Origin: a virus | IMG/VR virus record: IMGVR_UViG_3300035698_008467 | Span: 1-34,080 of that record | Reading direction: 5' to 3' (one strand) | Length of the DNA: 34,080 nucleotides | Shown: positions 1 to 34,080 of the stretch, piece after piece | Numbering within the stretch: the first letter of the stretch is position 1 | How the letters are laid out: the number at the start of each line of letters is the position of its first letter | Made by a program: the position numbers and the translations under genes | Notes under the pieces: generated by a model | Databases searched by the model: none | Told to the model about the DNA's origin: nothing | The model's input: only the letters and a program-made list of their open reading frames with translations

Positions 1-1164
1 ACTGCTTCAGATGAATTTATTCTTTCCGTTCTTTCTCCTCCATCTGTTAATGCAGGGTCAGATTTTTCTTTGCAATTACCTGAGAATTCTTTTACAGTAA
101 GCGATGCTAGTGTTTCTGATTCAGATGGAACAATTGCAAGTCTTTTATGGGAGATTATGGTAGCCGATTCCGAAGTCAATATTGTCACTATTTCCGGAGA
201 AGATACTTTAACCCCAACATTTAATAATTTAACTCAAGGTACATACGTATTCAGGCTAACAGCCACAGATAACGATGGACTTACTGCTTCAGATAATATA
301 GTAACGACTGTAGCTCCAGCTAATATATTTCCTGTAGTTTTTGCTGGAGAGGATATCAGTGTAGGTAGTGGGACAAGTTCAGTGTCAGTATTAGATGCAA
401 TTGTTTCTGATTTTGACGGATCTATAGCTACAACTTTTTGGTCTCTTATTTCAGGAGATCCTTCTGCAACTATAGCTAATGGAGAAACATTATCCCCTAC
501 ATTTAATAATTTAGTTTCAGGTACTTATGTGTTTAGGCTAACTGTTACAGACAATCAAGGGGCTGTCTCTGTAGATGACATGCAAGTTTTAGTTTCGGTG
601 CCAAACGCACAACCTACAGTTTATGCAGGAGCTGATATTAATATGGATAGTTCACAAAATTCTGTGACTATAAATGATGCAACAGCTTCAGATTCAGATG
701 GGGCTATTTCAACAATTGTGTGGTCATACATTTCGGGAGATAGTGCAGCAGTAATTGTAGGGGGAGACACATTAACTCCTACTTTTAATAATTTAACTGT
801 GTCTGATTACATCTTTAAAATTACTGTAACAGATAATCAAGGTTTAACTGCTGAAGACCAAGTATCAATTTCAGTAGTAGCAGCAAACACTCCTCCGCAA
901 GTTTATGCAGGAGCTGATATTAATATGGATACTCTACAAGATTCTGTGACTATAGAGGATGCAACAGCGACAGATAATCAAGGAGGGCCACTTAGTTTAC
1001 AATGGATACGTCTTTCTGGACCTTCTGCAACCCCTCTAAACGGAAGCCAAACTTTAAATCCTATAATTTCTAATTTAAATAAAGGGACATATGTTTTTAG
1101 ACTTACAGCAACAGATGATCAAGGTTTAACTGCTAGTGACGACTTGAGAATAATTATTTCATAA
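1..1164 (+). CDS. PKD/Ig-like repeat tail-associated protein (5' end outside window)
   Basis: The frame is open from the first base, so the start lies upstream of the window; a TTG at 70 is only an internal codon. The visible 387 residues contain four tandem domains of about 90 residues, plus the end of a fifth. Each begins near a NAG-D or YAGAD motif, has a SDxDG turn, and ends with TFNNL-x-GTYVFRLTxTD-QGLTASD. This is the PKD/REJ-like beta-sandwich repeat common in Bacteroidota surface proteins. Such modules typically decorate phage tail fibres or bind cell-surface glycans, which fits the tail-like and lysis genes that follow. The frame ends at a TAA but stays open in the same phase for 75 further codons. 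Family assignment is firm; the exact virion role is inferred. Confidence 0.75.
   Translation, partial: TASDEFILSVLSPPSVNAGSDFSLQLPENSFTVSDASVSDSDGTIASLLWEIMVADSEVNIVTISGEDTLTPTFNNLTQGTYVFRLTATDNDGLTASDNIVTTVAPANIFPVVFAGEDISVGSGTSSVSVLDAIVSDFDGSIATTFWSLISGDPSATIANGETLSPTFNNLVSGTYVFRLTVTDNQGAVSVDDMQVLVSVPNAQPTVYAGADINMDSSQNSVTINDATASDSDGAISTIVWSYISGDSAAVIVGGDTLTPTFNNLTVSDYIFKITVTDNQGLTAEDQVSISVVAANTPPQVYAGADINMDTLQDSVTIEDATATDNQGGPLSLQWIRLSGPSATPLNGSQTLNPIISNLNKGTYVFRLTATDDQGLTASDDLRIIIS
619..931 (+). repeat. 31-bp exact direct repeat inside the PKD gene
   Basis: Positions 619-649 and 901-931 are identical over 31 bases. Both copies encode the start of a PKD domain (VYAGADINMD), and similarity continues in the following bases (around SVTI). 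The two copies are 282 bp apart, 94 codons, which is about one domain. This level of nucleotide identity points to recent domain duplication or gene conversion and makes domain loss or gain by recombination likely. Confidence 0.9.
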
Positions 1165-1392
1165 GTAAGTACTCAAGAAGTAATTATAAATAATTCTGTT
1201 CCAGATACAGCAGAATTAGATACAGTGGTAAGTAGTTCTGCAGGAGGAGAGAACTACTTTGTTAAAAATACTTCAGTTAATGTTTATACATTAACTACTT
1301 TTACAATTGATAATGTTGAATACAAATTATATACTTATACAGTAGCGTATCCTTCAAACTCACTTTTAACTATTAAAACATCAAACTTATAA
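1165..1392 (+). other. In-frame continuation of the PKD gene after its TAA stop
   Basis: After the TAA at 1162-1164 the same reading frame runs open for 75 codons to a TAA at 1390-1392, whose last base is the first base of the next ATG. The predicted peptide is protein-like (VSTQEVI near its start, SSAGGENYFVKNTS, LYTYTVAYPSN) and would make a natural C-terminal module. There is no ATG; the first plausible alternative start is a GTG near 1228. It is either the C-terminus of the PKD protein cut off by a nonsense change or sequence error, a readthrough extension, or a small gene with a rare start. Confidence 0.55.
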
Positions 1393-2528
1393 TGGAACAA
1401 GGAATATCTAATGATTACTTTAACGTCGGAGGAAAACCTAGTATAGAGGCATTTTTTGGTCCTCATGTATCTTTGGAGGCTGCATTGAATGCAGTACCAG
1501 CTGCGTTAAGAAAAGTAGGGAGAAAAGTTGGTATTAGATTACCAGATACCAATGTTGTTAAAACTTATGTGTTTAATGATTTTGATGATTCAGATAGTGA
1601 AGTTAGAAGTGACTTAACTGTAGCTAGTATTGTTCCTTTTGAAAATACTATGACTTTCATTGGAGGCGATGGAAATGCAGTCCAATTTGATGATATTAGG
1701 GTAGTAGCTAATGATTTAGTATTTAGTAAAGATGGTGTAGCATTATTTACAACAGCCCTACCTGATGGTTTGGCTGGAGATTTGGGTAATGTTACAAATA
1801 ATGATGCATATAATAATCTAATTCTTTCTTTAGCTGAAAACTTTACATTAAATAGATTAGATGCAAATGGAAATGTAATAAATAATCAAAATTATTTAAC
1901 GTTTACAGGGAGGTATGATGCATATCTTTTACCTTATAATGATCAAGCCACTATAAGACAAGCATTTCCAGATTTAGAAATTAATTTAGGAAATTTAGAA
2001 GGCGGTCCAATTACATTTGAGGACGCTAATGTAAATAATATAATCAGAAATACTTGGTTTGATGGAGATCTGTCAATAGATATTACACCAACTATGTTAG
2101 GAGAAATTTCATCTATACCTAACAACACTTTCACAGGAAATAATAATATTGTTAAGTTTGATGAATTTGAGTTCTTTACAGGTATTGGTACAACAATATT
2201 TAATGGTATGTTTGAAAACTGTAGTAATTTACAAACTATTAAAATTCCAGAAGGAATTACTATATTAGCTGGATTTATACTAGATGGGTGTGATGATTTA
2301 ACTTCATTAGGTTTGCCTTCTACATTGACTGAAATAGAGTCTTATGGTCTTAAGAGTGCAGGAAATATAACTATAACCAGTAAAGCTATTGTACCTCCAA
2401 ATATTGCTGGAAATACATTTTTAGCTACTACTGTAGTTAGACATAATGTTCCAGCACAATCTTTATCAGCTTATAAAAACGCTACTAACTGGAATAATTT
2501 ATCATCTGAAACTTTTGCAACTGTATAA
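1392..2528 (+). CDS. BspA-like leucine-rich repeat tail protein
   Basis: This 378-residue protein starts at an ATG that overlaps the stop of the preceding frame (TAATG), so translation is probably coupled. The N-terminal part (about residues 1-230) is not recognised, though SLEAALNAVP resembles phage fibre or baseplate attachment segments. From about residue 240 it has irregular leucine-rich repeats of the BspA/LRR_5 type: MFENCSNLQTIKIPEGIT, then LDGCDDLTSLGLPSTLTEI. It ends with a strand-rich tail (SAYKNATNWNN) typical of BspA proteins. Such repeats occur in adhesins and in Bacteroidota phage tail proteins. A receptor-binding or fibre role is inferred from the fold and the PKD neighbour. 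Confidence 0.65.
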   Translation: MEQGISNDYFNVGGKPSIEAFFGPHVSLEAALNAVPAALRKVGRKVGIRLPDTNVVKTYVFNDFDDSDSEVRSDLTVASIVPFENTMTFIGGDGNAVQFDDIRVVANDLVFSKDGVALFTTALPDGLAGDLGNVTNNDAYNNLILSLAENFTLNRLDANGNVINNQNYLTFTGRYDAYLLPYNDQATIRQAFPDLEINLGNLEGGPITFEDANVNNIIRNTWFDGDLSIDITPTMLGEISSIPNNTFTGNNNIVKFDEFEFFTGIGTTIFNGMFENCSNLQTIKIPEGITILAGFILDGCDDLTSLGLPSTLTEIESYGLKSAGNITITSKAIVPPNIAGNTFLATTVVRHNVPAQSLSAYKNATNWNNLSSETFATV

Positions 2529-2543
2529 TAAAACCCCAATAAT

Positions 2544-2720
2544 ATGACAATAAATAATAACGTAATTACAGCAGATGAAAACAAAATTTTTAGAAGAAAC
2601 TCAGATAAAAAAATATATGGAAATTCTGTAAATTTAGGTTACACTTACTATATAAATGGTAAGTTATTAGATGAACCTTTGTTAGAGTTACCAGAACATT
2701 ACGAAGAAGTAGATAATTAA
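2544..2720 (+). CDS. Small hypothetical protein, 58 aa
   Basis: An ATG 15 bases after the previous stop opens a 58-codon frame ending in TAA. The product begins MTINNNVITADENKIF and ends acidic (PEHYEEVDN). It resembles no family I can name. It is co-directional with the tail and lysis genes and fills the only gap between them. It could be a small virion or chaperone-type protein, but nothing in the sequence proves this. Confidence 0.6.
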   Translation: MTINNNVITADENKIFRRNSDKKIYGNSVNLGYTYYINGKLLDEPLLELPEHYEEVDN

Positions 2721-2753
2721 ACTTAATATTAATAAAAAGAATGACAAAAAGGT

Positions 2754-3176
2754 ATGTTTTTAATTTTAGCCCTAATAACAAATGGAGATTTAGATAACGC
2801 TCAATCATTCACAGACGTGTTGAAGACCATATCAGGTGTTTTAGCAGGTGTTGTGAGTGCTTTTGCAGCAGTATATTTAATTCAGAATAAAGCAAGATTT
2901 ACAGATAAAGACACTATAATCACAGATTTAAGATCACAATTAAATGCTAAAGATTTGGTAATAGCTGCCAGAGATGTAACAATTAAAGAACAAAACACGT
3001 ATATTAGGGATACTGCTATAAGTGTTACAAAAGTATTATCTGATAATACAAATGTTATTGCAAGTCTAGTAAAGCATTCAGATAAAAATTTAGAGTTAGT
3101 GGAGGTAGTTAAGACAACTACTTCCGACACAAATAAAATTATTAATGATATTCAGAAAAAATTATTAAATGACTAG
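2754..3176 (+). CDS. Membrane-anchored coiled-coil protein, holin-like by context
   Basis: The 140-residue product has a hydrophobic N-terminus (MFLILALI) and one clear membrane segment at about residues 22-44 (ISGVLAGVVSAFAAVYLI). A long charged helical region follows and is likely coiled coil to the C-terminus. It is the first gene of a run that contains an M15 endolysin, so a holin or other lysis membrane protein is the natural guess. Classical holins are usually shorter and have less soluble sequence, so a virion-anchored or spanin-like part is also possible. The gene ends with TAG, 5 bases before the next ATG. An out-of-frame ATG at 2741 opens only 18 codons and was not used. Confidence 0.6.
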   Translation: MFLILALITNGDLDNAQSFTDVLKTISGVLAGVVSAFAAVYLIQNKARFTDKDTIITDLRSQLNAKDLVIAARDVTIKEQNTYIRDTAISVTKVLSDNTNVIASLVKHSDKNLELVEVVKTTTSDTNKIINDIQKKLLND

Positions 3177-3181
3177 AAAAC

Positions 3182-3658
3182 ATGGAGGCTTTAAAAGATA
3201 TAAGTGCAAAATCTAAAGCAGAATTTGCTAAACATAGATTAAATGTATTACGTAACTTTAGAAATCCCCCCATTGTAGAAGTAAGCGAGATACCTTTAGT
3301 AAGAACTAGGTTCCCAAATACCCAAGATAGTTGGTGGTATTTGAGTTCTACTAATGAGAAGGAGACTGTCATATTTTACGAGTTAGGTGCCAATGAAGTG
3401 TTTAATACTCACATTCACCTCTCTAAAGAATTCCTTCAGCCATTAACTCAAGGATGTAAACTTGAGTGGGTCACAGAGCGTGCAATTGAATACAAGACCT
3501 TTGGAGACACATTTTCAGCTTTGGCAGGAGAAAAACATGCACTAGTAAACTTATCTTCGTTTAGAGTAAAATTTAAAATAATTTGGACACCTCGTATGAT
3601 AGGGTGGGCTGCTACATTTGTGGAGCTTAAAAATAAAAACAATTTTAAAAATAAATAA
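3182..3658 (+). CDS. Cupin-fold protein in the lysis cassette
   Basis: The 158-residue protein carries both conserved cupin motifs. Motif 1 is GANEVFNTHIHLSKE, which gives the HxH and the following Glu metal ligands at about residues 79-86. Motif 2 is GDTFSALAGEKHALVN, with the His and Asn in the expected spacing; the usual Pro is replaced by Leu. Cupins bind a divalent metal in a small beta barrel and may act as enzymes or as non-catalytic binding domains. The gene lies between a membrane protein and the endolysin, each only a few bases away, so it shares their late expression. Its substrate is unknown. Fold assignment is good; function is not. Confidence 0.65.
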   Translation: MEALKDISAKSKAEFAKHRLNVLRNFRNPPIVEVSEIPLVRTRFPNTQDSWWYLSSTNEKETVIFYELGANEVFNTHIHLSKEFLQPLTQGCKLEWVTERAIEYKTFGDTFSALAGEKHALVNLSSFRVKFKIIWTPRMIGWAATFVELKNKNNFKNK

Positions 3659-3659
3659 T

Positions 3660-4139
3660 ATGACATTTCAATTTGGAAAGAGAAGTAAGTCAGAAGTAGC
3701 TACTTGTACTGATGATATTCAAAAAGTTTTAAATTTAAGTATAAAAAGATCTAAAGTGGATTTCGGTGTATCCGAAGGACACAGACCCGTAGAAAAACAG
3801 CAAGATTATTATGCAATAGGAAGAACTACAGAACTTCATAGAATTCCTATTACAAACATCGATGGGGTGAGTAAACTAGGAAAGCATAACTTCAGTCCTA
3901 GCGAAGCATTTGATATTTATATTTACACTACACAAAATCAATTTAAAGAAAGTATTATTTGGAACACTATGCACTTGAGCTATGTAGCAGGAGTGATAGA
4001 TTCTTGTGCAAAAGAGCTGTATGAGAAAGGAGAAATTAGTACTCTAATTAGATGGGGAGGAAACTGGGATGGTGATGGAGTAATCCAATTTGATCAGACC
4101 TTCAATGATAAGCCTCATTTTGAATCTATAAACCCATAA
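3660..4139 (+). CDS. M15-family peptidoglycan peptidase (endolysin)
   Basis: I choose the ATG at 3660, one base after the upstream stop, giving 159 residues; an upstream in-frame ATG at 3618 would overlap the previous gene. The sequence has the M15 zinc-ligand pattern SKLGKHNFSPSEAFDIY (His76 and Asp85, spacing as in phage L-alanyl-D-glutamate peptidases). A C-terminal block, WGGNWDGDG followed by DKPHFE, supplies the last His ligand. Related phage enzymes cut the peptide stem of peptidoglycan at the end of infection. The protein is single-domain with no signal peptide or cell-wall-binding part, as expected for a Gram-negative host, and so needs a membrane helper. Confidence 0.85.
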   Translation: MTFQFGKRSKSEVATCTDDIQKVLNLSIKRSKVDFGVSEGHRPVEKQQDYYAIGRTTELHRIPITNIDGVSKLGKHNFSPSEAFDIYIYTTQNQFKESIIWNTMHLSYVAGVIDSCAKELYEKGEISTLIRWGGNWDGDGVIQFDQTFNDKPHFESINP

Positions 4140-4140
4140 T

Positions 4141-4809
4141 ATGAAAACATTATATAGAGTTCTAACCATACTGGCAATTGTCTGTGTGGTTTTTATTTTT
4201 AAAGATTGGTTAAGAACTTTCATAATAACATCTCTAGGTGGATACACTACTAAAGAGGTTATTACTGATAAATCTATTGAGTATATTCAAGGAGAAGTTG
4301 ACACAACTGCAGTATTCAATCATTACGTAAATACTAGAGGAATTGTTCTAAACCCAGATCCAATAATACTCATTAAATATGACACTATTGAAAAGGAACC
4401 TATTGAAGTTCCTTTGAAGGAGTACAAAGTTTCTGTAAAAGATAGCCTTATTGATGGAGTTATGACAATTCAAAATAGGTTTGATGGACAGTTATTTAAT
4501 GCTGATTTCAAGTACAAGCCATTATTTCCAAAATTCCTTACTAGGACTGATACAGTCTACATAAGAACTAGAACGACAGAAGTATTAAGCACAGATAGAG
4601 CCAAATTTGGGTTAGGTGTAGGATCTGATGTAGAGTTTCAAAATATTGATCTTCTAGGTAGTTATACTTTCAAAGGTGGCTTACAAGTCATATATGAGTA
4701 TAGTAACCCATTAAAGGATTTTAATGTTAATGTTCCAGAATTAAATTTCCAGAACTTCACATTTCCAAGAGAAGGAACGCATAAATTAAAGATTCTATAC
4801 AACTTTTAG
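4141..4809 (+). CDS. Membrane-anchored protein, last gene of the lysis region
   Basis: The 222-residue product starts one base after the endolysin stop. It has a single N-terminal membrane anchor at about residues 5-21 (YRVLTILAIVCVVFIF). The remainder is predicted to be exported and strand-rich, with a KYKPLFPKFLTRTDTVYI segment and a C-terminal run of alternating hydrophobic strands (GVGSDVEF, SYTFKGGLQVIYEY). Similar anchored proteins occur beside lysis or tail genes in Bacteroidota phages. Position after the endolysin suggests a spanin-like or envelope-bridging role. That is context-based only; there is no lipobox. Confidence 0.6.
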   Translation: MKTLYRVLTILAIVCVVFIFKDWLRTFIITSLGGYTTKEVITDKSIEYIQGEVDTTAVFNHYVNTRGIVLNPDPIILIKYDTIEKEPIEVPLKEYKVSVKDSLIDGVMTIQNRFDGQLFNADFKYKPLFPKFLTRTDTVYIRTRTTEVLSTDRAKFGLGVGSDVEFQNIDLLGSYTFKGGLQVIYEYSNPLKDFNVNVPELNFQNFTFPREGTHKLKILYNF

Positions 4810-4835
4810 CGAACCTGAATACGAATCACGGCACT

Positions 4836-4867
4836 AAAAAAAACCTCCAAGCGTTAGCTTAGAGGTT
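4836..4867 (-). terminator. Rho-independent terminator, - strand orientation
   Basis: The hairpin pairs AACCTC with GAGGTT and AAGC with GCTT around a GTTA loop, with one C-A mismatch. Eight A residues precede it on the + strand, so on the - strand it is followed by eight U. It backs up the terminator at 5059-5085 in the gap between convergent transcription units. It may also slow + strand transcripts of the lysis genes. Confidence 0.7.
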
Positions 4868-4973
4868 GAATTTACCAATGTTGTGTAGGATTGTTCGTAA
4901 TATTAATAAAAAATGACGGTGTAAAAATACAAAATAATTTCCGTCTAACAAAAATTATTTTTTTACTAAAATA

Positions 4974-5005
4974 TTTGTGTATATTAAAAACAATGCTTAA
5001 ATTTG
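4974..5005 (+). promoter_or_regulatory. Bacteroidota-type promoter candidate in convergent gap
   Basis: A TTTG at 4974-4977 is followed after 20 bases by TAAATTTG at 4998-5005, an exact match to the Bacteroidota -7 box TAnnTTTG with acceptable spacing. It points rightwards, away from any + strand gene, and a strong terminator lies only about 55-80 bases downstream. That arrangement would yield a short transcript. Confidence 0.45.
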
Positions 5006-5009
5006 TAGT

Positions 5010-5085
5010 GCAAAAGCACCTTGATACGTAGTTTTGTTTAATTAATCTATAGAAAAAGCCTAACAATCACTGTTAGGTTTTTTTT
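5010..5085 (+). ncRNA. Candidate small RNA between convergent operons
   Basis: The segment between the promoter candidate and the terminator is about 75 bases and holds no reading frame of note. It begins near a GTGC-AAAA-GCAC hairpin (5008-5019) and ends in a perfect 7-bp hairpin followed by eight T. The 3' part would be antisense to the last codons of the - strand gene ending at 5073. Existence depends on the promoter call. Confidence 0.35.
5059..5085. terminator. Bidirectional Rho-independent terminator
   Basis: CCTAACA at 5059-5065 pairs perfectly with TGTTAGG at 5071-5077 around an ATCAC loop. Eight T follow on the + strand, and five A precede it on the + strand, so it can work both ways. 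The stop codon of the - strand gene lies inside the stem. Confidence 0.85.
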
Positions 5086-5351
5086 AGTTTTTCAGCTATA
5101 TAGTTGAATCCAGAGTCTTTATATCTTCTAAGTACTGCTAATCTACCTCCCGAATTTCCACCACAAGCAGAGAACTTTTTTGTTAACTCCTCAAGAATGG
5201 TAAGAACATCTTCATAACTAAAATCAACATCTTCTAACTTTGATAAATGTAAAGACAGATCTTCAAAACTTCCAGCAGGAATTACAGGTTGTCCAGAACA
5301 TATAATCCTTGGGTCTAAGTATAATTCACATATTTCATTTATTTTTTCCAT
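5073..5351 (-). CDS. Hypothetical protein, 92 aa
   Basis: An acidic N-terminal half (MEKINEICELYLDPRIICSG, then a run rich in Leu, Asp and Glu) is followed by a basic C-terminus (LRRYKDSGFNYIAEKLKKT). I recognise no family. It is the last gene of the leftward transcription unit and its stop sits in the bidirectional terminator. It is separated from its upstream neighbour by a terminator at 5410-5438, so it may have its own promoter. None is obvious in the AT-rich leader. Confidence 0.6.
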   Translation of the reverse strand: MEKINEICELYLDPRIICSGQPVIPAGSFEDLSLHLSKLEDVDFSYEDVLTILEELTKKFSACGGNSGGRLAVLRRYKDSGFNYIAEKLKKT

Positions 5352-5409
5352 TAGTTTCGTTTTAATTTGTATATTTACAGTGCTTTTTCAGGATTAATTA
5401 GTACTTGCC

Positions 5410-5438
5410 AAAAAGAATCCGTACTTAACGTACGGATT
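5410..5438 (-). terminator. Rho-independent terminator, 9-bp stem
   Basis: AATCCGTAC at 5416-5424 pairs perfectly with GTACGGATT at 5430-5438 around a five-base loop. On the - strand it is followed by C and five T. The TAA of the upstream nuclease-like gene (5425-5427) lies in the loop. On the + strand it is followed by further T, so it may work both ways. Confidence 0.8.
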
Positions 5439-6042
5439 TTTTGTTGTTTAAGAAATAATCTATCTGAATAGGTGTCCACTTGTTTATAGGTCTAAATTTA
5501 GTTAGTCCATCAGTTTTAAAGTACCTACTTGGTGTGAATGTATTCTGCCATAAGTAATTGGTTGATGTAGGTAAATTTTTTAAAGGATAAAGATATATTT
5601 TTTGAACTAGTATTTGATATTTTTCCCATACCCATTTTTGTTTAACTCTGAAAGATGCATCTGAGGTGTTTCTTCCACCATACCCAGGAGGAGCTTTAAT
5701 CTCCACGGGAGTATAATCTAAATCATTATGTCTAAATGATAACATTTTATGATTAGATACATCATCATCTTCATAAGGAATATAAAAAATTCCTTTAGCT
5801 TTAGGTGCCCAAATTATTAAGAAGTCAGGTGTGTACTGAATAGCTTCAAGTAAAATTTTCTTCTTTGCTTTATACTTACCATTAGGTTGAAGTATTGAAC
5901 CTTTTATTGCATGTTCTTCAAACAAGATGAAGGGATACATTTCTTTAGTTTCAGTAACTTTAAGTATATATCCCCTATCAAGTAAGTCCTGTAACCAGAA
6001 CCTAAACCAATCTTCTAGAGTTGGGTTTTTTAATTTTTCCAT
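5425..6042 (-). CDS. PD-(D/E)XK-superfamily nuclease-like protein
   Basis: The 205-residue protein has the core pattern of a restriction-endonuclease-like fold: YTPDF near residue 71, then VEIKAPPG about 40 residues later, giving the D...ExK triad. FRVKQKWVWEKYQI follows, the amphipathic helix seen after the active site in phage nucleases of the DUF1064/resolvase-like group. Such enzymes cut branched or foreign DNA during replication and recombination. I use the ATG at 6042; an upstream TTG at 6063 would lie over a good -7 promoter box at 6061-6068. A stem-loop and a promoter-like box precede the gene, suggesting separate control. Confidence 0.6.
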   Translation of the reverse strand: MEKLKNPTLEDWFRFWLQDLLDRGYILKVTETKEMYPFILFEEHAIKGSILQPNGKYKAKKKILLEAIQYTPDFLIIWAPKAKGIFYIPYEDDDVSNHKMLSFRHNDLDYTPVEIKAPPGYGGRNTSDASFRVKQKWVWEKYQILVQKIYLYPLKNLPTSTNYLWQNTFTPSRYFKTDGLTKFRPINKWTPIQIDYFLNNKKSVR

Positions 6043-6060
6043 AAGTGCTTTTGTCAGGAG

Positions 6061-6068
6061 CAAATATA
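6061..6068 (-). promoter_or_regulatory. TATATTTG -7 box upstream of nuclease-like gene
   Basis: On the - strand the bases read TATATTTG, an exact TAnnTTTG match, 18 bases before the ATG at 6042. A good TTTG at the -33 position is not seen; the nearest is TTTAG. A perfect 8-bp inverted repeat sits just upstream. Confidence 0.4.
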
Positions 6069-6075
6069 AGTAATT

Positions 6076-6107
6076 CTAAGACTAAACTGTAAAATTGTGA
6101 GTCTTAG
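6076..6107. repeat. Perfect 8-bp inverted repeat across a stop codon
   Basis: CTAAGACT at 6076-6083 and AGTCTTAG at 6100-6107 are perfect inverted copies with a 16-base loop. The repeat covers the TAG stop of the 178-residue gene and lies just ahead of the -7 box at 6061-6068. There is no T run, so it may be an operator or mRNA-stabilising stem rather than a terminator. Confidence 0.55.
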
Positions 6108-6618
6108 GTTCAGCCACTCCAAGCATTTCATTAGCAGGTACTTCAATAGCATCTGGAAATTCTCTCCTATCTACTATATTTCCATCTGACTTCACTCCAG
6201 CAAAGCCAGAAGCATTCAATCCTTTAATCCATGCTACTCTTTCCTCTACTGAATTCTCCATCCCATTATCCTCCTGAAAGAATATAGAGCCATGCTCCAT
6301 GTATGAGAATCCGTGTCTTAGAGATTGAATAACAACATACCCAACTCCCACAAAAGAGTAATGCCATTTGTAGCGAAGCCTGACTTCAATTCCTTTTTTC
6401 TTTACTCCTAATCTAAAGTTATTAAATTCTGAAAATCCATAAACACTTTTTTGTAGTATTAATTCTACTACCCTGATAGCTTGTTCATCCTTCTTTGTTA
6501 GTTTTACATGTCCCCTTAAATACTGGTATCCATCGTTTTGAAAAGTTAAATTTGGGTACTTCTTCTGTATTTCTAGAAGGTTATTGTAATCTCTCTTGTT
6601 TAATAATGTTATTGTCAT
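6082..6618 (-). CDS. Hypothetical protein, 178 aa
   Basis: The N-terminal segment (MTITLLNKRDYNNLLEI) starts in a 38-base overlap with the end of the preceding 73-residue gene. The middle is rich in aromatic and basic residues (VRLRYKWHYSFVGVGYVVI). The C-terminal part is acidic with a conserved-looking GVKSDGNIVDRREFPDAIEV stretch. I see no catalytic motif and no membrane segment. Its place among nucleotide and DNA-processing genes suggests an early infection role, no more. Confidence 0.65.
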   Translation of the reverse strand: MTITLLNKRDYNNLLEIQKKYPNLTFQNDGYQYLRGHVKLTKKDEQAIRVVELILQKSVYGFSEFNNFRLGVKKKGIEVRLRYKWHYSFVGVGYVVIQSLRHGFSYMEHGSIFFQEDNGMENSVEERVAWIKGLNASGFAGVKSDGNIVDRREFPDAIEVPANEMLGVAEPKTHNFTV

Positions 6619-6802
6619 GTTCTGAAATTATTTTATCTATTATACCCATAACTCTCTTAGGGTCGTAGTTATAAGCTTTATTAAATTTATTACACAAAAA
6701 AGCACCAACAAAACCATTCTCAGCAAGAAACTTGATTCCGTCCTGAATTTCATCAGTTTGAGATCCAATTCTCTTCTCATTTGCCTCAAAAACAGGATCC
6801 AA
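6581..6802 (-). CDS. Small hypothetical protein with TTG start, 73 aa
   Basis: The frame opens at a TTG (6802) and has no ATG near its beginning. It overlaps the end of the upstream membrane-protein gene by 17 bases and the start of the downstream gene by 38 bases, as in tightly packed phage operons. The product (DPVFEANEKRIGSQTDEIQD, later AYNYDPKRVMGII) is acidic and helical. The overlap on both sides and normal composition support it. Start choice is uncertain and the family is unknown. Confidence 0.5.
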   Translation of the reverse strand: MDPVFEANEKRIGSQTDEIQDGIKFLAENGFVGAFLCNKFNKAYNYDPKRVMGIIDKIISEHDNNIIKQERLQ

Positions 6803-6989
6803 TAATGTCTTTTCCGATTTTACAAGTTCTGCTAAATACTTTTTTTCCAGTTACTTTTAATTGCCTAGTAAATATTCTTTTAATAAAACTAACTCTTTCT
6901 AGCAAAGCTAAAGAAAGAGTAGTTGTTATTATACTTAATGTTATTAAGTCAGACTCAAGCAATTGCTGCTGAGTAGGTTCTTTTTTCAT
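6786..6989 (-). CDS. Small membrane protein, 67 aa
   Basis: After a charged start (MKKEPTQQQLLES) comes one membrane segment at about residues 14-30 (DLITLSIITTTLSLALL), then a basic tail with two cysteines. The positive-inside rule suggests a cytoplasmic C-terminus. The gene sits 3 bases after the dNMP kinase stop and overlaps the next gene. Small membrane proteins like this are frequent in phage early operons; its role is unknown. Confidence 0.6.
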   Translation of the reverse strand: MKKEPTQQQLLESDLITLSIITTTLSLALLERVSFIKRIFTRQLKVTGKKVFSRTCKIGKDIIGSCF

Positions 6990-6992
6990 AAA

Positions 6993-7742
6993 TTATATGA
7001 TTTTTAATACTATTAGAATTTTTCTTACCTCCTTCACTAAGTCTAGTAAAGTGCCAGTGTTATTGATAGTAAAATCAAATGAAGCATTATCTAAAGCAGT
7101 CTCAGATTCATGCTGATATGCAGCTTCTAAATGATGGCTAGACTTAACAGGTCTCTCAACTCTAATACTCACACCATCACGATCTTTAACAGCTGCAAGT
7201 TCATTAGGAAACCTTACATCTGAAATAACCCAGTTAGGAAATTTATATCGTGATTTTAGTTCCCCTTCTTTAGAGTCCTTATAATAACCGTCAAACTTCT
7301 TTTTGTATTTACTCATCAAAGCATTAACCCAAACATTTGGGTGGAGGATTTCCCTACCACACTCTGTTCCTACTAATTGAAGTAATCTTCTGGGAGTAGG
7401 TATATAAATAGGAAACTTACCAGTGAATTTATCCTCATTTCCTAGATAAGATATTTTATTATGATTTACGGTTGTGGCAAAATACCACCAATCTTCTTTA
7501 AGTTCCTTGTTCTTAAAGTCTAGATCTTCTAATTGTTCTCTAGAACATCCAATAAGAATGCAAATTACCTGCTTTAAAGCTTCTCCGTACTTCTCATTAG
7601 TGAATTTTGGATTTAATAACTCTCTACCTAAAAAAGATAAAACAGCCTCATCAGAAAAATTAGGAGACTGCGTTATAATTTGTATTATTTTTGTTGTAGC
7701 ATCTTTACCAGATGCTATTTTTCCTGAAATTCCTATTAACAT
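6993..7742 (-). CDS. Deoxynucleoside monophosphate kinase
   Basis: The 249-residue protein begins with a P-loop, GKIASGKD at residues 7-14. It contains the phage dNMP-kinase signatures LQLVGTECGRE, HPNVWVNAL and a SDVRFPNE block, followed by VRVERP-like residues and HESE. T4 gp1-type enzymes phosphorylate dNMPs to dNDPs, feeding phage DNA synthesis. Length agrees with the family (about 240). The start ATG is 3 bases after the stop of the methyltransferase relic, so the kinase remains in the operon although its neighbour is broken. Confidence 0.88.
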   Translation of the reverse strand: MLIGISGKIASGKDATTKIIQIITQSPNFSDEAVLSFLGRELLNPKFTNEKYGEALKQVICILIGCSREQLEDLDFKNKELKEDWWYFATTVNHNKISYLGNEDKFTGKFPIYIPTPRRLLQLVGTECGREILHPNVWVNALMSKYKKKFDGYYKDSKEGELKSRYKFPNWVISDVRFPNELAAVKDRDGVSIRVERPVKSSHHLEAAYQHESETALDNASFDFTINNTGTLLDLVKEVRKILIVLKII

Positions 7743-7745
7743 AGT

Positions 7746-7952
7746 TTAATAATTTAATGATTCAAATGTTTTAAATTCTGTTTTACCCGTGTAACAATTC
7801 CCAGAACCTGCACAAGGTTCTAAAATTGTTGTGCAGGAATCAGGAATTAAATCAACCATATATCTAGCTACATTTTCAGGAGTTTGATTTTATACCTGAC
7901 CAACAATTGACATATATTCTATGATAGTAAGGCACTCTGCCCATTTCTACAT
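7746..7952 (-). pseudogene. Relic of an N6-adenine DNA methyltransferase
   Basis: On the - strand an open stretch reads QTPENVARYMVDLIPD and then ILEPCAGSGN, the AdoMet-binding motif I of N6-adenine methyltransferases, and stops after only 16 more residues (CYTGKTEFKTFESLNY). There is no catalytic (N/D)PPY motif. A TAA at 7890-7892 precedes QTPEN in the same phase, after MSIVGQV (ATG 7911-7913). Further upstream is an ATG immediately followed by TAG (7950-7952, 7947-7949). The likely history is an internal deletion joining motif I to the natural C-terminus, plus nonsense changes. It cannot be active as it stands. Confidence 0.75.
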
Positions 7953-7972
7953 CCATAGGTAGTTCCAGAAAT

Positions 7973-8347
7973 CTACCCCTTGTCTGCTCTGTTTGTAGCT
8001 TGTTCATCAGTGTATTTTCCTAATTTATATCTAGCTTTATCTCCAGTTAAAAGCTTTTCCATATTTGCTTTTAACGTTTCTTTTCTAGTGATACCCATAT
8101 TTTTACGAATACCTTGCATATAAAATTCTAAATCCCCTAATTCTTCTACAACATTTTTTCTATCTGCTTCTTTATTGTAGATAGCATGGTTTTTAACTGC
8201 ATCAATTAGTTCTCCAGCTTCTCCAACTACACCAATTCCCATGTGAATTAAATCACATTTCTTAGGATCTAATGTTTTTAAAATATCTTTACCTTCTTTA
8301 GATAAAGCTGCTACCATATCATTGTAATCACTCTGTAATTTTTTCAT
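7973..8347 (-). CDS. MazG-like nucleotide pyrophosphohydrolase
   Basis: The 124-residue protein has the all-alpha NTP pyrophosphatase pattern: VVGEAGELIDAVK gives ExxE (Glu43, Glu46), and VVEELGDLEFYM gives ExxD (Glu69, Asp72), separated by about 20 residues. These residues bind magnesium. MazG-type phage proteins hydrolyse (d)NTPs to monophosphates and may alter host (p)ppGpp or nucleotide pools. The monophosphates would be substrates of the nearby dNMP kinase. It overlaps the upstream small gene by 4 bases and ends with TAG. Confidence 0.82.
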   Translation of the reverse strand: MKKLQSDYNDMVAALSKEGKDILKTLDPKKCDLIHMGIGVVGEAGELIDAVKNHAIYNKEADRKNVVEELGDLEFYMQGIRKNMGITRKETLKANMEKLLTGDKARYKLGKYTDEQATNRADKG

Positions 8348-8532
8348 AATTGAATTATTTTACTAATTTTTGAAGGATTGCTTCCCTCCGTTAATACTAT
8401 TTGTTCCCCCTTAAATCTAGATTGATTTATCCAAAATGTCTCTGCCTCTTCTAAGGATTTGAAACTATGTCCTCCCCTAATCATAGGTTTAGACATAGTT
8501 GCATATCCTGAATATATGTAAGCTTTAATCAT
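8344..8532 (-). CDS. Small hypothetical protein, 62 aa
   Basis: A short, mildly basic protein (MIKAYIYSGYATMSKPMIRGG, later EEAETFWINQSRF) with no recognised motif. It overlaps the ligase stop by one base at its start and the MazG start by 4 bases at its end, so it is translated as part of the same message. No membrane segment is visible. Confidence 0.65.
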   Translation of the reverse strand: MIKAYIYSGYATMSKPMIRGGHSFKSLEEAETFWINQSRFKGEQIVLTEGSNPSKISKIIQL

Positions 8533-9587
8533 TATTTATCATCTCTGAATCTCCCAGAAAAGTGAGCATGTCTAGGACATCCACCTTCTTTAACTGGAGC
8601 CATACCAGTGAAAGTAATCCATCTTCCAATGTATTCAGATTTATTTTCTAAAAGACCTCTCTTAGCTGCGTGATCGTAACCTTTTAAGGAAACGATTAAC
8701 TCATTACCGTCTTCCATCCAAACTTTAAATCCTTTAGCCATTCCTGAAGGAATTCTATCCTCCTGAAGCTTAGAGGTCACACTTCTACCCAATTCATTAG
8801 TAGTTTTAGGTGCTCCTTCTCTAGCTTCAGTTGCTTCCTCCACATTCATAATCTTACCATCAAATTCAATATTATCTTCTTTGATTTTGTAAGCCATTGC
8901 TGATTTCAAAGTATGTCTTCCTCTTTTGTATGGAGAGTTCTTGTGTATTAGAACTAATCCTTCAGAACCTTGCATTTTAGCTTGGTCATACAAATGGTAC
9001 ATCATATCTAAATTATCAAATTGGTGTTGCTTTAACAAAGTTAAAATCTTACACTCTGCAGCTTCAACAATCTCTTCTAGCATATAAGTTCTTTCAGCCT
9101 TAGTAAGATTATCTTGCAAGTAATAATCGAATGCATAGAACTTTAAACATGGTTGCCAAGTAGTTAACCATACAACTGTTCTACCTGGGTATGGCCATCC
9201 TTTTGCAGGATCTCCATTGGTTTTACCCCAAAGTTTAGCATACTTTTCTTTACTTTTTTGTGATTCTACATCTTCAGTTTTAAAGAAGTGCATAATTTCA
9301 CTAAAAGTCATGTTTGGAGAAAAGAATTCAGCTTCTATAATTCCTCCATATTTACCATTAGAGTCTTGCAACTCTTCATGCATTTTCTGAATGTGTACAT
9401 TCTTAATAACCTTCAAACTTCTTCCCATAACAGGTGTTTCGTACTGAAGTTCTACTCTTGCTCCATCTTCTTTAATAGAACAGTAGTAATCTTGAATGGT
9501 ATCTTTAAGTAAGAATTCCCAATCCATTTCTTCTCCTACAGGATTATTTGGTAATAACTGAGGTTTAAAATTTTGTATTTTATTCAT
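8532..9587 (-). CDS. ATP-dependent DNA ligase
   Basis: The 351-residue protein has the nucleotidyltransferase motifs in order: motif I KEDGAR at residues 39-44, whose Lys is adenylylated; motif III around GGIIEAEF (about 81-88); motif IV SEGLVLIHK (about 208-216); and motif V AYKIKE near 230. A C-terminal OB-fold follows, ending with TFTGMAPVKEGGCPRHAHF. It seals nicks on the lagging strand and after recombination. Length fits small phage ligases. It is in the same transcript as the flap nuclease, which would create the nicks it joins. Confidence 0.93.
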   Translation of the reverse strand: MNKIQNFKPQLLPNNPVGEEMDWEFLLKDTIQDYYCSIKEDGARVELQYETPVMGRSLKVIKNVHIQKMHEELQDSNGKYGGIIEAEFFSPNMTFSEIMHFFKTEDVESQKSKEKYAKLWGKTNGDPAKGWPYPGRTVVWLTTWQPCLKFYAFDYYLQDNLTKAERTYMLEEIVEAAECKILTLLKQHQFDNLDMMYHLYDQAKMQGSEGLVLIHKNSPYKRGRHTLKSAMAYKIKEDNIEFDGKIMNVEEATEAREGAPKTTNELGRSVTSKLQEDRIPSGMAKGFKVWMEDGNELIVSLKGYDHAAKRGLLENKSEYIGRWITFTGMAPVKEGGCPRHAHFSGRFRDDK

Positions 9588-9845
9588 TGATAGTTTTGTA
9601 TCTGTGGATTTCTCCTTGTTCTTTCAACTCATGATTCTCATAAGTTGTTATTAGTTTTAGTAAAAGAGTGATGTACTTGTCAGGGTGCAGCTTGAAAACC
9701 TTACCTCATCCATTTTATAGATGTAAGAACCCTCTTCAGTTTCAAATAGCTGCCTAGTTTCACTCATAAAATGACAATGCGCAACTTTATTGTTGAGCAT
9801 TATCACTTCAGAAGTTTTAACTGGGTCAGCAGTTAATAAATTCAT
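9580..9845 (-). pseudogene. Small gene split by a one-base frameshift
   Basis: The ATG at 9845 opens a frame that stops at 9657 after 62 residues, the last 15 looking out of frame (VRFSSCTLTSTSLFY). The -1 frame over the same bases is protein-like from GKVFKLHPDKYITLLL to YKTINE and ends at 9580, overlapping the ligase start by 8 bases like other junctions here. The switch point is within 9699-9706 (GAGGTAAGG on the - strand). Joined, the product would be about 88 residues of unknown function. One missing base explains it; no classical slippery heptamer is in register, so programmed shifting is less likely. Confidence 0.6.
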
Positions 9846-9846
9846 A

Positions 9847-10353
9847 CTATTGATTTTCTATAAACCAAGATTCTTCAGGACTGTCAATTAATTCAGCAGA
9901 TTCAGGTAGTGTATCTACACCTAGAACATTCAACATAAAATATCTAAGTACTTTAGTCTTATCCAAAGCTTGAAGTATTGGTGAACTAACTTTAAAATCC
10001 CCTACAGTTCTATTGTAATGTAATCCAGACCCATTGTATATTAATTTCTTTGTTGGTCTGCTCATTTTAGAATACATACCCAACAAGAAACATCTAACAT
10101 CTGATTTATAATTATCAGAAATATTATAAACAACGTATAATTTATTCTTAATAATTACATCAGTTAAGTAGCAATCAACTTTTGTGTATCCAGTAGAACT
10201 CATTTTCTTTTTAAGTTCTACATAAACTTTTGAACCTTTCTTATCCACATAAGAATTCACAAAAAGTCTACCAAATACTATCTTATTAATTCCTGCTAGA
10301 GGAAGTAAGTAGTAAGTGACTAAATTTTCATCGTCTTTTAAAATAAGAGGCAT
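9847..10353 (-). CDS. Hypothetical protein, 168 aa
   Basis: The product is rich in beta-prone sequence (YLLPLAGINKIVFGRLFVN, VYVELKKKM) and has a conserved-looking LIYNGSGLHYNRT segment. It is not assigned to a family. The gene is one base from the flap-nuclease stop and one base from the next gene, so it is in the replication operon. Its lack of membrane segments suggests a soluble DNA-metabolism accessory protein, which is inference from context only. Confidence 0.7.
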   Translation of the reverse strand: MPLILKDDENLVTYYLLPLAGINKIVFGRLFVNSYVDKKGSKVYVELKKKMSSTGYTKVDCYLTDVIIKNKLYVVYNISDNYKSDVRCFLLGMYSKMSRPTKKLIYNGSGLHYNRTVGDFKVSSPILQALDKTKVLRYFMLNVLGVDTLPESAELIDSPEESWFIENQ

Positions 10354-10354
10354 A

Positions 10355-11215
10355 CTACTTAGTAAATAATTCTATGGTTGCTTTCTTTGTAAATAAAGAT
10401 TTAGTTGAATTCTGGTACTCTGTAGTCATACTAGCAGCAATTGATTTGATACGTTCTACTTCCTCAAGAGCTTTAACACCTGCATACTTATCTGCAGTAG
10501 TTCCATCAAGAAGTCTAACCATATTAAAAGTAAGAATTGCTCTCTCCATAGCATTAGAATACTTTTTAGTGTACTCTTCTTTTACTATATTCAAGTAATC
10601 AGTTCTCTCACCTATAGCAACATCAGCTGTTTTATAAGCCATACCTTCAATTCCACATAAAGCATTAGGCATATCTGTAGGATCTCCAGTAAGAACTTGA
10701 CTCCAGAAAAATCTTTCTGCATCTGATTCATTCTGGTTTAACCATCTTGATGTACAAACTGCTTCTCCTTTTTTAAAAGGGTTATAGTGAATGGTAGGAA
10801 CTTGAATCATATCTTTATCTGAAGATATAATTACTGTTTTATCATAACCAATATGTTTAGAAATAATACTACAAGCATCATCAGATTCTAAAGTATTTAA
10901 ACCAATAGCTCCAAGTTGTTTAAAAGTATCTAAAATTGCAGGTTTCCAACACTTAATTGCATCTGATTTAACTCTATGCCCTTTGTATTCAGGAAGTATT
11001 AAGTTTCTGTAGTTCTTATGTTTATCTTTTTGATAGAACATAATTGAGTATTTACAAACACTATTCTTTTTAATAGTATTAATGAATCTTTCTACATGAT
11101 TTCTCACTAAAGATTCATTTGATCTGTTCCCAGATTTGAACTGGACGTTAGCTACAACGTGTAGCATAGCGTCCAAATCCAATAATCCAGTTTTATCAGA
11201 ATTAAAAGTAAACAC
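10355..11215 (-). CDS. 5'-3' exonuclease / flap endonuclease
   Basis: The 286-residue protein has the metal-binding acidic residues of the FEN family: DLD at 13-15, ESDDA with Glu110, Asp112 and Asp113, SSDKD with Asp133 and Asp135, and TGDPTDMPNALCGIEG, the helix-hairpin-helix region with Asp178 and Asp181. LILPEYKGHR matches the DNA-bridging segment after the first lobe. Such nucleases remove RNA primers and 5' flaps. Its polymerase is encoded separately at 23895-26162 without an N-terminal 5' nuclease domain, so this gene supplies that activity. Confidence 0.88.
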   Translation of the reverse strand: MFTFNSDKTGLLDLDAMLHVVANVQFKSGNRSNESLVRNHVERFINTIKKNSVCKYSIMFYQKDKHKNYRNLILPEYKGHRVKSDAIKCWKPAILDTFKQLGAIGLNTLESDDACSIISKHIGYDKTVIISSDKDMIQVPTIHYNPFKKGEAVCTSRWLNQNESDAERFFWSQVLTGDPTDMPNALCGIEGMAYKTADVAIGERTDYLNIVKEEYTKKYSNAMERAILTFNMVRLLDGTTADKYAGVKALEEVERIKSIAASMTTEYQNSTKSLFTKKATIELFTK

Positions 11216-11217
11216 TA

Positions 11218-12393
11218 TTACTCAGAGATTTTTTCTTCTCCTGTGTATTTAGCTTGTTCTTCTGCAATGTTGATACCATTTTTAGTAGCTGCTTCTAACA
11301 TTTCTACTAATCTCTCTTCAGAAATTTTACCATAATTTGAAGAATGATATTTACCTTTAAGAGCAACATTGTCATTCCAAATATTATTAACAAATAAAGC
11401 ATCAACTCTAATTGCATGTCCACTACTTTGGAAAGATAAAATATCAGACGGGTTAACTAAACAAGTTAATACATCAGTTCCACTAGATTTGTAGTTATGT
11501 ACATATCTTAAACCACCAATATATAAACCACCACCACCAAATGTATTAGCTAAATTTCTTCGAGCTTTCTCTGGTAAATGTTGCATTTGACCTACTTTGT
11601 ACTGGTAACCTAATACATTGTTTGAAAAGAATCTATCCCCATCCTTACAAATAGAAGGAGTGAACACATAATCTTCTTTGAACTCAGGATCTTTAAATCC
11701 ACCTTTCTTAGTCATTCTACCTGTAACAGAATCAATTTCTGGAGCAAGTTTTTGAAGAATATCTCTCTTAACTTTAACAAATTCTCCAGTTTCTCCTGCT
11801 TCTGGGTCCCATTCCATTACAAATTCTGAAGTAACTCTAGTAGCAACTTTATAAGTAGCTAAAAACCCTTCTTGAGTAATTGCAATATCTGTATAAGTAG
11901 ACATAGTTTTTGCAATATCTGCATCAATATCATCCTCCTCGATTAATTTGTTCATAGCTTCAACATCTGTGTAGTCTGTTGAAAGATACTCACTGAAGAA
12001 GTTTGCCATACTTTTAGAGTATCTAACATTATCCAATAATCTTAACCAAGCTTTTAAAACAGGAGTAAAATCGATACCTTTATCGTAGCTATCTTCAATA
12101 AATTTAACCAATACTGCAGGAATTGCAATTTTTGATCTTACACCCTCAAACTTCAAAAAGTATTCTCCCGTAGTAGGTCTGAATATTAAATACTCATTAC
12201 TACCAGCAACTTCTCCAGAACGTACTTCTTGAATGTACTCAAGTACTTCTTCCGTAGTTACGTCCTCTTCATTTTCAAATCTTTGTCTGAACTCCTCCAT
12301 TCTAGACACTGTTTCATCACTTTTAGGCAAATTAAATGGTGTACCATTAATCTGACCTGTAATTAAATTCTCTACTTTTCTAAATACTAACAT
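11218..12393 (-). CDS. rIIB: rIIB-like protein
   Basis: The 391-residue protein matches the phage rIIB pattern: an N-terminal region followed by KAWLRLLDN, then an ITQEGFLATYKV segment. The C-terminal domain has FGGGGLYIGGLRYVHNY and CLVNPSDILSF. In T4, rIIA and rIIB act together and are linked to rapid lysis and to exclusion by the lambda Rex system; their molecular action is not settled. The start overlaps the rIIA stop by 14 bases, the classical pairing. It is placed among replication genes here, as in several crAss-like genomes. Confidence 0.8.
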   Translation of the reverse strand: MLVFRKVENLITGQINGTPFNLPKSDETVSRMEEFRQRFENEEDVTTEEVLEYIQEVRSGEVAGSNEYLIFRPTTGEYFLKFEGVRSKIAIPAVLVKFIEDSYDKGIDFTPVLKAWLRLLDNVRYSKSMANFFSEYLSTDYTDVEAMNKLIEEDDIDADIAKTMSTYTDIAITQEGFLATYKVATRVTSEFVMEWDPEAGETGEFVKVKRDILQKLAPEIDSVTGRMTKKGGFKDPEFKEDYVFTPSICKDGDRFFSNNVLGYQYKVGQMQHLPEKARRNLANTFGGGGLYIGGLRYVHNYKSSGTDVLTCLVNPSDILSFQSSGHAIRVDALFVNNIWNDNVALKGKYHSSNYGKISEERLVEMLEAATKNGINIAEEQAKYTGEEKISE

Positions 12394-14938
12394 CTTGACT
12401 GTTTTTATAATTAATTAATTCATTTAATTGTTCAATTGCACTAATACCTGGGTTAGACATAGAACCTATTAAAGGTCTACAAACACTTACCCTCTTTAAT
12501 TCACTTTTAAGTGAATTTATAAACTCCTCGTCATAAGAATTTAAAGTGTAAACTTTATCAGATCCAAAGAACTCTTGAGATTTATGAACTATAATTTCAT
12601 CATCTCCTGAAGCTAAAATCTTTTGAAATTCAGATAGTCTGGTCATAAAATCCATCACTGTGGTTACAGCTTCTGTATTAATCTTATGAGTTCCCGTAAG
12701 AACTTTAGCTAAAGATGTCGCTTTGTTCAATTTAAAAGCTTCATGTAAATCTGCTACTTTACCTGCATCTACTTTTAATAAATCAGTAGTAAAATGCGGA
12801 TCTAGTAATAAATAATTATGCTCCGATTGAAGTTGATTATATTCCTTCAAAGTAGCCATGTCCCTTAATAGTTTACCTATCATAAGTTCATTTGTTTTTT
12901 CGTTAAATTTTCTAAAATATTCCGTTATAAATGTACCATAAGGTAAATAATGCTTCAAAGACTCTTCAGATACAAATATAATCCTAGTTGAATGATTTCT
13001 AAGCATATATTTACCAGTAACTAGAAGTTTTCCTAAATCTAAAAACTTGTTTGTACAAAGAACTATGTCATCATCTCCAAAATCTTTAGAAATTCTAGCT
13101 ATAGATATTTCCGTAGTCTGTCTGGTAAAATCAAATTCTCTATCACTTCTCCAGTTAAAGTTTAATGAAATATCATACTCTCTATAGATTACAAGTTTAT
13201 TAAGTCTTCTGTATTTAGCCTTACTCTGCTTATCAGCCACTATAACTTGAGCTTTTTCAGTAACTTCTTCTTCAATCTCTTCCCAATTCTCTGTGTCAAG
13301 ATTAAAACTGCAGTACTTCTTAACTACTTCCAACATGTACTTAAAAATAGAGTGAGTTGGAACTTCTCCACCTCTGAAAAATGTTGCAGAAGATCTTTCC
13401 TTACCTGTAGCATTAGGTCTTATGTAAACAAAAGACTCATACTCTGGAAACCTAGTGTTTAATATATATTCTGCTCTTTTAGGTCCCAAAGATGAAGATT
13501 CACTAAATACAATAGGCAAATTAGCTATATCTGAGAAATCTTTAGCGTAGGAACTGGCTATTGATAATTTATCATCTGAGTTCTTAACTTTAACTACTTT
13601 AATTGAGAATTTATAAAATAATTCTTTGAATAAACTCTCTCCTAGGTAATCTGTAATCTCTCTATTTTCACTAGTTCCTCCAAAATACTCGATAGGAACA
13701 GTAAACTCATACTTTGGTATAATACTATGAATATCTAAGAACTTAGAGAATACCAAAGAAGCTGTATCTGATGATGATTTTCTCATCACACTATACTTAT
13801 TGTTGAAATCAAATACATTCTCCAACTCTGGAACTTCTAAAGCTTCAGTAATGTAATTAGAGGCTTCAACTTCTGCATTAGAAATCAGCTTTTTTATAGT
13901 AGCTTTAGTCTTATCAGTCCACTTTAAACTTTCCCTAGCTTGAGTAATATCTAAATCAGTTGCAGTACCTTTCAAGGCAATTCTACCCTCTCTAGACTGA
14001 AGCTCTAGCTCTGGCCAAGAGATTAAACCATACGAAATTCCATCCACCAAAATGTGAGGTGCAGAATACGTAGAAGTCTGAGGAATTATTATAAACTCAG
14101 ACTCATAATGAGGAGTAATGTTTAAAACCTTACTCATCGTCTTAGAGCCTAATAAATCAAACTGCGTAAGATGAACAGTGTCTTTAAAATACTGAAATTG
14201 CTCAGTTACAGATGTAAGAAAAGTCTCCTTATTATGCTTTTTAACTTCTAAATCAATTGTAACAGAGTTATCTTCAGTAGTAGGCTGCCAATAAATAGTT
14301 TTAGTCCCTGTAGAACCATTTGCAAAAGTTACATTCCAAACCTCATTAATAGAATTTGGACAATCTGGAGTTATTGGATCATAATCCGACTCATAAATCA
14401 TAAATGAAGTCTTGTACCCATTATACACAGTATGCATAGTGAAATACTTAACTCCTGTAGCAAGTCCTGACTTAGAACCACTACCAAATTTACCCATAAC
14501 ATCTTTCATGTTACGTTTAGAACTATATCCAATCTTAAAGTAACCTTTAAGTCTACTTCCACCTAGTCCAACACCACAATCTTTAATTGATATTAAATCC
14601 CTACCTATAAGTTCTTTATAGGTTACATAAACTAATGAATCCTCAGACAAATACTCCTTTTTATAGTAGTCTTTATCAAAGCCTGAATCCTTCAATAGTT
14701 TTCCATCATTCTTCTGTCTATAATATTTAGCAGGATCTTCCCCATTCAATATTTTAGCAGCTATTTTTCTTTCAGTAATGGCATCTATACCATTACTAAT
14801 TGTTTCTCTAACGAAACTTCGTATAGGGAAGGAATAAATATCCTCCTGTACGGCTTTAAACAAAAGTTCATAAGCTCCTTCATCGACTTCTTTCTTAATC
14901 CCAGTTTGTTCATCATCTGATATTTCTAATACTGCCAT
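12380..14938 (-). CDS. rIIA: rIIA-like GHKL ATPase
   Basis: This 852-residue protein has a GHKL ATPase domain at its N-terminus. The N-box is ETISNGIDA with Glu45, Asn49 and Asp52. The G1 box is DCGVGLG with Asp120, and the G2 region is KFGSGSKSGLA at about 150-160. The long remainder has no recognised domain and is partly charged. GHKL proteins include gyrase B, MutL and Hsp90, and rIIA of T-even phages belongs there. It overlaps rIIB by 14 bases and its ATG shares a base with the upstream stop, so all three genes are probably coupled. Confidence 0.82.
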   Translation of the reverse strand: MAVLEISDDEQTGIKKEVDEGAYELLFKAVQEDIYSFPIRSFVRETISNGIDAITERKIAAKILNGEDPAKYYRQKNDGKLLKDSGFDKDYYKKEYLSEDSLVYVTYKELIGRDLISIKDCGVGLGGSRLKGYFKIGYSSKRNMKDVMGKFGSGSKSGLATGVKYFTMHTVYNGYKTSFMIYESDYDPITPDCPNSINEVWNVTFANGSTGTKTIYWQPTTEDNSVTIDLEVKKHNKETFLTSVTEQFQYFKDTVHLTQFDLLGSKTMSKVLNITPHYESEFIIIPQTSTYSAPHILVDGISYGLISWPELELQSREGRIALKGTATDLDITQARESLKWTDKTKATIKKLISNAEVEASNYITEALEVPELENVFDFNNKYSVMRKSSSDTASLVFSKFLDIHSIIPKYEFTVPIEYFGGTSENREITDYLGESLFKELFYKFSIKVVKVKNSDDKLSIASSYAKDFSDIANLPIVFSESSSLGPKRAEYILNTRFPEYESFVYIRPNATGKERSSATFFRGGEVPTHSIFKYMLEVVKKYCSFNLDTENWEEIEEEVTEKAQVIVADKQSKAKYRRLNKLVIYREYDISLNFNWRSDREFDFTRQTTEISIARISKDFGDDDIVLCTNKFLDLGKLLVTGKYMLRNHSTRIIFVSEESLKHYLPYGTFITEYFRKFNEKTNELMIGKLLRDMATLKEYNQLQSEHNYLLLDPHFTTDLLKVDAGKVADLHEAFKLNKATSLAKVLTGTHKINTEAVTTVMDFMTRLSEFQKILASGDDEIIVHKSQEFFGSDKVYTLNSYDEEFINSLKSELKRVSVCRPLIGSMSNPGISAIEQLNELINYKNSQDVSI

Positions 14939-15222
14939 TATTTTTTGTTTATATTTTCAAATACACTAATAACATAAGAATCATCAAATCCTATACAAGT
15001 GTCTATAAATTTTGGTGTACTGTTAGTTAATTTTCTAAGTGATCTTCCTGTAGGAATTATTTGAAATGTTCTTAATTCCTCTTTATTATCTTGATCCACT
15101 AATACCCACACAAAAAATGCATTTAATATAAGAGTTTTTTGAAAGGATACTTTTAATATTTCAGCTCCCTCAGGAAGATTCATTTCATCCTTTAATTGGT
15201 ACTTGCACACTGTTTTATTCAT
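14938..15222 (-). CDS. Small conserved phage protein (DUF7352-like)
   Basis: The 94-residue product contains LPEGAEILKVSFQ, FVWVLVDQD and TFQIIPTGRSL. This order and spacing resemble a small phage/bacterial family of unknown function in which a WALVDP motif and a GTGHP-like motif are conserved (DUF7352, from memory). It overlaps the primase stop by 4 bases and shares one base with the rIIA start. No enzymatic residues stand out. Confidence 0.6.
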   Translation of the reverse strand: MNKTVCKYQLKDEMNLPEGAEILKVSFQKTLILNAFFVWVLVDQDNKEELRTFQIIPTGRSLRKLTNSTPKFIDTCIGFDDSYVISVFENINKK

Positions 15223-16253
15223 TGTATTAAATTTTTTAGTATTAAATTTTTTAAATATTCTAAAGCTACTTCTTTTTGACCTAGCTTTTTAGCATGTGAG
15301 AATAGATCTGTAGGGTCCGAGACTTCAATGTAGTCATCAAACTCTATAGGAACTAACCAAGGGTAGTCCTCCAGATACTTACTTTGAGCCTTCTTTCCAG
15401 TGTCGTCATTGTCTAACCATATAAATACAGTTTTATACTTCTTTCTTAGAATTTCTTCCATGAAATAGACTGGTACTTGAGTAGTTTCAGATTTACCTGC
15501 AACAGATTCCCATCCAAAATGCTCATCAAGGAACATACACTCCTTAGATGATTTAGTAATAATACAGAAATCAGTGGTAAATGATAGCTGTAATGCTCCT
15601 TCAACATAGTTGTCAGGAAAATTATTTCTAAACTTGAATTTTTTATCTGCGAAAGGTTGGTAAATTTTATAAGTTCCTAGTATTTCATAACTAATTGTAA
15701 GTATTTTAGGAACTATAGTAGATACTCCATCTTCATTTTTGTAGTGGATGACTCTTACACTTCTAGCATAAAACTTATCTAAAGTTTTATTTGAAATTTC
15801 TAGCCATTTCCAATACTCTTTGAATTCGGGAGTAGGGTTGAGATTCTTATTAATAGTAATTATTGTAGGATGTTTCTTTATAGGTTTAGACTTTACAATA
15901 TAAGGTGTAAAATCTCCTACGTCTTCTCCGTCTAGTCCTAGCTTTAAATCACTGTTAATTTGTAACAAAGCTTTTCTACTATCTAAGTTTAAATAGGCTT
16001 CAACAAAATCAAAAACATTCCCAAATATATTATTAGCAGAATCTTTGAACATGATAACATCATCAAAATATTTACTATAAAATAAGGAGAAACTTGGATC
16101 TTCGTCTCCGTCTCTCAAGGGAGAGCTGTACTTTGTTCTAAGCTCTAATTCTTCTCCTATGTAATAACTAAAAATTGAATAATCATCAATAACTGATAAA
16201 ATATTTTTCCTACTGAGTAGATTATCATCTACAAATTTTTGAAGTTCATCCAT
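15219..16253 (-). CDS. TOPRIM DNA primase
   Basis: The 344-residue protein has an N-terminal primase segment, YSSPLRDGDEDPSFSLF, related to the SPFRxDxxPSF motif after the zinc finger of DnaG-type primases; the zinc-finger cysteines themselves are absent. The TOPRIM half has FCIITKSSKECMFL, then the acidic WLDNDDTGKKA and DPTDLF, which bind metal. It makes RNA primers for lagging-strand synthesis with the DnaB-like helicase at 17891-19159. Its ATG lies only 6 bases from the T run of a terminator, so expression probably depends on readthrough. Confidence 0.82.
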   Translation of the reverse strand: MDELQKFVDDNLLSRKNILSVIDDYSIFSYYIGEELELRTKYSSPLRDGDEDPSFSLFYSKYFDDVIMFKDSANNIFGNVFDFVEAYLNLDSRKALLQINSDLKLGLDGEDVGDFTPYIVKSKPIKKHPTIITINKNLNPTPEFKEYWKWLEISNKTLDKFYARSVRVIHYKNEDGVSTIVPKILTISYEILGTYKIYQPFADKKFKFRNNFPDNYVEGALQLSFTTDFCIITKSSKECMFLDEHFGWESVAGKSETTQVPVYFMEEILRKKYKTVFIWLDNDDTGKKAQSKYLEDYPWLVPIEFDDYIEVSDPTDLFSHAKKLGQKEVALEYLKNLILKNLIQ

Positions 16254-16259
16254 AAATAG

Positions 16260-16290
16260 AAAAAAGCCTGAAAGAATACTCTCAGGCTTT
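16260..16290 (-). terminator. Terminator or attenuator just before the primase gene
   Basis: AAAGCCTGA at 16263-16271 pairs perfectly with TCAGGCTTT at 16282-16290 around a 10-base loop, and six T follow on the - strand. It follows the SSB-like gene and directly abuts the primase start. A partial terminator here would give much SSB-like protein and little primase. Confidence 0.8.
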
Positions 16291-16306
16291 AAAGATTAGA
16301 TTAAGC

Positions 16307-17068
16307 TTAAAATAATTCAGGCTGGTCAGACGGAGTAGCATCAGCTGCTTCATCTTCTTTCTTTTTACCGAATAAGTTCTTAGCCTTATTTACATCAGTT
16401 TTAACTTCTGGTGCATCTCCTGAACTAGCAGAAGGATCGTTTTTCTTATTAGCAATTTCCCACTTACTGTAAGAAATCTTACTTGCAGATTTAGGAATCT
16501 CCATAGATTCAATCCATACATCAAAATCAGAGCTTGGTATAACTGCAAAGTTCTTGTCTTTTGATTGTCTCAAGAACTTTTGTCTAAATTTAATTTCTCC
16601 TGTGAATGCGCTGTTTTCTTTTAAGAAAGCAACAAATTTCTCACACATGTTAGTACAAACCTTCTTCATGAATTCTTCATTCGTAAGTCTTGTAATAGCT
16701 CCTGCAAGTTGATCGTCAGGTACTCCAAGTCCTTTAAACATTTCAAGACCTCCAATAGCAGCTTCTACTTTTTCTTTAGTAGCATATAATAATGCATACT
16801 GTGTAAGCTGGTGACGCATTTTTAATAAATCTGAAGCAACTTCCGTAGCACTTTTCACATCTTTATTAAAAGTAGTCAAGTTTGGTGGGTAAAATCTTAA
16901 AGAACTCTTCATAGGACTAAAAGTAGTGTTAGATGCAAAAGCTGCTAACACAGCAGCATCGTCTCCTACTGCTGATTCTATTACTAATTCTAACGTTCCG
17001 TGCTCGTTAATTTTAGTTTCTCCTGATAATTTTAAATCTTCGTGAATTCCTACTGTAATTAATGCCAT
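16307..17068 (-). CDS. Probable single-stranded DNA-binding protein
   Basis: The 253-residue protein has a strand-rich N-terminus (LITVGIHEDLKLSGETKI, SSLRFYPPNLT) and a flexible, charged C-terminal region ending in an acidic tail (EDEAADATPSDQPELF). An acidic tail with a terminal hydrophobic residue is the usual partner-binding end of phage and bacterial SSBs. It lies next to a Sak4-like ATPase, a class that works with SSB. No SSB sequence signature is certain, so the call rests on the tail and context. The downstream terminator suggests it is made in larger amounts than the primase. Confidence 0.5.
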   Translation of the reverse strand: MALITVGIHEDLKLSGETKINEHGTLELVIESAVGDDAAVLAAFASNTTFSPMKSSLRFYPPNLTTFNKDVKSATEVASDLLKMRHQLTQYALLYATKEKVEAAIGGLEMFKGLGVPDDQLAGAITRLTNEEFMKKVCTNMCEKFVAFLKENSAFTGEIKFRQKFLRQSKDKNFAVIPSSDFDVWIESMEIPKSASKISYSKWEIANKKNDPSASSGDAPEVKTDVNKAKNLFGKKKEDEAADATPSDQPELF

Positions 17069-17126
17069 AATTTTAATTTAATTTTACGTAATTATTGATT
17101 TAGTTTAAATTTGTGTTTGAGATGTC

Positions 17127-17831
17127 TTATCTCCAAGCAGTTTCAGGAATATCTATTTCTCCGTCACTATATTTTTCAATTTTGTCCAAGATTGGCTTCA
17201 AATCGTTTTTCATCTCCAAAGGAAATAACCCAGGAGGTGTCTTTGCATCCATAGATCCAGTCTTGTTAGTTTGAATAAGGTAATTTGGACCTTTTTCACT
17301 GTCCTTAACTTTTCCGTGTAATACATAAGTAAAATAACTAGGAACATCAATAGTGTTGTCTAGTAATTTACCTGGTGATTTAAATCCTATAACACCATCT
17401 TCCTTAACTTCTGTATGATGAATTACAATAATGTACAAATCATCTCTCAAGTTCTGAGTGTCGGCAAATAAAGCTTGAAATACATCAGTTCCAAATTGAT
17501 TCCATCTCTGAAACGCAGCATTACCTGAAGTTTGAGATGCAAATGCATTTGAAAAAATTCTAGCAGAAAAGAAATGTGTAAAATCTTCAATAACTAAGTA
17601 TTTGATGTGAGTTGCTCCTTCTGCAATTTGTTTGATGTAATCTTTAAGCTCGATTAAATCATTACAAGTTAATAAATTTTCTTTATCCTCGCTATAATTC
17701 TTAGCTGCCCCAGGAAAAGGTAAAGTTTTAGCATTTGGGCGTATAATAAAAGTCTTTTCTGGTGGTAAATTTCTCAATGCTGAAGACTTACCAGTTCCAC
17801 TTTTTCCCATGTACAATATAGGCTTACTCAT
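17127..17831 (-). CDS. Sak4-like / AAA_24 RecA-type ATPase
   Basis: The 234-residue protein has Walker A GKSGTGKS at residues 9-16, Walker B YLVIEDF at about 78-84, and VIHHTE near 136-141 at the sensor position. It has a C-terminal GKLLDNTIDVPSYFTYVLH segment typical of phage AAA_24 proteins. This compact RecA-core group includes Sak4 single-strand annealing recombinases, which promote homologous recombination with SSB. The length fits. An alternative is a general RecA-like ATPase without annealing activity. Genomic pairing with an SSB-like gene favours Sak4. Confidence 0.72.
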   Translation of the reverse strand: MSKPILYMGKSGTGKSSALRNLPPEKTFIIRPNAKTLPFPGAAKNYSEDKENLLTCNDLIELKDYIKQIAEGATHIKYLVIEDFTHFFSARIFSNAFASQTSGNAAFQRWNQFGTDVFQALFADTQNLRDDLYIIVIHHTEVKEDGVIGFKSPGKLLDNTIDVPSYFTYVLHGKVKDSEKGPNYLIQTNKTGSMDAKTPPGLFPLEMKNDLKPILDKIEKYSDGEIDIPETAWR

Positions 17832-17890
17832 ATAATTGCTTTTTAAATTTAAGATTAATATTAATATAAAGGGTTTTAAAAATACTATAA

Positions 17891-19159
17891 TTAAATAGTA
17901 TTTTGGGCAATTTTGGAATAAATATTATTTAATTCTGGACTATCCAAAAGAGGTAAAATATCAAAATGATTAGATTCCCCAATAAATAACATACCAAATT
18001 TCTTACCATCAATTCCAAAGGAATTTTTAAGAACATGTAAGCTTCTAAATCTACAGAAACCTTCAGGACTCATCATTCCTTGTGTAATACTATAGTCACC
18101 ATACATACCTTTTCCGTCGTATGATTTATATCTATAGGGATCAAATACAGCTAAAACTAAATCTGCATCATGGGAAGTTCTACTAGAACCTTCAAAATCC
18201 TCCAATTGAGGACTCAAATTATTACCATGCTGCCTCTGTCTTTGAGTATCTCCAATAGCTCTGTTAAATTGATTAACAACTAAACAAGCAAATCCGAAAT
18301 TATCTCTAGCTTCAGCTAATAATTCACTTACTTCATCAATAGAAGATTTCTTCTTAGAGAAGTCAGAACCTCCAAACAATCCAATACCATCAATTACAAA
18401 TTGTACAATAGTTCTTGGGTTATTCAGAAAATATTTATGACCAAAAGGCTTTAAAGCAAACTCTTGTCCATTATGTGTATAATGTAATGTCACAACTTTT
18501 CCCCTCTTACTGTTGGTTACTGCTCCATCTTTTTTAAATGTAAGTAGTGGCATAGGGTTATCATCAACAAATAATCCTTCATCATTAGTGTAATAAAATA
18601 CACCCAACTCTCTAGCTCTTTGTTGAATTACTTTTCTAAGCGTATCTATAGAAACCTTACCGTCAAATATCTCTACATGTTCTAACAATTCCTTTAAAAG
18701 CTCTCCGTAACTGTTTACTAAAGTGTAAAGTTCAGGAGTTAAAGGTTTATCAGCCCAACCAAGAATTCTGTCAGCAGATATTTTTATATCATGCTCCATT
18801 TTAATAAACCAAGAAATCCATTTAGCTTTTTTGAACATTTGCTTTCTCTCCAGTGAAAAGTAGTTTACTTCCCAGTGTAATCTTGGAGGCTTCTCTTCTT
18901 CTGGAGTATTGGCATACTTATCATCATACTGTGATTCTAGTCCTTTAATAAAATCAAATGGACCTAACACTGTAAGAAAATCTGCAAATGCTGTCTTTCC
19001 AGAACCCGTTGAACCTCCTAATAAAATGTACCTAGACTGCAGCAAATTAAATACTGCACCTACTCTGGGGCCTAAAGGATTATCTATCTTAACTACATTT
19101 CCCGTTTTTGCAAACTCTATATGAGCTGCCAAATCAGGTGCTACATTTTTTAACTCCAT
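17891..19159 (-). CDS. DnaB-type replicative helicase
   Basis: The 422-residue protein has a RecA-fold helicase core: Walker A GGSTGSGKTAF around residues 48-58, YFSLERKQ (the helicase motif 1a FSLE), Walker B QFVIDGIG, VVNQFNR as motif 3, and EDFEGSSRTSHDADLVLAV as motif 4. It lacks the N-terminal primase-binding domain of cellular DnaB, as seen in crAss-like phage helicases. A long insertion (about 110-250) separates motifs 1a and 2. It unwinds DNA at the fork with the TOPRIM primase. It overlaps the upstream 174-residue gene by 10 bases. Confidence 0.85.
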   Translation of the reverse strand: MELKNVAPDLAAHIEFAKTGNVVKIDNPLGPRVGAVFNLLQSRYILLGGSTGSGKTAFADFLTVLGPFDFIKGLESQYDDKYANTPEEEKPPRLHWEVNYFSLERKQMFKKAKWISWFIKMEHDIKISADRILGWADKPLTPELYTLVNSYGELLKELLEHVEIFDGKVSIDTLRKVIQQRARELGVFYYTNDEGLFVDDNPMPLLTFKKDGAVTNSKRGKVVTLHYTHNGQEFALKPFGHKYFLNNPRTIVQFVIDGIGLFGGSDFSKKKSSIDEVSELLAEARDNFGFACLVVNQFNRAIGDTQRQRQHGNNLSPQLEDFEGSSRTSHDADLVLAVFDPYRYKSYDGKGMYGDYSITQGMMSPEGFCRFRSLHVLKNSFGIDGKKFGMLFIGESNHFDILPLLDSPELNNIYSKIAQNTI

Positions 19160-19674
19160 TTCTGATTATCTTTATTGTTATTATCTAATAAAGCACCAGT
19201 TTGAAGATACTCCACATACATCATCGGGAAATCGTTAGATATGAAATTCTTGAAAGATTTAGGCATATCAATTGAATCATAATAATTTTTAATCACTTCC
19301 ACTACAGACTTAGGATCATATTCTTCTGGGTTTTCTACGATATGATTCACAAATTTTATAGAATCGCTATCAAAACTTCTTAATCTATACTTACTTGTCT
19401 TAGACTCAGAATATGTAGGTATTTCGCAAAAATTCATAAAAGCTGATGCTCTTAATCTACCCTTTTGTTCAACAACTTCTTTAGGATAATAAGCTCTTTT
19501 ATCTGTAATTTCCTCTTTTTCTAAAATCTTTTTATTTGCACTAACAGGTATCACAACTCTCTTTGGTTCTTGTTTTAAGAGAGTTTTATATTTTTCTGTT
19601 ATATGATATTCGTTACCTACCTGAATAACTACACCAACAGATTGTAATTCAATTATTGTTTCATCTAATGTCAT
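19150..19674 (-). CDS. Hypothetical protein beside DnaB-like helicase, 174 aa
   Basis: The first 40 residues (MTLDETIIELQSVGVVIQVG, then NEYHITEKYKTLL) look like a short winged-helix or helix-strand unit. The rest is helical with a conserved-looking ENPEEYDPKSVVEVIKNYYD segment. No ATPase motif is present, so it is not a DnaC-type loader. The 10-base overlap with the helicase gene hints at a helicase partner, which is inference. Family not recognised. Confidence 0.65.
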   Translation of the reverse strand: MTLDETIIELQSVGVVIQVGNEYHITEKYKTLLKQEPKRVVIPVSANKKILEKEEITDKRAYYPKEVVEQKGRLRASAFMNFCEIPTYSESKTSKYRLRSFDSDSIKFVNHIVENPEEYDPKSVVEVIKNYYDSIDMPKSFKNFISNDFPMMYVEYLQTGALLDNNNKDNQKWS

Positions 19675-19682
19675 TTTTTAAA

Positions 19683-20963
19683 TTAGTTTTTAATGGTTCT
19701 ATAATCCCAAACTTTGCTAATTTTAACATTTGTACTTCTTAGCATAGATCGGGCCCAATTACATTGCTGCGTTTCTTTGGACTCAAACGTCCCATCTTTC
19801 TTAGGTTTTATGTAATGAGGTAATAGCACATAAACTTGGGCTATTTCATCAGGATACAATCTCATAAGTCTTCCAAATCTCTGTGTAGCCTTGGTATCAG
19901 AACCAAAGAACGTTTCAAGGATTCCGATATTTAACCTATTTATGTTAGAACCTCTGTTCACTTTATCACAAACTCCTAACACATTAATTTCTCCTGAATT
20001 AAACTTATTCATCCTAGGCAACAGTTCTTTCTTAGGAGTCTTACCATTATAGGTTCTATCACTGCCACAAATTTTAGCAGATTGTTCAGTCCTCTTAGAA
20101 AATACTATTGTTTTGTTAGTAGGAACTTTAGAAATATAGTTCAATAACTTTCTAGCCATATCAGCTGAAGCAATAGAATTAAGTAGTAAGTTAGATCTTT
20201 CCGAAGAATATCTCTTAATACCATAATCATGCCTTTTACTGTTCTTTAAGTACTCATCTCTATCTATTGAACCTGTCCTATAATCATTTTCAATGGCAGC
20301 TTTTTTACCTACTTCAATTTGAAATTGAGTTTGTGCGTAATTGTATGCCTTATTCTCTGATTGTGTGAAGGACTTCTTAACTCCGCCTTTTGTGTAATCT
20401 ACTCTAATATCTGATGGGTCTCTTGACAAATCATATTTTACAAAGATAAATTCTATCTTATTTAAAACATTATCGTTTTGAGCCTGTTCAGCTGAGTAGT
20501 TAACCATAATAGGCAAATGAGTCTGAAACCATGGTCTCTTAGATTCTGTAATAAATCCAGTTAAGGCTACCATTTTACAGTCAGCATATTCATAAAAGAA
20601 CTTACTAAATTCAGGTACATCTGCAGCAAAATCTACTTCATCTGCAAATATAAAAGCATCTGATAAGTCATTATGTTCTTTAGTCCATTTGTAAGCAGTT
20701 TGATACGTGTAAAGTTCTACCCTATGATTAAAATATTCCTCCATGTTAAACTTAATAAACTCATCTTTCCATGAAAAGTCTCTTAAATCTGTAGAGTTCA
20801 CTAAAATCACAACTCTTTTAGGAATTTTAGCTTTAATAATATCAATGGCAACTTTACTTTTTCCAAACCCTGTACTAAGAACTAAAGTGGTCTTTAAAGG
20901 ATCAGTAGCTAAGTACTTATTAACTACTAATTGTTGATTTTTATTTCTAAGTTCATTACTCAT
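19683..20963 (-). CDS. SF2 DNA/RNA helicase
   Basis: The 426-residue protein has SF2 helicase motifs: motif I STGFGKSKVA at 30-39 (GFGKS instead of GxGKT), motif II ADEVD at about 107-111, motif III ALTGF, motif V GVCDKVNRGSN, and motif VI QRFGRLMR near 375. It lacks the N-terminal Q motif of DEAD-box proteins and resembles UvsW/SNF2-type phage helicases. These remodel branched DNA and stalled forks. It is in the same unit as the replicative helicase and recombination ATPase. Confidence 0.85.
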   Translation of the reverse strand: MSNELRNKNQQLVVNKYLATDPLKTTLVLSTGFGKSKVAIDIIKAKIPKRVVILVNSTDLRDFSWKDEFIKFNMEEYFNHRVELYTYQTAYKWTKEHNDLSDAFIFADEVDFAADVPEFSKFFYEYADCKMVALTGFITESKRPWFQTHLPIMVNYSAEQAQNDNVLNKIEFIFVKYDLSRDPSDIRVDYTKGGVKKSFTQSENKAYNYAQTQFQIEVGKKAAIENDYRTGSIDRDEYLKNSKRHDYGIKRYSSERSNLLLNSIASADMARKLLNYISKVPTNKTIVFSKRTEQSAKICGSDRTYNGKTPKKELLPRMNKFNSGEINVLGVCDKVNRGSNINRLNIGILETFFGSDTKATQRFGRLMRLYPDEIAQVYVLLPHYIKPKKDGTFESKETQQCNWARSMLRSTNVKISKVWDYRTIKN

Positions 20964-20965
20964 AA

Positions 20966-21187
20966 CTAGAACGATAGAATCACAACAACACCTTTACCAC
21001 TACGTTTAACGTTAATATCTTTATACATACCATCTACATACGATAAGTAATTAATATGAGAAACTGTCAAAACAGCAACGTTAAATAATAAGGCATCTCC
21101 TGAAGTTCTTACTGTAACTTCTGGTATTAAAGTTTGTAATCTTGATTTACATTTTTCCTGCAGTGTCTCGCTGCTCTTTTCTCCCAT
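20966..21187 (-). CDS. Small hypothetical protein, 73 aa
   Basis: A helical, charged N-terminus (MGEKSSETLQEKCKSRL) is followed by a strand-rich half (LLFNVAVLTVSHINYLSYVDG) and KRSGKGVVVILSF. It is not recognised. It starts immediately after the large structured region 21188-21846, so that region forms its leader. It ends 2 bases before the SF2 helicase gene. Confidence 0.6.
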   Translation of the reverse strand: MGEKSSETLQEKCKSRLQTLIPEVTVRTSGDALLFNVAVLTVSHINYLSYVDGMYKDINVKRSGKGVVVILSF

Positions 21188-21846
21188 AATAGTGTTTTAA
21201 AATTATTAATATAATTTGAGCACTATGCTCGTTATTAGCACCTCCAGCTCTACCTGATGAGGTCATGTAGGTATTTCCTCAACTTCATTTATAATCTCTG
21301 AATAGGATATGGTTACCTACTAAATTATAAAGATTGGTCAACTTGGTATTTCAACCATTAACTACTTTGCTGAGAACTCATTTGTAGTATAAGTACGTCT
21401 TGCTTATTGGGTAGCTATCTCCCTCATCAAAGCCTCTAACTTATTTGAACTAACGTAAGAACTTTCTCAAGGCTCTACTACATCTAGGATTTCTCCATTG
21501 GAATAATAACTAACAGTTATTACACTTATACTTCCAAATACCATGTACTGTTATAAAACGTAGGCTTGCTAGATGTCGTATATGTACTATGTCAATTCAT
21601 AGTTAGTATGTTCTTTATCCTCCTCAATGTTTTGGAGTGCTGTTGTTCCTTACGCCTGAGTAATACAGACACTAAACCGTTAAGGATTAATCCCTTTTAT
21701 TTAGATAAGGCAGCAATAATACTCTTTCGTTATCTCTGACAAGCCACACATGCAGCAGTGGTACTCCACATCCTTCCGCATTTGGCATGGTCTGTCACAC
21801 GCATCCAAAGTATAAGGGATTCTAAAGTCATCTGTCTCCAGAGTAA
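21188..21846 (-). ncRNA. Candidate large structured non-coding RNA, about 660 nt
   Basis: There is no convincing gene here; all frames are short or lack a start. The stretch is full of perfect inverted repeats: TTGGAA/TTCCAA (21497-21502, 21531-21536) enclosing TAATAACT/AGTTATTA with a 3-base loop; ACTATG/CATAGT (21585-21590, 21597-21602); TCCTTACG with CGTTAAGGA (21646-21653, 21677-21685); GTAGGTA/TACCTAC (21266-21272, 21313-21319); AGCCT/AGGCT (21430-21434, 21469-21473); GTGG/CCAC (21757-21768); TGACA/TGTCA plus GCC/GGC (21736-21744, 21783-21796); GAGCA/TGCTC (21217-21229). It is flanked by - strand operon genes, so the RNA is probably transcribed leftwards. Size recalls ornate phage RNAs such as GOLLD or ROOL, but I cannot match either. 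Confidence 0.55.
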
Positions 21847-22152
21847 TTATTTGATTGGATTTGTATTAACATCTAATTTATATTCATACAATCCTGTTTT
21901 TCTCTCACCTCTGCTCTTCTTAGAAACAATATGAGAACCAAATTTATGCTTTCTCAAGTGCCTAAGTTGTGCAGATATACTAGCATGTGGATGATTTGTA
22001 GCTGAATTAATTTCATCTAAAGTTCTCCACTTTCCATCTTTCATTAACTGAAAAATATCTTTAGCTTGACCATATAATCTTACATGATCTTCCTTACGTT
22101 CATAAGTAGCCCCATCAAAATCATTTTTAAAGTTCTCCTCTTGATTGTTCAT
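21847..22152 (-). CDS. Winged helix-turn-helix DNA-binding protein
   Basis: The 101-residue protein has a typical winged-helix core: DIFQLMKDGKWRTLDEIN, then a recognition helix HASISAQLRHLRKHKFG, then a wing SKKSRGERKTGLYEYKL. Proteins like this are common in phage early regions and may act as transcription regulators or replication accessory factors. It overlaps the next gene upstream by one base. It ends exactly where the large structured region begins. Confidence 0.7.
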   Translation of the reverse strand: MNNQEENFKNDFDGATYERKEDHVRLYGQAKDIFQLMKDGKWRTLDEINSATNHPHASISAQLRHLRKHKFGSHIVSKKSRGERKTGLYEYKLDVNTNPIK

Positions 22153-22676
22153 TACCAGCTAAATTTTTCAGCATCTAAGTAAACTTGAGTGTGAATCCTT
22201 CTTGCATTAGTTATACTATTAGGGTGTATAAAACTCTTTGGTATAACTCTAATGAAGCATCTCCAAGTGAACTTATCTGATTTAGTTCCTCTGTGTAAGT
22301 CTAGCTGAGTAAATGAGTGCCATTCTAATGGAGTTATGAATTTACTATTTCCATGAGAATCTTTGAACTCTGTAAATGGAGTTCCACTTACCCACTCATA
22401 CATTTTTAAAGGAGAAGCTTTAGCTGGAACTCTTTTCCCTTCCTCATTCCTTGGCATGAAATCAAAATGCCAGTTAGGTATGCAAGGATACTGATTAGGC
22501 ATCAACATGTGTACTTTAACATCTACAGCATACTCCTCTGCAGGTAATTCCAATAAACCAGAGTCTAACAACTCCAATAATACTGGTGTACACTCTGGCA
22601 TTAAATCCATAGCTTTTTCAAATGAGCAAAGCATTACTCCATTTGGAGATTTACTCCAATCTATTTTATTTTTCAT
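22152..22676 (-). CDS. Conserved hypothetical phage protein, 174 aa
   Basis: The sequence has a strand-rich middle, VKVHMLMPNQYPCIPNWHFDFMPR, followed by EWHSFTQLDLHRG and a C-terminal RRIHTQVYLDAE. The HxD-like pair (His-Phe-Asp) and later His and Arg recall double-stranded beta-helix oxygenase folds, but spacing is unlike a standard 2OG enzyme. I treat the function as unknown. It shares one base with each neighbour, so all three genes are translationally linked. Confidence 0.65.
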   Translation of the reverse strand: MKNKIDWSKSPNGVMLCSFEKAMDLMPECTPVLLELLDSGLLELPAEEYAVDVKVHMLMPNQYPCIPNWHFDFMPRNEEGKRVPAKASPLKMYEWVSGTPFTEFKDSHGNSKFITPLEWHSFTQLDLHRGTKSDKFTWRCFIRVIPKSFIHPNSITNARRIHTQVYLDAEKFSW

Positions 22677-23251
22677 TAATATTCCATTAATATATTCAAT
22701 TTATCTAACTCTTTAGAAGTCATAACATGCTTAAAATCAAATGGATTAAAAGGTGTAATTGCACCTTTTTTATAGTCCCATCTAGGTCCCCAAGCTTTAT
22801 TAATTTCCACAAGAGTTTCTGCTTTGATAAAATGCCCATAATGTCTAGACATTTCAGCTCCCTCCATTAACCTATAATGTTCTTTCCATGAAGTTATATG
22901 ACCAACTTCATAAGAATAAACATCACCCTGAGAATGGCAGTAATCGTGATAGATCCAATAAGGATCAACACCATTGTAGTCTAACTTATAATTTCTTCTC
23001 TTATCATGCAACCAGTGCATCAAAATAATTTGAGTATCTGGGTTCACACAATTATGAGTTGAATCTTTTTCGATAAATTCCATATCCCAAGAACTGTAAT
23101 GAGGTAAAATTCCCTCAAATCCACACTCCTTAATAAACCTTTTAAGCATATTATAAGGAATACCTAAATTAGCATCTCCCAAATGTACATCTTCAAACTG
23201 AGGATTATACCTACCAAAATTATAAGTTATGTTTTCTACTCTAATTTTCAT
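22676..23251 (-). CDS. Conserved hypothetical protein with HDxCHS motif, 191 aa
   Basis: The protein contains MHWLHDKRRN and YWIYHDYCHSQGDVYSYEVGH, a dense set of His, Asp and Glu residues that looks like a metal-binding site, followed by EHYRLMEGAEMSRHYGHF. I recall similar HDxxHS arrangements in uncharacterised phage proteins but cannot name a family. It shares one base with the downstream gene and lies 2 bases from the upstream one. A metal-dependent enzyme or binding protein is a reasonable guess. Confidence 0.65.
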   Translation of the reverse strand: MKIRVENITYNFGRYNPQFEDVHLGDANLGIPYNMLKRFIKECGFEGILPHYSSWDMEFIEKDSTHNCVNPDTQIILMHWLHDKRRNYKLDYNGVDPYWIYHDYCHSQGDVYSYEVGHITSWKEHYRLMEGAEMSRHYGHFIKAETLVEINKAWGPRWDYKKGAITPFNPFDFKHVMTSKELDKLNILMEY

Positions 23252-23253
23252 AA

Positions 23254-23742
23254 CTATTTCTTTTCTAATAAAAGCTTAATGATGTCTTTCTGCTCAATGG
23301 TCATTTTTTCAAATGTATCGAGGGCTGTAATCATTCTCTCCAATCTTTCCACATTAATGTACCCAACTCTATCCATGACATGAGTAATACTAGTGTGCAA
23401 CTTGTCAAGTTTTTGCTCTAAAGGTTTTACTACAGAATCAAATTTGTCAAATGTTTTATTAGCTACAGAATAGATATTTTCTACTCTTTCTACATAAATA
23501 CTGTGAGCTATTTCAAAATTCTCTTTAATTCCAAGTAATTTGGTGCTATATTTCAATGTAGCGTCATCTATACCTTGCATTTCACTGGCTAACCAGTCTT
23601 TTTCACTAGTTAAATAGTTCTTAATTATCGACTCTTTAGCAGTTTGATTATCTTTCATCTGCTCTAACTCTATTGCTAATTTCTTAGTAACATATAAAGA
23701 AACATATTCAGATCTATCCTCTTTTTTACTATCTAGTGGCAT
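23254..23742 (-). CDS. Helical coiled-coil protein, 162 aa
   Basis: Almost the whole sequence is predicted helical and rich in Lys, Glu and Leu. Heptad-like stretches include VVKPLEQKLDKLHTSITHVM and the C-terminal FEKMTIEQKDIIKLLLEKK. The N-terminus is short and charged (MPLDSKKEDRSEYV). There is no membrane segment. A structural or adaptor role is possible; the family is unknown. Confidence 0.65.
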   Translation of the reverse strand: MPLDSKKEDRSEYVSLYVTKKLAIELEQMKDNQTAKESIIKNYLTSEKDWLASEMQGIDDATLKYSTKLLGIKENFEIAHSIYVERVENIYSVANKTFDKFDSVVKPLEQKLDKLHTSITHVMDRVGYINVERLERMITALDTFEKMTIEQKDIIKLLLEKK

Positions 23743-23760
23743 AATTTCTTAATTTAAATA

Positions 23761-23913
23761 TTAATTTTTAATTTTACGTCCTTTATACAATCGTATAAAG
23801 TAAATAACTGCAGTCATTAACCAATCCCATGATCTATCGTATTTCATCTCAGCATGAACCCAGCCTTCTGGGTTCACTCTAAACTGATTACCTTCTAATG
23901 TGCTTCTAACCAT
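23761..23913 (-). CDS. Small basic protein overlapping polymerase end, 50 aa
   Basis: An ATG at 23913 lies within the last codons of the polymerase gene (overlap 19 bases) and opens 50 codons to a TAA at 23761. The product (MVRSTLEGNQFRVNPEGWVH, then a tryptophan-containing helix, ending RLYKGRKIKN) is protein-like and fills the gap to the next gene. The overlapping start suggests coupling with polymerase. Function unknown. Confidence 0.6.
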   Translation of the reverse strand: MVRSTLEGNQFRVNPEGWVHAEMKYDRSWDWLMTAVIYFIRLYKGRKIKN

Positions 23914-26162
23914 GATGCTCCTGATTTAGCACTAGCTCCAATTTTAAATCCAGCTAATTGAGCTGCAAGTTTCATGTAGTGAGCTACTTTTTCTTTAGCT
24001 AAATCTACATAATAATTATCTTCAGTTTTTCTAGCCTGAGCTACACATTCATCGTGATAAGGTAGTAGTAACTGGATATGATCTTGAAAGTTATTGTTAT
24101 TAATCCACCTTCTAAGAAGCACAAATGCTATCTTTAGAATAGCTGAACCACTTGATTGAATTGGTGTATTAAAAGCTGCTCTTTGAATAGTACCATGTTC
24201 TGCAGGTACAGCAAGTCTCCATTTATCAAAGAATCTCATCCTACCTAATACTGGTTCAATAATAAACCCTTCATTAAGTGCATACATTCCAAATTTATCC
24301 ATCATCTTACGAATAGCTGGGGCAATCTCAAAGAACCTAGTAAGAATAAACTTAGCTCTTTCTTCAGATATTTTAAGGTTAAAAGCTAGTTTAAAGTAGC
24401 TAATACCATATATAGATCCAAACGATACTGCTTTTGAACTATCTCTTAATTCTTCATGACCTTTACAAGAACATTTCTTATATTCAGGTGTAGAATTAGG
24501 GTCTGAAGGATCATTAGGTCTGTAATACATACATCCAGATTCAGTTGCATCAATCCATTCTTGACCAAAAATCAATTCAGAATTCTTACTATGCAAATCA
24601 TAACCTAATCGTAGGTACTCTAACCAAGAAGTTTCTCCCGCTAAGTATGCAACAATAACTAATTCCTGTCCATCGTAATCAGCATCAATTAGCTCAAAAC
24701 CTTCATCAGGAATTAAAGCAGCTCTATATGCTGAGTGTTTTCTAGGAATATTTAATAAGTTAGGCTTAACAGAACTCAATCTACCAGTTTTTAATATCTG
24801 CTGGAATCTAGTTCTATGCTTACCGTCTATTTCCACATGTTTATCGTAGAAGTTCTTACCGAAGTTTTTCAATTGGTATTCTACCTCATTCCAACCTAAA
24901 TAGTGAGTAATAATAGGATTTAAGTGTTCGTAATCAACTAAAACCTCTTTACCAGTACTCTCAATTTCTGGCGATATAGCTTGAAATATTATAAGTCTTT
25001 GTGCAGGTGATGCCCAATTTAAACTTAATGTTTCTGCAGGTCTTAACCAACCTTGCTCAACACAGACTTCTTTGTGGTTCAATAAAAGAAACTTATTCAA
25101 AGAATCTACTGCATTCTCGTCATTCCTTAGGATTAAAAGCTTTAAAACTCCATATATGCTGTTAAGCGTTGTGGGATATGGTGAATTAGTCCATGCTTTT
25201 CCAGATAATTTTAACCCTTCTGGGAAATCAGGATCATGTTCTTCTAATAACTTTTTAAGTTCAAGAGCTGATGTTTTTTCAATTGGAAAATCAAAAGTTC
25301 GCTCAAGAATAATCTTTTTCTTTTGTGCAGAACTCCAAATAGGTTCCATAAATGTATCCTTTGGAGAAATCCAATCTTGCTGAAGAAGAAGTTCTCTGAA
25401 CTGCTCCTTAACCATATTATTCAAAGTTTTTAATTCTTCGTCATAAATTGGTTGAACTGAATCAGCAATAGCATACCATTTGATCTTATCAAAGAATACT
25501 CCTTGCATCTCCATATCAGCAACACACTTAACAAACTCATTTTCCCACCAAGAAGTCTTTTTTAAACCTTTGTGAGATCCTAATGAAACTAGTGTGTCAA
25601 AATAAGCCATCTCTTTTAACTGAATAGCTTTTAAAGTATTTAATTTTATTACATCAATAGCAGCATATTCAATTTGCTCGTCATTATACTCATGAGTATC
25701 TCCAAAAGTAGTCTGAGCATCTTTAGAAATATCTAAACTAAATCTCTTTAGCATTATTGCCTGTAATCCATACGCAGAACCTTCAGAAGAATAACCATTA
25801 TTCAAAATCTGCTCGCCTAGTAAGGTATCATAAACTTTCTCAAGTACAATACCAGTTTTCTTCATTATTGAGTAATCAAACGCTACACTATGAATAACAC
25901 ATAAAGTTCTTTTAAGTTCTAACATCAACAAACGTTTCTGATCGTCGCTTAAAAAATCCCACTGTATTACCCAGGTTTCGTTCTCATCTGTGTTACAAAA
26001 AGACAACACTTTTAATTTTCTACTTAAAATAGAATCAGTGTATGTTGTTTCTGTATCAAATGCTACCTGATTTAAAGGTCTCAGCCAATTAATGAATTCA
26101 ATAAAACCACTACATCTATAAGATGTAGCGGCTGTATTCCCTATGAATCTAAGAACACTCAT
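23895..26162 (-). CDS. Family A DNA polymerase with 3'-5' exonuclease
   Basis: The 755-residue protein has an N-terminal DEDD exonuclease (VAFDTETT, Asp36 and Glu38; later DTLLGEQIL and YAAIDV). The family A polymerase motifs follow: TGRLSSVKPNLLNIPR before the fingers, motif A DADYDGQELVIVA (about 490-502), motif B RDSSKAVSFGSIYG (about 573-586) and motif C YHDEC (about 702). There is no 5' nuclease domain, as in T7-like and many Bacteroidota phage polymerases; that activity is encoded at 10355-11215. A CxCKGH insert (KKCSCKGHEE) before motif B is unusual. It is the phage replicase and ends in TAG. Confidence 0.93.
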   Translation of the reverse strand: MSVLRFIGNTAATSYRCSGFIEFINWLRPLNQVAFDTETTYTDSILSRKLKVLSFCNTDENETWVIQWDFLSDDQKRLLMLELKRTLCVIHSVAFDYSIMKKTGIVLEKVYDTLLGEQILNNGYSSEGSAYGLQAIMLKRFSLDISKDAQTTFGDTHEYNDEQIEYAAIDVIKLNTLKAIQLKEMAYFDTLVSLGSHKGLKKTSWWENEFVKCVADMEMQGVFFDKIKWYAIADSVQPIYDEELKTLNNMVKEQFRELLLQQDWISPKDTFMEPIWSSAQKKKIILERTFDFPIEKTSALELKKLLEEHDPDFPEGLKLSGKAWTNSPYPTTLNSIYGVLKLLILRNDENAVDSLNKFLLLNHKEVCVEQGWLRPAETLSLNWASPAQRLIIFQAISPEIESTGKEVLVDYEHLNPIITHYLGWNEVEYQLKNFGKNFYDKHVEIDGKHRTRFQQILKTGRLSSVKPNLLNIPRKHSAYRAALIPDEGFELIDADYDGQELVIVAYLAGETSWLEYLRLGYDLHSKNSELIFGQEWIDATESGCMYYRPNDPSDPNSTPEYKKCSCKGHEELRDSSKAVSFGSIYGISYFKLAFNLKISEERAKFILTRFFEIAPAIRKMMDKFGMYALNEGFIIEPVLGRMRFFDKWRLAVPAEHGTIQRAAFNTPIQSSGSAILKIAFVLLRRWINNNNFQDHIQLLLPYHDECVAQARKTEDNYYVDLAKEKVAHYMKLAAQLAGFKIGASAKSGASWLEAH

Positions 26163-26165
26163 GGA

Positions 26166-26951
26166 TTACTCCTGAGTTTTTTGCAATGAATTTTCCCAAT
26201 CTTGAGTAGACTCTTGAATATCTGCAACAGCTTGAGCATCTTTTGCATCATCTGATGGTTGAACATCTTTGCTTTCTTCAGCAACATCAGCAATAGCTTC
26301 AGATTTCTCAATTCCTTCAGCTTCTGAAGCAACAGCTAATACTAATGGGTGAATGTCCAAGTTCTCTCTTCTGATAGAATCTGGTTGACCTTTTCTCTCT
26401 CCAGTAGAAACTGTTTTAGGCAAGTGGTAAACTTCATTTGAAGATTTCATCACATGCTCAGTAGCTACTTTCAAGTCTACGAATTCTGTAGCTTCCCAAA
26501 CAACTCCTAAAACTGTAGCTAAATAACCTAACAAAGTCTTTTTAGCAAATGTGTTAGAACCTTGAGTAAGAATAGATGATTTAGGATTTCCATCTTCATC
26601 ATACTTACAAGATCCCCACATATCCACTTTAGCTTCCTTTTTAGGAACTACAGTGATGAATAATACTTCTTCTGGCAATTTATCACCAATCATACCCCAG
26701 TCGCTAGACTTGAATATATCTAAACCATTACCAGTAACTTCTAACTGTTCTGCTTCTCCTTCTTTAGCAACATTTACTTTGGGAGAAAAATCTAAATTGT
26801 ACTTTTTAGCAAACTCAATAGAAGGGTAAACCTTTCCATTTGCAAATACTCTTAAATCACCGTCTGTAGGTAATTTATCTGCAGATACTTTCTTTTCTGC
26901 TACTTTTACTGTTTCTAATGTTACATTAGATAAAAAACTTAAATTGCTCAT
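26166..26951 (-). CDS. Hypothetical protein upstream of polymerase, 261 aa
   Basis: The first 200 residues are mixed strand and helix (DGDLRVFANGKVYPSIEFAK, later VDMWGSCKYDEDGNPKSSI). The last 50 are strongly acidic and Gln/Asp/Glu-rich, likely disordered. It lies 3 bases from the polymerase start. An acidic tail and this position suggest a DNA-replication accessory protein such as a second SSB-like or processivity factor. I see no motif that proves this. Confidence 0.65.
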   Translation of the reverse strand: MSNLSFLSNVTLETVKVAEKKVSADKLPTDGDLRVFANGKVYPSIEFAKKYNLDFSPKVNVAKEGEAEQLEVTGNGLDIFKSSDWGMIGDKLPEEVLFITVVPKKEAKVDMWGSCKYDEDGNPKSSILTQGSNTFAKKTLLGYLATVLGVVWEATEFVDLKVATEHVMKSSNEVYHLPKTVSTGERKGQPDSIRRENLDIHPLVLAVASEAEGIEKSEAIADVAEESKDVQPSDDAKDAQAVADIQESTQDWENSLQKTQE

Positions 26952-26973
26952 TCTTAATTAATTTTACTATAGT

Positions 26974-27348
26974 TTATAAAAAATACTTTCTTGTTATTGT
27001 ATCGAATATTTCAGGTCTAATAAATAAATATCTCGCCTTTTTAAACTCCAAATCTGGAGTAAAGAAGTCTTCAAATTGACTCCTTGTTACTGACATTACC
27101 TTGCCAGTTCTATCTGCTTCCTCTGCAGTTAATCCTTCTCTGAAATTACGTACTTCCGCCAATAATAAAGCTTCATGTTTATTACAATGTTCCAGCATTT
27201 CAGAGTTCATCACCCATGTTATAGCTAGTCTTACCTCAGAGAACATCTTCAATTGTCTGATTAGTTTAGCCTTATTTAAGTCTTGTGCTGTTATGAAAGT
27301 GGCAGGACATGTAGTTACATTTACTTCTATTATAGCGGCTGTATGCAT
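26974..27348 (-). CDS. Hypothetical protein, 124 aa
   Basis: The protein begins MHTAAIIEVNVTTCPATFIT and contains a helical middle (KLIRQLKMFSEVRLAITWVM) and an FRPE-like C-terminus (RYLFIRPEIFDTITRKYFL). No family is recognised. It lies one base downstream of the preceding gene and 22 bases upstream of the next, in a continuous operon leading to the polymerase. Confidence 0.6.
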   Translation of the reverse strand: MHTAAIIEVNVTTCPATFITAQDLNKAKLIRQLKMFSEVRLAITWVMNSEMLEHCNKHEALLLAEVRNFREGLTAEEADRTGKVMSVTRSQFEDFFTPDLEFKKARYLFIRPEIFDTITRKYFL

Positions 27349-27349
27349 A

Positions 27350-27820
27350 TTAATCGAAGAAATAGGTTCTAAAGGTACGTCTTCCTAAAAGAAATGGCAA
27401 TAACTTAAAGAAAGACATCTTATCAAGTTTTTCAACTTTACCTGTATTCTTATCAGATGCCTTTTTGTACAAAGTTGATTCCATTTTAGTTTCTTCTAAA
27501 ATTGTTTCTATCTCAGAAGTTTTCTTTAAATGATTATTATAATACCCTTTAACACCTCTTAAATCCTTTTCACCTTGAGCTACAGTGGCCTGAAGTTCAG
27601 CAATCTTCTTTTTCTGTAGCTCATTTTTACACTTTAACTCGTCAGAAGTTTTATTTCCTGTAGAAATTAAATCAGTTAAATTTACATTATCTATTTTAAG
27701 ATCGTTCATTTCACGTTCCCTAACTTTAGCCTCAGCTATTAAAGAAGGTCTAGTTTTGTAATTCTTTTTAGGTTTTTTCTCTGCTTCCACTGCAGCGTTC
27801 TTCTGATTCTGGTTTTTCAT
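27350..27820 (-). CDS. Coiled-coil hypothetical protein, 156 aa
   Basis: The N-terminus is very basic (EAEKKPKKNYKTRPSLIAEA). A long coiled coil follows, including LKCKNELQKKKIAELQATVA, and a hydrophobic, aromatic C-terminus ends RRTFRTYFFD. The gene starts 4 bases after one copy of the GAATATTTAAAG leader motif. The basic head suggests nucleic acid binding, and the tail could touch a membrane. Function is unknown. Confidence 0.6.
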   Translation of the reverse strand: MKNQNQKNAAVEAEKKPKKNYKTRPSLIAEAKVREREMNDLKIDNVNLTDLISTGNKTSDELKCKNELQKKKIAELQATVAQGEKDLRGVKGYYNNHLKKTSEIETILEETKMESTLYKKASDKNTGKVEKLDKMSFFKLLPFLLGRRTFRTYFFD

Positions 27821-27824
27821 TTCT

Positions 27825-27836
27825 GAATATTTAAAG
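27825..27836 (-). promoter_or_regulatory. Leader motif copy 1 (CTTTAAATATTC)
   Basis: On the - strand AATCTTTAAATATTC ends 4 bases before the ATG at 27820. The same motif precedes three other - strand starts in this window at nearly the same distance. Confidence 0.5.
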
Positions 27837-27844
27837 ATTAATTA

Positions 27845-28180
27845 TTAATTGTCCAGGGATCTACACCCTATTATATTTCCTATCTTATCTCTCACTATAT
27901 TTGATGGAGTAAGTAAATCTTTTCTATGAGGAAGAGAAGTTTTAACCAAATTTGATACAATGAAATATGTTCCTTCAGAGGGATTTGGTAATCCTTGAGC
28001 ATTTCCAAAAACTGTAGATGTTATAGGGATTCCATCAATTTCTCCAATTATATTAGTGAATTGATTTAATCTAGCCATTCCGTTACTCTTGGGAAATACC
28101 CTTACCAGTTTATTCCCTTCATCCAATATGTTTACTGGATGTGGTACTTTATTAATGATAGTTTGTACATCATTACTCAT
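27845..28180 (-). CDS. Conserved small protein of unknown function, 111 aa
   Basis: The product contains NKVPHPVNIL at its N-terminus, YFIVSNLVKTSLPHRKDLLTPSNIVRD in the middle and GNIIGCRSL at the end. I recall this order of motifs (PHPVxI, YIVS, RxDLxxP, RDxxGxIIGCRxL) in a widespread uncharacterised family of phage and bacterial proteins, without a known activity. Its ATG shares a base with the upstream TAA (TAATG), so translation is coupled to the 52-residue gene. Confidence 0.6.
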   Translation of the reverse strand: MSNDVQTIINKVPHPVNILDEGNKLVRVFPKSNGMARLNQFTNIIGEIDGIPITSTVFGNAQGLPNPSEGTYFIVSNLVKTSLPHRKDLLTPSNIVRDKIGNIIGCRSLDN

Positions 28181-28338
28181 TATTTTATATGTTTTCTACG
28201 TATTAAAACGTGGGATTTATCCCCTTTACCTATTAATAAATTCTTAATAGTTGAGGGAACTGTAACAAGTCTGGGACCGTACATAAATTGTTTATTTTTA
28301 TAATTTACTTTGATTATTTCATCTGGATTTGCTGTCAT
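28180..28338 (-). CDS. Small hypothetical protein, 52 aa
   Basis: An ATG at 28338 opens 52 codons to a TAA that overlaps the next start by one base. The product is basic (NPDEIIKVNYKNKQFMYG, then RLVTVPSTIKNLLIGKGDKS, ending RRKHIK) and looks like a small beta-rich domain. It fits without gaps between two other genes. The family is unknown. Confidence 0.6.
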   Translation of the reverse strand: MTANPDEIIKVNYKNKQFMYGPRLVTVPSTIKNLLIGKGDKSHVLIRRKHIK

Positions 28339-28339
28339 A

Positions 28340-28567
28340 TTACTTGAAAATTAAATGTATTTTAGATGAGGAACAATAAGATAAATTTTCATCAACTTCA
28401 AGATATTTAATAATTTCTAGAAATAGTCGCATTTCTGATACTGATAGTATGGAATGATATTTATGCTCTAACTCAAACATTTTATCTCTCACTGTTATAA
28501 TATCATAATACTCAAATAAATCATTCTTTATTAGTTGATGTTTAATTTTATATAGTTCTGTACTCAT
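28340..28567 (-). CDS. Small helical hypothetical protein, 75 aa
   Basis: I choose the ATG at 28567 (MSTELYKIKHQLIKNDLF). An in-frame ATG ten codons earlier would place the start inside the hairpin-plus-T-run at 28586-28604. The protein is helical with a DIITVRDKMFELEHKYHS segment and a C-terminal serine and cysteine cluster. It ends one base before the next ATG. Function unknown. Confidence 0.55.
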   Translation of the reverse strand: MSTELYKIKHQLIKNDLFEYYDIITVRDKMFELEHKYHSILSVSEMRLFLEIIKYLEVDENLSYCSSSKIHLIFK

Positions 28568-28585
28568 AGTATAAAGGCTGCTTTT

Positions 28586-28604
28586 AAAAAACAACACGGT
28601 GTTG
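28586..28604 (-). terminator. Short dyad with T run
   Basis: On the - strand CAACAC and GTGTTG are perfect inverted copies separated by one base, followed at once by six T. As RNA the usable stem is about 4 bp with a 5-base loop, so it is a weak terminator; as DNA it is a 13-bp operator-like palindrome. It lies between the 57- and 75-residue genes. Confidence 0.5.
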
Positions 28605-28616
28605 ATCTATTAAATT

Positions 28617-28790
28617 TTAGTTAACGTTAGAACTTGCAGCCTTTGATGAGGTTAAGTTGTTTAATTGAGATTGAACTTTATTTGCTCTAGCTCTCAAAAA
28701 AGTTGGCTTTAAATTGGTATTATATCTACCAGTTAATAAATTGTTTACTGTTCTTAACTTGGTTTTTAAAATTGTAGTTTGTTTACACAT
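28617..28790 (-). CDS. Small basic protein, 57 aa
   Basis: An ATG at 28790 opens 57 codons (MCKQTTILKTKLRTVNNLLT, later RARANKVQSQLNNL), a strongly basic and helical product that could bind nucleic acid. It is bounded upstream by two hairpin terminators and a leader motif copy, and downstream by a weak terminator, so it looks like an independent transcription unit. Function unknown. Confidence 0.6.
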   Translation of the reverse strand: MCKQTTILKTKLRTVNNLLTGRYNTNLKPTFLRARANKVQSQLNNLTSSKAASSNVN

Positions 28791-28795
28791 AATAA

Positions 28796-28806
28796 GATAT
28801 TTAAAG
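28796..28806 (-). promoter_or_regulatory. Leader motif copy 2 (CTTTAAATATC)
   Basis: AATCTTTAAATATC on the - strand ends 5 bases before the ATG at 28790. It falls directly after the T run of a terminator, leaving no room for a standard promoter elsewhere. This makes it a candidate promoter or translation signal. Confidence 0.5.
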
Positions 28807-28811
28807 ATTTG

Positions 28812-28839
28812 AAAAACCCCACATCGTAGAGAGGTGGGG
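28812..28839 (-). terminator. Rho-independent terminator, second of two
   Basis: On the - strand CCCCAC pairs with GTGGGG around an 11-base loop and five T follow. It is the nearer of two hairpins separating the 129-residue gene from the 57-residue gene. Confidence 0.75.
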
Positions 28840-28851
28840 AAAATTGCTATG

Positions 28852-28885
28852 AAAAAGAATACTCATATTGTGCACCCTGAGTATC
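28852..28885 (-). terminator. Rho-independent terminator, first of two
   Basis: On the - strand GATACTCA pairs with TGAGTATT (7 Watson-Crick pairs and one G-U) around a 12-base loop, followed by C and five T. It lies 32 bases after the stop of the 129-residue gene. Confidence 0.7.
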
Positions 28886-28917
28886 GAGAAGGGCAAAGAA
28901 CGTGCGTAACTCGCCAG

Positions 28918-29307
28918 TTAAATATTAATTGGTGTGGCTCTGTAACCCTCACTTACTATAACTTCATTGGATTCTCTAATAACCATCCAAGTCTTACAAG
29001 GAAGTACTGAAGGATCTATTCCACTTTTAGCTAGTGCATCTCCTAAAATTTGGCAAGGGTGGTAATCCACATCTAATGTTATTTGACCTGATTCTGATGC
29101 TAAAGATTCCACTAGTTCTTTATAGAACACCTCAGTAGCTTCTTTAGTAATTTTTGCCTGATTATCTGATGAATGATTTAACATAAGTAACTCTAATTGT
29201 CTTTCTGCAGAAGATTGAGCACCAATATCTTGGTTTAAAGGTTTAGTTATTGATTCTTGCCACCACAAAACTGCAGCAATAATAGCTTCTTGTCTAGTAT
29301 ATTTCAT
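28918..29307 (-). CDS. Hypothetical protein, 129 aa
   Basis: The product starts MKYTRQEAIIAAVLWWQESI and has a helical first half. Near residue 85 it has TLDVDYHPCQILGDALAKSG, then PCKTWMVIRESNEVIVSEGY, a compact strand region. I do not recognise the family. The gene starts 2 bases after the broken oxygenase gene and ends in tandem terminators. Confidence 0.6.
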   Translation of the reverse strand: MKYTRQEAIIAAVLWWQESITKPLNQDIGAQSSAERQLELLMLNHSSDNQAKITKEATEVFYKELVESLASESGQITLDVDYHPCQILGDALAKSGIDPSVLPCKTWMVIRESNEVIVSEGYRATPINI

Positions 29308-29309
29308 AA

Positions 29310-29735
29310 TTATCTGGTTCTAAATGAACATGTGAATCTCCCTGATACGCTTGGAGATACTAATACTTTCTCTACTCCATGAACTTGACACGAGTTGTCA
29401 AATATAAATACATCTCCCTTGCGTAACTTAGGATAATATCTATCTTCTACGAAGTCATTAGTTACTACTTTACCATCATCCGAACAGTCTGCATTATCAT
29501 TAAGATAGAACTATCCACCTAAAAAGTCTACATCAGGTTCTGATAGCATTAATATTGCTACCATATCCTGAAACTTAGGAATAACTTGTGTTTTCTCAAC
29601 ATCTTTATGAGGTAAGATCTGTCCATTATGGCTGTATTTAAATACAGGAAGACAGAAGTCTGTAATTGGCCCATCAAAGCTTTCTCCTGTTATATCTAAC
29701 AGTTTTAACTTGATGTCTTCAATTATTTCCTTCAA
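29310..29735 (-). pseudogene. 2OG-Fe(II) oxygenase interrupted by an in-frame TAG
   Basis: A single phase from 29735 to 29310 encodes a complete 2OG-Fe(II) dioxygenase core: ILPHKD with the iron ligands His43 and Asp45, a DVDFLGG segment, then after the TAG at 29511-29513 FYLNDNADC, LRKGDVFIFDN, QVHGVEKV with the distal His119, and SGRFTCSFRTR with the 2OG-binding Arg133. The TAG sits where GG-x-FYL usually continues, so the rest of the protein is conserved in frame. The start is a TTG or lies further upstream in an AT-rich overlap. Enzymes of this type hydroxylate proteins or nucleotides. It is either a fresh nonsense mutation, suppressed amber codon or sequence error. Confidence 0.75.
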
Positions 29736-29856
29736 AATTCCACCAGTTAAATACTGATACTGTAACCAGGACTTCTGGTTGAGGTGTACAGTGTGTTACT
29801 AAAATTGTTTCTGTCTTTGATTGGAAGTTCTTCTTGAATTCCTCCAAATTGACCAT
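29719..29856 (-). CDS. Small protein, 45 aa, overlapping another frame
   Basis: An ATG at 29856 opens 45 codons (MVNLEEFKKNFQ, then TILVTHCTPQPEVLVTV, ending VFNWWNFEGNN) to a TGA that overlaps the probable oxygenase TTG start by 17 bases. The composition is very protein-like. It overlaps, in another phase, the 58-codon frame starting at 29923. One of the two, or a fusion by frameshift, is real. Confidence 0.45.
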   Translation of the reverse strand: MVNLEEFKKNFQSKTETILVTHCTPQPEVLVTVSVFNWWNFEGNN

Positions 29857-29923
29857 TGAAAGTCTGTAATATATTATTACATGTTTGCTTTCCTACTAGA
29901 TTTCTTAATACTACTTTTTTCAT
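29747..29923 (-). CDS. Small protein, 58 aa, behind leader motif
   Basis: The ATG at 29923 follows leader motif copy 3 by 6 bases and opens 58 codons (MKKVVLRNLVGKQTCNNIL at the start, ending TSTRSPGYSISI). The first half is protein-like. The second half reads less naturally than the overlapping 45-codon frame, so a frameshift joining the two is possible. The motif supports the start. Confidence 0.45.
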   Translation of the reverse strand: MKKVVLRNLVGKQTCNNILQTFNGQFGGIQEELPIKDRNNFSNTLYTSTRSPGYSISI

Positions 29924-29929
29924 TTTAAT

Positions 29930-29941
29930 GAATATTTAAAG
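29930..29941 (-). promoter_or_regulatory. Leader motif copy 3 (CTTTAAATATTC)
   Basis: AATCTTTAAATATTC on the - strand ends 6 bases before the ATG at 29923, just downstream of the large structured region 29941-30586. Confidence 0.5.
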
Positions 29942-30586
29942 ATTATTTATATTTAATGTAATAAATTACCTAAAGGAGATAAGCTTCGATTTCTAAGAAC
30001 TAATTAAGTTAGAACTCTCTCCTTTGGTAACTATAATAACCCGTCTAGACTCTCGTAGAGTTTAGCCATCACACTAATCTCCTGAGAGTCACTCAGAGAT
30101 TTCAAGTCTTGATATTCGACGGGGATGTAAGGTGATACTTTTGCAACTCACCAATTTGAGAATTAGTAATACCCCACTAACCTGACGTAGGAATCGAAAA
30201 CTACCTACAAAAGTATCTGCAGAATCGAACTGCTTTAGTGGTGTGCAAAGGAATCGAACCTTCAGGTGTATATCTACACAGCACCAAGCGTCAATGGAAT
30301 CGAACCATCTCCCTGCCAACACACACCATAAATTATTAGGCCGAGTATCTCGCCGTTCAAGCGGTCTCCGTGTGTAAAAGGTCTTTACCTTCACCTAATA
30401 ATAGTAAAACTCTTTGACCAGACATCACTCTGGAATACCGATATTGGTTTTGACAAGAAGTATTTCTCTAATAAACACGACTGTTGATAGCAGCTAAACT
30501 ATCTTAGGGAATCCTCCTAAGTCCTGCACCAATATTTTCACAGGAACATCTCTAGTTTTTCAGTTTATTTTTAATCAAAAAGTTAA
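29941..30586 (-). ncRNA. Candidate large structured RNA with four T-loop-like hairpins
   Basis: About 650 bases without a credible gene. On the - strand four hairpins carry TTCGATT, the tRNA T-loop consensus: stems at 30293-30309, 30247-30263 and 30219-30233 with 7-base loops, and 30187-30208 with a 12-base loop. They lie inside long-range helices: GGTGTGT/GCACACC (30321-30327, 30240-30246), CCACTAA/TTAGTGG (30235-30241, 30174-30180), TTATTAGG/CCTAATAA (30394-30401, 30333-30340), CCAATAT/ATATTGG (30529-30535, 30441-30447), TCTCCTTT/AAAGGAGA (30018-30025, 29972-29979). Local stems include AATCTC/GAGATT (30076-30101) and CCAGA/TCTGG (30418-30433). T-arms are only 34-53 bases apart, too close for complete tRNAs. 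Confidence 0.6.
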
Positions 30587-30748
30587 TTAATCCCAAATGT
30601 CCTCAAATACTCTAACAGCATTTGCAGTAGATCCACTTTCTAAATAACTACGAGTTAAAAGACACCATATTGCAAGTTCAAGTATTAACATAATAAAAGC
30701 TAATATAGTGGCTAGACATTTTAATATAAATTTAATAATGTTCAGCAT
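30587..30748 (-). CDS. Small membrane protein, 53 aa
   Basis: An ATG at 30748 opens 53 codons. Residues 8-30 form a strong membrane segment (ILKCLATILAFIMLILELAI); the C-terminus is polar and acidic (NAVRVFEDIWD). It ends at the border of the large structured region. The upstream gene's stop overlaps the start closely. A small early membrane protein of unknown role. Confidence 0.6.
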   Translation of the reverse strand: MLNIIKFILKCLATILAFIMLILELAIWCLLTRSYLESGSTANAVRVFEDIWD

Positions 30749-30749
30749 G

Positions 30750-31055
30750 TTACTTATCTTTAACTATTGATGCATAAACTACGTCTTCCGCTGTTTCTCT
30801 AATTAACATAGTTCTAATCTCCCACTGAGAGGTAGAATCATATTTATTTGATAGCTCTCCAGTTGAAGCATTATAATATGCATGAGATTCTGGAAGTACT
30901 TTGACAACTTGCATTTTTGTGTCATAAGTTGGAGACTCTAACAAATCTCCTACAGATAAATCTGCCTCAGTATTAAATGAGTACTTTTTTGCTCTAGCTA
31001 ATTCTGCCTTAGAAGAGGTTACTTTGTTTATGTAAATAACAATAATTGTTTTCAT
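30750..31055 (-). CDS. Hypothetical protein, 101 aa
   Basis: The protein begins MKTIIVIYINKVTSSKAELA. It has a segment reading VGDLLESPTYDTKMQVVKVL, which recalls small phage proteins with a short SH3-like or beta-barrel core (xVGDxV...VVxV), and ends VVYASIVKDK. No family can be named with certainty. It sits one base from the membrane protein gene. Confidence 0.65.
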   Translation of the reverse strand: MKTIIVIYINKVTSSKAELARAKKYSFNTEADLSVGDLLESPTYDTKMQVVKVLPESHAYYNASTGELSNKYDSTSQWEIRTMLIRETAEDVVYASIVKDK

Positions 31056-31079
31056 TACTTTTGTTTTTATTAGATTAAA

Positions 31080-31220
31080 TTAATTTCCGTGAATATACTC
31101 ATATTCACACTGTTTGTTACATGTTTTGCCTTTACAAGGTCTTCCACAGGATAAACAATTGTTATCCTTATCTAGTTCTGTCAAATAATTGCTAAGATCT
31201 TCATCAAATGCTTCAGCCAT
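31080..31220 (-). CDS. Small cysteine-rich protein, possible zinc knuckle, 46 aa
   Basis: An ATG at 31220, overlapping the previous stop by 8 bases, opens 46 codons. After an acidic helix (AEAFDEDLSNYLTEL) comes a cluster CLSCGRPCKGKTCNKQC with five cysteines, including a CxxC pair and further spaced Cys, suggesting a small zinc-binding site. Such tiny zinc proteins are common phage early products that bind host proteins or nucleic acid. Confidence 0.65.
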   Translation of the reverse strand: MAEAFDEDLSNYLTELDKDNNCLSCGRPCKGKTCNKQCEYEYIHGN

Positions 31221-31437
31221 TATCTGTAAACTTTATCATTTCTATGGGAATACTAATAACCTCACCATCTGGTTTTTCTATGATAGCAGTACTATAGTTT
31301 CCTGGTTTTTGATGAAATTCTTCAAAATCTACACCAATTCCTATAAATTTACCTGGTAATGAATAATTAGTTTCATACCCTAAATTTAAACCCGCGGGAC
31401 CTAATTTTTTTTGTTTATAAACTATTGGTCTACTCAT
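31213..31437 (-). CDS. Hypothetical protein, 74 aa
   Basis: The product (MSRPIVYKQKKLGPAGLNLG, then GKFIGIGVDFEEFHQKPGNY and EKPDGEVISIPIEMIKF) looks like a small all-beta domain. It ends by overlapping the Cys-rich gene by 8 bases. No known family is recognised. Confidence 0.6.
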   Translation of the reverse strand: MSRPIVYKQKKLGPAGLNLGYETNYSLPGKFIGIGVDFEEFHQKPGNYSTAIIEKPDGEVISIPIEMIKFTDNG

Positions 31438-31446
31438 AGTGTGTAT

Positions 31447-31617
31447 TTAATCTGTGAATATTTTAGCTTCTACATAAGCTACTAATTTTTTATATGCTGA
31501 TGCATCTAAATAAAGAACTTTGTTCTCATGATGATTTACTGCTAATGCAATTTGAAATCCTTCATCATGCACATAAGCTCCATCACCTAAATGTCTTGGT
31601 GGTAATTTCTGACTCAT
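31447..31617 (-). CDS. Small conserved phage protein, 56 aa
   Basis: An ATG at 31617 opens 56 codons. The sequence (LPPRHLGDGAYVHDEGFQIA, later ENKVLYLDASAYKKLVAYVE) matches a pattern I recall from many small phage proteins: LGDGxYxxxDGxxIxLxxxxxxxxxVYLxxxxxxxLxxY. Their function is unknown. It lies in a chain of small genes with gaps of a few bases. Confidence 0.62.
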   Translation of the reverse strand: MSQKLPPRHLGDGAYVHDEGFQIALAVNHHENKVLYLDASAYKKLVAYVEAKIFTD

Positions 31618-31620
31618 AAT

Positions 31621-31737
31621 TTAAAATTTAACGATTGTTCTTTCTATTTGTTCTGGAGTTAATGGTGCTCCTCCTTGTTTCATGTACCATGTAACAAAAT
31701 CTTGAAATCTTTCCCATCTAGTTTGTTTTGTTTCCAT
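31621..31737 (-). CDS. Very small hypothetical protein, 38 aa
   Basis: An ATG at 31737 opens 38 codons to a TAA that is 3 bases before the next ATG. The product (METKQTRWERFQDFVTWYMK, ending PLTPEQIERTIVKF) is a helical, aromatic peptide with natural composition. Tight spacing on both sides supports it. Function unknown. Confidence 0.55.
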   Translation of the reverse strand: METKQTRWERFQDFVTWYMKQGGAPLTPEQIERTIVKF

Positions 31738-31741
31738 ATTT

Positions 31742-32142
31742 CTAAAAATAAGAGCGTTTTTTACGATGTTTTTGTTTCTGAGGTAAGTCTTGAATCTCTT
31801 TCTTGGAAGGATAATATTCCTTCATTACAGGAAATGCTTTAATTTCAAAGTTTAAATTCTCTAGTACTGATCTACTAGATCCAATACCATTTTGGGATAA
31901 TACAATAATATCTTATGACTTAGTTTGGCTAGTTCTACAGCATTTCTTACACTAGAACCAGTATCTCCAGATCCTACAATAACTATTCCTACCTCTGGAT
32001 TATTTGTTAAAAACATATCTCCATGTTTTTTAAGTTCTAACATATCTAAGAACCGCTCAATAATCTCAGCTGCTTTACTTTCATCATTAATTGTGATACC
32101 TCTTTCTTTTAATAAGACTAGCAATTGTTGTGCTTTATTCAT
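31742..32142 (-). pseudogene. Gene broken by a one-base frameshift
   Basis: The ATG at 32142 opens a frame (MNKAQQLLVLLKERGITIND ... VGIVIVGSGDTGSSVRNAVE) that reaches a TAG at 31861. Its last residues (ILLYYPKMVLDLVDQY) look out of frame. The -1 phase continues naturally as DIIVLSQNGIGSSRSVLENL and ends KHRKKRSYF at a TAG 4 bases before the next gene. The shift is at CATAAGATATT (31911-31920). Adding one A to the AA run would give SHKDIIVLSQNG and one continuous protein of about 132 residues. The family is not recognised; a nucleotide-binding-like VGSGDTGSS is visible. Confidence 0.65.
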
Positions 32143-32170
32143 CTGTTTTATTTTAAAGTTAATAATTTAG

Positions 32171-32283
32171 TGCAGGTGGAAGGACTCGAACCTTCAAGGA
32201 TTAATAAGAGATATAACATCTAGAATCTTATCTCTATACCATGCTCAAAATAATCACTCATTTACCAATTTCGCCACACCCGC
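32171..32283 (-). tRNA. tRNA-like gene of abnormal length (Leu-like ends)
   Basis: On the - strand an acceptor stem GCGGGTG/CACCTGC (one G-U) with discriminator A encloses a Leu-type D region (TGGCGAAATTGGTAAA) and a perfect T-arm, GAAGG-TTCGAGT-CCTTC. The whole is 113 bases, about 26 more than a normal leucine tRNA. Between D and T regions there is a hairpin AGAGATA/TATCTCT. One possible anticodon loop is TTCTAGA (32219-32225), with anticodon CUA and a 4-of-5 bp stem; another weaker arm lies near 32250 but lacks U33. It may be a pseudogene, a tRNA with an insertion, or an amber suppressor. The acceptor and T-arm are convincing; identity is not. Confidence 0.5.
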
Positions 32284-32310
32284 TATAGCTTACTATTACT
32301 AGACTACTTT

Positions 32311-32424
32311 TTACTTATCTCTTGTTACCAATAAAATACAGAGTGCACCTGCATAGTTTAGATGTGTTCTTGTTTCAGTTAGCTTCCCTTTTCCACAAAA
32401 ATAGGCTAATCCTGTTGACTACAT
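32311..32424 (-). pseudogene. Short frame reading ATG-TAG then 35 open codons
   Basis: On the - strand an ATG (32424) is followed immediately by a TAG (32419-32421), then by 35 protein-like codons (STGLAYFCGKGKLTETRT, then LNYAGALCILLVTRDK) to a TAA at 32311. No other start is present. It may be the remains of a small gene with a nonsense change at codon 2, or noise in an AT-rich region. It lies between the tRNA-like gene and a small membrane protein gene. Confidence 0.35.
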
Positions 32425-32477
32425 AAAAACATTATTGATATTCTTGTATAAATACTAGTTAATCTAGTAAAGTAAGT

Positions 32478-32582
32478 TTACTTTTTACCGATTTTGTAAA
32501 TAATTACAACTGCGATAAACCCTACCATCCATATAAATGATAGGTTATTTCCTAATTCTGAATTTAATAATATTAGTTTCAT
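32478..32582 (-). CDS. Very small membrane protein, 34 aa
   Basis: An ATG at 32582 opens 34 codons. Residues 15-29 form one membrane segment (SFIWMVGFIAVVIIY) followed by the basic end KIGKK, a clear type of anchored micropeptide. An A-rich leader (AAAGAAA) precedes the start. Small single-span proteins of this kind are frequent in phage early regions. It could also be chance, as it is short. Confidence 0.5.
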   Translation of the reverse strand: MKLILLNSELGNNLSFIWMVGFIAVVIIYKIGKK

Positions 32583-33068
32583 TTTCTTTAATTTTATTAG
32601 CACCATCTATAAAGCTGTTAACTGTAGTTCATTAAAGACTTACTGTTTAAAAGCCACTCACGGTCTTCTTCACTTTATAAATGGTCACGAAATAATTACC
32701 TAATAACATATAACAATCATAGTCTAACTAACCTGATATTATTAATGTTCATCATTATCTCTTGTTGTAAACTCCTAAGTGTATAAAGAGGGCTTTTCAT
32801 TCTCTTCCATATAGCCAGTGTTAAAAATAGCTAAGACTGTGCATTATTACAGTATTTCCAACATATTACAATACAGTTGGTACACTTGACAGATTTGATA
32901 TGTATTGTGCTTAAAGATTTCAATATATCCGTCAGGACTCTAAGCCTTATAATTAACAATACAATTTATATTCTATCTTCTAATATTTATAGAGCTGGTC
33001 GGTTTCAGCTCTCATTTAAGCCAATAAATAATTTGCAATCCCAATGCTAATTGGAATAATAATATAGC
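32583..33068. other. Gene-poor stretch with inverted repeats
   Basis: About 490 bases without a convincing gene. It holds several perfect inverted repeats, among them AGAGCTG/CAGCTCT near 32990-33012 and, on the - strand, TGACGGAT with ATCTGTCA (one G-U; about 32888-32936), which encloses GATAT/ATATC and ATTG/CAAT. A - strand frame near 32850-32945 reads protein-like (SPDGYIEIFKHN) but is preceded by TAG codons and has no start. It is either a structured leader or a field of decayed small genes. Confidence 0.4.
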
Positions 33069-33194
33069 CTAAGAATAAGAAGGATGCAGTTTAATATTTC
33101 TAAATTTATTCTCTAGTTTATCTATAATTTTAAAATAAATTAAAACTGGTAATATAAACCATAGAATTACTCCGATAATACTAAAAAATACCAT
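33069..33194 (-). CDS. Very small membrane protein, 41 aa
   Basis: An ATG at 33194, 3 bases after the upstream stop, opens 41 codons ending in TAG. Residues 2-24 are one strong membrane segment (VFFSIIGVILWFILPVLIYF), followed by a charged tail (DKLENKFRNIKLHPSYS). The immediate linkage with another small membrane protein gene supports it. Function unknown. Confidence 0.6.
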   Translation of the reverse strand: MVFFSIIGVILWFILPVLIYFKIIDKLENKFRNIKLHPSYS

Positions 33195-33197
33195 AGT

Positions 33198-33383
33198 TTA
33201 ATCTTTTGTGTCCACATTTCTGAAGACGGATACAAATAATATACTTACATATTGACCTGCTAAAGCCATAGCTCCACCAATGTACAATTCATTCAAGGTA
33301 AATTCTTCAAATATACCTGCTACTGTTATCATCAATAATATTATTACGGATGCTGCTAAATTATATACTAAATTACGTTTCAT
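33198..33383 (-). CDS. Small two-span membrane protein, 61 aa
   Basis: The protein has two membrane segments, about residues 6-25 (VYNLAASVIILLMITVAGIF) and 34-53 (YIGGAMALAGQYVSILFVSV), joined by an acidic turn (EEFTLNE). The short loop and length recall small phage membrane proteins such as superinfection-exclusion or holin-like types, but its early-gene context makes a holin unlikely. It starts 4 bases after the previous gene. Confidence 0.6.
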   Translation of the reverse strand: MKRNLVYNLAASVIILLMITVAGIFEEFTLNELYIGGAMALAGQYVSILFVSVFRNVDTKD

Positions 33384-33387
33384 AGTT

Positions 33388-33624
33388 TTATTCTTCTATT
33401 TGGTTAAATTCTTTGTCCCACTCTTCAGGTGTAATACCTGATATTAAAAACTCCCTATCTTCAGCTGAATGATTAGGAAGTATGTTCTGCATTAATTCAC
33501 TATTAGCCTCAATTTTAGCAAATTGCACTTTAGTCATTTCTATTGTTCTGTTGTGAGTTTTACCAGTTAATGTACTAGTTCTCTCAATTAAGTAAGGAAG
33601 TATTGTTTGCATAATATTGTGCAT
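33388..33624 (-). CDS. Small conserved phage protein, 78 aa
   Basis: The sequence contains TLTGKTHNRTIEMTKVQFAK and then MQNILPNHSAEDREFLISGI followed by TPEEWDKEF. I recall this block order (SLTGKxHxREI, VQF, IQxxFPxLSAEDREFLxTGIxPxEWDxxF) from a common family of small phage proteins without known function. The ATG directly follows the upstream TAA. An in-frame ATG five codons later is an alternative start. Confidence 0.7.
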   Translation of the reverse strand: MHNIMQTILPYLIERTSTLTGKTHNRTIEMTKVQFAKIEANSELMQNILPNHSAEDREFLISGITPEEWDKEFNQIEE

Positions 33625-33837
33625 TTATCGTTTAACTAAATATGTTTTTGGCAATCCTTTTTCTATGTAATGTGTGTATAAATTATTAACATAGTAAGAG
33701 AAATCTGCTCTGTGCTCCAAAGTTCTAAGTCTTTCAAGCTCGTGTTGTTGAATTAATACCAATTTATATGGTTGTTCTAATAATTTCTTGATCTTATCAA
33801 GTAATGTAATTGTGTTTGGATTTAAACTGTTGTTCAT
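33625..33837 (-). CDS. Small helical hypothetical protein, 70 aa
   Basis: The product is helical and charged (NTITLLDKIKKLLEQPYKLV, then QQHELERLRTLEHRADFSYY), ending KTYLVKR. No family is recognised. It begins 4 bases after leader motif copy 4 and its stop abuts the next ATG, so it shares a message with the 78-residue gene. Confidence 0.6.
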   Translation of the reverse strand: MNNSLNPNTITLLDKIKKLLEQPYKLVLIQQHELERLRTLEHRADFSYYVNNLYTHYIEKGLPKTYLVKR

Positions 33838-33841
33838 ATCA

Positions 33842-33853
33842 GAATATTTAAAG
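33842..33853 (-). promoter_or_regulatory. Leader motif copy 4 (CTTTAAATATTC)
   Basis: On the - strand ACCTTTAAATATTC ends 4 bases before the ATG at 33837. It lies in the 22-base gap after the upstream gene, with no terminator between them. Confidence 0.5.
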
Positions 33854-33859
33854 GTTGTT

Positions 33860-34060
33860 TTAATAAAGTTCTTTCACATTTTCGCCTAACTTAATGTCGA
33901 ATACACTGCCTCTGTGGTAGTTTCTAGCCCCACCGTCTTCTTCAAAACAGTTTACTAGAAATTCTTCAGCTTCAGATTGTATGTCAAAGTCTTTTTGTAA
34001 GTCATTCATACCTCCATTTGGATAATATAATGACCAATAAAATACTAAGTATCTTTTCAT
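33860..34060 (-). CDS. Small conserved phage protein, 66 aa
   Basis: The product (MKRYLVFYWSLYYPNGGMND, then FDIQSEAEEFLVNCFEEDGG, ending VFDIKLGENVKELY) resembles small phage proteins with the pattern YLVFxWxxYxPxGGxxDxxxxFDxxEEA followed by a short VVDL-like strand. Their function is unknown. It is the rightmost complete gene; its own upstream region is outside the window. Confidence 0.65.
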   Translation of the reverse strand: MKRYLVFYWSLYYPNGGMNDLQKDFDIQSEAEEFLVNCFEEDGGARNYHRGSVFDIKLGENVKELY

Positions 34061-34080
34061 GCTATTAGCATTAAAAAACC

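Follow-up and report, generated by a model that had tools for sequence, protein, structure and literature searches.

The window analysed here is the whole of the 34,080-base virus record IMGVR_UViG_3300035698_008467, a tailed-phage genome fragment that encodes a DNA polymerase, an ATP-dependent DNA ligase, helicases and a RIIA homologue. In this phage TAG is apparently translated as an amino acid, as suggested by an in-frame TAG within the frame of a 2OG-Fe(II) oxygenase (29310-29735, - strand, context DFLGG-TAG-F). On the same strand as the flanking genes lies an interval (29924-30586) for which no convincing gene was found in either code 11 or code 15. A 101-aa GTG ORF (30089-30394) overlies the structured T-arms of this interval and is unlikely to be protein-coding, and the remaining frames are short. 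We also noticed a marginal Rfam tRNA match (29.5 bits) at 32171-32283 (- strand) with a Leu-like acceptor, a D-loop and a T-arm, in which the anticodon region is a long hairpin-bearing insertion with CTA in an apical TTCTAGA; it is possibly a suppressor tRNA of this apparently TAG-recoded phage.

The original prediction described the non-coding interval as a tandem array of four T-loops on the - strand, set 34-53 bases apart. All four TTCGATT copies are present (30304-30298, 30258-30252, 30229-30223 and 30198-30192), and the first three form 7-nt loops on stems of 5, 5 and 4 bp (GATGG/CCATT, GAAGG/CCTTT and GCAG/CTGC). The fourth copy, however, lies in a GTAGG/CCTAC hairpin (30187-30208, - strand), the sole good stem of which leaves a 12-nt loop, and it is not a T-loop. 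The loop-to-loop distances measured 46, 29 and 31 nt, which departs from the proposed spacing. Instead of four equal T-loops, the interval contains a tRNA-sized unit with two T-arms (element A), followed by a different module with one T-arm (element B). Strict T-arms, defined as GTTCRANYC on a stem of at least 5 bp, numbered four on both strands of the window, in comparison to a mean of 0.1 in 200 dinucleotide shuffles; none of these 200 shuffles had two strict T-arms within 60 nt, and none matched a descriptor consisting of an acceptor, GG and two successive T-arms.

The 611-nt region was also enriched in perfect helices of at least 7 bp (18 vs 10.8 expected, with 3/300 shuffles as high), and its folding energy had a z of -2.3. 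Besides elements A and B, the interval includes the helices ATTATTAGG/CCTAATAAT, ATATTGGT/ACCAATAT and AAAGGAGA/TCTCCTTT. Among the predicted long-range perfect helices, the first two of these and CCACTAA/TTAGTGG do exist; however, the last one and the acceptor helix of element A cannot both form fully, since two bases are common to both. Taken singly, none of the long helices found outside element A exceeds chance, except perhaps the 10-bp GATACTTTTG/CAAAAGTATC helix discussed below.

Element A (30239-30327, - strand) is an 89-nt tRNA-like RNA that has no anticodon and carries two T-arms beneath a single acceptor stem. The acceptor-like GGTGTGT/GCACACC helix that had been proposed is indeed present, with the 5' strand at 30321-30327 and the 3' strand at 30240-30246, the latter being followed by a discriminator-like A at 30239. 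Next to the acceptor 5' strand there is an unpaired, stemless D-loop-like segment, TTGGCA (30314-30319), and then an internal T-arm, GATGG-TTCGATT-CCATT (30293-30309), occupying the place of the anticodon arm. The linker that follows has a second TTGG (30284-30287), which may serve as another D-loop-like partner and has an ATGG or TTGG counterpart likewise placed in most relatives, and a small, variable-arm-like hairpin, GTGTA-GATA-TACAC (30266-30279). The terminal T-arm, GAAGG-TTCGATT-CCTTT (30247-30263), leads directly into the acceptor 3' strand. The MFE fold of 30327-30239 was essentially this cloverleaf with a few isolated linker pairs, and the folding energy of the unit alone was unexceptional (z -0.96). 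The hairpins are T-arm mimics inside higher-order helices and not the 3' ends of separate tRNAs, in agreement with the original prediction.

The canonical tRNA features U33 with purine 37 and a D-stem are absent from element A: the internal loop TTCGATT gives T37, and the MFE fold has no D-stem. CCA is not encoded after the acceptor. ARAGORN made no tRNA call at this position and no score exceeded the Rfam gathering threshold (RF00005); the tRNA-Sec model (RF01852) gave 23.8 bits at 30239-30328 (E 0.26), below its gathering threshold of 47 bits. In the present analysis we defined a class of two-T-arm tRNA-like RNAs, and the window unit has its features, namely a 7-bp acceptor directly after the terminal T-arm, a TTCRANY internal T-arm that replaces the D and anticodon arms, and TGG in the unpaired segment.

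To model the unit independently of the window, we built a hold-out covariance model (R1) solely from L059, L069 and L173, three viral loci with equally spaced units; this seed was chosen because the acceptor 5' strand had been misplaced in the initial MAFFT alignments. R1 found element A of the window at full length with 39.7 bits (E 5.1e-8, 329 kb searched), the next match being a tRNA-like unit with 20.1 bits. The best canonical tRNAs in 395 Bacteroidota genomes reached about 33 bits under R1. In an alignment of 15 element A units (A7), 98.0% of paired cells were complementary vs 63.4% in shuffled controls, with 91 vs 26.8 two-sided changes and a covariation of 0.958 vs 0.217. The acceptor helix was 98.1% paired with changes on both sides at 7/7 pairs, and covariation supported both T-arms as well; when the partner was slid by one column, the covariation signal was lost. 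This alignment was fitted to the structure of the model, and some units were picked with help from acceptor pairing; for the former reason we gave the hold-out search and the selection-bias test as much weight as covariation. For 26 distinct matches picked regardless of the acceptor, acceptor complementarity was 252, in comparison to 172 +/- 17 with swapped partners, and 0/5000 permutations were as high. TGG precedes the internal T-arm in 10/10 units that were not selected for it (0/20,000 shuffles as high). The idea that the T-loops dock with D-loop-like partners is consistent with this result and with the TTGG or ATGG preceding each T-arm of element A. The fold of element A recurs, its helices change in a compensatory manner, and we regard it as well supported, while its function is what we infer below.

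Relatives were searched for in 2.9 million viral contigs with two patterns, the first being three T-loops too close for tRNAs and the second a TTGG segment followed by two T-arms. The first pattern gave 102 matches, many of them stemless repeats and about 60 with real stems; the stem-bearing matches group into recurrent architectures, many of which are located inside tRNA arrays. The searches revealed nothing closely related to the window RNA: DNA similarity of the 646-720 nt region gave no match in phages, the region was absent from the relatives identified by polymerase and neighbouring genes (L001 and L003-L007), and polymerase relatives with 61-64% identity did not have the RNA. The same plan recurs with differing acceptors, such as GGGGCGG/CCGCCCC (L173), AGCCGTG/CACGGCT (L156), AGTTGGG/CCCAACT (L059), GGAAGAG/CTCTTCC followed by ACCA (L149), AGCGTGT/ACACGCT in Streptococcus prophages and GAGAGCA/TGCTCTC in a Bizionia MAG. 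Elsewhere element A is a stand-alone unit of 73-99 nt, the shortest being 73 nt long (L174), and most units have A directly after the acceptor. Many units sit within tRNA arrays, and those of the window, the Bizionia contig and the streptococcal prophages stand alone. In one 121-kb phage contig (L174), two element A units that differ from each other (193-287 and 753-827, + strand) lie amid tRNA-Thr genes. The Bizionia unit (L179 1550-1643, - strand) has small ORFs nearby and no tRNA array, and is the single match in a 4.4-Mb genome. This MAG was the one positive in a host survey with R1, in which the top candidates per genome were scored for about 300 genomes of the family and 395 of the phylum; the remaining two matches were canonical tRNA-Leu. 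Judging by the top candidates scored, Bacteroidota chromosomes do not seem to carry element A as a gene family.

A census of acceptor plus T-arm units in the fetched loci gave 45 with at least one internal T-arm, a number that includes a few ordinary tRNAs or chance pairings, and 36 of the 45 had no ARAGORN call. A group of units with three T-arms (class C), 128-132 nt long and with a 7-bp closing helix of its own, was found in L020, L052, L054, L100 and L167, and includes Streptomyces phages such as Comrade. In Comrade (L195 740-871, about 77367-77498 of the genome), an annotated tRNA-Ser(tcg) overlaps the three-T-arm unit, and an annotated tmRNA is located just downstream. Further noncanonical units have three T-arms beneath one acceptor-like helix in L107 (3630-3745), L076 (3329-3445) and L117 (6515-6637), and three-T-arm units were also noted in L201/L208. 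No Rfam family scored above threshold at the window locus, and none did so in 20 relative loci or L088 except tRNA and one GOLLD. The architecture of element A matches no Rfam family, and no paper describing two-T-arm phage RNAs was found in the open-access literature searched.

Element B (30134-30238, - strand) lies directly 3' of element A and is less certain. It consists of a third T-arm, GCAG-TTCGATT-CTGC (30219-30233), and a putative pseudoknot in which GATACTTTTG (30208-30217) is a perfect 10-bp complement to CAAAAGTATC (30134-30143). The order 3' of element A is CCACTAA, the T-arm (30233-30219), the 10-bp pseudoknot helix (30217-30208/30143-30134) and TTAGTGG. The same succession of A and then B with four T-loops was observed in L059 and L091, where T-loops 2 and 3 are about 29-30 nt apart, as the 29-nt spacing in the window. 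The related class B module consists of a T-arm, the CTCGnTnnnnGAG hairpin (CTCG..GAG), nGGTR and a T-arm, and follows the 3' end of a tRNA in many phages, for example after tRNA-Cys in the Cellulophaga phages phi19:3 and phi13:2. At L109 4310-4575 (- strand) and in its relatives, the T-arm, CTCGnTnnnnGAG, GGTR and T-arm, often with a GGAAAGAC hairpin, are conserved and not in Rfam; modules of this type come directly after phage tRNAs for Cys, Phe, Trp, Ile and others. The class B core model R2 matched the window only weakly (30233-30192, 14.5 bits, E 0.0023), hardly above the 14.1 bits of a lone T-arm elsewhere. After the first T-arm of element B the CTCGnTnnnnGAG hairpin is absent, with AGATACTTTTG there instead, and a proper second T-arm is missing; for these reasons, and with 14.5 bits under R2, we call element B B-like and not a member of class B. 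It does have a pseudoknot of the class B type, likewise placed, in which the stretch that follows the first T-arm pairs with a downstream site. In class B, pairing of the hairpin loop with a downstream site received moderate and partly post hoc support, as 36/10,000 permutations were as high in a position-anchored test and the unanchored version was negative.

We compared both elements with known systems. Element A shares with canonical tRNA (RF00005) the 7-bp acceptor, the following A, the terminal T-arm, a dockable GG segment, the size and the frequent location in arrays; however, it has a second T-arm instead of the D-stem and anticodon arm. The tRNA-like domain of tmRNA has an acceptor and T-arm, a stemless D-loop and no anticodon arm, all of which it has in common with element A. 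In contrast to tmRNA, element A has no mRNA-like region and carries the second T-arm, and no Rfam tmRNA match was obtained at the locus. Viral tRNA-like structures, such as that of TYMV, are found at the 3' ends of plant RNA virus genomes, whereas element A is encoded within a DNA phage genome. Such viral structures mimic the tRNA elbow with a topology that is different elsewhere (PMC4810234). By analogy, the tRNA-like domain of tmRNA and the plant-virus structures may be functional counterparts of element A. T4 rnaC (species 1 RNA; L178 609-747, - strand), a small stable RNA of the T4 tRNA cluster, resembles element A in its 7-bp acceptor-like helix: its 3' half ends in a T-arm, then CGTTTCG, which can pair with CGGAACG further upstream, and GGATATGG lies between. 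However, rnaC has a single T-arm and is not reported by R1.

On the basis of this architecture, it seems fairly probable that 30327-30239 (- strand) encodes a non-decoding tRNA-like RNA, which would form tRNA-type elbows, be matured by tRNA enzymes and act as a mimic occupying tRNA-recognising proteins, with element B packing on its 3' end or shaping it. With one acceptor stem enclosing both T-arms, and the first of these in the place of the D and anticodon arms, the RNA would be unable to decode. Each T-loop could dock with the GG of the preceding TTGG or ATGG to give two tRNA-type elbows, in the way that D- and T-loops dock at the tRNA elbow (PMC4810234). As in tRNA biology, RNase P and a 3' processing enzyme would trim the ends of element A, which would then receive CCA. 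More speculatively, mature element A might occupy host or phage proteins that read the acceptor, T-arm and elbow, without entering decoding; candidate targets are processing, modification or CCA enzymes, EF-Tu and tRNA-targeting defence proteins. Element B, as a pseudoknotted T-arm module joined 3' of element A, would probably pack on the tRNA-like unit or shape its 3' end.

A possible, if somewhat doubtful, alternative that is compatible with this explanation is that the whole of 29924-30586 is one large ornate RNA of the GOLLD or ROOL kind, possibly oligomeric, with elements A and B as its domains. The roughly 600 nt of non-coding sequence, the excess of long helices and the pseudoknot would fit such an RNA, as would the genomic setting, GOLLD and ROOL being large structured phage RNAs with unknown function that are often near tRNA islands (PMC12286853). 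It is this setting, however, and not the fold that is common, since element A has the size of a tRNA and an acceptor of the tRNA type, and occurs elsewhere as a stand-alone unit; the GOLLD and ROOL Rfam models gave no match in the window, and the GOLLD model does match L031.

The main rival to the tRNA-mimic explanation, which we hold to be unlikely, is that element A is a processing signal similar to plant mitochondrial t-elements or the MALAT1 mascRNA. Cleavage at the tRNA-like fold by RNase P and the 3' tRNA enzyme would then separate neighbouring transcripts, leaving an excised RNA with no further role. Such a signal agrees with the tRNA-like fold and with the location of the units, which stand alone between protein genes in the window, the Bizionia contig and streptococcal prophages and are found in tRNA arrays in other phages. 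In arrays, however, ordinary tRNAs already serve that purpose. Moreover, a second T-arm that has a GG partner of its own and is conserved across unrelated phages would be more than a bare processing signal requires.

We consider it improbable that element A is a D-armless tRNA-Ser(CGA), with the internal hairpin as the anticodon arm and the loop TTCGATT reading as U33-CGA. ARAGORN calls the units of L173 and L032 tRNA-Ser(cga), and a true tRNA-Ser(CGA) with a D-arm is present in L041. However, position 37 is T and not a purine in most units, and the acceptor is mostly followed by A, in contrast to the G73 of bacterial tRNA-Ser. The loop also fits the T-loop consensus TTCRANY, and its closing pair is G-C. 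In addition, related units bear three such arms (L107, L076 and class C). These counter-arguments are in part biased by the search, the patterns of which required GTTCGANTC.

For element B, self-cleavage trimming the 3' end of element A seems very improbable. The class B module directly follows tRNA 3' ends, and theta ribozymes occupy that same place in recoded phages (PMC10879173), among which the window phage, with its apparent TAG recoding, might be counted. Theta ribozymes, however, have an HDV-like self-cleaving fold, whereas element B is built on T-arms, and T-arm, GGTA and T-arm do not make a known ribozyme fold; no Rfam family exceeded its threshold at this locus or in class B elements. 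Lastly, the reading of the T-loops as remnants of degenerate tRNA genes, the case that the original prediction had named as its refutation if conserved helices were lacking, is scarcely credible and was rejected for element A: phage tRNA arrays do decay, and the tRNA-like element at 32171-32283 with its abnormal anticodon region lies nearby, but the acceptor stems are compensated at every pair over the 15 units, the order is kept in unrelated phages, and decay would not repeatedly put intact T-arms in the anticodon position.

Beyond the window, we tentatively propose that phages of several bacterial phyla encode an unrecognised superfamily of non-decoding tRNA mimics, in which a T-arm/GG elbow is repeated under one acceptor (two arms in class A and three in class C), some with the pseudoknotted T-arm module, and which may act on host tRNA-recognising machinery or tRNA-targeting defences. 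Annotation tools for phage tRNA arrays expect an anticodon, so that acceptor-half RNAs that do not decode are missed or mislabelled, as exemplified by the tRNA-Ser annotated over the three-T-arm unit of Comrade. If these RNAs are matured like tRNAs, they would separate tRNA recognition from decoding and could be used to probe which features RNase P, CCA enzymes, EF-Tu and tRNA-targeting defence systems read. The class may also be relevant to stable RNAs that are encoded in phage tRNA clusters and still lack an explanation, e.g. T4 rnaC. Sequenced phages of Streptomyces and Streptococcus have members, and those of Cellulophaga have module B, so the question is directly testable.

Two minor observations concern single motifs. 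Another lone T-arm was noticed at L131 14540-14590 (+ strand), in a non-coding stretch of a distant relative with 37% polymerase identity. Near the 3' end of the non-coding interval of the window, AATCGAA (29991-29985, - strand), which may be there by chance, is an exact complement to all four TTCGATT copies.
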